Origin: Corallococcus terminator
Lineage (GTDB): Bacteria > Myxococcota > Myxococcia > Myxococcales > Myxococcaceae
DNA: 37,696 bases
Reading direction: 5' to 3'
Assembly: GCF_003611635.1 (NCBI RefSeq)
Contig: NZ_RAVZ01000051.1
Location: forward strand, 1 to 37,696
Shown: piece after piece, positions 1 through 37,696 of the stretch
How positions within the stretch are numbered: the stretch's first letter is position 1
Layout of the letters: every line of letters starts with the position of its first letter
The notes under the pieces: generated by a model
The model's input: only the letters and a program-made list of their open reading frames with translations
Told to the model about the DNA's origin: nothing
Database searches by the model: none
Program-made: the position numbers and the translations under genes

Positions 1-175
1 CACCAACCCCGACTCCCCCACCCTTCAACCGCGCAGGGACCCTTCTGCAAGCGCGCGGCCAACGTGCTTGAACCCAGGTGTTCCCTCGGGAAAGGCATTG
101 GGAAGCCGTCGCGGGGGCAGGGTGCGTGTCCGCCAACCGGTAAATCCTCCCGACCCGGGGCCGGGAGGCGGCGGT

Positions 176-223
176 AAAGAAAGACGCCCGCGCGGGTCGC
201 CCTCTTGGGGCCCCGGCGGGCGT
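176..223 (-). terminator. Intrinsic terminator after the secreted-protein gene
   Basis: Read on the minus strand, an 8-bp arm ACGCCCGC (216-223) pairs with GCGGGCGT (184-191), with more G/C pairing inside, and is followed by the T-rich run CTTTCTTT (176-183). It lies 27 bp past the stop of the minus-strand gene ending at 250. A second hairpin (CCTCCCG at 146-152, CGGGAGG at 162-168) sits just beyond it. The rest of 1-145 shows no gene. Confidence 0.6.
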
Positions 224-249
224 GGATGGCCTGGATGACTGACAGGCTG

Positions 250-753
250 CTACAGGACCTTCACCGGCACCTCTTTGAGCACCTGGTCGCCGCGCAGGAT
301 GACCACGGTCCACGCGCCGGGCTTCGACAGCTTCACGCCGGTCCACTGCCGCGCGCGCCAGCCCTCGCCCTTCACCTTCACGTCCTTCGTCTCGCGCACG
401 GTGGCGCCCTGCTTCACCTGCACCGAGATGTCGTCGACGGAGTCGCCCTGGGGCACCAGGTAGCTCTGCCACAGCATCACGGAGGTGCCCGCCTTGATAC
501 CTTCGGGGGCCACTTCGGCGGTGCACTCGTACTTGTTGGGGCCGTCCTTGGCCACCTCGGTGCACAGCTTGGCTTCCACCAGCACCGGGCCCTGGCCCTG
601 GCCCTTGTAGAAGAAGTTCCAGGTGTCACGCACCGCGTCCGCGCTGGGGGCCTTCACGGTCTCCGCCGCCGGGGCCGCCGCCTCCTGCGCTCCCGCGACC
701 GTCGCCACACCCAGCACCGCGCACAGCACGCTTCCGTTGAACACGCTCTTCAT
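250..753 (-). CDS. Secreted small protein of unknown function
   Basis: A 167-residue protein with an N-terminal signal peptide: basic start MKS, a hydrophobic stretch to about residue 20, and a likely cleavage after VAGAQ/AGA. An Ala/Pro-rich linker (about 23-40) follows, then a mature domain of about 125 residues rich in beta-type alternation, with two cysteines (in AKLCTEV and KYECTAE) that could form a periplasmic disulfide. The ATG at 753 is chosen because GAGGGG precedes it at good spacing and the signal peptide starts there; upstream in-frame sequence does not look coding. The gene lies 98 bp downstream of the transporter gene on the same strand and has its own terminator. I do not recognise the family; export to the periplasm or outside is inferred from the signal peptide. 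Confidence 0.8.
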   Translation of the reverse strand: MKSVFNGSVLCAVLGVATVAGAQEAAAPAAETVKAPSADAVRDTWNFFYKGQGQGPVLVEAKLCTEVAKDGPNKYECTAEVAPEGIKAGTSVMLWQSYLVPQGDSVDDISVQVKQGATVRETKDVKVKGEGWRARQWTGVKLSKPGAWTVVILRGDQVLKEVPVKVL

Positions 754-851
754 GATTCGGGATCCCCTCGTTTGGTCGTTCAAGGAGGCCGTCCCACGTC
801 TGGCCCCCAGGTGCGTGTGTCTAGCACGGAACACCCCGCTTCCGTCCTGCC

Positions 852-2198
852 CTACCCGAAGAGGAAGAAGCCCAGCGTCACCAGTGGCAGGTAGACGAGG
901 AAGGCGACCAGGAGGAAGCCGAGGATGTCTTTGAACTCCAACCGTGCCACGGCCAGCAGCGGCAGCGCCCAGAAGGGCTGGATGAGGTCGGTGGCCATGT
1001 CGCCCCAGGCATACGCCAGCACCACCTTCTCCGGCGCCACGCCCAGCCGGCCCGCGGCCTCCAGCAGGTACGGCGCTTCAATGGCCCACTTGGAGCCGCC
1101 GGAGGGCACGAAGTAGTTCACCACGCCGCTGTACAGATACACGATGGCGGGGAACGTCTCGCGCGTGGACAGCGACACGAAGAGCTCGCCGATGCGGTCC
1201 GTCAGCCCCGTGGCCTTGAAGATGCCGTAGATGCCCGCGTACAGCGGGAACTGCAACACGATGCCGTGCAGCACGCTCGCGGCCTCCTCGCTCGCCTTGA
1301 GCAGCCGCGCGGGCGTTCCATGCAGCAGCACCGCGAGCACCAGGAACGTGAAGTTCACCACGTTGAGGTTGAGCGCGCGCCAGCCGCCGTTCATCCACAG
1401 GTGTCGCGCGAACCACAGGAGGCCCAGCACGCCGAAGACGACGTTGAGCAGCCACGCGTGATCCAACCACTCGGCGGGGCTGAGCTTCCCGGAGGGCTTC
1501 GGGGGCGGGGTGAAGTCCCCCAGCTTCTCCAGCACCGCGGGCTCCACGCGCACGGTGCGCTCCGGGGACGGGTGCAGCGCCCACGCGAGCGCCGTGAGCA
1601 GCGCCACCGCGCAGAGCGTCAGGCCCACGTTGAAGGGGGAGAACAGCGTCCGGTCGATGGGGATGATCCCCAACTGCTTCTCCAGGAAGTGCCCCGGCGT
1701 CGCGACCAGCAGCGGCGCGGAGGCGGACAGGCCCGCGTGCCACGTGGCGCCCAGGCCGAAGTACGCGCACGCCACCAGGAGCCGGTAGTCCACGTCCGGC
1801 CGGCGGCGCGCGATGAAGCGCACCAGCATGGCGCTGGCCACCAGCGACAGGCCCCAGTTGAAGTACGCGAGCGCCATGGACACCGCGGCCATCAGCGCGG
1901 TGGCGCCGCGCGGGCTCCTGGGCAGGCTTGCGACCTTCTCCAGCACTGCCTTCACCGGGGCGGTGAGCGCCAGCAGGTAGCCGGTGAACATCACCAATGC
2001 CATCTGCATGGAGAAGGTGAGCAGCTCCCAGAACCCGCCGCCCCAGGCATCCAGCACCAGCGGCGGAGGCGCCCCCACCCAGCCCAGGGCCAGCGCCATG
2101 GTGAGCAGGGTGAGGAGCACGGCGATGGCGAAGGCGCTGGGGACGAACCGGGAGGAGAAGCGGCCCAGCCCTTCAGCGAGCCTGACGAGGGTTTCCAC
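852..2198 (-). CDS. atoE: AtoE-type short-chain fatty acid transporter
   Basis: A 448-residue, very hydrophobic inner-membrane protein with about ten or more membrane segments. Its overall pattern matches the AtoE short-chain fatty acid uptake family: the N-terminal RFVPSAFAIAVLLT segment, a YFNWGLSLVASAM segment near residue 115, a GLGATWHAGLSASAPL segment near 150, a VVNYFVPSGGSKWAIEAP segment near 360, and a C-terminal GDMATDLIQPFWALPLL segment. Members import acetoacetate, butyrate and similar short acids for catabolism. It starts with GTG at 2198, with a GGAG about 9 bases upstream. The gene is divergent from the KaiC-like gene across a 77-bp gap. No acyl-CoA transferase or thiolase gene is next to it, so the substrate is inferred from the family only. 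A weak hairpin (826-845) follows the stop. Confidence 0.85.
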   Translation of the reverse strand: METLVRLAEGLGRFSSRFVPSAFAIAVLLTLLTMALALGWVGAPPPLVLDAWGGGFWELLTFSMQMALVMFTGYLLALTAPVKAVLEKVASLPRSPRGATALMAAVSMALAYFNWGLSLVASAMLVRFIARRRPDVDYRLLVACAYFGLGATWHAGLSASAPLLVATPGHFLEKQLGIIPIDRTLFSPFNVGLTLCAVALLTALAWALHPSPERTVRVEPAVLEKLGDFTPPPKPSGKLSPAEWLDHAWLLNVVFGVLGLLWFARHLWMNGGWRALNLNVVNFTFLVLAVLLHGTPARLLKASEEAASVLHGIVLQFPLYAGIYGIFKATGLTDRIGELFVSLSTRETFPAIVYLYSGVVNYFVPSGGSKWAIEAPYLLEAAGRLGVAPEKVVLAYAWGDMATDLIQPFWALPLLAVARLEFKDILGFLLVAFLVYLPLVTLGFFLFG

Positions 2199-2275
2199 GG
2201 GGCGGGACTCCAGGCGGGCAGGCGCTCCACGAACTTCGGAGCGGCACCCCGGGTTTTACGGTATGAGCGGTCGCC

Positions 2276-3748
2276 ATGTCCCCTAGCGAGCAGCACACCC
2301 CCGTCTTTGATCGCATCGCGACGGGCGTGCCCGGACTGGATCCCATCCTGGGCGGCGGTCTGATGGCATCGGGCGTCTACATCGTCGTGGGGGAGCCCGG
2401 GGCGGGGAAGACCATCCTCGCCAACCAGCTCTGTTATCAGCAGGCGCGTCAGGGCACGCGCTGCCTGTATGTGACGCTGCTCGCGGAGTCCCATTCGCGC
2501 ATGCTGGCGAACCTGCGCAGCATGGCGTTCTTCGACGCCTCGCAGCTTCCCCAGCGCATCTACTACGTCAGCGGCTTCCGGATGCTGGAGGAGCAGGGGC
2601 TGCCGGGCCTGCTGGAGCTGTTGCGCCGGGAGATGCGCAACCACGGCGCGGGCATCCTCGTGCTGGACGGGCTGGTGCAGGCGCAGGAGGCCGCGGGCAG
2701 CAGCCGCGACTTCAAGAAGTTCATCCACGAACTCCAGGTGTCCGCGGGCCTCACGCGCTTCACCGCGCTCCTGCTCACCAGCAGCGTGGGCCCCACCGTG
2801 CATCCCGAATACACGATGGTGGACGGCATCCTGGAGCTGCGCGAGCGCACGGCGGCCATGCGCTCCTGGCGCGAATTGCAGGTGCGCAAGTTCCGCGGCA
2901 GCGCGAGCCTGAGCGGGTCGCACCACTTCCGCATCTCCGAGGCGGGCGTGGAGGTGTTCCCCCGCCTGGAGACGGTGGTCAGCCGCGCGCAGCCGCCGGA
3001 CTGGGGCACGCAGCGGGTGCGCTTCGGCGTGCCCACGCTGGACGCGATGATTCCAGAGGGCCTGGCCGCGGCGTCCACCACGCTGGTCATGGGGCCTCCC
3101 GGCAGCGGCAAGACGCTCCTGGGCGCAAGCCACCTGGCCGAAGGCCTGCGCCTGGGTGAGCCCGGCCTGATGGTGAGCTTCTACGAGGGTCCGGACCGGC
3201 TCCTGCACAAGGCGGCCAACGTGGGGCTGTCGCTGGGCAGCGCGGTGCGGGACGGCCGGCTGACGCTCCAGTGGAACATGCCCGCCGAGTGCAACCTCGA
3301 CATGGTGGCGCACGCGCTGCTGGAGGACGTGCGCAAGCGCGGCGTGAAGCGGCTGTTCGTGGACGGCCTGAGCGCGATGGTGGAGACGACGCACGAGCCG
3401 GCGCGCATCAGCCCCTTCTTCGCCGCGCTCACGCATGAATTGCGCCGGCTGGGGGTCACCACGTTCTTCACCTTGGAGACGCCCCGGCTCTTCGGTCCGG
3501 ACATGGACGTGCCCCTGGGCACGGGCCTGTCCGGCGTGGCGGAGAACCTGCTGTTCATGCGCCACCTGGAGCTCAACGGCCGGCTGCGGCGGCTGCTCTC
3601 CATCTTCAAGATGCGTGACGCGGACTACGACCCGACGCTGCGCGAGTTCCTCATCACGCCCCAGGGCATCGAGGTCCAGCCTCCGTTCCAGCCGTCGCCT
3701 GAATTGCTGCTCACCGGCATCGCCCGCTTCCCGGGCAACCACTCCTGA
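2276..3748 (+). CDS. KaiC-like dual-domain RecA-fold ATPase
   Basis: A 490-residue protein with two tandem KaiC-type domains. Domain 1 (about 10-245) opens with GVPGLDPILGGGL, has a Walker A motif GEPGAGKT and a Walker B-like ILVLDGL. Domain 2 (about 250-480) opens with GVPTLDAMIPEGL, has Walker A GPPGSGKT and Walker B-like RLFVDGLSAM. The length is close to cyanobacterial KaiC (about 520), but the clock-type phosphorylation residues cannot be confirmed, and the site after strand 2 of domain 1 reads LLAES rather than the usual paired acidic residues. No kaiA or kaiB is present, so this is not a clock. Outside cyanobacteria such proteins act as signalling ATPases. The receiver gene begins 14 bp downstream and is probably co-transcribed, so the ATPase may work with it. 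The Shine-Dalgarno sequence before the ATG is weak. Confidence 0.88.
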   Translation: MSPSEQHTPVFDRIATGVPGLDPILGGGLMASGVYIVVGEPGAGKTILANQLCYQQARQGTRCLYVTLLAESHSRMLANLRSMAFFDASQLPQRIYYVSGFRMLEEQGLPGLLELLRREMRNHGAGILVLDGLVQAQEAAGSSRDFKKFIHELQVSAGLTRFTALLLTSSVGPTVHPEYTMVDGILELRERTAAMRSWRELQVRKFRGSASLSGSHHFRISEAGVEVFPRLETVVSRAQPPDWGTQRVRFGVPTLDAMIPEGLAAASTTLVMGPPGSGKTLLGASHLAEGLRLGEPGLMVSFYEGPDRLLHKAANVGLSLGSAVRDGRLTLQWNMPAECNLDMVAHALLEDVRKRGVKRLFVDGLSAMVETTHEPARISPFFAALTHELRRLGVTTFFTLETPRLFGPDMDVPLGTGLSGVAENLLFMRHLELNGRLRRLLSIFKMRDADYDPTLREFLITPQGIEVQPPFQPSPELLLTGIARFPGNHS

Positions 3749-3762
3749 CCCCCAGAGGCTCC

Positions 3763-4149
3763 GTGGCTCCCGCGACCGAGACCGTGCTGGTGGTGGACGA
3801 CGAACAGGGCATCCTGGAAGCGCTCGCGGACCTCTTGAGGGAAGAGGGCTACCGCGTGCTGACGGCGTCCCATGGCAAAGAGGCCCTGGAGCGCATGGCG
3901 GAGGTGAAGCCGGACCTGGTGCTCACCGACTGGATGATGCCCGTGCTGGATGGGCCCGCGCTCATCGAGCGCATCCAGAAGGACCCGGAGCTGCGCCACA
4001 TCGCCGTGCTGGGCATGAGCGCCGTGGACACCAACGGCCTGAGGCGTCAGCACCCCGGGATGGAGTTCCTCCAGAAGCCCTTCGACATCCGCGCCCTGAT
4101 GAAACAGGTGCGCAAGGCCCTGGACGCGCCGCGCGTCCAGGAAGGCTGA
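3763..4149 (+). CDS. Single-domain response regulator
   Basis: A 128-residue stand-alone CheY-like receiver. It shows the acidic pocket VVDDEQ (D12/D13), the phospho-acceptor D56 in LTDWMMPVLDG, the switch Ser in GMSAVD (S86) and the conserved Lys K105 in LQKPF. There is no output domain, so it would act by protein contact or as a phosphorelay intermediate. It starts with GTG at 3763; AGAGGC lies just upstream. It follows the KaiC-like gene by 14 bp and is followed 31 bp later by the unknown 273-residue gene, which suggests one operon. The kinase partner is not evident; the KaiC-like ATPase is the closest functional candidate. Confidence 0.9.
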   Translation: MAPATETVLVVDDEQGILEALADLLREEGYRVLTASHGKEALERMAEVKPDLVLTDWMMPVLDGPALIERIQKDPELRHIAVLGMSAVDTNGLRRQHPGMEFLQKPFDIRALMKQVRKALDAPRVQEG

Positions 4150-4180
4150 GCGTCCAAGCCGCGCGCCCGGGAGGCCCGCC

Positions 4181-5002
4181 ATGTTCCACCTGCTCAAGCT
4201 GGGTCCGGTGCCCCTCTCCATGGGCACCACCGGGGTGTACCTGCGCATCGGCGAGTCGGGCGACCCGTCCGCCCCCGTCTTCGAACAGGACGACGTCGCG
4301 GGTGTGAGGGCCCTCATCGCCGGCCTGGAGGACACGTCCCAGGTGCTGTGCGAGCCCGCGCTGGCGGACGCCGCCCTGGAGCTGGGCCTGAGCGTGGCGC
4401 CGCCTCCGCAGGCGGCGCTCTCCTCGCGGGCGGCCATCGCCACGTTCCTCGCGTGGGGACAGCGGGGCGTGTCCGGGCTGGGGTCGGACAAGGCGCTGCT
4501 CTTCGTCCAGGCCTCCACTGAATACTGGAGCGCGAGGCCGTGGACGCACTGGGATGACGGCCAGCCCTTCGTGGTGGACGTCACCGGCGCGCACGAGCAC
4601 ACCTACGAGGGTTGCGTCTTCCACGCGGACGACGGCCTCGCGGGGCTGGCCCTCTATGAACGGCCCGGCTCGCTCGCGCGGCTGTTGGAGCTCCAGGTCC
4701 ATGGCCAGGGGGAGGAGGCGAAGGCGCTGCCCGCCATCGCCGTGTCCCTGGAGCCCAGCCCCGCCTACGCGGTGGAGGCCCTGTCCGCCGCCGGCCGCGT
4801 GCCCCGGCTGCCCCTGCCCATCAAGTCCGGCCCGCACGGCGTGAGCGTCCCCTCCAGCCTGGAGTCCCTCATCCTGGTGGCCGCCCTGCGCGCCGTGGCC
4901 CGCCTGTCCCCCACCCAGCCCGAGGCCCTGAGCAGCATGGTGGCAGGTGAGGCGCGGATGGACGTCCGGGTGCGAGCCCCCGCCCAACGCGTGCGCAACT
5001 AG
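4181..5002 (+). CDS. Conserved-looking protein of unknown function
   Basis: A 273-residue protein with no signal peptide and no membrane segment. It begins MFHLLKLGPVPLSMGTTGVY, after a strong GGGAGG six bases before the ATG. The sequence is mixed alpha/beta, with a Trp/His-containing middle (WSARPWTHWDDG at about 110-121, then VTGAHEHTYEGC at about 127-138) and an Ala/Leu-rich C-terminal helix (about 225-255). Codon use and third-position G/C fit a real gene. It is probably the third gene of the KaiC-like/receiver operon. I do not recognise the family. Its position suggests a role near that signalling pair, but nothing in the sequence shows the activity. Confidence 0.7.
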   Translation: MFHLLKLGPVPLSMGTTGVYLRIGESGDPSAPVFEQDDVAGVRALIAGLEDTSQVLCEPALADAALELGLSVAPPPQAALSSRAAIATFLAWGQRGVSGLGSDKALLFVQASTEYWSARPWTHWDDGQPFVVDVTGAHEHTYEGCVFHADDGLAGLALYERPGSLARLLELQVHGQGEEAKALPAIAVSLEPSPAYAVEALSAAGRVPRLPLPIKSGPHGVSVPSSLESLILVAALRAVARLSPTQPEALSSMVAGEARMDVRVRAPAQRVRN

Positions 5003-5130
5003 GCGGAATCAGGCCCTTGCCGCCATGACGCACCCTGACCAGACAGGGGAACGGGCTCGTGTGGGACTGTGAACAACCGCTGTAAGAGAAAAGGTTGATT
5101 CACAAAGTATCTGGGTCCATAGGTGAAGGC

Positions 5131-5490
5131 GTGACTGACGCCGACCTTGCACCCCGGGTCCAGCGCTTCCTCACGGCGCACATCGATTCCATCGAGAAGC
5201 TGGAGGTGCTCCTCCTGCTTCGTGCCCGGACGGACCGGGCGTGGACGGCGCCGGCGGTGGCCCTGGAGCTGCGCATCACCGAAGCCTCCGCGGCCCGCCG
5301 TCTGGCGGAGCTGAAGTCGGGAGGGCTGTTGCTCGAGGATGGCGTGTCGGGCGAGGCCTTCCGCTTCAGCCCCAGCCAGTCAGACGACGTGAAGGCCGCC
5401 GCGGAGCTGTCCACCGCGTACGCGGCGCGCCGGGTGAGTGTGATTGCGTTCATCTTCTCCCGCCCGATGGACCGCGTGCGGGGCGTCTAG
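5131..5490 (+). CDS. Small winged-helix-like protein
   Basis: A 119-residue protein. The central part (about residues 18-75) reads like a winged helix: IEKLEVLLLLRA (helix 1), a TAPAVALELRITEASAARRLAELKS-type helix-turn-helix split over about 37-62, then SGGLLLEDG and a short strand EAFRFSP as the wing. The C-terminal part (about 85-115) is an Ala-rich helix followed by a hydrophobic VIAFIFS segment. I chose GTG at 5131, preceded by GGTGAAGG, over the in-frame TTG at 5095. DNA binding is inferred from the fold pattern; an anti-sigma or adaptor role is also possible. It stands alone, with 128 bp upstream and 86 bp before the aldo/keto reductase gene. Confidence 0.7.
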   Translation: MTDADLAPRVQRFLTAHIDSIEKLEVLLLLRARTDRAWTAPAVALELRITEASAARRLAELKSGGLLLEDGVSGEAFRFSPSQSDDVKAAAELSTAYAARRVSVIAFIFSRPMDRVRGV

Positions 5491-5576
5491 GGCGAGCGGG
5501 CGGGCGCAAGGTTGTTTTCCGTGCGCGCGCAAGCACCGGGCCCGGTGCGATGGTGGGCGGGATGGAGGTGTCATCC

Positions 5577-6530
5577 ATGGCCGACGCATCGCTTCCCCGC
5601 TTCACGCCGCGCCGCGAACTGGGGCGCACGGGCTTCACCGCGACGGCGGTGGGCATTGGTGACGTGGCGGACCGCACGGTGCCGCGCGAGGACCTGGTCG
5701 CCACGCTGCGCCGGGCGCTGGACGCGGGGCTCAACGTCATCGACACCGCGCCCGGGTACGAGGACGGCCTGAGCGAGAAGGTCGTGGGCGAGGCCCTGCG
5801 CGGCCGGCGCGAGGGCGTGTTCGTCATCGACAAGGTGGACGTGCTGGAGGCCCCGGTGGCGCCGCAGGTGGCCCAGAGCCTGGCGCGCCTGGGCCTGCCG
5901 TCGGTGGACCTGTTCGCGCTGCACGCGGTGAAGTCGCTGGCGCAGTGGGAGGAGGTGGCGCGGCCGGGCGGGGCGCTGGAGCAGTTGGAGGCGTGCGTGG
6001 CGAAGGGGCAGGCGCGCTTCCGGGGCATCTCCTGTCACCACCCGGACGCGCTGCTGGCGGCCGTGCGTTCGGGGCGGTGTGACGTGGTGATGTTCCCGCT
6101 GGGCCCGTTCGTGGACGCGCGCTACCTGGAGCAGGTGCTGCCCCTGGCGCGCGAGCGGGGCGTGGGCGTGGTGTCCTTCAAGACGTTCGGCGCGGGCAAG
6201 CTGTTGGGGGACACGGAGGGCTATGGCCGGCCGCTCCAGGCGCGCCCGCGCGGCAAGGTCGGCTCCGGGGGCGAGGCGCGGGACACGCCGGTGTTGCCGC
6301 ACCTGTCGGTGGCGGAGTGCGTGCACTACACGCTCACGTTGGATCCGGACGTGATGTTGATGGGGATGGGCTTTCCGAACGAACAGGACGCCGCGCTGCA
6401 CGCGGCCGCGGCCTTCCGTCCCCTGGAGGCCGGGGCGCTGCGGACGGTGCGGGAGCGGGCGCGCGCCGCCATCGAGGGCAAGGGCGCGGTGTGGTGGAAC
6501 CCGCCTTCACCTGAAGTGCCCACGCGCTGA
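5577..6530 (+). CDS. Aldo/keto reductase family protein
   Basis: A 317-residue cytosolic NAD(P)H-dependent oxidoreductase of the aldo/keto reductase TIM-barrel family. It opens with RELGRTGFTATAVGIG, the usual first strands. Catalytic tetrad candidates are D and Y in NVIDTAPGYEDGLSE, K in FVIDKVD and H in DLFALHAVK. The C-terminal part contains a GVGVVSFKTFGAGKLL strand-loop and MLMGMGFPNEQD, which corresponds to the cofactor-binding region. The length is normal for the family. The ATG at 5577 is chosen because GGAGGTG sits six bases upstream; the longer in-frame reading has no such signal. Substrate unknown. The gene follows the small winged-helix-like gene and precedes a sensor kinase, without obvious functional coupling. 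Confidence 0.88.
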   Translation: MADASLPRFTPRRELGRTGFTATAVGIGDVADRTVPREDLVATLRRALDAGLNVIDTAPGYEDGLSEKVVGEALRGRREGVFVIDKVDVLEAPVAPQVAQSLARLGLPSVDLFALHAVKSLAQWEEVARPGGALEQLEACVAKGQARFRGISCHHPDALLAAVRSGRCDVVMFPLGPFVDARYLEQVLPLARERGVGVVSFKTFGAGKLLGDTEGYGRPLQARPRGKVGSGGEARDTPVLPHLSVAECVHYTLTLDPDVMLMGMGFPNEQDAALHAAAAFRPLEAGALRTVRERARAAIEGKGAVWWNPPSPEVPTR

Positions 6531-6658
6531 GCCCGCGCGCGCGAGCAGGCGAGCTCGGACGGGTTGCCTGCAAGACACTCGCTCCGAATCTGGATCCCCT
6601 CGGGATTTGTTGAAGGGCCGGGACCGTCATTATCGGCGCCTCCCGCCGACCTTCCTCC

Positions 6659-9640
6659 ATGCCCGAACCATCCGTTGAGCCCTCCGCCGAACTGCCCGGT
6701 GAGCCGCCGCTCCCGGGCGCGGCGAACGTGCCCCGGCTGGCGGATGCGGACGTGTCGTCCGGTCTGGCGTTGGCGTTGGGGTCCCTGCCTCCGGGCGAAG
6801 AGGTCTCGGCCGCGGACACCTCCTCCAGGGCGGACCCGGTGGCCGTGAATGATTCGCCTCCGGGCCGTACCCAGGACGTGAAGTCAGCCTTCGCGGATGC
6901 TCCGATGCGGGGGAGTCTGCCGGACGCGGGCGTGCCGTCGCGTGCGTTCGTGGAGGAGGGCCGCTTCGCCTTCCTGGCCCGCGCGGGCGAGGTGCTGTCG
7001 TCGTCGTTGGATGAGCCCACGGTGCTGCGCCAGCTCGTGGACCTGGTGGTGCCGGGGCTGGCGGACTGGTGCGTGGTGGACTTCGTCACGTCGGCGGGCA
7101 CGGTGGTGCGCCGGGCCGCGGCGCACCGGGAGCCCGCGCTTGTGCCCGCCGCCTATGCCTTCGCGGAGCGCTGGCCCGAACGGGTGGACGGCTCCACGGG
7201 CCTGTCCGGAGTGCTGCGCACCGGTCAGCCCTGCCTCGTGCCGGACGTGCCCGAAGCCCATGTCCAGGCGGCCGTGGCGCAGGGCGATGCGCGGCTCGCG
7301 GAGGCCTGGCGCCTGGGCTGCCGCTCCGTGATGCTGGTGCCGCTGGAGGCGCGCGGCCGGGTGCTGGGATGTCTGTCATTGATGTCCGGCGAGACCGAAC
7401 GCCGCTATGACGAGCGCGACCTGGCGCTGGCGCGCGAGCTGGCCCGGCGGGCCGCGCTGTCGTTGGACAACGCCCTGCTGTATGGCGAATCCCGTCAGGC
7501 CCAGGCGCGCACGGCGCGACTCCAGGCGGTGACGGCGGCGCTGTCCCGCGCGGCCACCGAGGACGCGGTGGCGCAGGTGCTGGCCCGCGAAGTGTGGGAG
7601 GCCAGCGGCGCCACGCGCGTCGCGGTGCTGGCCCTGGAGGAGAACGGTGGCCTGCGGCCCCTGAGGATGCTGGGGTACTCCGAGGAATCGCTGGCCCGCA
7701 TCCTCCGTCCCCCGTCCGGGGACACCTTCCCGAGCGGGCGCCACGACTGTCAGCGCGAGGCGTGGTGGTTCAGCTCGCTGGAGGAACTCAGCCGCCAGCA
7801 TCCCCAGGTCGCGGAGTTCGCGCGCAGCCTGGGGCCTGGGGCCCGCGCGGTGGTGCCGCTGTGGGGCGAGACGCGGATGCAGGGGTTGTTGCTGCTCGGG
7901 TGGCCGGAGTCGCGGGCCTTCTCCGCGTCGGAGCGCTCCTTCCTGGAAGCCCTGGCGCACCAGTGCGCGCAGGCGCTGGAGCGGGCCGCGCTCTATGAGG
8001 CGCTGCGCGAGCGCACCGAACGGCTGCGGCAGGCGCTGGTCACCGGCGACATGGGCACGTGGCGGGTGGACCTGGGGCGCGCGAAGGAGACGCGGGACGC
8101 GGCGCTCAACCACATGCTGGGCTTGCCCGCGGTGGATTCGTCGACGGGCGTGGGGGACTTCCTCTCCCGCCTGCACGCGGAGGACCGGCCGCACGTGGAG
8201 GCGGAGTTCCTGCGGCACCAGCGTCAGGCGCCCAGCTTCTTCGAGCTGGAGTTCCGCGTGGTGCGCCGCGACGGCGGCGTCCGTTGGTTGCACAGCGTGG
8301 GGCAGTCCTTCCCCGGACCGGACGGGGAGGTCGCGTATCTCACCGGCGCGATGGCGGACGTCACGCGGCGCAAGGAGGCCGAGGAGCGGCTGCAACTGCT
8401 GCTGGACGCGAGCCGCGTGCTGGCGCTCCGCCTGGACGACGTGGAGCAGGCCCTGCCAGAGGTGGCGAAGCTGGTCGCGAACCACGTGGCCACCGGTTGT
8501 CTGGTGGACCTGACGGCGCCGGACGGAACCCTGCGCCGGGTGACGGCGGCCCACCGCGCCTCCGAAGACGACGCACGGCTGAAGGCCGCCCTGTCGGAGC
8601 CGGACCTCCGGCCCGAGCATCCGGCGCTCCAGTGCTTCGCGTCCGGCGAGGTCTGCTTCCTGTCGCGCATGGACTTCAAGCGGCGCGACGCGGGCTCCAC
8701 CCCCGAGGCGCCGCGGTCCCTGATGGACAGCCTGTCGCCCACGTCGGTGCTGTCGGTGCCGCTGCGTGCGCGGGGGCGCACGCTGGGCGTCATCACGCTG
8801 TTCACCGCCGCGCCGCAGCGCACGCTGGTGGCCGCCGACGTGACGATGGTGGAGGAGCTGGCGTTGCGCATCGGCGTGGCGCTGGAGAACGCCCGGCTCT
8901 TCCATGACGCCCAGTCCGCGGTGCGTCTGCGCGACGAGTTCCTCTCCGTGGCGAGCCACGAGCTGAAGACACCCCTCACCAGCCTCATCCTCCAGCACAA
9001 CCTGATTGGCCGGTCGCTGGAGGTGGCGGGCCAGGCGGGGCCGGTGATGGGCCGGCTGACCACCGCGCAGCGGCAGGTGCTGCGGCTGACGGCGCTCGTG
9101 GACAACCTGCTGGACGTCAGCCGTCTGTCATTGGGCAAGCTGGCGCTGGAGCGCGCGGAGGTGGACCTGGTCCAGGTGACGCGCGACGCGGTGGAGCGGC
9201 TGGAGGAGGTGTTCGCCCAGGCCTGCTGTCCCCTCCAGGTGGACCTGCCGCGCACGCTGAAGGGCCAGTGGGACGCGCTCCGGTTGGATCAGGTGCTGGT
9301 GAACCTGCTCACCAACGCGGCGAAGTATGGCGCGGGCCACCCGGTGTCGGTGCGCGCGGGCACCGGCGCGGACGACGAAGCCTGGGTGGAGGTGCGCGAC
9401 CAGGGCATCGGCATCGACGCGGACGCGCTGCCCCGGCTCTTCGGCCGCTTCGAGCGCGCCGTGTCCGACCGGCACTACGGCGGCATGGGGCTGGGGCTCT
9501 ACATCAGCCGGCAGATTGTCGAAGCGCTGGGGGGCCGCATCGACCTGGACAGCCAGCCGGGGCAGGGCGCGACCTTCACCTTGCGGCTGCCCCGCCAGGG
9601 CGTGCCCGACACACGGACCCCTCCCCCCCAGGATTCGTAG
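6659..9640 (+). CDS. Soluble GAF-GAF-PAS-GAF sensor histidine kinase
   Basis: A 993-residue cytoplasmic histidine kinase with no membrane segment. Order: disordered Pro/Ala/Ser-rich N-terminus (about 1-95), GAF (about 100-265), second GAF (about 280-445), PAS (about 461-575, ending in the typical DVTRRKEAEE linker), third GAF (about 575-750), HisKA with the phospho-acceptor H767 in ASHELKTPLTS, and HATPase (about 868-985) with N-box LVNLLTNAAKYG, G1 DQGIGID, F-box LFGRFERA and G2 GGMGLGLYIS. Family role: autophosphorylation in response to small molecules or redox state and transfer to a receiver. There is no receiver domain and no receiver gene directly adjacent. The start is the first ATG; its ribosome-binding site is poor, so a later start in the disordered region is possible without loss of a domain. 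Confidence 0.93.
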   Translation: MPEPSVEPSAELPGEPPLPGAANVPRLADADVSSGLALALGSLPPGEEVSAADTSSRADPVAVNDSPPGRTQDVKSAFADAPMRGSLPDAGVPSRAFVEEGRFAFLARAGEVLSSSLDEPTVLRQLVDLVVPGLADWCVVDFVTSAGTVVRRAAAHREPALVPAAYAFAERWPERVDGSTGLSGVLRTGQPCLVPDVPEAHVQAAVAQGDARLAEAWRLGCRSVMLVPLEARGRVLGCLSLMSGETERRYDERDLALARELARRAALSLDNALLYGESRQAQARTARLQAVTAALSRAATEDAVAQVLAREVWEASGATRVAVLALEENGGLRPLRMLGYSEESLARILRPPSGDTFPSGRHDCQREAWWFSSLEELSRQHPQVAEFARSLGPGARAVVPLWGETRMQGLLLLGWPESRAFSASERSFLEALAHQCAQALERAALYEALRERTERLRQALVTGDMGTWRVDLGRAKETRDAALNHMLGLPAVDSSTGVGDFLSRLHAEDRPHVEAEFLRHQRQAPSFFELEFRVVRRDGGVRWLHSVGQSFPGPDGEVAYLTGAMADVTRRKEAEERLQLLLDASRVLALRLDDVEQALPEVAKLVANHVATGCLVDLTAPDGTLRRVTAAHRASEDDARLKAALSEPDLRPEHPALQCFASGEVCFLSRMDFKRRDAGSTPEAPRSLMDSLSPTSVLSVPLRARGRTLGVITLFTAAPQRTLVAADVTMVEELALRIGVALENARLFHDAQSAVRLRDEFLSVASHELKTPLTSLILQHNLIGRSLEVAGQAGPVMGRLTTAQRQVLRLTALVDNLLDVSRLSLGKLALERAEVDLVQVTRDAVERLEEVFAQACCPLQVDLPRTLKGQWDALRLDQVLVNLLTNAAKYGAGHPVSVRAGTGADDEAWVEVRDQGIGIDADALPRLFGRFERAVSDRHYGGMGLGLYISRQIVEALGGRIDLDSQPGQGATFTLRLPRQGVPDTRTPPPQDS

Positions 9641-9666
9641 GAGGGGAAGGGGAGCGCGGGGCGTCG

Positions 9667-10056
9667 TCAGTGCTGAACGCCCTTGAGCGGAGGCCCTTCG
9701 GCTTCCATCGCCCGGTACTCGTCGTCGGTGAACAGGCGCGAACGGATGAGGAAGCGCACGCCTTCGGGGGCTTCGACGGAGAAGCCACTGCCGCGACCGG
9801 GCACCACGTCCACCGTGAGGTGGGTGTGGCGCCAGTACTCGAACTGCGACCCGGACATGTAGAAGGGCGTGCCGACAATCTCACCCAGGTACACGTCCTC
9901 CTGGCCCACGCGGAAGTCGCCGCGCGGGAAGCACATGGGCGCGCTGCCGTCGCAGCAGCCGCCGGACTGGTGGAAGAGCAGCGGACCGTGGAGGCCCTGC
10001 ATCTTGTGGAGCAGGGCCTCGGCGGCCGGCGTCACTTCGACGCGCGGAACAGGCAT
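9667..10056 (-). CDS. DUF779 family protein partnered with aldehyde dehydrogenase
   Basis: A 129-residue protein matching DUF779: VTPAAEALLHKM at the start, a cysteine pair in SGGCCDGSAPMCF (about 31-43), then GTPFYMSGSQFEYW and HTHLTVDVVPGRGSGFS. These small proteins are commonly encoded next to acetaldehyde-type dehydrogenases; the conserved Cys pair and third Cys suggest metal or thiol chemistry, but the function is not established. The ATG at 10056 lies two bases past the aldehyde dehydrogenase stop codon (10059-10061), so the two are translated from one mRNA. It converges on the sensor kinase gene ending at 9640. Confidence 0.88.
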   Translation of the reverse strand: MPVPRVEVTPAAEALLHKMQGLHGPLLFHQSGGCCDGSAPMCFPRGDFRVGQEDVYLGEIVGTPFYMSGSQFEYWRHTHLTVDVVPGRGSGFSVEAPEGVRFLIRSRLFTDDEYRAMEAEGPPLKGVQH

Positions 10057-10058
10057 CC

Positions 10059-11585
<1,527 letters not shown>

Positions 11586-12201
11586 GCACGACTCCTGCGG
11601 TGGGTTTTGAAGACGAACGGACGATAGGCACCCGACGCTCCGCGTCATGCGAAACAGGGGGCCTGCCGTCGTCCGATAGTGATCAACGTGGATGCAAGGA
11701 CAGGTGCCGGGAGGGCACACATCCGGCCGCGTCGGTACGCCCCTACGTGAGGCGTGGGTGCGCATAACGAGCGGGTTCCGCGGTCGCTTTTCTTTCTGGG
11801 AGCGGCGCGTCGAACGCCTTCCGCACGCATCCGGAGGGCGTGGGTCCTGCCCCACCGGCGAATGAGGAGCGTGGTCCCCGCCTCGGTCCTGCGACTGCAC
11901 GGCGAGCGGCCCGCCCCCGCGCACTCGCCGTGCCGCGTGCCCGACCTGAAAGAGGCTTACCGATGGGGGCGCATTGCGCGAACCTGTCCGACTGTCGGAC
12001 AGGTTCTGGCGAGCCGCCGCTGGCAGGGCGCCCCCGGACTCCGTTTCTGGCGTGCCCACTTCAAGTCCGGGCCCCACGCGAAGTGCGGGAGCGCCAGATG
12101 CCTTGCCGGGACAGGGGAGCGTAGGAAGACCCGCTCCCTTGCCCAGGCGTGAAGTCCGGCGCGCGCGGTTTCAGCTCCAGCGCGCCGGCATGGGCCCCAG
12201 G
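11586..12201. other. 616-bp gene-free leader region upstream of aldehyde dehydrogenase
   Basis: This stretch lies between the stop of the exported hydrolase gene (12202) and the start of the aldehyde dehydrogenase gene, both on the minus strand. Open frames across it give Arg/Pro/Ala-rich, low-complexity translations without protein-like patterning, so I call no gene. It holds a perfect 25-bp inverted repeat (11981-12005). It also holds a sigma-54-like pair, TGCAA at 11693-11697 and GTGCCG at 11704-11709 (reverse orientation), with one base too many between the two boxes. Confidence 0.6.
11981..12005. promoter_or_regulatory. Perfect 25-bp dyad, likely operator or activator site
   Basis: The 12-base arm AACCTGTCCGAC (11981-11992) is followed by a single T and its exact reverse complement GTCGGACAGGTT (11994-12005). 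It lies about 400 bp upstream of the aldehyde dehydrogenase start and about 200 bp past the hydrolase stop. No T-run follows on either strand, which argues against an intrinsic terminator. The arrangement fits a binding site for a dimeric regulator, possibly an upstream activator site; the protein is unknown. Confidence 0.55.
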
Positions 12202-13806
12202 TCAGCGCAGCGGCAGGTCCAGCCAGGAGGGGCCGCGGAGCGACAACTGCGCGCCGGTGTTGTTGGCGCCCAGGTAGAGCGGGTCCTGGGTGTCCACGAC
12301 GAGCGCGAGCTGGTGGAACGCCGCGACGTCATAGGCCGTGGCGGGGAACTTCAGGTCCAGGTCCACCGGAGTGCCGGGCGTGGCGCCCGTCCAGGTGAGC
12401 GGCACATGGGTGATGAGGCCGCCGAAGTCGCCGGTGACGTCATACAGGTACGCGACCACGGTGCCGGACGAGGCGGACGGCGTGATGCGCAGGCGCAGGG
12501 TGGCCGTGCCTCGGATGGAGAGGGCGCGCGTCGAGATGGACGAGGTCCAGACCCCCGCGTTGAGGCGGTTGACGCCCGGCAGCCAGACGATGGGCGGAAT
12601 GCCGGTCAGCGCCTGGAGCCCGTTGGTCAAGAGCGCCACGCCCGCGTCGGCGGTGGTGTCGAACGCCCAGATGGTGCGCGCGGCGCTCGAGGAGGGCGTG
12701 CCGCCCAGCGTGCCCGTGCCGTCGAGGATGCGGATGGCGCCCAGTCCATAGCGCTGCGTGCTGGAGGCGACGGCGCTCCACGACGTGTAGCCCTCCACCG
12801 CGCCGTTGTACGTGCGCAGCACGATGGGCGCCTCCTGGGTGATGCTCGTGTCCACGCCCGCGACGTGCGCGTCCATCCAGCGCGTGACGCTGCTCCAGAC
12901 GTGGTTCGGCAGCCCGAACAGGCCGGTGGCCTCCACGACGGCGTGGTCACCCGGCGCGAGCTCCAGGCGCTTGGGCCCCGTGAGCTGGCCGTAGAACTCC
13001 ACCAACTGGTTGGGCGGGAAGAGGCTGTCGCCATAGGAGTTGGCGATGAGGATGGCGGGCGCGTTCGCGTTGATGCGGGACAGATAGGTGCTCGCCGAGC
13101 GCACGCGGCCCCAGGCCTTGATGCCCGCGATGTCGCGGTTGGCGTAGTAGTTGTCGATGGTCGTGCGCAGCTCCGGGCTCGGCCTGCCCAGCAGCCGCGA
13201 GGTGAAGTCCAGCAGGCCCACCGCCTGCGGGCGCCGGGTCTCCCCACCGAACAGCGAGGCCACCAGGTCCGTCCAGCCGGACAGCGCGGCCACGGCCTTC
13301 ACGCGCGGGTCGAACCCCGCCGCGATGAGCGAGATGCCGGCGCCATACGAGACCCCCGCGAGTCCAATGCGCGAGCGGTCCGCGGACGTGTTCGCGAGCA
13401 GCCAGTCGATGACGCGCGACGTGTCCGCGATGTCCGCCGGACCGGCCGTGTCGATGCCACCGCCCGAAGCCCAGAAACCGCGCGGCGTATAGGACAGCGC
13501 GACGTAGCCCCGCTGCGCCAGCGCCTGGGCCTGGGCCAGATACTCCAGGTCGTTGAGCCCCCAGCTCGAGATGAAGACGACGGCCGGGTGCGGACCCGGC
13601 GTCGTCGGCGCGATGTAGTTCGCCTTGAGCACGGTGCCGTCGCCCGCGGTGATGTCGACGAACTTGAAGCCCGTGGTCGGCACCGCCGCCACGGCGGCAC
13701 GCGCGACCGTGGCCTGGACGGGAAGGGCGACCGCCGCGAGCGGGGTGAGCAGCCCCAGCAGGAGGAATGGCAGCCGGAAGAGCCGCGAGGAGACACGTTG
13801 CGACAT
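12202..13806 (-). CDS. Exported alpha/beta hydrolase, CocE/NonD-like
   Basis: A 534-residue serine hydrolase. An N-terminal signal peptide (basic to residue 11, hydrophobic about 12-30) directs export. The alpha/beta-hydrolase core (about 45-320) carries the nucleophile S153 in AGVSYGAG, probable acid D259 in NSYGDSLFPP and base H287 in PGDHAVVE; the oxyanion region lies around ISSWGLNDLE. The C-terminal third (about 360-534) is a beta-rich, Thr/Gly-rich domain resembling the jelly-roll of the X-Pro dipeptidyl-peptidase/CocE class, which acts on peptides, acyl esters or amides. The substrate is not known. The ATG at 13806 is chosen over one 12 bases upstream because GAGGTG, the ribosome-binding site, overlaps that earlier codon. 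An inverted repeat (13889-13904) lies upstream. Confidence 0.88.
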   Translation of the reverse strand: MSQRVSSRLFRLPFLLLGLLTPLAAVALPVQATVARAAVAAVPTTGFKFVDITAGDGTVLKANYIAPTTPGPHPAVVFISSWGLNDLEYLAQAQALAQRGYVALSYTPRGFWASGGGIDTAGPADIADTSRVIDWLLANTSADRSRIGLAGVSYGAGISLIAAGFDPRVKAVAALSGWTDLVASLFGGETRRPQAVGLLDFTSRLLGRPSPELRTTIDNYYANRDIAGIKAWGRVRSASTYLSRINANAPAILIANSYGDSLFPPNQLVEFYGQLTGPKRLELAPGDHAVVEATGLFGLPNHVWSSVTRWMDAHVAGVDTSITQEAPIVLRTYNGAVEGYTSWSAVASSTQRYGLGAIRILDGTGTLGGTPSSSAARTIWAFDTTADAGVALLTNGLQALTGIPPIVWLPGVNRLNAGVWTSSISTRALSIRGTATLRLRITPSASSGTVVAYLYDVTGDFGGLITHVPLTWTGATPGTPVDLDLKFPATAYDVAAFHQLALVVDTQDPLYLGANNTGAQLSLRGPSWLDLPLR

Positions 13807-13888
13807 GGGACACCTCAAGAGGGGGAAGCCTTGAGAAGAGGGGAATGCCTCCGAATTGAGACAGAGGCGTACTCAGGGTATGAGCAGA

Positions 13889-13904
13889 TTGATTCGAGAA
13901 TCAA
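13889..13904. promoter_or_regulatory. Inverted repeat upstream of exported hydrolase gene
   Basis: TTGATTC (13889-13895), two bases, then GAATCAA (13898-13904) form a perfect dyad that is A/T-rich within G/C-rich surroundings. It is about 83 bp upstream of the hydrolase ATG and 90 bp past the stop of the gene ending at 13995. It could be an operator. A weak terminator role is less likely because no T-run follows. Confidence 0.4.
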
Positions 13905-13994
13905 GGCCCCGCGCGGGTGTCATCCCAATCGCAGAACAATGTTTCTCGCGGGGAAGGGCAGGGCTGTGCCTTCCGCGGCCCGAGGATGCCCTGC

Positions 13995-14447
13995 TCACCG
14001 CTGCTTCTTGCGATGCTGCTTCTGATACTGCTTCCGCCGATGCTTCAGGAGGCCCTGGAGCAGATTCGAGAAGGCGATCAGCTCCTGCTGGGACAGGACG
14101 GGGCAACGCCAGTCCAGGTCCCGCATGCGCTGCAGCAGCTCCTCGGGAATCGCCACCCGGTAGTTCGCGACGTAGTAGGGGAGGTCCGCGGACCAAATCC
14201 AGACACCGTCTGTCTGTGTGTGGTGACGGGCCACGTGCTTCCTGCCAGTGAACCAGTCGTCCAGCGTCCCGCTGCTGACCGCGAACACCGAAGCCTTCCG
14301 AAGGTACGCCGCCACCCGCATCGCCTCTTCCTCGGGAAGCGCTCCCCGCGACGCTTCCAGGGACGGGTCCTCCGGCGAGCCGTGAACGAGCTCTCGGAAG
14401 TGTCCCGCAACGCACAGCCGCCTCACGTCGGCCCAGGTGCCCGTCAT
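13995..14447 (-). CDS. Small unknown protein with basic C-terminal tail
   Basis: A 150-residue protein with no signal peptide or membrane segment. Residues 1-60 include acidic stretches and an ALPEEEAMRVAAYLRKA helix; the middle is aromatic-rich (DDWFTGRK, DGVWIWSADLPYYVANY, about 63-95); LLQRMRDLDWRCPVL and ELIAFSNLLQGLL helices follow; the last 15 residues are almost all Lys, Arg, Gln and His (KHRRKQYQKQHRKKQR). The ATG at 14447 has AAGGA five bases upstream. I do not recognise the family. The basic tail suggests nucleic-acid contact, but this is inference only. The aromatic-rich middle and normal codon pattern make it a likely real gene. It stands alone on the minus strand. Confidence 0.65.
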   Translation of the reverse strand: MTGTWADVRRLCVAGHFRELVHGSPEDPSLEASRGALPEEEAMRVAAYLRKASVFAVSSGTLDDWFTGRKHVARHHTQTDGVWIWSADLPYYVANYRVAIPEELLQRMRDLDWRCPVLSQQELIAFSNLLQGLLKHRRKQYQKQHRKKQR

Positions 14448-15040
14448 GCCCGTCCTTTTAGCACCGACGATGCCGCGCCCCGCCGCTCACGCCGCAGCCC
14501 CGCAACCCCCGTCATCCGTGCAGAACACTTCAGCCCCGGTGGCTTTGTCGCGCCTCGGCGTGGGCGCGGATCCGCGCGTCACTCACACGCCCTCAGGGGC
14601 TTCCAGGTGTCCGCCGGGAGACTCGCAAACGCGGCTTTCTTCGAGAGTGAACGAGTTGTTTTTCCGCCCTCGTTGGTCATGTTGACGAACACTGGAAACC
14701 CGCACGAACGCCTGTCATCTTGCTGGGACTGCGCGGCGCGGCAGCGACGTTGAAGGGTCGTGAAGGCGGAAGTCGGTCAAGGTTGGGCGGATTGAACGTA
14801 TTGGGTAGCAGGACGGAAAAGAGTTCCGTCCCGGGGCTGTAAAAACTCCCCGAAACCGAAGGGTGTCTCCGGATGCGCTGGAACACGGGTCGCGACGCAG
14901 TGTCGGAAAGGCGAAGCGGATCAACCGTTTGGCGCGACCGTCCGCGCAAGCCCGAAAATCCCGGGTCCTGGCACACCGCTGGCATCCGTTCCTGACGCTG
15001 TCCGCAACCCCCTCGCTTCTCCAGGCCCCGGTCCCCCTCC
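14448..15040. other. 593-bp non-coding region before Ser/Thr kinase gene
   Basis: No convincing gene on either strand; open frames here lack the third-position G/C pattern seen in the flanking genes. The right half (about 14740-14960) is less G/C-rich than its surroundings and contains two adjacent hairpins (14811-14852). An AACGAG/CTCGTT inverted pair flanks a T-run near 14650. The region could hold promoters for both divergent genes, a long 5' leader or a small RNA. Confidence 0.55.
14811..14852 (+). ncRNA. Tandem hairpin element, possible leader or small RNA
   Basis: Hairpin 1: GGACGGAA (14811-14818), loop AAGAG, TTCCGTCC (14824-14831), a perfect 8-bp stem. Hairpin 2 starts at the next base: CGGG(G) at 14832-14836, an A-rich 11-base loop, CCCCG (14848-14852). 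Two perfect stems stacked with no linker in a 593-bp gene-free region suggest a structured RNA, either a 5' leader of the Ser/Thr kinase mRNA or a small RNA. No known riboswitch motif was recognised, so the RNA-gene call is tentative. Confidence 0.25.
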
Positions 15041-16969
15041 GTGCTCGCTTCGCCGTCCTTCACCTGTTCCTGCGGTCAGCCCCACTCCGATGCGGAGGCG
15101 TGTCCCACGCTGATGCGGGGGCTCGATACCGGTGGCACCCTGCTGTACGCGGGCACGCCACCTCCGGGACCGGTCGCGGCGATTCCACTGACGCCTTCGC
15201 CCATGTCATCGCCCACGCCCATCGTCCCGTCGTTGGTGGGCCAGGAGTTCGGCCGTTTCCGTGTCGTGCGCGAGCTGGGGCGCGGCGGCATGGGCACCGT
15301 GTTCCTCGCGGAGCACACGCTCATCCAGAAGCGCGTGGCCATCAAGGTGCTGCACGCGCACCTGGCGCAGGCGCCGGATCTCGTAGCGCGTTTCCTGTCC
15401 GAAGCGCGCACGCTCACGCTGGTGCAGCATGAGAATGTCGTCACGCTCTACGACCTGGACTCGCGCGAGGGGCGCCCGTACCTGGTCATGGAGTACCTGG
15501 AGGGGGACAGCCTCGCCCAGTTCGCCCGCGGCCCCATGGCCCCGGCGCTGGTGGTGGACCTGATGACGCAGGTGTGTGACGCGCTCGGCGCCGCGCACTC
15601 GCACGGCATCGTCCACCGCGACCTGAAGCCCGCCAACGTCTTCCTGGTCCCCGGCCCCGGTGGCAAGCAGCGCGTGAAGCTGCTCGACTTCGGCATCGCG
15701 AAGCTGCTGTCCCGGCCCGCCGGTGAGATGACCACCGAAGTGGGGGTCCTGCTGGGCACCCCGGAGTTCATGGCCCCCGAGCAGTGCGGCGACGGGCTGG
15801 TGGATGCCCGCAGCGACATCTACGCGGCGGGCGTGCTGGCGTACCTGCTGCTCACCGGACAGGTGCCCTTCTTCGGGCGCACCGCGGCGGAGATCCTCGT
15901 CGGCCACCTGCAGAAGGAGCCGGTGCCGCCGCACGAGGTGTGCGCCGCCGTGCCGCAGGCCCTCTCCAAGGTGCTGCTGCGCGCCCTGGCCAAGCGCCCC
16001 GAACACCGCTTCGCCTCCGCCGCGGAGCTGAAGGCCGCGCTGGAAGCCTCGCTGGCCCCGGCGCCCGCGCCGCAGGCGCCGAAGCTGTCCGCGCTCCTGC
16101 GTGGCACGGGCGCGCAGGCGTCGCTCGAACTCCAGGGCGAATGGGTGGGGCGCACCGGCCTCTTCTTCCCGCTGGCCTCCCCGCCGCCCGCGCTCCTGTC
16201 GGACGTGTCGCTGTTGCTCCGGCTGCCCGGCGGCGAGCTGCCCTGCATGGCCCAGGTGGTGCGCCACGTGACGGTCGAACAGGCCCAGGCGTGGCACATG
16301 GCTCCGGGCTTCGGCGTGCAGTTGCGCGACAGCGGCCCTGGCTTCCAGGCCACGCTCGCCCAGTTGCGCCACGCCACGCGTCCCATGCCCGGGCAGGCGG
16401 TGGCGTCCGCCGCCATCCCCACGCCGGAGGACACCCAGGCGGAGACCGTCCTCCAGGCCTTCCGCCGCCGGCTCGCCGGGGACCCGTACGCGGTGCTGGA
16501 GCTGCCGCGCGACGCCACCCTGGAATCGGTGCGCACCGCCGCCCAGCGCGCGCGCGGCGCCCTGGAATTGCTCAAGGCCCGCCCGCTGTCGGACGCCCAG
16601 CGAGCCCAGGTGGAGCGCGCCCTGGAGCGCGTCGCCGGGGCGCTCCACACGCTGGGCAACGTGGAGCGCCGCGTGGAGTACGACGCGACGCTGGGCAACG
16701 TGGAGGGCATCGAGCGGTGCCTCGCCGCGGGCCTCACCGCCACCATGCTGGAGCAGTGCCGCCGCCGCTTCCTCGCGGGCAACACCGGCCGGGAAGGCCG
16801 CGCCGCCGTGCACCGGCTGTCCGGTGACGCGCTGGCGTCGGTGGGCCGGCTGGAAGAGGCGCTCGCTGCCTATGAGCAGGCCGTCCGCGCGGACCCCCTG
16901 GACCTGGAGGGCCTCAAGCGCTGGCGCTTCCTCCGGGCCCGGGTCCGGGGCTCGGCTGCTCCCCGGTAA
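15041..16969 (+). CDS. Ser/Thr protein kinase with PilZ-like and J-like domains
   Basis: A 642-residue cytoplasmic Hanks-type kinase. Residues 1-65 hold a short Cys cluster (C9, C11, C21) and a Pro-rich linker. The kinase domain (about 70-335) is complete: GRGGMGTVF loop, ATP-binding K102, HRDLKPAN with catalytic D194, DFG at 216-218 and the APEQ segment. Residues about 348-445 resemble a PilZ-type barrel but lack the c-di-GMP-binding Arg and D/N-x-S-x-x-G signatures (GEWVGRTG instead). Residues about 481-555 (DPYAVLELPRDATLE onward) resemble a J-domain without the HPD triplet. A TPR-like helix pair (SVGRLEEALAAYEQAVRADP) ends the protein. There is no membrane segment, unlike many bacterial kinases. 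It starts with GTG at 15041; the ribosome-binding site is weak. The ABC1-family gene follows 75 bp later. Confidence 0.92.
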   Translation: MLASPSFTCSCGQPHSDAEACPTLMRGLDTGGTLLYAGTPPPGPVAAIPLTPSPMSSPTPIVPSLVGQEFGRFRVVRELGRGGMGTVFLAEHTLIQKRVAIKVLHAHLAQAPDLVARFLSEARTLTLVQHENVVTLYDLDSREGRPYLVMEYLEGDSLAQFARGPMAPALVVDLMTQVCDALGAAHSHGIVHRDLKPANVFLVPGPGGKQRVKLLDFGIAKLLSRPAGEMTTEVGVLLGTPEFMAPEQCGDGLVDARSDIYAAGVLAYLLLTGQVPFFGRTAAEILVGHLQKEPVPPHEVCAAVPQALSKVLLRALAKRPEHRFASAAELKAALEASLAPAPAPQAPKLSALLRGTGAQASLELQGEWVGRTGLFFPLASPPPALLSDVSLLLRLPGGELPCMAQVVRHVTVEQAQAWHMAPGFGVQLRDSGPGFQATLAQLRHATRPMPGQAVASAAIPTPEDTQAETVLQAFRRRLAGDPYAVLELPRDATLESVRTAAQRARGALELLKARPLSDAQRAQVERALERVAGALHTLGNVERRVEYDATLGNVEGIERCLAAGLTATMLEQCRRRFLAGNTGREGRAAVHRLSGDALASVGRLEEALAAYEQAVRADPLDLEGLKRWRFLRARVRGSAAPR

Positions 16970-17044
16970 GGGGGCCGGCCACGCATCTGGACCGGGGGCG
17001 CCTTGCGTATGGGAGGGGAGTCCTCGTTAATCCTCTGCTCTCCC

Positions 17045-18355
17045 ATGGCTTCCGAACCCGACGACAAGCTTCCGCCCCAGGGGCGGTTCAACCGCCTGCG
17101 CAAGCTGGCGGGCCTCTCCATGCACGTGGGTTCGGAGGTGCTCAAGACGGGCGCCAAACACCTCGCGGGTTCCAGTCCGTCGGAGCTGCTCAGCCTGGGC
17201 ACCGCGGAGAAGCTGGTGGCCACGCTGGGGGAGATGAAGGGCGCGGCCATGAAGCTGGGCCAGGCGCTCTCCATGGACCAGGACCTGCTCACGCCCGAAG
17301 TGCGGCAGATGCTGGCGAAGCTCCAGAACCAGGCGCCCGCCATGTCCTACGCGCAGGTGTCGCGCGTGGTGAAGGAGGAGCTGGGCGCGCCGCCGGAGGA
17401 GCTGTTCCGCGAGTTCTCCCGTGAGGCGCTGGCCGCCGCGTCCCTGGGCCAGGTGCACCGGGCGGTGCTGCACGACGGCCGCAAGGTGGCGGTGAAGGTG
17501 CAGTACCCGGGCATCGACGCGTCCATGGGCCACGACATGGACAACCTGGGCCTCGTCGTGAAGACGGTGTCGAAGACGTCGAAGATGATGGACGGCACCG
17601 CGTACTTCCAGGAGTTCCGCGACGAGCTCATGCTGGAGCTGGACTACCGTCGCGAGGCGATGCTCGCCGCGGGGTTCTCCCAGAGCGTGGCGAAGCTGCC
17701 GGACCTCTACGTGCCGCAAGTCATCGTGGACCGGAGCGCCCGGCGCGTCCTCACGCTGGAGTTGCTGGAGGGCCTGACGCTCAAGGACTGGGTGACGACG
17801 TCCCCGGACAACGACGCGCGCTTCCGCGTCGCGCGCCAGCTCATCCGCGCCACCTACGGGCCCTTCCTGGACGCGGGGGAGATCCACGCGGACCCGCACC
17901 CCGGCAACTTCATGGTGATGCCGGACGGGCGCATGGGCCTCTTGGACTTCGGCTCCATCAAGCGCTTCAGCCCGGGCTTCGTCGCCGCCAACCGCCGCAT
18001 GTTCCACCAGGCGCTGCGCCTGGAGACGCTGGACGTGCTGGCCCTGTGCCGGGAGGTCGGCTTCACGGTGGACATACCGGAGGCGGAGGCGGAGGCGCTC
18101 TTGCGCGAGGTGCTGCACATCGCCGGGCGGTCCATGCGCGCGGCGCCGTACGACTACGCCACCTGCGACATCAACCGCGACCTGCGCAACCACTTCACGC
18201 GCAACGCCGCGCGCTTCCTGCGCATCAAGCCGCCGCCGGAAGCGATGATGTTCTTTCGCGCCACCGGTGGGCTCGCGCAGAACCTGCGGATGCTGGGCGC
18301 GAACGGAGACTTCCGGCAGGTGTTCCTGGAGGTCGGCGCCCTCGTCGAACAGTGA
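17045..18355 (+). CDS. ABC1/AarF/UbiB-family atypical kinase
   Basis: A 436-residue protein of the ABC1 (ADCK/UbiB) family, atypical kinase/ATPases linked to quinone and lipid metabolism. Family marks in order: KLGQALSMD, the KxGQ motif, near residue 80; the Ala-rich loop AAASLGQVHRAVL near 135; the ATP Lys in VAVKVQYPGI near 153; the catalytic-type HADPHPGNFMV near 283; and LLDFGSIKRF near 303, the metal-binding DFG. There is no C-terminal membrane hairpin as in E. coli UbiB, so it may be soluble. The ATG at 17045 is chosen because family-like sequence begins there; an ATG at 17009 in the same frame is closer to GGAGGGGAG-rich sequence and cannot be excluded. It is downstream of the Ser/Thr kinase gene and converges on a receiver gene 20 bp away. 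Confidence 0.9.
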   Translation: MASEPDDKLPPQGRFNRLRKLAGLSMHVGSEVLKTGAKHLAGSSPSELLSLGTAEKLVATLGEMKGAAMKLGQALSMDQDLLTPEVRQMLAKLQNQAPAMSYAQVSRVVKEELGAPPEELFREFSREALAAASLGQVHRAVLHDGRKVAVKVQYPGIDASMGHDMDNLGLVVKTVSKTSKMMDGTAYFQEFRDELMLELDYRREAMLAAGFSQSVAKLPDLYVPQVIVDRSARRVLTLELLEGLTLKDWVTTSPDNDARFRVARQLIRATYGPFLDAGEIHADPHPGNFMVMPDGRMGLLDFGSIKRFSPGFVAANRRMFHQALRLETLDVLALCREVGFTVDIPEAEAEALLREVLHIAGRSMRAAPYDYATCDINRDLRNHFTRNAARFLRIKPPPEAMMFFRATGGLAQNLRMLGANGDFRQVFLEVGALVEQ

Positions 18356-18362
18356 CGTGAGG

Positions 18363-18376
18363 GCGCCGCGAGGCGC
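18363..18376. terminator. Small hairpin between convergent genes
   Basis: GCGCC (18363-18367), tetraloop GCGA, GGCGC (18372-18376). It sits in the 20-bp gap between the convergent ABC1-family and receiver genes. There is no T-run on either side, so termination strength is doubtful. Confidence 0.3.
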
Positions 18377-18780
18377 TACTTCGCGGGGGCTTCGATGGCG
18401 CGCGGGCGCTTGTGCAGCCGCTCCAGCTTGCGCGCCAGGTCCGCGCCCTGCGTGCTCTTGGACAGGTAGCCGTCTGCGCCCGCCGCCAGCGCCAGGGCGC
18501 GCAGCTTGGCCTCGTCGGAGGCGGAGTAGAGGACGAAGCGCGTGTGCTCAGGGGCCTGCTGCCGCGCCAGCGCCAGCACCTTGTCGCCGCTGAGCGCCGG
18601 GATGTTCACATCCAGGAGCACCAGGTCCGGCGCCGTGGTGCGCACCAGGTTGGAGACCCCCAACGACGAGCGGTGCGTGCGCACCTCGAAGTTGTAGGAA
18701 GACAGCGTCCGCTCGGCCAGCGCGAGCTGGTCCGGGTCATCGTCCACGATGAGGACGCGAATCTTGGACTCCGACGACAT
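18376..18780 (-). CDS. Single-domain response regulator, paralogue of 28846-29265
   Basis: A 134-residue stand-alone receiver. The acidic pocket is IVDDDPD (residues 11-17), the phospho-acceptor is D57 in LLDVNIPALSGDKV, the switch Ser is S86 in LYSASDEAKLR and the conserved Lys is K108 in GYLSKS. It has no output domain; the last 15 residues are basic and Pro/Ala-rich. By eye about two thirds of residues match the receiver encoded at 28846-29265, including the unusual DVN after the acceptor strand and the GVSN and QGADLA segments, so the two are recent paralogues. The ATG at 18780 is followed by normal receiver sequence. It faces the divergent CheB gene across a 333-bp gap. Its kinase may be the orphan histidine kinase in the same block. 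Confidence 0.9.
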   Translation of the reverse strand: MSSESKIRVLIVDDDPDQLALAERTLSSYNFEVRTHRSSLGVSNLVRTTAPDLVLLDVNIPALSGDKVLALARQQAPEHTRFVLYSASDEAKLRALALAAGADGYLSKSTQGADLARKLERLHKRPRAIEAPAK

Positions 18781-19113
18781 GGTGGCTCCCCCTGGAACCG
18801 ACAGTTGGGATGTTCCCGATCACGCTGCCCCAGGGACCAGCGTGCCGAGCACCCCCGGAGTATCGCCCAAGCGTCTCCCGGCTGGCCAGCCTCCCTGGAA
18901 TTTTCTGGAGTGTCTCCCAGTGGAATGCGACCTGCCCCGTAGCCCCGGATGGGCGACACAACCCGCCGGCTCCCATGGGGCCGGGCAACCCATGGCAGCC
19001 TCCCCGGGCCCGCGGCCTTCTGCCTGGCGTCTGGCTGGCAGGTCGCGCCCGCGCTGCCGGGTGGCCCCGTCCTTGCCTAGCTTGAAGGGCGCGACTTCCG
19101 GGAACGAGGGTCC
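18781..19113. other. 333-bp divergent intergenic region
   Basis: This lies between the divergent receiver (minus) and cheB (plus) genes and carries no convincing gene. It contains an inverted repeat, CCATGGG (18973-18979) and CCCATGG (18989-18995), separated by nine bases, which could be a regulator site for either gene. No clear -35/-10 pair was found. Confidence 0.4.
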
Positions 19114-20163
19114 ATGGCCAACCACGACATCATCGTCATCGGCGCCTCCACTGGGGGGGTGGAGGCCCTGACCCGGCTGGTCCAGCAACTGCCCTCGGAC
19201 CTCCCCGCCACGGTGCTGGTGGTGCTCCACGTCGCGGCCCAGCACCGCAGCTACCTGCCGGAGATCCTCACGCGCTCCGGGCCCCTGCCTGCCCGCCATC
19301 CCCAGGATGGAGAGGCCCTGGAACCCGGCCACATCTACGTGGCGCCCAATGACAGACACCTGCTGGTGGAGCGCGGCCACGTGAAGGTGGTGAAGGGGCC
19401 CCGGGAGAACGGACACCGGCCGGCGGTGGATCCGCTGTTCCGTTCGGCGGCGGTCGCGTACGGGCCGCGCGTGGTGGGGGTGGTGCTCACGGGCGCGCTC
19501 GACTGCGGCACCGCGGGGCTCCTCGCGGTGAAGCGGGAAGGCGGGCTCGCCGTGGTGCAGGATCCCCAGGATGCGTTCTGCCCGGACATGCCCCGCAGCG
19601 CCTTGGAGTTCGTGAAGGCGGACCACTGCGTGCCGCTGGTGGAGCTGGCACCGCTGCTGCGTCGATTGGCGTCCACGCCCGTGTCCTCCCGGGCGCACCG
19701 GCATTCACGGCAGGTGGCGTCGGAAGTGAAGGCGATGACGGTGGATGTCCCCTCCATGGAAGAGCCGCCCGCGGCCTCGCAGTACGCGAAGGCGTCCCAC
19801 TTCTCCTGTCCGGATTGCGGTGGCGTGCTCTTCGAACTGGATGAGGAAGGGCTGCTGCGCTTCCGCTGCCGCACCGGCCACGGCTACACGGCGGAGGCGC
19901 TGTCCAGCAGTCAGCAGCACCACCTGGACGCGGCGCTGTGGGCCGCCCTGCGCGCGCTGGAGGAGAGTGCGTCCCTGTCGCGCCGCATGGCCGCCAAGGC
20001 CCGGGAGCGCAACCACGGCCATTCGGCGGAGCGCTTCGAGGAGCGGGCCCTCACGGCCGAGTCCCAGGTGGAGCTGCTGCGCCGCGCGTTGCTGTCGGGG
20101 CCGTCTCCCGCCGCGGCGGCTGGTGACAACGAGGTCGGGGACGAACCCGGACAGACGGGCTGA
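19114..20163 (+). CDS. cheB: CheB-type methylesterase without receiver domain
   Basis: A 349-residue protein. Residues 1-190 form a CheB methylesterase/deamidase domain with catalytic triad S12 (IGASTGG), H39 (VVLHVAAQH) and D130 (LTGALDCGTAG). In chemotaxis this enzyme demethylates receptor glutamates. The usual N-terminal receiver is absent, so its activity is not switched by phosphorylation in the normal way. A C-terminal region (about 225-345) holds a Cys-rich zinc-ribbon-like element (CPDCGG, then CRTGHGY) and a long helical tail, a layout known in stand-alone CheB proteins from multi-protein sensory systems. The ATG is preceded by GAGGG. Its stop lies 15 bp from the convergent histidine kinase stop. 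With the nearby cheR it would form the methylation pair of a non-classical pathway. Confidence 0.92.
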   Translation: MANHDIIVIGASTGGVEALTRLVQQLPSDLPATVLVVLHVAAQHRSYLPEILTRSGPLPARHPQDGEALEPGHIYVAPNDRHLLVERGHVKVVKGPRENGHRPAVDPLFRSAAVAYGPRVVGVVLTGALDCGTAGLLAVKREGGLAVVQDPQDAFCPDMPRSALEFVKADHCVPLVELAPLLRRLASTPVSSRAHRHSRQVASEVKAMTVDVPSMEEPPAASQYAKASHFSCPDCGGVLFELDEEGLLRFRCRTGHGYTAEALSSSQQHHLDAALWAALRALEESASLSRRMAAKARERNHGHSAERFEERALTAESQVELLRRALLSGPSPAAAAGDNEVGDEPGQTG

Positions 20164-20183
20164 GCGCGTCCCACGGGCTCAGC
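20159..20183. terminator. Hairpin overlapping two convergent stop codons
   Basis: GCTGAG (20159-20164) and CTCAGC (20178-20183) form a 6-bp stem that includes both the cheB and the histidine kinase stop codons. It could act in both directions, but there is no T-run. Confidence 0.3.
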
Positions 20184-21489
20184 GCGGCTTGCGGCGCGCG
20201 GTCGCCTTCTTCGCCAGGGCCTTCTTCGGAGATTTCCGGTCGGCCGCGAGGGCTGGGAAGGTGAGCGTGAACACCGCGCCTCCCTGCTTCCGGTTGGCGC
20301 CGGTGAGCGTGCCGCCCGCGCGCGTCACCACGCCGTGGGCCATGGACAGGCCCAGGCCGGTGCCGTCGTTGCCCTTGGTGGTGAAGAAGGACTGGAAGAG
20401 GTGGGGCAGGTGCTCCGGCGCGATGCCGGTGCCCTCGTCCTCCACCGTGAGCCGCACCGTCGCGCCCTTGTGGACGGCCCGCACGTGGATGGTGCCGCCC
20501 CGGGACATGGCGTCGCGGGCGTTGATGAGCAGGTTGATGAGGACGTACCTCAGCTCCATCGCCGAACCCGCGACGAGCGGCAGTCGCGGAGGCATCACCA
20601 CGTTCAGGCGCAGGAAGTGGCCCCGCGGCAGGGGGCGATGCTCGATGCCGCCCCGGGCGATGTCCACCGCGTCCCGGACCACCTCGGTGAGCTGGACGCG
20701 CTCCCGGAAGGCCCTGGCCTTCTGGCGCGTGAAGTCCTGGAGCCGGCTCACGCGCGCATCCGCGTCGGACACGATGCGCGCCAGGGCTTCCAGGTGCGGC
20801 TGGTGCTGGCCCGTGGGGGCCACGTCGTGCTGGAGCATCTCCAGCCGCATCCGCATGGCGTTGAGCGTGTTGCGCAGGTCGTGCGCCATGCCCGCCGACA
20901 GCTCCCCCAGGGCGCGGATCTGCGCGCGCTCCAACATGGTGGCGCGCGCGCAGAGCAACTCCTCCTCGTCGCGCGCCTGCTCGGTGATGTCGCGCGCGAG
21001 CACCAGCACGTGACCTTCCAGGGGCCCGGCGACGCGCTCCGAGCGCACCTCCAGCACCTGGGGATGCGCTTCGTGGGTCTGGCGGTAGCGCGCGACGCGC
21101 GACCCCACCGACTCCAGAGCCAGCGCCGCATCCCTCTCCACCTGGGCCATCTCCCGCAGTGAAGCATGCGTCGGCGCGGCACCCGTCCGCACGCCGAGGC
21201 CGGGCTCGGCCATGCGTTGCCAGGGACCCCGGTTCCTGTTGAGCGCATGCCAGCGCGAGTTGGCCAGCACCACGCTGCCCGCGCTCAGCACCGCCAGCGC
21301 GCTGTCGCTCGTCTCCAGTGCCCAACTGGACAGCCGGAAGGTGCTGACGTGCAGCGTGGTGCGCTCCTCCAGCCTGCGCACCAACTGTTCGTGCTTGGCC
21401 AGCAGCTCGCGGTATTTTCGCAGCAGGCCCGGCTTCTCCTCTGGCGCGGGGACGGGGTGGGGCGGCGGAGGCGAGCGCCGCGCGCTCAT
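20179..21489 (-). CDS. Soluble PAS-like histidine kinase coupled to cheR
   Basis: A 436-residue histidine kinase without membrane segments. Residues 1-45 are Pro-rich then helical; about 50-170 is a PAS-like sensor ending in VLARDITEQARDEEE; the DHp helix has H203 in SAGMAHDLRNTLN; the HATPase domain (about 290-415) has N-box VLINLLINARDAM, G1 DEGTGIAP and G2 GTGLGLSMAHGV. It ends in a Lys/Arg-rich tail. Its class resembles NtrB-type kinases that feed soluble receivers. The ATG overlaps the cheR stop in an ATGA, so the two genes are translationally coupled. Likely partners are the receivers at 18376 or 23607. A kinase taking the place of CheA in this block is inference. Confidence 0.92.
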   Translation of the reverse strand: MSARRSPPPPHPVPAPEEKPGLLRKYRELLAKHEQLVRRLEERTTLHVSTFRLSSWALETSDSALAVLSAGSVVLANSRWHALNRNRGPWQRMAEPGLGVRTGAAPTHASLREMAQVERDAALALESVGSRVARYRQTHEAHPQVLEVRSERVAGPLEGHVLVLARDITEQARDEEELLCARATMLERAQIRALGELSAGMAHDLRNTLNAMRMRLEMLQHDVAPTGQHQPHLEALARIVSDADARVSRLQDFTRQKARAFRERVQLTEVVRDAVDIARGGIEHRPLPRGHFLRLNVVMPPRLPLVAGSAMELRYVLINLLINARDAMSRGGTIHVRAVHKGATVRLTVEDEGTGIAPEHLPHLFQSFFTTKGNDGTGLGLSMAHGVVTRAGGTLTGANRKQGGAVFTLTFPALAADRKSPKKALAKKATARRKPR

Positions 21490-23420
21490 GCCTTCCTCTT
21501 CGTCTTGAGGAGGCGGTTCTCCTCCAGCAGCGCAGCCGCCCGGGTGGTGTCCTCGAAGAGCACGATGGAGCCCAGCACGTTCGTCTCCGTGACGAGCGGG
21601 GTCGCGACCAGGGTGGCGCTGCCCGTGCCCCCGTGCGGAAGCTGGTAGGGCACCCCTTCCAGGCGCAGCGAGCGGTTCTCCTGGAGGTGTCGGCGCAGCT
21701 TCTGGATGAGGGGGCGCTTGAGGGCGGGCACGTGCAGGGACCACAGCTTCTGGCCCACCGCCTCGCGCTCGGTGACGCCCAGGAGGCGTTCGGCGGCCAG
21801 GTTCCAGGTGGTGATGCGGCCGTCGCCCTCCAGCACCAGCACCGCGGCGGAGAGCGTGCGGATGATGGTGCGCTGGGTGAAGGCCAGCGAATCCATCTCC
21901 AGCGTGCGGTGCGCCAGCTCGCGGTTGGTGGCGTCCAGCTCCGCGTTGGCGGACTGGAGCTCCTCGTTCGTCGTCTCCAGCTCCTCGTTGGTGGACTGGA
22001 GCTCCTCGTTCGTCGTCTGCAGCTCCTCGTTGGCGGACTGGAGCTCCTCGTTCGTCGTCTCCAGTTCCTCGTTGGAGGCCCGCAGCTCCTCGTTGGAGGA
22101 CTGCATCCGCAGGTTGATGGACTGCAATTCCTCCTGCACCGACTGCAGCGCCTGCTCCACCCCCCGGGCAGTGGTCACGTCGTGGGTGACGTACAGCAGG
22201 CCCTGTCGCGCGCCCGTGCGGTCGCGCAGGGGGACCACCTGCGTGCGCACGGTGATGGAGTCGCCGCCAGCGTTCTCCAGCAGGCCGTCGGAGAACTCGC
22301 GCTCGGTGCGGCCGTTGCGCACCCGTCCGGTCTGTTCGATGAGCAGGTCGCCGATGAGCCCGCTCAGACCCAGCGCGGACAGCTTCTTGCCCAGCACGTC
22401 GCCTTCGTTGCGGTTCCACATCCGCGCCGCCGCGCGGTTCCAGAACGTCACCGTGCCGTCGTTGTCGGTGGTGATGGTGGGGCAGGGCTGGGAGTCCAGC
22501 AGGTCGCGCAGGAGGGAGCGCTCGGGTTCGATGGCCGCCGCGATGAGGCGGGGCGGAAGGGTGGGCTCCGGTGGCAGCCGGTCTTGCGTCGTGGTGACCA
22601 CCTCCACGTGGGCGTCCTTGCGGTAGATGCGCCGCGCCAGGTCCACGGGCCGGAAGATGCGGGCCGCGAAGGGGATGAGCTCCGAGCGGCCCAGCATCAG
22701 CAGGCCGTTGCGCCGGAGGGCGAACTGGAAGCGCGCCAGCACCCGCTTCTGCAGATCCGAGTCCAGGTAGATGAAGACGTTGCGGCACAGGATGAGGTCG
22801 ATGCGCGACACGGGCGCGTCCGACACCAGGTTGTTCACCCCGAACACCACCGCGCGGCGGATCTCCTTGCGCACCGTGAAGGTGTTGCCGGTGCGCACGA
22901 ACCAGCGCGCCAGCCGCTCCTTGGAGACGTTCTCCAACTGCGCCGGCGTGTAGATGCCCCGGCGGGCCCCGGCGATGGCGTCCTCGTCCACGTCCGTGCC
23001 GAACACCTTCAGCTCCGGGCCGGGGTGGCCCGGCCCCAGGGCCTCCGCCGCGGCGATGGCGAGCGAATACGCCTCCTCGCCGGTGGCGCAGCCCGCGCTC
23101 CAGATGCGCAGCTCCTTGTCCGGGCGCTGGCGGATGAGCTCCGCCAGGGACTCCTCCAGCGTCTGCCACACCTCGCGGTCGCGAAAGAAGGTGGTCAGCT
23201 TGATGAGCATGGAGGAGACGAGCGTGCTGACCTCCGCGGGCTCCCGCTCCAGCAGCGCCAGGTAGGCGGCGCGGGTGCGGCAGCGCGTGGCCTGCATCCG
23301 CCGCTCGATGCGGCGCTGCAACGTGGCGCGCTTGTAGTTGCGGAAGTCGAAGTTACGGACCTGCCTCACCTTCTCCAGGATGGCTTCGAGTTCACTGTCG
23401 CGAGGGGGGCGGGTCGCCAT
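21486..23420 (-). CDS. cheR: CheR methyltransferase with PAS domains and coiled coil
   Basis: A 644-residue fusion. Residues about 5-270 are a CheR S-adenosylmethionine-dependent glutamate methyltransferase: N-terminal helical part (RNYKRATLQRRIERRM), SAM site WSAGCATGEEAYSLAI, FGTDVDEDAI and the CRNVFIYLD segment. A PAS domain (about 315-430) follows, ending in YVTHDVTTARG; then a coiled coil built on nine NEEL-type heptads; then a second PAS-like domain (about 515-630). The fusion places methyl transfer under sensory control. In many bacteria the same parts are joined with CheB and a kinase in one polypeptide; here they are separate genes. There is no chemoreceptor gene in the window, so the methylation target is unknown. 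It starts with ATG at 23420 and is divergent from the NarL-type gene. Confidence 0.93.
   Translation of the reverse strand: MATRPPRDSELEAILEKVRQVRNFDFRNYKRATLQRRIERRMQATRCRTRAAYLALLEREPAEVSTLVSSMLIKLTTFFRDREVWQTLEESLAELIRQRPDKELRIWSAGCATGEEAYSLAIAAAEALGPGHPGPELKVFGTDVDEDAIAGARRGIYTPAQLENVSKERLARWFVRTGNTFTVRKEIRRAVVFGVNNLVSDAPVSRIDLILCRNVFIYLDSDLQKRVLARFQFALRRNGLLMLGRSELIPFAARIFRPVDLARRIYRKDAHVEVVTTTQDRLPPEPTLPPRLIAAAIEPERSLLRDLLDSQPCPTITTDNDGTVTFWNRAAARMWNRNEGDVLGKKLSALGLSGLIGDLLIEQTGRVRNGRTEREFSDGLLENAGGDSITVRTQVVPLRDRTGARQGLLYVTHDVTTARGVEQALQSVQEELQSINLRMQSSNEELRASNEELETTNEELQSANEELQTTNEELQSTNEELETTNEELQSANAELDATNRELAHRTLEMDSLAFTQRTIIRTLSAAVLVLEGDGRITTWNLAAERLLGVTEREAVGQKLWSLHVPALKRPLIQKLRRHLQENRSLRLEGVPYQLPHGGTGSATLVATPLVTETNVLGSIVLFEDTTRAAALLEENRLLKTKRKA
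21912..22100 (-). repeat. 21-bp tandem repeat encoding heptad coiled coil
   Basis: Nine consecutive 21-bp units inside cheR encode heptads of the form xxNEELx (the last two read NAEL and NREL). The DNA units are also nearly identical, for example CTCCTCGTT recurs in seven of the nine. Period and frame match a coiled-coil signalling helix between two PAS domains. Near-identical DNA makes copy number changes by slippage plausible. Confidence 0.9.
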
Positions 23421-23606
23421 GCGGACGGCCTAGCGCAGCCCCCGGACTCCAGCAACATCCGCTTCCCGACCTCTCCCTTCCTGAACATGTTCGCCGACCC
23501 AGTGTCTCCTGCCGGAGGCACGGCCTCGCGAAGCGAAACGCGGGGACGCCTGTGGCATCGTCTCCGAGGAGTGTCGTGACTCGCAGGCGGAAGCAGGGGT
23601 GGCTGC

Positions 23607-24308
23607 GTGGCTGTGGAAATGAAGCTGACGGGGAGCGGGATCCGCGTCGCGGTGTTGGAAGACCAGTTGCTCTTCCGGGAGACCCTGGTGGCGCTGCTGG
23701 AGGGCGCGGGCATGAAGGTGGTGGCCCGCTGCGCGGAGACCCGTACGTTCCTCTCCAACATGCGCGCCGCCGCGCCTGACGTCGCCCTGGTGGATCTGCG
23801 GCTGGAGCAGGTCGGCCGTGGCTCGGTGGAGGACGGCGTCATCGTGCTCAAGCACCTGCACGATTTCCATCCCCGCGTGCGCCCGTTGGTGTTGTCCGGC
23901 CACCATGAGCAGGAGGTGGTGGAGCGCTGCGTCCAGGCCGGTGCGGCCGGCTACCTGTGCAAGCTGAACGTGAGCGTCCACGAGGTGGTGGAGGCGGTGA
24001 CCCGGTTGGCCCGGGGCGAACGGCTGATCCCCATGAAGATGCTCAACCCCCAGACCCTGAGCCAGGAGGATATCGGCGCGCCGGCCTCCGCGCTGACCGC
24101 CCTCACCCTGCGCGAGCGCGAGGTCCTGGGCTACGTGGCGGCGGGCGCGGACAACCTGAAGATCGCCGCGCACCTGGGCATCACCGAGCGCACGGTGAAG
24201 GCCCACCTGACGAATATCTACCGCAAGCTGGGCCCGGAGAACCGCGCGCAGCTCGCCGTGATGGCGTGCGAGCTGGGCGTGACGCGTCCGGTGATGTCCT
24301 CGCAATGA
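23607..24308 (+). CDS. NarL/LuxR-type response regulator
   Basis: A 233-residue two-domain regulator. The receiver (about 12-128) has a reduced acidic pocket (VAVLEDQ, E18/D19), phospho-acceptor D63 in LVDLRLEQ, switch Ser S97 in VLSGHHEQ and Lys K119 in GYLCKL. The loop after D63 is longer than usual (VGRGSVEDG). The DNA-binding domain (about 165-222) is a GerE-type helix-turn-helix: LTLREREVLGYVAAGA, then KIAAHLGITERTVKAHLTNI. Family role: phosphorylation-controlled transcription. It starts with GTG at 23607, which has AGGGG seven bases upstream; an ATG 12 bases later lacks such a site. It is divergent from cheR across 186 bp that include a GAACATGTTC palindrome (23483-23492). It may be the transcriptional output of the CheB/CheR/kinase block. 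Confidence 0.92.
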   Translation: MAVEMKLTGSGIRVAVLEDQLLFRETLVALLEGAGMKVVARCAETRTFLSNMRAAAPDVALVDLRLEQVGRGSVEDGVIVLKHLHDFHPRVRPLVLSGHHEQEVVERCVQAGAAGYLCKLNVSVHEVVEAVTRLARGERLIPMKMLNPQTLSQEDIGAPASALTALTLREREVLGYVAAGADNLKIAAHLGITERTVKAHLTNIYRKLGPENRAQLAVMACELGVTRPVMSSQ

Positions 24309-24315
24309 CAGACAT

Positions 24316-24354
24316 CCGGAAGCCCCCTGGGCGTTCGTCCCAGAGGGCCTCCGG
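24316..24354. terminator. Bidirectional terminator-like hairpin
   Basis: The arms 24316-24331 and 24339-24354 form a 16-bp stem with only two mismatched or wobble positions around the loop CGTTCGT. It lies between the convergent NarL-type regulator (stop 24308) and the hydrolase gene (stop 24388), the expected place for a shared terminator. The stem is very G/C-rich, and there is no long T-run. Confidence 0.6.
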
Positions 24355-24387
24355 GTGGAGTCCTCGCCGCACCCCCAAGCGCGTCGC

Positions 24388-25188
24388 TCAGGGCGTCGGC
24401 GCGGGGTCCCCTTCCAGTTCGTACCGGGGCGCTCCCAGGTGCTGGAGGAACCATTCCCCGGCGAGCTCGGCCACCCGTTCCAGCTCCGCGTCCTCCTGGA
24501 AGTGGTGGGTCGCGCCCGGGATGATCTCCATGTGCTTGGGCGCCTGGAGGTCGGCGTAGGCCCGGCGGTTGATGTCCAGGCCCAGCGCGTCCGCGCCGCC
24601 CACGAGCAGCAGCGTGGGAGCCCGCACCTTGGGGAGCACCGCGCCGGCCAGGTCGGGCCGGCCGCCCCGGGAGACGACGGCGTCCACCAGCTCCGGACGG
24701 TTGGCCGCGGCGGACAGCGCCGCGCCCGCGCCGGTGTGCGAGCCGAAGTAGCCCACGCGCAGGCCGGTGGTGTGGGGTTCGCGTTGCAGCCACCGCGCCG
24801 CGCCCGCCATGCGCAGGCCCAGCAGGCCCATGTTGAAGCGAAGCTGCCGCGTGCGGCGCTCTTCCATCTCCTCGCTGGTGAGCAGGTCCAACAGCAAGGT
24901 GCCCAGTCCCATCGCCTGGAACAGGCGAGAGGTCTGCGCGAGCCGGGGACTCTGGCGGCTGCTGTCGCTGCCTCGCGCCAGCACCACCACGCCCCGCGCG
25001 CCCGCGGGCACCGCCAACCGCCCTCGGAGGAGGACGGCGTCATCCACCGGCACCATCACCTCGCGCTCCAGGTGCGTGCGCGCCGCCGGTGTTCCTCCAC
25101 GCGTCGCGGGGGCTTCCCGCGGCTGCTCCGACGACCCGTGGTCCTGCCGTGCTGCCCTCAACCCCGTTCGTGACCGGGGACCTGTCAT
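24388..25188 (-). CDS. Dienelactone-hydrolase-like protein with altered nucleophile
   Basis: A 266-residue alpha/beta-hydrolase-fold protein of the dienelactone hydrolase type. An unstructured N-terminus (about 1-42) precedes the fold: MVPVDDAVLLRGRLAVP, GVVVLARGSDSSRQSP (oxyanion region), the LGTLLLDLLT strand, then the nucleophile elbow. The elbow reads YFGSHTGAGAAL: the centre of the G-x-N-x-G turn is H151 where family members have Ser or Cys, and the nearest Ser (S150) is one position early. The acid D200 in LLVGGADALG and base H228/H229 in IPGATHHFQ are in place. It may be inactive as a hydrolase or use a shifted residue. The ATG at 25188 has GGAGGAG five bases upstream. It is separated from the operon upstream by a terminator. 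Confidence 0.85.
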   Translation of the reverse strand: MTGPRSRTGLRAARQDHGSSEQPREAPATRGGTPAARTHLEREVMVPVDDAVLLRGRLAVPAGARGVVVLARGSDSSRQSPRLAQTSRLFQAMGLGTLLLDLLTSEEMEERRTRQLRFNMGLLGLRMAGAARWLQREPHTTGLRVGYFGSHTGAGAALSAAANRPELVDAVVSRGGRPDLAGAVLPKVRAPTLLLVGGADALGLDINRRAYADLQAPKHMEIIPGATHHFQEDAELERVAELAGEWFLQHLGAPRYELEGDPAPTP

Positions 25189-25323
25189 ACAGGCTCCTCC
25201 CGTCTGCGTTTGGCTGACCTGCGACCGAGGGTAAGTTGAGCACCCCCCCAGCCGCTGTGACCTGTCGGAAGGTCCGGGCTGTCCGGCGTCCGACACCGCA
25301 TTGTAGGGAGGGAGGAGGCCCGA

Positions 25324-25350
25324 GGGAAACGACCCACCCTGGAGGGTGGG
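25324..25350 (-). terminator. Terminator of the tryptophan-derived operon
   Basis: On the minus strand CCCACCC (25344-25350) pairs with GGGTGGG (25333-25339) around a TCCA loop and is followed by TCGTTTCCC (25324-25332). It lies 15 bp past the O-methyltransferase stop and separates that operon from the hydrolase gene. Confidence 0.65.
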
Positions 25351-25364
25351 ACCCCTGTCGGATT

Positions 25365-26438
25365 TCAGGGCTTCGTGGCCACCACGAGCTCGAAGGGGCC
25401 GGGCAGCACGTGCGCGTCCCGGAAGCCCGCGGTGGTGAGCGCGTCCAGGTAGAACTCCACCTCGCGCAGCCGGCTGGAGCACGCGTCCACGCCGATGAGG
25501 AAGTAGGACCAGAAGAACTGCGCCGCCAGTCGCTCCGGCGTGCGGAACTCCTCGCAGATGAGCACCCGTCCGCCCGAAGGCAGCGCGGCGAAGGCGGCCT
25601 GCATCAACTGGCGCGCCACCTCCGCGGGCCAGTCGTGCAGCACGCGCACGAACGACAGCGCGTCGTAGCCCTGGGGAAGCGCCTCGCGCAGGAAGTCCCC
25701 GCCCACGAAGCCCAGCCGCTTTGGCGTCAGGCCCGCACGCTCGCGCGTGCGGGTGACGAGCGCCTCGGTGGCAGGCAGGTTGTAGACGTCCACGTCCAGC
25801 TTCGCGTGTTCGCGCAGCAGGTGCTCCGCGAGCGTCCCGTCCCCGCCGCCCACGTCGAGCAGCCGGGCCCCGGAAGGCCACAGCGCGCCCGCGTGCGCGC
25901 GGAACGTCTCCAGGATGGGGCCCAGGCCCGCGGCCATGCTCGCCTCGAAGCCCTCCACCTGTTCGGGCGTGCGCGGAGGCCAGTCGAAGGAGGCGGCGGA
26001 CATGGAGTGCTGGCCGCGCAGCACCTCTGGCAGCCGGCCATGCAGCGCCTTCCAGTCGTACTTCTCCCGGTCGCGCTCCAGCGCGCGCGGCCCCAGCACC
26101 GCCTCCGCCGCCGCGCGCAGGCCCTGCACGCCCCGGTAGCGCGTGTCCGCCAGCGCGTCGGAGGGCTGCTCGCGCTGCACGAGCCCCAGGCTCTCCAGGC
26201 AGTCGAGGAACTTGTACAGCCGCTGCGGCACGAAGCCGTGGCGCGTGGACAACTCCCCCAGCGTCACCGGCCCGGGCTCCAGCGCGTCCAGCAGTCCCAG
26301 CCCGAGCGCCGTCTCCACCACGTCCAGCGCGCGAGCGCCGTTGAACAGCAGGTGCAGCAGGGCGCGCGGTGATGCGGCCTCACGCGGAGGCGATGCGGGT
26401 GCCGGAGCGACGGGCGGAGCAGACAGTGCCGCGCTCAT
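25365..26438 (-). CDS. SAM-dependent O-methyltransferase, family 2 type
   Basis: A 357-residue methyltransferase of the plant-COMT/acetylserotonin O-methyltransferase type. An Ala/Pro-rich start (1-25) is followed by a winged-helix dimerisation domain (about 28-110; LGLLDALEPGPVTLGEL, RLYKFLDCLESLGLV) and a Rossmann SAM domain (about 170-357). SAM motif I is LLDVGGGDGTLAEHLL (193-208). H268 in VRVLHDWP aligns with the catalytic base of family members. Such enzymes methylate phenolic hydroxyls, sometimes amines, of small aromatics. The start codon overlaps the preceding gene in an ATGA, so it is the last gene of the TDO-like/kynureninase-like operon. The likely acceptor is the aromatic product of those two enzymes, such as an anthranilate-type or quinoline-type compound; this is inference. 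Confidence 0.9.
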   Translation of the reverse strand: MSAALSAPPVAPAPASPPREAASPRALLHLLFNGARALDVVETALGLGLLDALEPGPVTLGELSTRHGFVPQRLYKFLDCLESLGLVQREQPSDALADTRYRGVQGLRAAAEAVLGPRALERDREKYDWKALHGRLPEVLRGQHSMSAASFDWPPRTPEQVEGFEASMAAGLGPILETFRAHAGALWPSGARLLDVGGGDGTLAEHLLREHAKLDVDVYNLPATEALVTRTRERAGLTPKRLGFVGGDFLREALPQGYDALSFVRVLHDWPAEVARQLMQAAFAALPSGGRVLICEEFRTPERLAAQFFWSYFLIGVDACSSRLREVEFYLDALTTAGFRDAHVLPGPFELVVATKP

Positions 26439-27580
26439 GCGGCCTCCTTGCGCTGCTCTTCGATGAGCGCGTCCATGAAGCCATCCACCTCTTCCGGCGT
26501 GTTGTAGAAGTGCGGCGCCGCGCGCAGGAAGCCCCGGTGGCTGCAGATGAAGCCGCGCGCCACCAGCCGCTGCATCACGCTCACGTCGCCAGGGAAGCTC
26601 AGCGCCACGATGCCGCCGCGCTGGTGCGGCTCGCGCGGTGTCACCACGCGCAGGCCCGCTTCATCCGCGCGCGCCATCAGCCGCGACGTGAGCTTCAGCG
26701 AATGCTCGCGCACCGCCGTGATGCCCACGCCCTTCAAGAGGTCCAGCCCCGGCCGCGACAGCAGCACCATCAGCGGCGCGGGCGTGCCGCCCATCATCCG
26801 CCGCGCATCCGGTGCCCAGGCCTCCGCCGACTGGAAGGCCAGCGGCGACGCCCCGGCAAGCCACCCGGTGTCCGCGGGCCGCAGCGTGGGCAGCAGCTCC
26901 GGACGCACGTACATGAACGCGTACTCGGAGCCGCCCAGCCACTTGTGCGCGCCGCCCATGAGGAAGTCCACGTCCAGCGCGCGCACGTCCACCGGCACCG
27001 TGCCCACCGTCTGGTACGCATCCGTGGCGATGAGCGCCCCGGCCGCGTGCGCCGCCTTCGCCACGCGCGCGACATCCAGCAGCGCGCCGGTGGAGAACGC
27101 GGCGTGCGACACGCAGACCAGCCGCGTGCGCTCGTCGATGGCCGCCTCCAGCGCCGCCTCATCCACGCGGCCGTCGCGCGACGGCACCACCACCAGCTCC
27201 GCCCCATAGCGCGCGAAGCCCTTCCAGATGAAGGGCACCGTGGGGAACTCCAGGTCGGTGACGATGACGCGGCGGCGCTCGCCGCTGAAGTCCAGGCAGG
27301 TGCCCAGGCGCGACAGGTGCGCGCTCAGGTTCACGTCCAACGCCACGGACGCGGGCGGAGCGCCGATGAGGCCCGCCACCGCATCCGCGTAGCCCTGCAT
27401 CTGGGAAAGCCATCCATCCCAGACGGCGTCGCGCCACGTGCGCATCGTGGTCCAGTACTGCGCGAGCACTCCCTCCACGGCCCGGGGCATCGCCCCGGTG
27501 GAGTTGCTGTTGAGGTACGTGCAGGTCTCAAGCAGGGGATACTCCGCGCGCAGGGCCCCCGGGAGTACCCCCTCGATCAC
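26435..27580 (-). CDS. Kynureninase-like PLP enzyme (class V aminotransferase fold)
   Basis: A 381-residue PLP-dependent enzyme. Fold-type I marks: TYLNSNSTGAMP at the N-terminus, VIVTDLEFPTVPF near 106-118, CVSHAAFSTGALLD near 156-169, D187 in IATDAYQTVG binding the pyridine nitrogen and the Schiff-base Lys K213 in MGGAHKWLGG. The DAYQTVGTVPVDV and TGWLAGASPLAF segments are close to kynureninases, which split kynurenine into anthranilate and alanine; a cysteine-desulfurase or epimerase relative is the alternative. The location directly after a TDO-superfamily gene supports kynureninase-type activity. The GTG at 27580 overlaps the upstream stop as GTGA, with GAGGAG six bases before it. No formamidase gene for the intermediate step is in the window. 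Confidence 0.87.
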   Translation of the reverse strand: MIEGVLPGALRAEYPLLETCTYLNSNSTGAMPRAVEGVLAQYWTTMRTWRDAVWDGWLSQMQGYADAVAGLIGAPPASVALDVNLSAHLSRLGTCLDFSGERRRVIVTDLEFPTVPFIWKGFARYGAELVVVPSRDGRVDEAALEAAIDERTRLVCVSHAAFSTGALLDVARVAKAAHAAGALIATDAYQTVGTVPVDVRALDVDFLMGGAHKWLGGSEYAFMYVRPELLPTLRPADTGWLAGASPLAFQSAEAWAPDARRMMGGTPAPLMVLLSRPGLDLLKGVGITAVREHSLKLTSRLMARADEAGLRVVTPREPHQRGGIVALSFPGDVSVMQRLVARGFICSHRGFLRAAPHFYNTPEEVDGFMDALIEEQRKEAA

Positions 27581-28632
27581 GTCTGGCTCCTCAGCTCGTG
27601 GGGATGGGGATACGCCGCCGGCGCGCCGTGGGCGTGCATCGCGGTCGGTGCGGCGTGGGCGTGCATCGCGGCCGGCGCGGCATGGGCGTGCATCGCGGCC
27701 GGCGCGGCGTGGGCGTGCATCGCGGCCGCCGCGGCGTGGGCGTGCATCGCGGCCGCCGCGTCGTGGGCGTGCATCGCGGTCGGCATGGTGTGGCCGTGCA
27801 TCATCGGGCACCCGCCCCCGCGAGGCGCCGCGTGCGCGTCCGTCCCTCGCGACGCACCCGTCGCGTAGCCGCCCTCGCGCTTCCAGCCGTTGGTCATCTC
27901 CACGCGCACGTCCCACAGCGCGCGGAACAGCGGCAGGGTCATGCGCCCGGCCAGCACCTGCGTGGGCAGGCCATCCAGCGCCTTCACCGAACGGTCCACG
28001 CCGATGGTGCGGCGCACCAACTGGAAGTGCGCGAACAGCCAGCCCTGGAAGGCCTCATCCATGCTGACCAGGTTCTCACAGACGTGCTTCAGATCCTCGT
28101 GCCCCCCGGCCGTGTAGATCTGCATCAGCGTCACACCCCGGCGCTCCAGCATGCGCTCCAGGGAGGACTCCAGTCCCGTGGCCGCCAGCCGGAACGTGTT
28201 GTAGCCCGGCGACTCCTGCCCGCTGCCGTTGCCCAGGCTGCGGCGGATGACCTGGTACGCCTCCGGCGTCATCGTCTCCAGGATGGCCATCTCGGAGCTG
28301 ATGCACTGGAGGATGCGCTGCACCCGCGCCAGCCGAGCAACCACGGCCCACAGGGCGTCCCGGTCCAGCTCCGCCACCACTTCCACGATCTCCCGCGACG
28401 CCAGCTTCAGGTACAGCTCCTGGGACTGGTGGACGATCTGGAACATCAGCTCGTCGTGCGACACGCGCTCCGCTTCCGCGGACTGCAGGCCCAGCAGCGT
28501 CCCCGTGTGCAGGTAACGCTCGTAGTCCAGCTCTCCCTTGCCCACCCACTTCTTCAGCATCGGGTTGAAGAGCGGCTGAGTCAGCTCGTGCTTCAGTTTT
28601 TCCGCGTGGCTGTAATCAGTGGACATGAACAT
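27577..28632 (-). CDS. Divergent tryptophan 2,3-dioxygenase-superfamily enzyme, His-rich tail
   Basis: A 351-residue protein. Residues 1-250 are a helical heme-enzyme core of the tryptophan 2,3-dioxygenase family: YERYLHTGTLLGLQ (37-50), distal pocket F64 and H68 in FQIVHQSQELYLK, substrate-carboxylate pair Y126/R130 in ETMTPEAYQVIR, LGNGSGQES (133-141) and the proximal heme ligand H202 in AHFQLVRRTIG. The loop that normally reads GTGGSSG after this helix is missing; GVDRSVKALDGLP stands there, so the usual Thr binding the substrate amino group is absent. Residues 250-351 form an extra low-complexity tail with seven MHxH-type 9-residue repeats. Canonical enzymes convert tryptophan to N-formylkynurenine; relatives such as MarE do other oxidations. 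The ATG at 28632 follows GGAGG; 28626 is an alternative. First gene of a coupled operon. Confidence 0.9.
   Translation of the reverse strand: MFMSTDYSHAEKLKHELTQPLFNPMLKKWVGKGELDYERYLHTGTLLGLQSAEAERVSHDELMFQIVHQSQELYLKLASREIVEVVAELDRDALWAVVARLARVQRILQCISSEMAILETMTPEAYQVIRRSLGNGSGQESPGYNTFRLAATGLESSLERMLERRGVTLMQIYTAGGHEDLKHVCENLVSMDEAFQGWLFAHFQLVRRTIGVDRSVKALDGLPTQVLAGRMTLPLFRALWDVRVEMTNGWKREGGYATGASRGTDAHAAPRGGGCPMMHGHTMPTAMHAHDAAAAMHAHAAAAAMHAHAAPAAMHAHAAPAAMHAHAAPTAMHAHGAPAAYPHPHELRSQT
27613..27801 (-). repeat. 27-bp tandem repeat encoding MHAHxAxxA units
   Basis: Seven exact-period 27-bp units, with GTGCAT (plus strand) at 27634, 27661, 27688, 27715, 27742, 27769 and 27796, encode residues 278-340 of the TDO-like protein. 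In order the units are MHGHTMPTA, MHAHDAAAA, MHAHAAAAA, MHAHAAPAA twice, MHAHAAPTA and MHAHGAPAA. Each gives a Met and two His spaced HxH. Near-identical DNA suggests recent expansion by slippage. Confidence 0.95.
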
Positions 28633-28725
28633 AGCTCCCTCCGGGGTGCAGGAACGTATGAGTGCTGGGTGGAATGCGCCCCGGTTCGGGGGGAACAGTG
28701 AGCGCGGAAAACTCTAGAAGCGACT

Positions 28726-28753
28726 ACCTTACAGGGCTTTCTGTAGAGTTCAA
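28726..28753 (-). promoter_or_regulatory. Candidate promoter and overlapping dyad for TDO-like operon
   Basis: On the minus strand TTGAAC (28748-28753) and TAAGGT (28726-28731) are 16 bases apart, a weak sigma-70-like pair that would give a leader of about 85 bases. An inverted repeat AACTCTA (28710-28716) / TAGAGTT (28744-28750) brackets it, with GAAG and CTTTC extending the arms, so a repressor could cover the promoter. Local A/T content is raised. Confidence 0.35.
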
Positions 28754-28845
28754 GATGTCAGCCCTACTTGGTTATCACTTTCCGAGATTTTTCTCGCACC
28801 CGGAGGCAGGGTGGCCCGAGGGGTCGGGCGCACCCAGGGTACTGC

Positions 28846-29265
28846 TCACCCCTCAACAGGTGAGGGATTCCGGCCCGGCGTAGCGGGCCGGGGCTTCAGA
28901 CGCATCGCGTTGAGCTTCTGGGCCAGGTCAGCGCCCTGCACGCTCTTGGAGATGTAGCCGTCCGCGCCGGAGGCGATGGCCAGCGAGCGCAGCTTCGCCT
29001 CATCCGACGCGGAGTAGAGGATGAAGCGGGTGCCGGGGGGCGCGTACTGGCGCGCCAGCCCCACGACCTTGTCCCCCTTGAGGGCGGGGAAGTTCACGTC
29101 GATGAGCACGAAGTCCGGCTCGGACGCGCGCACGATGTTGGACACACCCAACGCGGACGTATGGGTCTGCACTTCGAACCCGTACGCGCTCAGCGAGCGC
29201 TGTACGAGGTCGAGCAGGTCCGGGTCGTCGTCCACCACAAGGACGCGCGGTTTTGGTTCAGCCAT
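28846..29265 (-). CDS. Single-domain response regulator after hybrid kinase
   Basis: A 139-residue stand-alone receiver. The acidic pocket is VVDDDPD, the phospho-acceptor D56 lies in LIDVNFPALKGDKV, the switch Ser in LYSASDEAKLR and the conserved Lys in GYISKS. The last 20 residues are Pro/Arg/Lys-rich and unstructured. It closely resembles the receiver at 18376-18780. The ATG at 29265 lies inside the end of the hybrid kinase gene (8-bp overlap), with GGGAG just upstream, so translation is coupled and the kinase is the obvious phospho-donor. It is the last gene of the cytochrome/FIST/kinase/receiver run. It has no DNA-binding domain, so the output is by protein contact. Confidence 0.92.
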   Translation of the reverse strand: MAEPKPRVLVVDDDPDLLDLVQRSLSAYGFEVQTHTSALGVSNIVRASEPDFVLIDVNFPALKGDKVVGLARQYAPPGTRFILYSASDEAKLRSLAIASGADGYISKSVQGADLAQKLNAMRLKPRPATPGRNPSPVEG

Positions 29266-32224
29266 GGCTTCTCCCTAGGTACTGACGAATCGTCTCGATC
29301 AACTGATCGCGATCCAGGGGCTTGGTGAGGTAGGCCGTGCAACCGGCCGCCTGCGCCTTGTCCTGGTATTCGCGCCCCGCGTGGGCGGTGACGGCGATGA
29401 CGGGCACGTTCTGCCCATCCGGCAACGCCCGGAGCCTGCGGGTGACTTCCCAGCCGTCGAGTCTCGGCAGGGACAAATCCATGAGGATGAGGTCCGGCAC
29501 GTCGGCGCGCGCGCGCTCCAACCCCTGCTCGCCGTCCTCCGCCTCGATGAGGTCATACAGCCCGCCCAGGTAGCGGCGGACGATGTCGCGGTTCTGCTCG
29601 CTGTCCTCCACGTACAGCACGCGGGGCAGCTTGCCGGCGCTCGCGGCGCGCTGGGACATGAGCAGGCCCTTGGCCTGGGAGATGACGTCCTCCAGGGCCG
29701 TGCCGCCCTTGCGCACGAAGCCGGCGAAGCCGTCGCGCAGGAGCGTCTCTTCTTCCGGGGTGAGCGTCTTGCCGGTGAGCACCACCACCGGCACTGACAG
29801 CTTCTCCGCGCGCAGCCGGCGCAGCACTTCGAAGCCGTCCAGGTTCGGCATCATCAGGTCTAGCACCACCAGGGACGGCGGCGACACGCGCGCCTTGAGC
29901 AGCGCGTCCTCGCCGTTGCGCGCCTCGTTGGTGGAGAAGCCCGCGCGGCGCAGGTTGCGGCTGACCAGCTCGCGCGTGGCCGCGTCGTCGTCCACCACCA
30001 GCACGTCGCCCGTGGCGGAGGTGGCGCCCGCGGAGGCGAGGCTCTTCTGCACCACCTCCACCAACCGCTCCGGCTCCACCGGCTTCACCAGGTACTCACA
30101 CGCGCCCAGGCTGAAGCCGCGCGCGCGCTGCTCCTCCACCGACACGAGGATGACCGGGATGGCGGCGAGGCTCGGCTCGCTCTTGAGCTGGCTCAACACC
30201 GACCAGCCGTCCATCCGGGGCAGGTGGATGTCCAGCAGGATGGCCTGTGGCTTGAGCTCGCGCGCCAGCTTCAGCGCGGCGATGCCGTCATCCGCCGTCA
30301 CGACCTTGAAGCCCGCGGGCTCGAGCTGGCCGGTGACGAGCTGCTGGATGAGCGGATCATCATCCACCACCAGCACCGTGCTGCCCGGCCGCGCCATGGG
30401 CGCGAGCTTCTGCGCCACGTCCTGGATGGGGACCAGCCGCTCCGTCGCATGCGGGCTGTTGGCGCCCACCGTGGTGGCCAGCACGTCCGGCAGCCGCACG
30501 GTGAAGGTGGAGCCCCGGCCCAGCGTGCTCGTCACGTCCACGGTGCCGCCCAGCACCCGCGTCAGCTCGCGCACGATGGCGAGCCCCAGCCCCGTGCCGC
30601 CCACCTTGCGCGTGGTGGAGCCGTCCACCTGGCGGAACTTCTCGAAGATGAAGGGAAGCTGGTCGGAGGGGATGCCCACGCCGGTGTCCTCCACCGTCAT
30701 CAGCATCTCACCGGAGCCCGCGGGCACCACCGTGAGGGCGACCTCGCCCGTGTCGGTGAACTTGGCCGCGTTGCTCAAGAGGTTGAGCATGATCTGCCGC
30801 AGCTTCAGCGCGTCCGTGCGCACCTCGGCCGCCTCCGCGTCCACGTGCACGGTGAGGGCGACGTCCTTGCCCTTCAGGTACTCCTTCACCGTGGCCATGC
30901 ACTCGTCGGCCAGCTCCTGCACGTCCACCGGTTCGGTGACGACCTCCACGCGGCCCGCTTCAATCTTGGACAGGTCCAGGATGTCGTTGATGAGCGCCAG
31001 CAGCGTCTTGGCGTTGGACTTCACCACGTTGAGGTCGCGCCGGCCGTGCGGCGTCAGGCGGTTGCCCTCCTCGCGCATCAGCAGGTCGCAGTAGCCGATG
31101 ATGCCGTTGAGCGGGGTGCGGATCTCATGGCTGAAGTTCGCCAGGAACTCGCTCTTGAGCCGCACGGCGCCTTCGGCCTCGCGCGCGCGCTCCTCCTCGT
31201 TGCGCTTGGCGACGGAGAGCTCCTGGGCCAGCCGGTCCAGGTCCTCGTTCTGCTGACGGATGATCTCCATCTGCAGCGCGCGCTGCTGGTAGCTCGCCAG
31301 GGAGCGGGCGGACACCGCGCGTGTCTTCTTGATCTCCTCCAGGCTGGCGGCCAACTGGAGGTTGGCGGCCTCCAGCTCCTCCTTGGAGGCGCGCAGCATG
31401 GCCTCGTTCTGCTTGCGCTCGGTGATGTCGTCGGTGACGCCCATCACGAAGCGCGCGATGCCGTGGTCGTCCACCAGCGGAATCTTGCGCGTGGCGAAGA
31501 TGCGGTCCTCGCCGTCGGCGCGGGCCACCTCCTCGAACGTCTTCATCTTCCGGGTCTCGAGGATCTCCGTGTCGATGGCGACGAACGAGTCCGCCTGGTC
31601 ATGCGGGAAGTAGTCGTGGTCCAGCTTCCCCAGCAGCCATTCCTTGGTGACCTTGAAGGCGTCCGCGAACGTCTTGTTGGCCACCACCAGCCGGCGCGTC
31701 TGGGCGTCCTTCACGAACAGCACGAAGGGCAGCGCGTCGATGATGTTGCTCAGCAGGTAGTTGGTCCGCTTGAGCTCCACGCCCGTCGCCTGGTGCTGGG
31801 CGCGCTCGGCGTGCAGGCGCAGCTCGCGCGCGACGATGAAGGGCAGGTGGCCGTAGCGGTCCTCGGTGACGTAGTCGAGCGCCCCGAGCCGCATGGCGGC
31901 ATCCAGCGTGTCCGGGTTCCAGGCGGGAGAGCTCACCACGAACGCGAGCGACAGCCCGCGCTGCTGCCACGCCGCGTGGACGGCGTCCCAGGACAGCCCC
32001 GGCAGCTCCGAGCCCAGGAGCACCAGCGCGTAGGGCCGCGCCAGCGCCTTCTCCAGGGCGTCCTGCGTGCACGCCTGCTCCAGCGTGAGCATGGAGAGGA
32101 TGTCCTCGCGCTCCAGTGCATCGCGCATCGCGCGCGTTTCGCGCTCGCTGCCCACCAGGAGCAGCGAAAGGGTGTACCCCAGCGGAGCTTCCGCGAGCGC
32201 CACATCGAACGGTTGGTTGGCCAT
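29258..32224 (-). CDS. Hybrid histidine kinase with three C-terminal receivers
   Basis: A 988-residue soluble hybrid kinase. Order: receiver-like N-terminal domain (about 18-140) in which the acceptor strand reads ALVLLGSELPG with no Asp, so it is a pseudo-receiver; PAS (about 154-280; VTDDITERKQNE at the end); coiled coil (about 280-350); HisKA with H366 in ANFSHEIRTPLNG; HATPase (about 475-595) with LLSNAAKFTD, DTGVGIPS and GGTGLGLAIV; then three full receivers (about 617-735, 742-860, 870-988) with acceptor Asp in LLDIHLPRMDG, VLDLMMPNLDG and LMDLSLPRLDG. This supports a multi-step phosphorelay ending in the overlapping stand-alone receiver. It starts 4 bp after the FIST gene stop. FIST proteins are known sensory partners of kinases, so ligand input probably comes from that neighbour. 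Confidence 0.94.
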   Translation of the reverse strand: MANQPFDVALAEAPLGYTLSLLLVGSERETRAMRDALEREDILSMLTLEQACTQDALEKALARPYALVLLGSELPGLSWDAVHAAWQQRGLSLAFVVSSPAWNPDTLDAAMRLGALDYVTEDRYGHLPFIVARELRLHAERAQHQATGVELKRTNYLLSNIIDALPFVLFVKDAQTRRLVVANKTFADAFKVTKEWLLGKLDHDYFPHDQADSFVAIDTEILETRKMKTFEEVARADGEDRIFATRKIPLVDDHGIARFVMGVTDDITERKQNEAMLRASKEELEAANLQLAASLEEIKKTRAVSARSLASYQQRALQMEIIRQQNEDLDRLAQELSVAKRNEEERAREAEGAVRLKSEFLANFSHEIRTPLNGIIGYCDLLMREEGNRLTPHGRRDLNVVKSNAKTLLALINDILDLSKIEAGRVEVVTEPVDVQELADECMATVKEYLKGKDVALTVHVDAEAAEVRTDALKLRQIMLNLLSNAAKFTDTGEVALTVVPAGSGEMLMTVEDTGVGIPSDQLPFIFEKFRQVDGSTTRKVGGTGLGLAIVRELTRVLGGTVDVTSTLGRGSTFTVRLPDVLATTVGANSPHATERLVPIQDVAQKLAPMARPGSTVLVVDDDPLIQQLVTGQLEPAGFKVVTADDGIAALKLARELKPQAILLDIHLPRMDGWSVLSQLKSEPSLAAIPVILVSVEEQRARGFSLGACEYLVKPVEPERLVEVVQKSLASAGATSATGDVLVVDDDAATRELVSRNLRRAGFSTNEARNGEDALLKARVSPPSLVVLDLMMPNLDGFEVLRRLRAEKLSVPVVVLTGKTLTPEEETLLRDGFAGFVRKGGTALEDVISQAKGLLMSQRAASAGKLPRVLYVEDSEQNRDIVRRYLGGLYDLIEAEDGEQGLERARADVPDLILMDLSLPRLDGWEVTRRLRALPDGQNVPVIAVTAHAGREYQDKAQAAGCTAYLTKPLDRDQLIETIRQYLGRSHG

Positions 32225-32228
32225 GTGT

Positions 32229-33389
32229 CTAGTTGGAACCGAACGCCAGCACGGTCAGCGTGGTGTTGATGTGGAAGCCTGAGTAGATCTCGAACTGCAC
32301 GTTCATCCCAGCAGCGGACGGTGCGAGCTTCAGGGCTTCGGAGAGCTGGGGCACCACGCCTGTCGCGTTCGCGTACCACATGCGTCCGCTGCAGTGGAAC
32401 AGGAGGGCGGCCTGGGGGTTCTGGACCCGCCTGGGCAGCTCGTCGGCGAAGAAGTCGCGCGTCATACCCGCCAGGTCGCCTGCCTTCATCAAATCCAGCT
32501 CGCTTCCCTCCTCCAGCAGGTTGGCGAACAGGATGGAGCCGTCCTCCAGGGGCCGCCACGCGGCGCGGATGAAGTACTCGCGGCCCACCTTCAGCGCGGT
32601 GGGGCGCACGGCGAAGCCCTTGGGCTTGCCGAACTCCAGCTCGTCCGGGGTGACGCCCAGGATTTCGGCGTAGCGCTTGGCGGCCGGGAAACCGTCGATT
32701 TCGAGCGCGCGCGTGTGCGTCTCATCCACCTTGGTGATGGTGAGCCGCTGGCCGGTGGGCACGTACCAATGCGAGCGCAGCGCGGCCCAGGGTGCGTTCG
32801 TCTTGAAGAGGGCCACGAGCACGCCGTCGCCGGCCACTTCGCCATCCACGTGGATGAGCGCGGACTGGCGCGAGGGGTCCGGCTCCGAGTCGCTGGCGCC
32901 GCCGCCCACCAGCACCAGCGTCTGGTTCTTCTCCAGGATGCCCAGCAGCAGCTCTTCTTTTTTGTAGCGGAAGCCGTCGTCGATGACGAGGCCCACGTAC
33001 CGGCGCGCGTCCAGGTCCTGCTGGCGCACGCCCAGCTCCTCGCACGCGCGCTTGATGGCCTGGGCGCCCGCGGCGATGGCGTCGCCGGTCAGGCCGCTGC
33101 CCAGGCCCAGGCCCACCTCGAAGTCGCCGGAGAGAGCGCCCAGCACCACGCTGTTGGTGTGGATGCCGTTGTTGTCCAGCTCCCCGGCGGTGGTGGCGCC
33201 CACCAGCCGGGTGTCCTTGGGGAGCCGCTCACGCACCGCGCGGTTGAGCGCGCGCTGGTCACGCTGACGGGAGGCGAAGAGCGTGACCAGCTTCGGCGGG
33301 GGGCCGTGGAGCTGTCTTAGGAGGTCCTCCGCCGCAGCGACTGGATCCGTGAGCGTGGAGCGAGCCGTCTGCATCTTCACGTTGGCCAT
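32229..33389 (-). CDS. FIST domain sensory protein
   Basis: A 386-residue cytosolic protein with FIST_N (about 20-220) and FIST_C (about 225-370). Typical stretches are KLVTLFASRQRDQRALNRAV, RLVGATTAGEL, GLVIDDGFRYKKEELLLG, LVGGGASD and, in the C-terminal half, ALLFHCSGRMWYANA. FIST domains are predicted small-ligand sensors, proposed to bind amino-acid-like molecules, and commonly occur next to kinases. The ATG at 33389 is preceded by AAGG at six bases. The hybrid kinase gene starts 4 bp after its stop and the multiheme lipoprotein gene ends 34 bp before its start, so all are probably one transcript. Some FIST proteins bind heme and respond to nitric oxide (NosP type); with a cytochrome neighbour, heme binding here is possible but not shown. 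Confidence 0.9.
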   Translation of the reverse strand: MANVKMQTARSTLTDPVAAAEDLLRQLHGPPPKLVTLFASRQRDQRALNRAVRERLPKDTRLVGATTAGELDNNGIHTNSVVLGALSGDFEVGLGLGSGLTGDAIAAGAQAIKRACEELGVRQQDLDARRYVGLVIDDGFRYKKEELLLGILEKNQTLVLVGGGASDSEPDPSRQSALIHVDGEVAGDGVLVALFKTNAPWAALRSHWYVPTGQRLTITKVDETHTRALEIDGFPAAKRYAEILGVTPDELEFGKPKGFAVRPTALKVGREYFIRAAWRPLEDGSILFANLLEEGSELDLMKAGDLAGMTRDFFADELPRRVQNPQAALLFHCSGRMWYANATGVVPQLSEALKLAPSAAGMNVQFEIYSGFHINTTLTVLAFGSN

Positions 33390-33423
33390 GGAGGACCTTC
33401 CCTTGCGCCCCGGGCTTGGGCGG

Positions 33424-35298
33424 CTAGAGGCCGCTGCCCGGGTGTGTCTTGTGACAACTGCCGGTGCACTGCTGGAACGATTCGCGACCGCCGCCGACGT
33501 ACATGCTTTCGATGGGGCCGAAGGACTTCACGTGGCTCTCAGGATAGCTCTTGTGGCACGACAGGCAGGCGGCCTTGCTGGTGCGCTGCGTGGTCTCCTT
33601 GTCCAGGTGGCAGGAGGAGCACTTCTCCAGGGGCGCGTCGAAGCGGTTGGAGCGCGAGTGGATGAAGTGCGTGCGCACGAAGATGGGGCCTTCCAGTTCG
33701 AAGCCCAGCGGAGCATGGCACGACGCGCACGCGGCGCGGTTGTCGTTTCCATGCAGCACGGTGCCCAGCTCGCCGCCCTTGCTGTGGCAGCTATTGCAGG
33801 GCCCGGTGGTCAGCCTGGCCTCGGTGTGGGTCTTGGTACCCACCTGGATTTCAATGGTGCGCGAACCGGGGATGTCCTCACCCAGGAACACGCGGCGGCT
33901 CTTGGCCGTGACCAGGTAGGTGCCCGGCTTCGCGTCCGCGGGCAGCTTGTAGGTCCAGGTGTCGCTGACGGGCGCGTCCCAGCGGCCTTCATTGGGGAAG
34001 AAGGCGCCGCCGAAGAGCTTGTTGGCGGAGGGGAAGATCTTGAACTGCGCGTACACGCCGTCTCGCGCCGGGGTGGCGAGGGTCTGCACGTCCTGGGAGT
34101 CGTCGAGGAACGCCTCCAGGTCGATGATGGTCCGGATGGGCTTGATGTCCTGCGCAGGCCCGATGAGCTGCGTCATCATCATCCGTTCACGGTGCTTGCG
34201 GCGGTAGTACGTGGCGGTCGGGTCGAAGAAGGCCTGATAGTACTGGATCCCGGCGGGGTTGCCGGGAGCGCCCGGCAGTGCGACCTCACTGTAGAGTGGA
34301 AGGCTGCCGGCGGGGTGCAGCGGCTTGCCCTTCCCGTCCTTCAGGGTCATCTGGAAGGTGACATCCGACCCGGGGGCGTACGTGCCGTCCTTGCGGGGCG
34401 CCGTCAGCGCCTTGATGTCGATGCCGAACCCATAGTCGTACGCGGGCGAGTTCACCTGCGTGACGGGGATGTAGTAGGGCGCGAACGGACGCAGGCTCCA
34501 GCGCAGGCGCAGGCCCTTCGTCTGGGACGTGAAGGTGAGCGTCTGCTTCTTCGCGTGGTCGTACGCGTTGCGCAGCTCCACCAGCGCCTCCTCCTCGAAG
34601 GCCCTGGCACCCGTACAGTCCGTGAGGCTGCGACAGTCGCGCGCCCACTGGATGGCGCGCAGACGGCGGATGAAGAAGTCGTCACGCTCCGTGCGGCGCG
34701 ACTCCTCGCTGCCGATGTTCAGGAGCACCGGCGGCCCGGTGAGGATGCCGCGCGCGTCGACCGGCTCCACGGTGAAGAGGCTGGTCACCTTCATCCAGGC
34801 CGCGTCGCGGTAGAACCGGCGGCGGGTGAAGGTGCCGTCCGCGTTGGAGAGGCCGACAAACTCCTCGTCCTCCAGGCGCACACCGGCCCACCCGGCGGCC
34901 AGGAAGTCGCTGTTCTGGCGCAGGCCGTTCACGCCTTCGTCCACGGTGGCGTTGATGGAGGCGCGCAGGTCGATCTGGTTCACCCAGAAGGTCTGCCCGG
35001 CCTTCACCTTCAGGGGCACGCCCTTGCCGTTGTCCACTTCCAGGGCCAGGCCCACCGGCGTCGCTTTGTTGCCGCCACCCCAGCGAGCCTCCTCGTCCAT
35101 CACCGCCTGGGACTGGGACGAAAGCTCCAGCGGGGCGTCCTGCTCCAGGGAGGCGGAGGCCTCAAAACCCGAAGTGTCCTGTCCACCGCACGCCAGCGCC
35201 AGGCCCGTCATCGCTGCCAGCAAGCTCGCGCGGCCCGCGGAACCCACGCGGGGGGAAGTGCGAGTACACCGCGCCCTGAAAGCTCCAACTGCCACCAT
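33424..35298 (-). CDS. Multiheme c-type cytochrome lipoprotein
   Basis: A 624-residue exported protein. The N-terminus has Arg-rich residues 8-23, a hydrophobic stretch ASLLAAMTGLALA and a lipobox-like ALAC with C37 as the probable lipidated residue. Residues about 75-490 form a large beta-rich domain of unknown fold, Lys-rich and Tyr-rich. The last 125 residues carry heme-binding motifs CNSCH (501-505), CASCH (524-528), CSSCH (560-564), CLSCH (578-582) and CTGSCH (611-616); the last has three residues between the cysteines. Extra His residues between them could be sixth ligands. The layout resembles outer-surface electron-transfer cytochromes of the OmcA/MtrC style, though smaller. The ATG at 35298 follows GAGGAG. 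It heads the FIST/kinase/receiver run, which suggests respiratory or redox control. Confidence 0.9.
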   Translation of the reverse strand: MVAVGAFRARCTRTSPRVGSAGRASLLAAMTGLALACGGQDTSGFEASASLEQDAPLELSSQSQAVMDEEARWGGGNKATPVGLALEVDNGKGVPLKVKAGQTFWVNQIDLRASINATVDEGVNGLRQNSDFLAAGWAGVRLEDEEFVGLSNADGTFTRRRFYRDAAWMKVTSLFTVEPVDARGILTGPPVLLNIGSEESRRTERDDFFIRRLRAIQWARDCRSLTDCTGARAFEEEALVELRNAYDHAKKQTLTFTSQTKGLRLRWSLRPFAPYYIPVTQVNSPAYDYGFGIDIKALTAPRKDGTYAPGSDVTFQMTLKDGKGKPLHPAGSLPLYSEVALPGAPGNPAGIQYYQAFFDPTATYYRRKHRERMMMTQLIGPAQDIKPIRTIIDLEAFLDDSQDVQTLATPARDGVYAQFKIFPSANKLFGGAFFPNEGRWDAPVSDTWTYKLPADAKPGTYLVTAKSRRVFLGEDIPGSRTIEIQVGTKTHTEARLTTGPCNSCHSKGGELGTVLHGNDNRAACASCHAPLGFELEGPIFVRTHFIHSRSNRFDAPLEKCSSCHLDKETTQRTSKAACLSCHKSYPESHVKSFGPIESMYVGGGRESFQQCTGSCHKTHPGSGL

Positions 35299-35449
35299 GG
35301 GGGACTCCTCGAAGGCTTGATTGGCGGACGCTTACAGTCACAGCGTCGCGTTTCGTGGACCGGGTAGCCCTTCCGTCGGGGGGACGGTGGCGGATGAGGT
35401 CCGACTCAGAACCGGCTTTTACCGGGAGTGAGTAGTTTTAGCCGTACGA

Positions 35450-35479
35450 AGAATATCCACAACGAACAGATCGATTCAA
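35450..35479 (-). promoter_or_regulatory. Candidate promoter of the multiheme lipoprotein operon
   Basis: On the minus strand TTGAAT (35474-35479) and TATTCT (35450-35455) are 18 bases apart, in the only clearly A/T-rich stretch (about 35430-35510) of the 268-bp gap between the membrane kinase gene and this operon. It would leave a leader of about 145 bases. Confidence 0.35.
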
Positions 35480-35566
35480 CTTCTGAGAATAATTCCGCTC
35501 AGAGGGGAACTGGACTGTTTGGGACTGGATGGGAGGGGTACCTGGGGCACAACCCACCCGGACGGG

Positions 35567-37426
35567 TCAGGCGCGAATCGCCGCGACGACACTCGCCGGG
35601 ACTTCCGAGGAGAACGGGAGTTCGACGGTGAACTCGGCGCCCTCACCCTGGCGGCTGTGGACGCGGATGGTGCCGCCGTGGGCCTCCACGAGCTGCCGGA
35701 CGATGTAGAGGCCCAGGCCGAAGCCGGGGGCGTGGCTGTCGGTGGTCACCCGCTCGAAGCGGGCGAAGAGGCGCTGCTGGTCCTCCACGGGGATGCCGGC
35801 GCCGTGGTCTCGCACGATGAGCCGGGCCTTGTGGGCGTCGTGCTCCACGCGCACCTCCACCGGCTGGCCCCGGCCGAACTTGAGGGCGTTGCTGACCAGG
35901 TTGGTGAGGACGCGGTCCAGCCGCTGGCGGTCCCAGCGGCCGGAAGCGGCGCCCCGGGCATGGACGGTGAGGGCGCAGCCGGCGGCGGTGGCCTGGTCCT
36001 CATGGCGGGCCACCACCTCGCGCGCCAGCTCCACCAGGTCCATGGGCCGCGCCTCCAGCTCCAGCCGGCCGCCGGACAGGCGCGACAGGTCCAGCAGGTT
36101 GTGCACCAGCCGGCCCAGGCGCTTCGTCTCGTCCTCGGCCAGCAGCAGCCCTTCGCGCAGGCGGGGGTCCTCCGCGTTCGCGGGGGCGCACTGCAGGCGC
36201 AGGCGGCGCAGGCGAAGCTGGAGCGAGCTCAGCGGGTTGCCCAGGTCGTGCGCCGCGACGCCGATGAGCTCCAGGGCGCCCTGCGTGGCGGCGAGCAGGC
36301 GGGCGTTGTCCAGCGCCAGCGCGGCGCGGGACGACAGTTCCTCCAGGAAGGCCTGGTCGGCGGCGCCGTAATGACGGTGCGGGCGGGTGGACAGCAGGCA
36401 CAGCGCGCCCAGCACGCGGTTGTCCACGATGAGCGGCACGCTCAGGGCGGAGCGCACGCCCAGCGCGCGCCACAATTCGCCGTAGGTGCTGTCGTTGACG
36501 GACGCGGGCAGCCGCTCCGGATCCACCTCCGCGAAGCGTTCCGCGCGGCCGGTGTAGACGACGCGGGCGGGGCCGGGCTCGTCGCGCGCGGGCCGGCGCA
36601 AGAGGGGCTCCCACAGCCGCGTCTGGGTGGCCGCGTCCGCGCACGTCACCGCGCCGGGGCGCACGTGGCCGTCCTCGTCCGGGAGGTAGAGCACGCACGC
36701 GTCCGCCACCTCCGGCACGCACAGGCGGGTGAGGTCGGCGCCCAGGGCCTCCGCGCCGGCCTGGGGCTGGAGCACGCGGCCGGCCTCGGCGAGCAGCGCC
36801 TGCATGCGTTCGGTGCGCTTGCGCTCGGTGATGTCGCGCGTCACCTCCGCGAAGCCCTGGAGGTGGCCCGCGTCGTCGTACAGCGCGGTGAGCAGCGTCT
36901 CCGCCCAGAAGCGAGAGCCGTCCTTGCGCATCCGCCAGCCTTCGGACTGCAACCGCCGCTCGCGGGCGGCGCGCTCGCGGTAGCTGGCCGGCACGCACCG
37001 GGCCACCGCGTCCGGCACGTGCAGCAGCTCCACGTCCTGGCCCACGATGTCCTCGGACGTCCAGCCGGTGAGCCGCTCCGCGCCGGTGCTCCAGCAGGAC
37101 ACCTTGCCGTCCGACTCCAGGAAGCACAGCGCGTAGTCGGACACGCCATCCATGAACAGGTGCAACCGCTGTTCACTCTGCAGCCGCTCCGCGTGCATGG
37201 GGCCCAGGGCGTTTCTCAGCACCATGCCCAGCGCGGCCACGCAGCCCAGGCCCAGCAGCGCGGCGAGCAGCGTGCGCAGGTTGGAGTCCTGGTGCGAGGC
37301 GAGGGCGTCACCGGCCACCAGCGTGTGGGCCGCGGAAACCATGATGGCCAGCAGGATGAGTCCGGCCAGAAGGCACACGGACAGACCCGCCCCGACCTGC
37401 TGAGCGAAGGTCCAGCGACGCAGCAT
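35567..37426 (-). CDS. Membrane PAS-GAF sensor histidine kinase
   Basis: A 619-residue inner-membrane kinase. Two membrane helices (about 10-38 and 51-72) enclose a tiny periplasmic loop of about 12 residues, so sensing is probably inside the membrane or cytosol. PAS (about 85-205; FAEVTRDITERKRTE at the end), GAF (about 210-378; ALSVPLIVDNRVLGALCLL), HisKA with H393 in VAAHDLGNPLSS, and HATPase (about 480-605) with LTNLVSNALKFG, DHGAGIPV, LFARFERV and FGLGLYIVRQLVE. The histidine is followed by Asp rather than Glu (HDLGNP), which is a known minority form. The ATG at 37426 has GGGAG six bases upstream. No receiver gene is adjacent on this side; the nearest candidate is at 28846. Confidence 0.93.
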   Translation of the reverse strand: MLRRWTFAQQVGAGLSVCLLAGLILLAIMVSAAHTLVAGDALASHQDSNLRTLLAALLGLGCVAALGMVLRNALGPMHAERLQSEQRLHLFMDGVSDYALCFLESDGKVSCWSTGAERLTGWTSEDIVGQDVELLHVPDAVARCVPASYRERAARERRLQSEGWRMRKDGSRFWAETLLTALYDDAGHLQGFAEVTRDITERKRTERMQALLAEAGRVLQPQAGAEALGADLTRLCVPEVADACVLYLPDEDGHVRPGAVTCADAATQTRLWEPLLRRPARDEPGPARVVYTGRAERFAEVDPERLPASVNDSTYGELWRALGVRSALSVPLIVDNRVLGALCLLSTRPHRHYGAADQAFLEELSSRAALALDNARLLAATQGALELIGVAAHDLGNPLSSLQLRLRRLRLQCAPANAEDPRLREGLLLAEDETKRLGRLVHNLLDLSRLSGGRLELEARPMDLVELAREVVARHEDQATAAGCALTVHARGAASGRWDRQRLDRVLTNLVSNALKFGRGQPVEVRVEHDAHKARLIVRDHGAGIPVEDQQRLFARFERVTTDSHAPGFGLGLYIVRQLVEAHGGTIRVHSRQGEGAEFTVELPFSSEVPASVVAAIRA

Positions 37427-37696
37427 GTGGCACTCCCCCCCGACGGCACCGAGCGCTTCTGTGCAGAAGGACCCGCAGCATCACTGAAAAAGTAGGGCGA
37501 ATGACATCGCACTCCCGGGCAGGGTAGTCATTAACCCATGCTTTCCCGGAATACCTGGGCAGGATGCGCCTTGCCGTCAGAGAAGAAAAGTTCCTGGCGG
37601 CGGGTCGGGGCCCGGGTGTCCGTTGGTGGACATCTGGAAATCCGGTGGAGATCCAGAAAAGGGCCGCCGTTCACCTGGGCCGGGGCGCGGGAAGGG
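37427..37696. other. Upstream region of membrane kinase gene, window edge
   Basis: These 270 bp before the membrane kinase gene have no gene visible. There are small dyads near the edge, for example TGTCC/GGACA around 37618-37633 and an imperfect CTGGA/TCCAG pair nearby. A promoter for the kinase gene is expected here, but no clear box pair stands out. Confidence 0.35.

Follow-up and report, generated by a model that had tools for sequence, protein, structure and literature searches.

Why would genes resembling a tryptophan 2,3-dioxygenase (TDO) and a kynureninase be tied to a methyltransferase in Corallococcus terminator, a soil-dwelling predatory bacterium, and does such a trio degrade tryptophan or build something from it? 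In the window (that is, the whole 37,696-nt stretch of contig NZ_RAVZ01000051.1 analysed here), three minus-strand open reading frames were confirmed, and the Pfam identities of all three proteins lie above cut-off:

28633–28845, minus strand: upstream intergenic region, a possible promoter, with an inverted repeat and a Corallococcus-conserved block
27577–28632, minus strand: TDO-like heme oxygenase, 351 aa (PF03301, Trp_dioxygenase, 71.7 bits)
27580–27882, minus strand: C-terminal tail of this oxygenase (GGGCPM, then 9-aa MHAH-type repeats, last residues ELRSQT)
26435–27580, minus strand: kynureninase-like PLP enzyme of class V, 381 aa, starting with GTG (Aminotran_5 122.8 bits, KYNU_C 45.8 bits)
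25365–26438, minus strand: SAM-dependent methyltransferase of the Methyltransf_2 family, probably O-methylating, 357 aa (PF00891, 66 bits)
25300–25364, minus strand: downstream hairpin, a weak terminator candidate (z −0.68)

The sequence-only reading that preceded this work had the three genes coupled by a GTGA and an ATGA overlap, and this is borne out by the positions of the frames (4 nt at 27577–27580 between the TDO-like and PLP genes and 4 nt at 26435–26438 between the PLP and methyltransferase genes) and by the recurrence of such overlaps in other genomes, at 17 of 25 loci for the former junction and 22 of 24 for the latter (this window included in both). The signals proposed to frame the operon fared less well, and we regard the promoter and terminator claims as weak. 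Upstream of the TDO-like gene, an inverted repeat (TACAG-N6-CTGTA, 28730–28745) does exist and is rarer than chance, yet three of eight aligned Corallococcus upstream regions have lost its left arm, so we do not rely on it as an operator; a scan of 25150–29300 returned no promoter-like site, and no sigma-70-type site was seen upstream of the TDO-like gene. A block, CTGTAAGGTAGTCGCTTCTAGAG, is kept in all eight aligned regions and is absent in the other genera. At the other end, the hairpin 3′ of the methyltransferase gene has no folding advantage over shuffled sequence (46 of 200 shuffles were as good), and the same scan found no terminator-like site with a T-run, which leaves the terminator without support.

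Among same-genus genomes, 15 of 16 hold a strong match to the TDO-like protein and all 15 carry the full trio (window included), which also occurs as a unit in Sorangium, Nannocystis and ten actinobacterial loci. These related-locus counts and genus lists describe 80 loci of 435 confirmed relatives, a set that partly overlaps the same-genus genomes (the two counts are never summed), and presence was scored by tblastn, as simple-script gene calls missed genes in low-GC loci. Where identity to the TDO-like protein is at least 50% (36 loci), 23 loci have the full trio, 12 loci of Myxococcus, Pyxidicoccus or Archangium type have the TDO-like and methyltransferase genes only, and one is ended by its contig. 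Conservation of the trio in other myxobacteria, a check that the sequence-only reading proposed, holds for Corallococcus, Sorangium and Nannocystis but not for these 12 loci, and in 11 of the 12 genomes concerned no close copy of the PLP enzyme was found elsewhere. Given that the methyltransferase is present in 35/35 evaluable loci and the PLP enzyme is absent from 12/36, the best reading of these gene contents is that oxygenase and methyltransferase would form the core and the PLP enzyme an accessory. Across 24 complete trios, pairwise protein distances among the members correlate at 0.965, 0.907 and 0.924. In the stretches fetched for 44 more distant loci (37–43% identity; several contigs short), the methyltransferase was found in none and a class-V PLP gene in 18. 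Near the distant TDO-like gene of locus L054 there is a 754-aa FAD_binding_3 plus Oxidored_FMN protein, and locus L057 has one that resembles it in size and start, which is at most suggestive of a link between distant relatives and anthraniloyl-CoA chemistry.

The trio does not appear to be the tryptophan catabolic pathway of its host, because the same genome encodes a separate canonical TDO (G000:C162) and a kynureninase–KMO–HAAO–ACMSD operon (G000:C60), the kynureninase copy of which scores 448 bits against TIGR01814. A further TDO-family gene likewise lies elsewhere in 14 of the 15 trio-type host genomes tested. Together with conservation over two phyla, these genes uphold the earlier view of a compact unit distinct from catabolism. 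The accompanying statement that neither formamidase nor 3-monooxygenase is encoded is true of the operon, and a search of the genome gave no PF04199 formamidase, but KMO is present on a contig other than that of the trio (L061:12532–13923). An alpha/beta-hydrolase-like gene downstream of the trio (24388–25056), conserved in several Myxococcaceae, was considered as a formamidase and rejected because His or Tyr, not Ser, occupies the nucleophile position (12 of 16 homologues readable, plus the window), as read at what we take to be the nucleophile-site motif.

The TDO-like protein consists of a core (approximately residues 1–250) followed by a His-rich tail. It reaches 111.6 bits against the TDO equivalog TIGR03036, short of the cut-off of 390.7, on a scale on which the canonical TDO genes of trio-type host genomes themselves score at most 387 over the reported segments. 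The AF2 model of the core (pLDDT 89.7) is nearest in fold to MarE (Z 23.9, rmsd 2.3 over 233 residues) and also matches the Xanthomonas enzyme XcTDO (Z 20.9–21.1), and identity over aligned residues is 23% to MarE and 31–33% to Xanthomonas TDO. The axial and distal heme histidines and the indole and carboxylate pocket of TDO are retained: equivalents of XcTDO Y24, Y27, F51, H55, R117, L120 and H240 occur in 49/49 TDO-like sequences and that of Y113 in 48/49 (in the numbering of the TDO-like protein H202, H68, Y37, Y40, F64 and R130 in 49/49, and Y126 in 48/49), with Y113 and R117, which precede the SSG motif in the alignment, both kept. What is missing is the GTGGS loop with its substrate-binding threonine (V216 stands at the T254 position, and Thr is found in 2/49), as well as a segment of approximately 50 residues that separates the two conserved halves in TDO. 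MarE is a 2-oxindole-forming monooxygenase without a GTGGS loop, and its authors suggest that its looser loop contributes to halting at one oxygen (PMC11904535). On the basis of these alignments and the modelled fold, the TDO-like protein may act as a monooxygenase and not as a dioxygenase that forms N-formylkynurenine. Genuine dioxygenase activity is also conceivable, because in sequence the protein lies closer to Xanthomonas TDO and the SLGGR loop of MarE is absent (SVKALDG occupies that region).

The tail is a separate oddity of this heme enzyme. In the window it spans 101 aa with 17 His, and its coding sequence contains a tandem repeat (27613–27802, period 27, 7.0 copies), and in Myxococcaceae it is hypervariable in length (32–360 aa) while a Cys-Pro (CP) motif is present in 21/21. 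As a DNA pattern, the motif occurs at three places in the same genome, and the other two are an oxidoreductase-like and an unidentified open reading frame, so no general pattern of heme tails came out. This fast-evolving tail, His-rich when long, may bind heme or metal through its Cys-Pro motif, which can be tested on its own.

The methyltransferase is a member of Methyltransf_2 (66 bits against a cut-off of 22.3), a family that methylates N, C and S in addition to O. H268, D269, E296 and E297 are invariant in 27/27 sequences, and we equate H268–D269, through the HDW motif, with the catalytic His-Asp pair of ASMT. The AF2 model (pLDDT 90.0) is nearest in fold to BchU, RedM (Z 26.3) and SibL (Z 24.2), with ASMT at Z 21.8; the best sequence match, PDB 22ow, is titled just 'Methyltransferase' and so gives nothing on the substrate. 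The retained His-Asp pair probably points to O-methylation, as far as sequence can tell, without naming the substrate.

The trio probably serves to convert a tryptophan-like molecule, by oxidation and methylation, into another small molecule. The conserved pocket suggests that the TDO-like heme enzyme would bind L-tryptophan or a close derivative and insert oxygen, with a fair chance of halting at one oxygen as MarE does; the methyltransferase would then use SAM to O-methylate the oxygenated product, and, where present, the PLP enzyme could work as a hydrolase or lyase on the side chain of the amino acid. We lean, at slightly better than an even chance, towards such a specialised cassette (that is, tryptophan or one of its derivatives would be oxygenated and then O-methylated, the PLP step being accessory). 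A bolder proposal, that the trio represents a new branch within the superfamily of heme-dependent aromatic oxygenases in which a tryptophan monooxygenase and an O-methyltransferase yield a methoxylated, tryptophan-derived metabolite of predatory myxobacteria and actinomycetes, the Myxococcaceae oxygenase having gained a tail, is tentative and well short of an even chance.

The sequence-only reading had instead envisioned an anthranilate-type product that is methylated. Spelled out, such a route would comprise N-formylkynurenine formed by the TDO-like protein, deformylation by an unlinked enzyme, cleavage of kynurenine to an anthranilate by the PLP enzyme and methylation to O- or N-methyl anthranilate. 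The retained tryptophan pocket is compatible with this, as is the PLP enzyme in part: its best solved relative is the Pseudomonas fluorescens kynureninase (1qz9, 185.5 bits), KYNU_C is above cut-off, and the equivalents of kynureninase Lys227 and Arg375 (K213 and R353) and of a Trp are present in 25/25. However, the enzyme scores 99.5 bits against the kynureninase equivalog TIGR01814 (cut-off 246.4), and Tyr226 is replaced by His (H212 here; His in 17/25, with Tyr in the canonical control row only). The loss of the PLP enzyme from a third of the loci (12 of 36) and the lack of a PF04199 formamidase in the genome also stand against the route, and anthranilate has no phenolic OH to offer a His-Asp O-methyltransferase. 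An anthranilate-type product is thus possible but not established, and we consider the route as a whole unlikely. A cysteine desulfurase (SufS) was also tried as an identity for the PLP enzyme, desulfurases being, with kynureninase, its nearest solved structures, and rejected: the catalytic Cys loop is missing and the Cys is aligned to Gly (profile alignment, 5b7s).

Other fates of kynurenine fare worse. Transamination of kynurenine by the PLP enzyme, ring closure and O-methylation of the resulting 4-hydroxyquinoline, for which quinolobactin is a model, would supply the OH that an O-methyltransferase needs; class-V PLP enzymes include transaminases, and loss of the PLP enzyme would be accounted for because general transaminases could replace it. 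Solved-structure searches nevertheless place this enzyme nearest to kynureninase and cysteine desulfurases, and we hold this kynurenate or quinoline route to be improbable. Even less probable is a sibiromycin- or actinomycin-type route to 4-methyl-3-hydroxyanthranilate, in which KMO would act in trans between the TDO-like protein and a SibL-like C-methylation of 3-hydroxykynurenine, followed by the PLP enzyme. The genome does encode KMO, albeit apart from the trio, and SibL, which acts on 3-hydroxykynurenine, belongs to the fold family of the methyltransferase (79 bits in sequence); but BchU and RedM are at least equal fold matches, and SibL has Val-Ile in place of the ASMT His-Asp pair (PMC4426599), a non-polar pair that does not occur in the methyltransferase here, so that its invariant His-Asp disfavours C-methylation. 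Least probable of all is redundant tryptophan catabolism with an unrelated, merely co-transcribed methyltransferase: the conserved pocket and PLP lysine would fit, but the separate catabolic genes in the same genome, the constancy of the methyltransferase and the overlapping junctions across two phyla count against it.

Full-text literature searches, which returned mostly titles and the starts of abstracts, yielded no description of the trio. If the favoured scheme of oxygenation and O-methylation is true, the trio would be a route of three genes to a methylated derivative of tryptophan, shared by two phyla that are prolific in making metabolites, and as no NRPS or PKS genes were noticed beside the trio in the loci read, mining tools may overlook it. 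It would likewise be a natural test case of how a tryptophan dioxygenase fold moves towards monooxygenation once the loop threonine is lost.

Among known systems, the TDO of Xanthomonas and human shares with the TDO-like protein the fold and every pocket residue checked save the loop threonine, and differs in equivalog score, the GTGGS loop, the approximately 50 residues and the Myxococcaceae C-terminal tail. MarE, of the HDAO/TDO superfamily and maremycin biosynthesis, has in common with it the distal and axial His, the substrate Arg and the lack of the loop threonine, but is distant in sequence and has its own SLGGR loop; the partners of the TDO-like protein are the class-V PLP enzyme and the methyltransferase. 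Kynureninases (P. fluorescens 1qz9 and human) share the PLP Lys, the Asp and the carboxylate Arg with the PLP enzyme, which differs in its sub-cut-off score and in His for Tyr226. RedM, SibL and ASMT, Methyltransf_2 enzymes of tryptophan-derived pathways, have the fold of the trio methyltransferase, and the His-Asp pair is shared with ASMT but not with SibL. The sibiromycin, actinomycin and quinolobactin clusters likewise unite a TDO, a PLP enzyme and a methyltransferase, whereas the trio is an operon of three genes without KMO or NRPS, all of whose proteins are divergent from their canonical counterparts.

We suggest, as the best description of the cassette's chemistry, that tryptophan or one of its derivatives is oxidised, for which the TDO-like enzyme would be responsible, and then O-methylated, with an accessory step performed by the PLP enzyme. 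The genes concerned and their upstream neighbours are as follows.

25365–26438, minus strand: Methyltransf_2 protein gene (357 aa; Pfam score above cut-off)
26435–27580, minus strand: class-V PLP enzyme gene (381 aa, GTG start; Pfam score above cut-off)
27577–28632, minus strand: TDO-like gene (351 aa; Pfam family score above cut-off)
27580–27882, minus strand: C-terminal tail of the TDO-like protein (hypervariable, His-rich, with a Cys-Pro motif)
28846–29265, minus strand: response regulator, upstream of the trio
29258–32224, minus strand: hybrid histidine kinase, upstream of the trio

The trio is joined by 4-nt overlaps (GTGA between the TDO-like and PLP genes, ATGA between the PLP and methyltransferase genes); the promoter and terminator that the sequence-only reading placed at its ends are both weak. 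The proteins score below the NCBIfam equivalog cut-offs for TDO (111.6 versus 390.7) and kynureninase (99.5 versus 246.4), and the methyltransferase below that of its best NCBIfam model, BchU (91.1 versus 276.1). Downstream lies an alpha/beta-hydrolase-like gene (24388–25056), kept in several Myxococcaceae, with His replacing the expected nucleophile Ser; a CheR/PAS-like gene (21486–23420) contains tandem repeats of 21, 42 and 84 bp (21924–22133) encoding an NEELQ-type repeat.

The proposed coupling of the three genes is borne out, and more widely than could be known from the window. The TDO-like gene has both partners in 15 of 16 same-genus genomes (the window's own and 14 others), G007 giving weak matches only. 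Corallococcus praedator is the closest genome with a species name, which places the window in Corallococcus. Four of 19 other same-family genomes hold a strong TDO-like match: the trio is together in G030 and G032, the methyltransferase gene lies approximately 5.4 kb away in G029, and the PLP gene is absent in G026; among 24 same-order genomes, G039 carries the trio. Between the PLP and methyltransferase genes of G029 lie a flavin oxidoreductase-like gene and what appear to be ABC transporter genes (L050:10904–16001). Among the best 80 of 435 confirmed relatives in the species collection, 36 loci share at least 50% TDO-like identity, comprising 23 full trios, 12 pairs of TDO-like and methyltransferase genes, and one locus ending at a contig edge. 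Full trios occur there in myxobacteria (Corallococcus, Citreicoccus, Hyalangium, Sorangium and Nannocystis) and actinobacteria (Nocardia, Kribbella, Micromonospora, Streptosporangium, Microlunatus, Jiangella and Streptomyces). Overlaps of 4 nt recur at 17 of 25 TDO–PLP, 22 of 24 PLP–methyltransferase and 8 of 12 TDO–methyltransferase junctions, and pairwise distances of the trio proteins correlate at 0.907–0.965, values of a kind inflated by common host ancestry. In genomes with PLP-less cassettes, the best PLP match anywhere is 29–33% identical (11 of 12), or 43% in Archangium. A flavin amine-oxidoreductase-like gene adjoins the trio in five of ten actinobacterial loci (L084, L086, L089, L092 and L093); it follows the trio in Nocardia and precedes it in Microlunatus and Jiangella. 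One record (L072) is titled Comamonas sp. KCTC 72670, yet its sequence and gene order are Myxococcus-type, and the label is probably wrong. The cassette is not described in the literature searched, although a description may exist elsewhere.

The trio also stands apart from simple tryptophan catabolism, as had been proposed: the same genome encodes a canonical TDO (contig C162) and, on contig C60, a kynureninase (448 bits) and KMO within an apparent gene set (L061:6842–13923) that would convert kynurenine to 2-aminomuconate. Judging by their sequences and family resemblance, we take its neighbours to be HAAO, ACMSD, an aldehyde dehydrogenase and a deaminase of the RidA type. Of the two enzymes missing from the operon, KMO is present elsewhere, and no PF04199 formamidase was found in the whole genome. 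An additional TDO match, at 219 bits or above, occurs in 11 of the 15 trio-type hosts tested; three hosts hold another TDO-family gene at 93–99 bits, and Microlunatus has the cassette's TDO-like gene only. A more distant TDO-like clade of approximately 245 aa (L098–L141; Shewanella, Endozoicomonas, cyanobacteria, Acidobacteria and Alphaproteobacteria) is accompanied by a neighbouring class-V PLP gene at 18 of 44 loci and supplies the sole TDO-family gene in seven of seven host genomes tested. Near one distant TDO-like gene, a domain scan finds a 754-aa FAD_binding_3 and Oxidored_FMN protein (L054:10796–13060), presumably like 2-aminobenzoyl-CoA monooxygenase/reductase; a gene of similar size occurs at L057:9915–12182.

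The TDO-like tail spans 32–360 residues in Myxococcaceae and is mostly short elsewhere; its Cys-Pro motif occurs in 21 of 21 Myxococcaceae loci and one of 16 others. Long tails in Corallococcus and Citreicoccus are His-rich, and that of the window ends in seven 27-bp repeats encoding nine-residue MHAH-type units. All nine Corallococcus rows retain ELR near the C terminus, so the reading frame is maintained. From the motif, a heme or metal role might be guessed.

For the PLP enzyme, the nearest solved relative is kynureninase (185.5 bits), followed by cysteine desulfurase (117.6), the Cys loop of which is absent in the profile alignment. K213, D187, R353 and W240 are present in 25 of 25 rows; at the position of kynureninase Tyr226, 17 of 25 rows have His, and Tyr occurs in the canonical control row only. 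The enzyme likely takes an alpha-amino acid. Kynurenine itself is a candidate substrate, and the anthranilate-type product first envisaged is kept as one option among others.

The methyltransferase fold matches BchU, RedM and SibL alike (Z 24–27) and therefore names no substrate. H268–D269 and E296–E297 occur in 27 of 27 rows; through the common HDW motif rather than a direct alignment, we take H268–D269 to correspond to the catalytic pair of ASMT, in contrast to SibL. The ASMT His-Asp pair is catalytic, and SibL, a C-methyltransferase acting on 3-hydroxykynurenine, has Val-Ile there (PMC4426599).

In the oxygenase, equivalents of XcTDO Y24, Y27, F51, H55, Y113, R117, L120 and H240 are invariant or near-invariant across 49 relatives in a profile alignment, and the GTGGS loop is substituted, with Val at the T254 position. 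The loop Thr of human TDO binds the substrate amino group, and MarE has SLGGR instead (PMC11904535), a looser loop that its authors propose helps to halt at one oxygen. The AlphaFold2 core (pLDDT 89.7) is nearest in fold to MarE (Z 23.9), then Xanthomonas TDO (Z 21.1), a ranking repeated by Foldseek, but MarE is lower in sequence identity (23% versus 31–33%). Because the pocket is conserved and fold and identity point in opposite ways, there is good support for indole amino acids as the substrate class, and the predicted oxygenase may insert either one oxygen, as MarE does, or two.

Follow-up and report, generated by a model that had tools for sequence, protein, structure and literature searches.

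A short tryptophan dioxygenase-family oxygenase encoded with a kynureninase-like enzyme and an O-methyltransferase in Corallococcus terminator

Introduction

Methyl-3-hydroxyanthranilate modules of the SibL and actinomycin type comprise a tryptophan 2,3-dioxygenase (TDO), a kynureninase and a PF00891-type methyltransferase. MarE, from the maremycin producer Streptomyces sp. B9173 (PDB 9CA3 and 8VYY), is a TDO-type heme enzyme in which, according to the excerpted text of its structural description, a single helix replaces the alphaF/alphaG region; a reactive Cys280 lies near the end of its 284 residues, and its C-terminus lies beside a neighbouring active site (PMC11904535). The MarE papers address why a TDO-type heme enzyme halts after one oxygen, and the SLGGR loop, as opposed to the GTGGS loop of TDOs, has been implicated. 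In other systems a TDO homologue is paired with an O-methyltransferase: OhmK and OhmJ are each described as required for formation of 4-methoxy-L-tryptophan in ohmyungsamycin (PMC6920865), and homologous pairs are Arg5/Arg4 for the myxobacterial argyrin, the ecumicin pair and ZelE/ZelD, as far as the excerpts of these reports go (PMC6920865; PMC8631618; PMC6902895).

The window analysed here, a stretch of 37,696 nucleotides of C. terminator (contig NZ_RAVZ01000051.1), contains a gene for a short TDO homologue, which is the first of three overlapping genes in a minus-strand operon that also encodes a pyridoxal phosphate (PLP) enzyme and an O-methyltransferase (Table 1). This set resembles the modules of the SibL and actinomycin type, except that no kynurenine 3-monooxygenase or formamidase is recognised within the cassette. 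A search of the open-access literature, with subscription journals largely outside its reach, found among the papers listed no description of the short branch to which the oxygenase belongs or of the cassette.

Table 1. Positions of the oxygenase, its residues, its partner genes and the upstream genes within the window
Feature	Positions	Strand	Remarks
Short TDO-type heme oxygenase gene, 351 aa	27577-28632	minus	PF03301; core residues 1-254 at 27871-28632
His68, equivalent of the distal His (MarE His55)	28429-28431	minus	alignments; PMC11904535 (excerpted text)
Tyr126 and Arg130, equivalents of the substrate-carboxylate pair	28243-28257	minus	alignments
Residues 135-145, NGSGQESPGYN	28198-28230	minus	SPG in common with MarE TGLDSPGYRN; canonical TDOs have SGFQS
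His202, equivalent of the proximal heme ligand (MarE His201)	28027-28029	minus	alignments; PMC11904535 (excerpted text)
Residues 211-223, GVDRSVKALDGLP, in place of the GTGGS loop	27964-28002	minus	ALDGL (218-222), compared with SLGGR in MarE
C-terminal tail, residues 255-351, ~97 aa	27580-27870	minus	Cys-Pro motif, then His-rich repeats
Cys275-Pro276 motif	27805-27810	minus	in the tail
27-nt repeat, seven in-frame copies encoding MHAHAAPAA-like units	27613-27802	minus	in the His-rich tail
Class V PLP enzyme, kynureninase/SufS-like, 381 aa	26435-27580	minus	GTG start overlaps the oxygenase stop
SAM methyltransferase, PF00891 O-methyltransferase family, 357 aa	25365-26438	minus	overlaps the PLP enzyme stop by 4 nt
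Receiver protein	28846-29265	minus	upstream context gene
Hybrid histidine kinase	29258-32224	minus	upstream context gene
FIST/NosP-like protein	32229-33389	minus	upstream context gene
Multihaem cytochrome-like protein	33424-35298	minus	upstream context gene

The oxygenase as a member of a short TDO branch

The oxygenase scores 71.7 bits against the Pfam profile PF03301, above the gathering cut-off of 34.9, and 111.6 bits against the NCBIfam TDO equivalog TIGR03036, far below the cut-off of 390.7, by which strict membership of the canonical TDOs is rejected. In common with canonical enzymes such as those of Xanthomonas campestris and human, it has the distal His, the Tyr/Arg pair, the proximal His and a PASG-type loop Ser; unlike them, it lacks GTGGS, and about 50 residues corresponding to the TDO alphaF/alphaG region are absent between Arg130 and His202 in the alignments. 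The original prediction named His68, Tyr126, Arg130 and His202 and reported the replacement of GTGGS; these residues are all invariant across 54 aligned relatives (Tyr126 is nearly invariant in a smaller alignment of 15), and the replacement loop is confirmed (Table 1). The minus strand, the absent residues between Arg130 and His202, the C-terminal tail and the operon go beyond that prediction. The nearest named relative is in C. praedator (97% over the core), and the oxygenase is present in 56 of the 96 genomes of the Myxococcaceae, the family of the window.

The AlphaFold2 model of the core was made with 54 sequences (pLDDT 91.4, pTM 0.86) and has one helix, at residues 142-165, where alphaF/alphaG would stand. 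The best match in a fold search with this model is MarE 9ca3 (Z 23.5, rmsd 2.4 over 233 residues, 23% identity), followed by MarE 8vyy (Z 22.7), X. campestris TDO (up to 21.0), human TDO (up to 17.4), IDO (13.3) and PrnB (12.8). The modelled core has the helix-bundle fold of the HDAO superfamily (TDO/IDO/PrnB/MarE). SfmD and TyrH are not among the fold matches listed for the core model, which is uninformative either way.

In a first tree of 58 rows, for which 12 short-type rows, near-duplicates among them, had been left out, 16 canonical TDOs are split at 100/100 from a short branch that holds four MarE-like Streptomyces proteins; these four were found in 4 of 246 genomes by use of an 83-residue stretch of MarE as query, and one of them, L146, carries SLGGR. 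In a second tree of 71 rows, from which the loop columns were excluded, the short branch is again recovered (100/98). Group C, made up of 13 actinobacterial rows (100/96), is placed there, with moderate values (81/84), as the sister of the window's own clade A together with a broad bacterial group B and MarE. These 13 rows represent 13 of 18 group C regions, of which L173 and L189 probably come from the same organism. Group B is not recovered as a single clade, and the exact position of MarE is uncertain because the branch that leads to its rows is very long (3.7 changes per column). The comparison with MarE drawn originally is thereby borne out in the fold, the absent helices and the tree branch, and the placement within the TDO/MarE family that had been called for sets the protein apart from canonical TDOs. 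Judging from the sequence and the model, the protein is a member of a short branch with MarE architecture, with a heme predicted to be His-ligated.

Likeness to MarE extends to the SPG motif and to a Leu at the TDO Thr position. MarE differs in having Leu114 at the position of the TDO Tyr (Tyr126 here), DATG for NGSG and SLGGR for ALDGL, with the Leu and the second Gly of the loop in common; it also has a longer loop insert, uses beta-methyl-tryptophan and belongs to a different gene cluster. Strict membership of the MarE type is rejected on account of Tyr126 and NGSG. Group B (Acidobacteria, Shewanella, Rhizobium, cyanobacteria and others) has the same architecture and likewise carries Leu where TDOs have Thr; its motif reads GSGQ[ED]SPG, and a class V PLP gene is often nearby, but it lacks the long tail and has SLKG instead of ALDG.

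The substrate loop

The ALDG loop is kept in all 17 clade-A rows, and Leu219 and Gly221 are kept in these as well as in all 21 group B rows, so that the loop is neither a chance feature nor a sequencing error; a frameshift or chance origin was rejected on the grounds of this conservation, which extends across genera. The different loop follows from membership of a large, little-described "short" TDO branch, whose members provide a natural series on one architecture: GT[KQ]G in group C (Gly-Thr in 12 of 13 rows, Gly-Val in one), SLKG in group B (21/21), SL.G in the MarE-like rows (Ser-Leu in three, Ser-Met in one) and ALDG in clade A. The residue preceding Leu219 is Ala throughout clade A (17/17) and Ser in group B and the MarE-like rows; position 224 in clade A, whose Thr might stand in for that of the canonical loop, is Thr in 14 of 17 rows, Ser in one and Ala in two. 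Leu219 occupies the TDO Thr position according to the published MarE/TDO superposition of SLGGR on GTGGS, whereas a free MAFFT alignment puts Ala218 under the canonical Thr, one residue out of register. The register with Leu219 is preferred in view of the superposition and of the group C sequence GT[KQ]G, and under it the canonical Thr would be lost alike in clade A, group B and MarE.

The suggestion made originally, that the altered loop may indicate a modified tryptophan as substrate or a chemistry other than dioxygenation, found no support from the loop by itself. In the 22 group B genomes searched (some of them MAGs, with completeness not reported), the short protein with its Leu loop is the sole PF03301 member in every case; IDO is absent from 20, and kynureninase exceeds the curated cut-off in two (G090 and G091), with two more just below. 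In addition, the excerpted text of a study of loop exchange states that human TDO whose GTGGS was exchanged for SLGGS forms about 95% N-formylkynurenine from L-tryptophan and that the dioxygenated product of MarE predominates without ascorbate (PMC12312684). The group B genomes and the published loop swaps make the loop alone weak evidence for new chemistry.

Other active-site residues point in the same direction. All 17 clade-A rows, and group B too, retain Tyr126 and Ser137, whereas the MarE-like rows have Leu (three) or Phe (one) at position 126 and Thr for Ser137. The TDO-like residues of the active site, Tyr126 in particular, favour L-tryptophan as the substrate of clade A. For this reason it is quite improbable that the oxygenase behaves like MarE and, governed by a reductant, converts tryptophan or one of its modified forms to a 2-oxindole or a C3-hydroxylated (pyrroloindoline) compound. 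Such an activity would agree with MarE being the closest fold with the same helices missing, with the Leu at the Thr position in 17/17 rows, with the nesting of MarE in the short branch and with the Cys-Pro tail of the MarE-like L146 protein; yet the placement of MarE is weak for the reason given above, and MarE itself is mainly a dioxygenase when ascorbate is not supplied.

The three-gene cassette and its distribution

The cassette recurs in myxobacteria and actinobacteria. Among 36 clade-A loci, a relative of the methyltransferase is near the oxygenase gene in 35 and a relative of the PLP enzyme in 24, a count in which the L069 sequence stops inside the PLP gene. The 20 Myxococcus-type (g41) and g12 genomes searched all retain the oxygenase, but in none of them does a PLP match exceed 34% identity; a match of 43% was obtained in one additional genome, G636. 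PLP genes occur at 17 of 44 group B loci, not always adjacent, and no relative of the window methyltransferase was found in the neighbourhoods of groups B and C that were scanned.

The best solved relative of the PLP enzyme is the kynureninase of Pseudomonas fluorescens (118 bits). Its Lys aligns with the kynureninase Lys, and at the GWF[GS]H motif it has GWLAG, the His being lost in clade A; its score against the kynureninase model TIGR01814 is 99.5 bits (cut-off 246.4), and none of the curated cut-offs listed for it is reached. Solved structures distantly related to the window methyltransferase include SibL; in the plasmid collection the methyltransferase has no match. Elsewhere in the genome of the window there are a canonical TDO (a frame with GTGGSSG) and a canonical kynureninase (448 bits), and no PF04199 formamidase was found there. 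A scan for promoters and terminators returned none. A match on an Embleya plasmid is a canonical TDO, and in two plasmid records group B genes lie beside Lrp/AsnC regulators.

In the 18 group C regions scanned, a PLP gene is present in 16 (all except L185 and L196), and a second, TDO-like protein of ~410 aa in 17. There, tblastn detected an FAD monooxygenase in 14 regions and, in 15, a cyclase of PF04199, the kynurenine-formamidase family; domains were named on L167 only.

The regions L167-L174 and L189-L195 share a conserved cluster of the short TDO with GT[KQ]G, the class V PLP enzyme, the ~410-aa protein, the FAD monooxygenase and the PF04199 cyclase. The ~410-aa protein has a GTGYTEG loop and apparently lacks a distal His at the usual place. 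On a Micromonospora zamorensis plasmid (L186, NZ_CP107937.1), genes for a nitric oxide synthase and a globin-domain protein lie upstream of the short TDO, PLP and TDO-like genes, neighbours that could possibly relate to nitration or NO chemistry. On a Streptomyces plasmid (L185, NZ_CP108701.1), the long TDO-like protein and a short TDO are both encoded within an NRPS cluster.

Candidate reactions of the cassette

That the oxygenase shares an operon with a methyltransferase and a kynureninase-like enzyme suggests a pathway devoted to the modification of tryptophan. The reading we favour, at about even odds, is a pathway of cleavage and methylation in which L-tryptophan is oxidised, probably to N-formylkynurenine. 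The oxygenase would bind L-tryptophan in a TDO-like pocket and open the indole ring, with N-formylkynurenine or a closely similar compound as the product; side-chain cleavage by the kynureninase-like PLP enzyme would follow, and the methyltransferase would methylate the resulting aromatic product, the order of these steps and the nature of the methylated product being themselves predicted. The oxygenase would thus catalyse the first step of a biosynthetic cassette that exists alongside the genome's canonical TDO and kynureninase.

Ring opening is favoured by the core fold and the TDO-like active site of clade A, by the class V PLP partner that accompanies the short TDO in all three groups, including 16 of 18 group C regions, by the cyclase and FAD monooxygenase of group C and by the group B genomes in which the short protein is the sole PF03301 member, most of them without IDO and two with a kynureninase. 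It also agrees with the kynureninase relationship of the PLP enzyme and with the product of the SLGGS human TDO. What speaks most strongly against it is the retention of the methyltransferase where the PLP gene is lost (35/36 compared with 24/36, and 20 genomes with no PLP match above 34% identity), together with the lack of a hydroxyl for methylation in N-formylkynurenine. Given this retention, the substrate of the methyltransferase may be the immediate product of the oxygenase. The missing formamidase, the low kynureninase score and lost His of the PLP enzyme, and the Ala before Leu219 of clade A where group B and the MarE-like rows have Ser, also count against ring opening; and the canonical TDO and kynureninase already present in the genome raise the question of why a second route should be kept.

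This retention of the methyltransferase fits the precedent of OhmK/OhmJ and Arg5/Arg4. It is possible, though on balance doubtful, that the oxygenase is a hydroxylase that introduces one oxygen into L-tryptophan, for example at C4, and that the methyltransferase caps the hydroxyl to give a methoxytryptophan, with the PLP enzyme, where present, acting later. The oxygenase and methyltransferase form the most conserved core of the cassette, close PLP orthologues are missing in the Myxococcus-type and g12 genomes, and the known pairs, in which the TDO homologue likewise adjoins an O-methyltransferase gene, come from the same phyla, i.e., myxobacteria and actinobacteria. Those pairs are sited in NRPS clusters, whereas motif scans of ~8 kb detected NRPS motifs in none of the 18 clade-A loci L051-L068 and in none of the further clade-A loci scanned, by which an NRPS cluster around clade A is rejected. 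The PLP gene is an addition relative to the known pairs and is shared with groups B and C, in whose scanned neighbourhoods the methyltransferase has no relative; and the likeness of clade A to OhmK, Arg5, Ecu2 and ZelE is drawn from the gene arrangement in their descriptions, any common descent being putative.

Redundant tryptophan dioxygenation for amino-acid catabolism, with the methyltransferase as a bystander, would suit the TDO-like active site and the many relatives with no other PF03301 protein beside them in the genome. Such a role is highly improbable in view of the canonical TDO and kynureninase already encoded here, the overlapping genes in the window and the presence of the methyltransferase with the oxygenase gene at 35 of 36 loci in two phyla.

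The C-terminal tail and upstream genes

Beyond the core, Myxococcaceae tails contain at least one Cys-Pro in all 20 loci compared (L034-L050, L052, L055 and L058). Cys-Pro is absent from Sorangium L051, Archangium L053, Hyalangium L054 and the actinobacterial rows listed, and occurs once in Nannocystis L060. The MarE-like L146 protein ends in GSGCPVTG, resembling the Myxococcaceae tails, and L147-L149 have no Cys-Pro. In MarE, too, a reactive Cys lies near the C-terminus, which is close to a neighbouring active site. We infer that the Cys-Pro tail may have a heme or redox role. The His-rich part is highly variable in length, extending 33 to 280 aa past the core in Corallococcus species, and is expanded by the 27-nt repeat.

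The upstream genes (28846-35298) are given as context, their membership of the cassette not being shown. The NosP-like FIST, kinase, receiver and cytochrome genes could possibly exert NO- or redox-linked control. Among the Myxococcaceae loci, genes for FIST and cytochrome proteins are found repeatedly. A record titled Comamonas sp. KCTC 72670 (L044, BNCN01000008.1) carries the full Myxococcaceae syntenic block, and is likely a mislabelled or contaminated assembly because the neighbourhood is myxobacterial.

Implications

The three-gene cassette represents a tryptophan pathway that is not yet assigned. In the loop-free tree, MarE stands among proteins that already have Leu for Thr, many of which are the sole PF03301 member of their genome, suggesting that MarE may have inherited its loop and not invented it. 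The natural loop series and this position of MarE make the loop hypothesis directly testable.

It is also conceivable, if rather unlikely, that clade A is a distinct type of oxygenase: the ALDG loop, set in a pocket that in other respects resembles that of TDO, would make it a tryptophan mono-oxygenase coupled to the O-methyltransferase and the kynureninase-like enzyme of its cassette, and in Myxococcaceae the Cys-Pro/His-rich tail would serve as a heme or redox regulator. If so, clade A would represent a widespread, NRPS-free pathway of tryptophan modification.

Follow-up and report, generated by a model that had tools for sequence, protein, structure and literature searches.

What a dense run of histidines and methionines is doing at the end of a heme enzyme is the question raised by one gene of the window, the whole 37,696-nucleotide stretch of Corallococcus terminator DNA analysed here (contig NZ_RAVZ01000051.1). 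The gene encodes a 351-residue heme-dependent aromatic oxygenase (HDAO) predicted to consist of a folded core followed by a disordered tail, and the tail carries a tandem repeat (Table 1).

Table 1. Features of the HDAO locus, in coordinates of the window
Feature	Position	Strand	Evidence
TDO/MarE-type heme-dependent aromatic oxygenase (HDAO) gene	27577..28632	minus	ORF, 351 aa; PF03301; AF2 core matches
HDAO folded core, residues 1-253	27874..28632	minus	invariant columns, canonical-TDO alignment, pLDDT
GGGCPM kernel, residues 272-277	27802..27819	minus	Cys-Pro motif; in all Myxococcaceae rows, very similar to MarE end
Seven 27-bp units, MHGHTMPTA + 6 x MHAHxAxxA	27613..27801	minus	TRF, translation
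C-terminus YPHPHELRSQT-stop	27577..27612	minus	sequence; kept in Corallococcus rows
Kynureninase-like / class-V PLP enzyme, cassette gene 2	26435..27580	minus	PF00266 E 2e-35, KYNU_C E 6e-12
Methyltransf_2-type methyltransferase, cassette gene 3	25365..26438	minus	PF00891 E 4e-18; conserved neighbour
Alpha/beta-hydrolase, after cassette in Corallococcus	24391-25128		

We checked the identity of the core, which an earlier note on this DNA had labelled a heme oxygenase and likened to TDO. The core scored 71.7 bits against Pfam PF03301 (cut-off 34.9) and only 111.6 bits against the NCBIfam TDO equivalog TIGR03036, well under the cut-off of 390.7. In the AlphaFold model, pLDDT was mostly 80-98 up to about residue 250, and residues 267-351 were almost entirely below 50. 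The best solved fold for the modelled core was MarE (9ca3; Z 23.8, rmsd 2.3 over 233 residues), with XcTDO second (2nw8; Z 20.7), so that the core has the all-helical TDO-type fold of the HDAO superfamily (TDO/IDO/MarE). Distal His68, proximal His202 and substrate-binding Tyr37 and Tyr40 were invariant in both of our alignments (A1 and A2), as checked over 23 relatives, and Arg131 was invariant in A1 only. His202 and His68 align with the heme ligand and distal His of XcTDO, as expected of a superfamily member. The resemblance to TDO (XcTDO, 2NW7/2NW8) thus covers the fold, both heme-pocket histidines and the substrate-binding Arg and Tyr positions, but the GTGGS substrate loop is absent, with VKALDGLPT in its place, and a gap of about 25 residues marks the missing extra-helix insert. 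MarE also lacks the extra helices of TDO, but its active-site loops DATG and SLGGR are not present in the window protein, which has GNGSG and KALDG instead. Since the TDO insert and GTGGS loop are absent, and the MarE SLGGR loop too, the core represents a separate divergent HDAO subfamily, distinct from TDO and MarE strictly defined. The heme oxygenase label is thus dropped, as is equivalence with canonical TDO. The same genome also encodes a second TDO paralogue, of canonical type and without a tail (G000:C162, L002).

In the tail, TRF reported an array at 27613-27802 with a period of 27 bp, 7.0 copies, 89% matches and no indels. Minus-strand translation gives the seven 9-residue units described by the earlier note, each with one Met and one HxH pair (14 unit His in total): MHGHTMPTA as unit 1, then MHAHDAAAA, MHAHAAAAA, MHAHAAPAA (twice), MHAHAAPTA and MHAHGAPAA as units 2-7. 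The flanks GGGCPMMHGH and YPHPHE were also read correctly by that note, except that the first is not separate from the array, its MHGH belonging to unit 1; the array proper lies between GGGCPM and YPHPHELRSQT. Its description of the units as near-identical holds best for the MHAH half of units 2-7, where 24 codons carry one synonymous change; all amino-acid changes in these units are confined to the other five codons. With His making up 17% of the last 98 residues, the protein has a His-dense terminal extension.

Such an array is commoner than chance would predict: the 10.35-Mb genome contains six occurrences of three HxH pairs at 27-bp spacing, and five of the six are overlapping readings of the array itself; the reversed pattern occurs twice. 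A search of the same genome returned no second tail-like locus (next best match E = 0.097). Tail searches of this and related genomes matched only the HDAO gene, which rules out a general genomic family of His/Ala repeats. Nor is GGGCPM a tag common to the heme proteins of this genome, as one of the other three pattern matches was a GMC oxidoreductase-like motif and the remaining two were unrelated ORFs. One further pattern, GGNTGYCCNATGNNNNNNCAY, was set aside as incapable of matching the window itself. Elsewhere in the window, a 21/42/84-bp tandem repeat lies at 21924-22133, inside a minus-strand gene at 21486-23420.

The HDAO gene is the first of a conserved three-gene cassette comprising HDAO, a kynureninase-like enzyme and a methyltransferase. 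Its TGA stop overlaps the GTG start of the kynureninase-like gene (GTGA), the end of which overlaps the Methyltransf_2-type methyltransferase gene. The kynureninase-like product scored 99.5 bits against the kynureninase equivalog, under the cut-off of that model. The three genes occur together in Nocardia, Kribbella, Micromonospora, Jiangella, Streptomyces, Sorangium, Nannocystis and Corallococcus, and the genes flanking them differ between Actinobacteria and Myxococcota (24391-28632 in the window; L055, L057, L060, L050, L058). In Myxococcus and Pyxidicoccus (L041-L049, L051, L054) the kynureninase-like gene is absent from its place in the cassette, and tails there are short. Most Myxococcaceae loci also conserve two regulatory genes, for a response regulator and a large hybrid histidine kinase, which lie upstream on the strand of the cassette. 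One locus, L043 (BNCN01000008.1), is labelled 'Comamonas sp. KCTC 72670' and has a Myxococcus-type HDAO with its neighbours in Myxococcus order; the record is probably mislabelled or contaminated. Among the papers available for searching, none dealt with the cassette in Corallococcus or Myxococcus, and its product seems undescribed. At the end of the HDAO gene, the GAGCTGAGGAGC codons (ELRS) resemble a Shine-Dalgarno sequence, and conservation of the terminal ELRSQ is better accounted for by a ribosome-binding site serving the overlapping kynureninase-like gene than by a functional peptide.

Next, the tail was compared across relatives and proved to be lineage-specific. Actinobacterial orthologues from the same cassette have tails of only 11-16 residues, with neither Cys-Pro nor a His array, which means that the core cassette does not require it. 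The earlier note had named close relatives lacking any tail, with identical function, as grounds for refutation. These orthologues go half way, since they share the cassette and have no His array, and a short tail is still present. Myxococcus and Pyxidicoccus tails are 29-43 residues long with one Cys-Pro kernel, and in the Myxococcus relatives, which keep this kernel, the entire tail contains 0-3 His. One Corallococcus group has tails of 39-42 residues reading GGCPMHAHAS... or close variants. The short tails of these sister species contain 3-4 His, and the array is therefore dispensable. One member of the group (G014) has exactly one MHAHAAPTA unit, and its nearest array-bearing relatives are C. 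praedator with five units and the window with seven. Unit number thus changes between relatives, in support of the earlier note, which had expected variation between strains, and stands at 7, 5 and 1 in different species (one genome per species); the window and C. praedator differ by whole units, seen as a 54-bp gap.

The longest tails fall into distinct kinds. In another Corallococcus clade they span 185-318 residues, of which 29-62 are His, and contain two or three Cys-Pro kernels, and the Citreicoccus tail has 357 residues and 41 His. In the clade of Hyalangium, G029 and G030, tails are also long but rich in Pro/Gly/Ser; they have 0-5% His and lack Cys-Pro, indicating that long disordered tails arise without selection for His. 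At L020 and L053 the enzyme carries, in this same position, long tails that differ in composition (SGYGSGSHG and SAHPPVN repeats, DPWSRPEPPTSRR motifs). In the tree, the Cys-Pro kernel was present in 27/27 Myxococcaceae rows. Tails of at least 80 residues that were His-dense (11-20% His) occurred only in rows with the kernel, and strongly His-enriched long tails only inside the kernel-bearing Myxococcaceae clade. The phylogenetically conserved part of the tail is thus the GGGCPM kernel, not the repeats, and the His repeats are a recent elaboration of it. The earlier note missed both the conservation of this kernel and its near match in MarE. His tails have apparently expanded up to three times, with differing unit sequences; the alternative is one early expansion with later contraction.

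Comparison of tail DNA bears on whether the tail is translated and constrained. Gaps were multiples of 3 in nine of ten aligned pairs, and the tenth had a compensated 1+5 gap. Third codon positions in the long tails changed about 1.5-4 times as often as positions 1 or 2; the window/C. praedator pair, with changes spread evenly over codon positions (6/6/6), is uninformative on this excess. Long tails gave a dN/dS of 0.15-0.34, from a protein-guided alignment that leans low. The proportion of aligned tail codons kept was 85% for His, 77% for Ala, 66% for Pro and 36% for Val, with 24% of His codons changed synonymously, all of these constraint figures being indications because the pairs are not independent and repeat alignments favour like-with-like pairing. 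Taken together, the in-frame indels, the third-position variation and the better conservation of His than of Ala or Pro indicate that the tail is translated and constrained. A chance or untranslated reading frame is ruled out by the first two.

The closest parallel to the kernel is in MarE, the HDAO of Streptomyces that forms the 2-oxindole of maremycin (9CA3/8VYY; PMC11904535) and also the closest fold. The primer used to make its C280S variant, GGC GGT AAC GGT AGC CCG GTT CAG CAC, encodes GGNG(S280)PVQH (PMC11904535), and wild-type MarE therefore ends GGNGCPVQH, the Cys being Cys280. This residue is reactive and forms a crosslink, and the MarE C-terminus adjoins the active site of the neighbouring subunit (PMC11904535). 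Both C280S and deletion of residues 270-284 leave MarE active, at a reduced level, and the heme loading of the expressed enzyme is at most 20% (PMC11904535). The window protein has the MarE element GGxGCPVxH in the close form RGGGCPMMH, with GGG directly before the Cys and Met for Val. A DNA pattern for GNGCPVxH-stop gave a single match over 393 Streptomyces genomes, a MarE-like enzyme ending RGGGNGCPVRH, and the BLASTP alignment of this homologue with the window protein runs through the tail (E 8e-13). Between the conserved LFxxLW Trp and the Cys, the spacing is 27 both in this homologue and in the long-tail Corallococcus clade, compared with 29 in M. xanthus and 35 in the window. MarE and the window protein have in common a C-terminal, Gly-rich Cys-Pro tail whose distance from the core is similar, but identity is about 22-23%, and MarE stops at residue 284, four after the Cys, without a His array. 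The kernel is probably the same kind of element as that of MarE, by descent or convergence, and the match may be convergent because the outgroups of the cassette itself have no Cys-Pro tail.

Transient heme binding is an established property of Cys-Pro and His-based motifs. The Cys-Pro of the window protein (residues 275-276, pLDDT below 50) lies in a predicted disordered stretch, as in Cys-Pro heme regulatory motifs, which it further resembles in being exposed, with His nearby and few charged residues. The likeness is one of sequence, and the Cys-Pro here differs in that the enzyme carrying it has a heme pocket of its own. A second likeness is to the tails of UreE, SlyD, HypB and Hpn, which are also low-complexity, His-dense terminal extensions that vary between relatives; the window protein differs in having a periodic Met-His-Ala-His unit on an HDAO core, not on a metallochaperone, and no metal genes in its cassette.

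The existence of the tail, its translation, its retention of His, its predicted disorder and the Cys-Pro element in common with MarE are established. Our preferred reading, put forward tentatively and at somewhat less than even confidence, is a MarE-type Cys-Pro tail amplified by repeats that would bind heme or a metal near the HDAO active site and might thereby affect activity. The earlier note is supported to the extent that a His/Met-rich tail, able in principle to bind metal or heme, sits on a TDO-fold heme enzyme. The HDAO would probably act on tryptophan or one of its derivatives, supplying an oxidised substrate to the kynureninase-like enzyme and the methyltransferase encoded downstream. 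The core of its flexible tail would be the MarE-type Gly-Gly-Cys-Pro-x-x-His element, placed near the active site of the neighbouring subunit if the tetramer is built like that of MarE. Corallococcus and Citreicoccus would have extended the sequence surrounding the element (CP-MHAH-AAP) into a disordered His/Met-rich ligand array, in the window by 27-bp tandem amplification. Its most likely role would be to capture heme, or else a transition metal, in the vicinity of the enzyme, which could aid heme loading or protect an enzyme that retains heme poorly. Against this reading stand the Actinobacterial orthologues from the same cassette, with neither Cys-Pro nor His tail, the His-poor long tails of the Hyalangium, G029 and G030 clade and the short tails of the sister Corallococcus species.

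Two close rivals have to be weighed against cofactor handling: metal binding without relevance to heme, and neutral slippage. In the first, which we consider rather unlikely, the array would store, sequester or sense a transition metal (Ni, Zn, Cu or Co) by binding it, much as the His-rich tails of nickel chaperones do. Ni, Zn and Cu are classically bound by HxH and Met, the 14 unit His would very probably bind metal in vitro, and Hpn, UreE and SlyD are precedents among His-rich nickel proteins. However, no metal-handling gene was found among the cassette genes and immediate neighbours examined, and the conserved part is a Cys-Pro kernel on a heme enzyme, not His, as seen in the Myxococcus relatives.

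The second rival is judged unlikely: slippage on a permissive disordered C-terminus, yielding an array without specific function that stays in frame because the gene end also supplies the following gene with its ribosome-binding site and overlapping start. The head-to-tail 27-bp units, the whole-unit difference from a close species, the relatives with very short tails, the double duty of the ELRS codons and the His-poor long tails of the Hyalangium clade are all consistent with it. It fits poorly with the third-position excess and the conservation of His above Ala or Pro within tails, with MHAH codons that are invariant but for one synonymous change, and with a genome in which no second array of this kind was found. 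A scaffold that keeps the cassette enzymes together, or a condensation driver, built of His/Ala/Pro or SGYGSGSH repeats and passing intermediates to the kynureninase-like partner, is very improbable: every tail of at least 80 residues found has the kynureninase-like gene directly downstream and Myxococcus rows without that neighbour have short tails, but short-tailed Corallococcus, Sorangium and Actinobacteria have it too, and the correlation follows phylogeny.

A broader form of the cofactor-handling reading, which we regard as doubtful, extends to a whole subset of HDAOs. These enzymes would carry a C-terminal Cys-Pro 'heme-handling' element reaching the active site of the neighbour, amplified in myxobacteria, perhaps several times, to His/Met arrays with as many as about 60 His, which would load or hold heme (or metal) in cis, as a built-in cofactor antenna tunable by repeat number.

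How mono- versus dioxygenation is steered is a subject of study in HDAOs, among them MarE, PrnB and TDO, and poor heme occupancy has hampered work on MarE. The presence of a conserved C-terminal Cys-Pro tail in both MarE and the myxobacterial subfamily, with a natural length series from 0 to about 60 His, offers a direct test of tail control over heme loading and activity. The same series makes it possible to ask if disordered repeats could serve as cofactor antennas.
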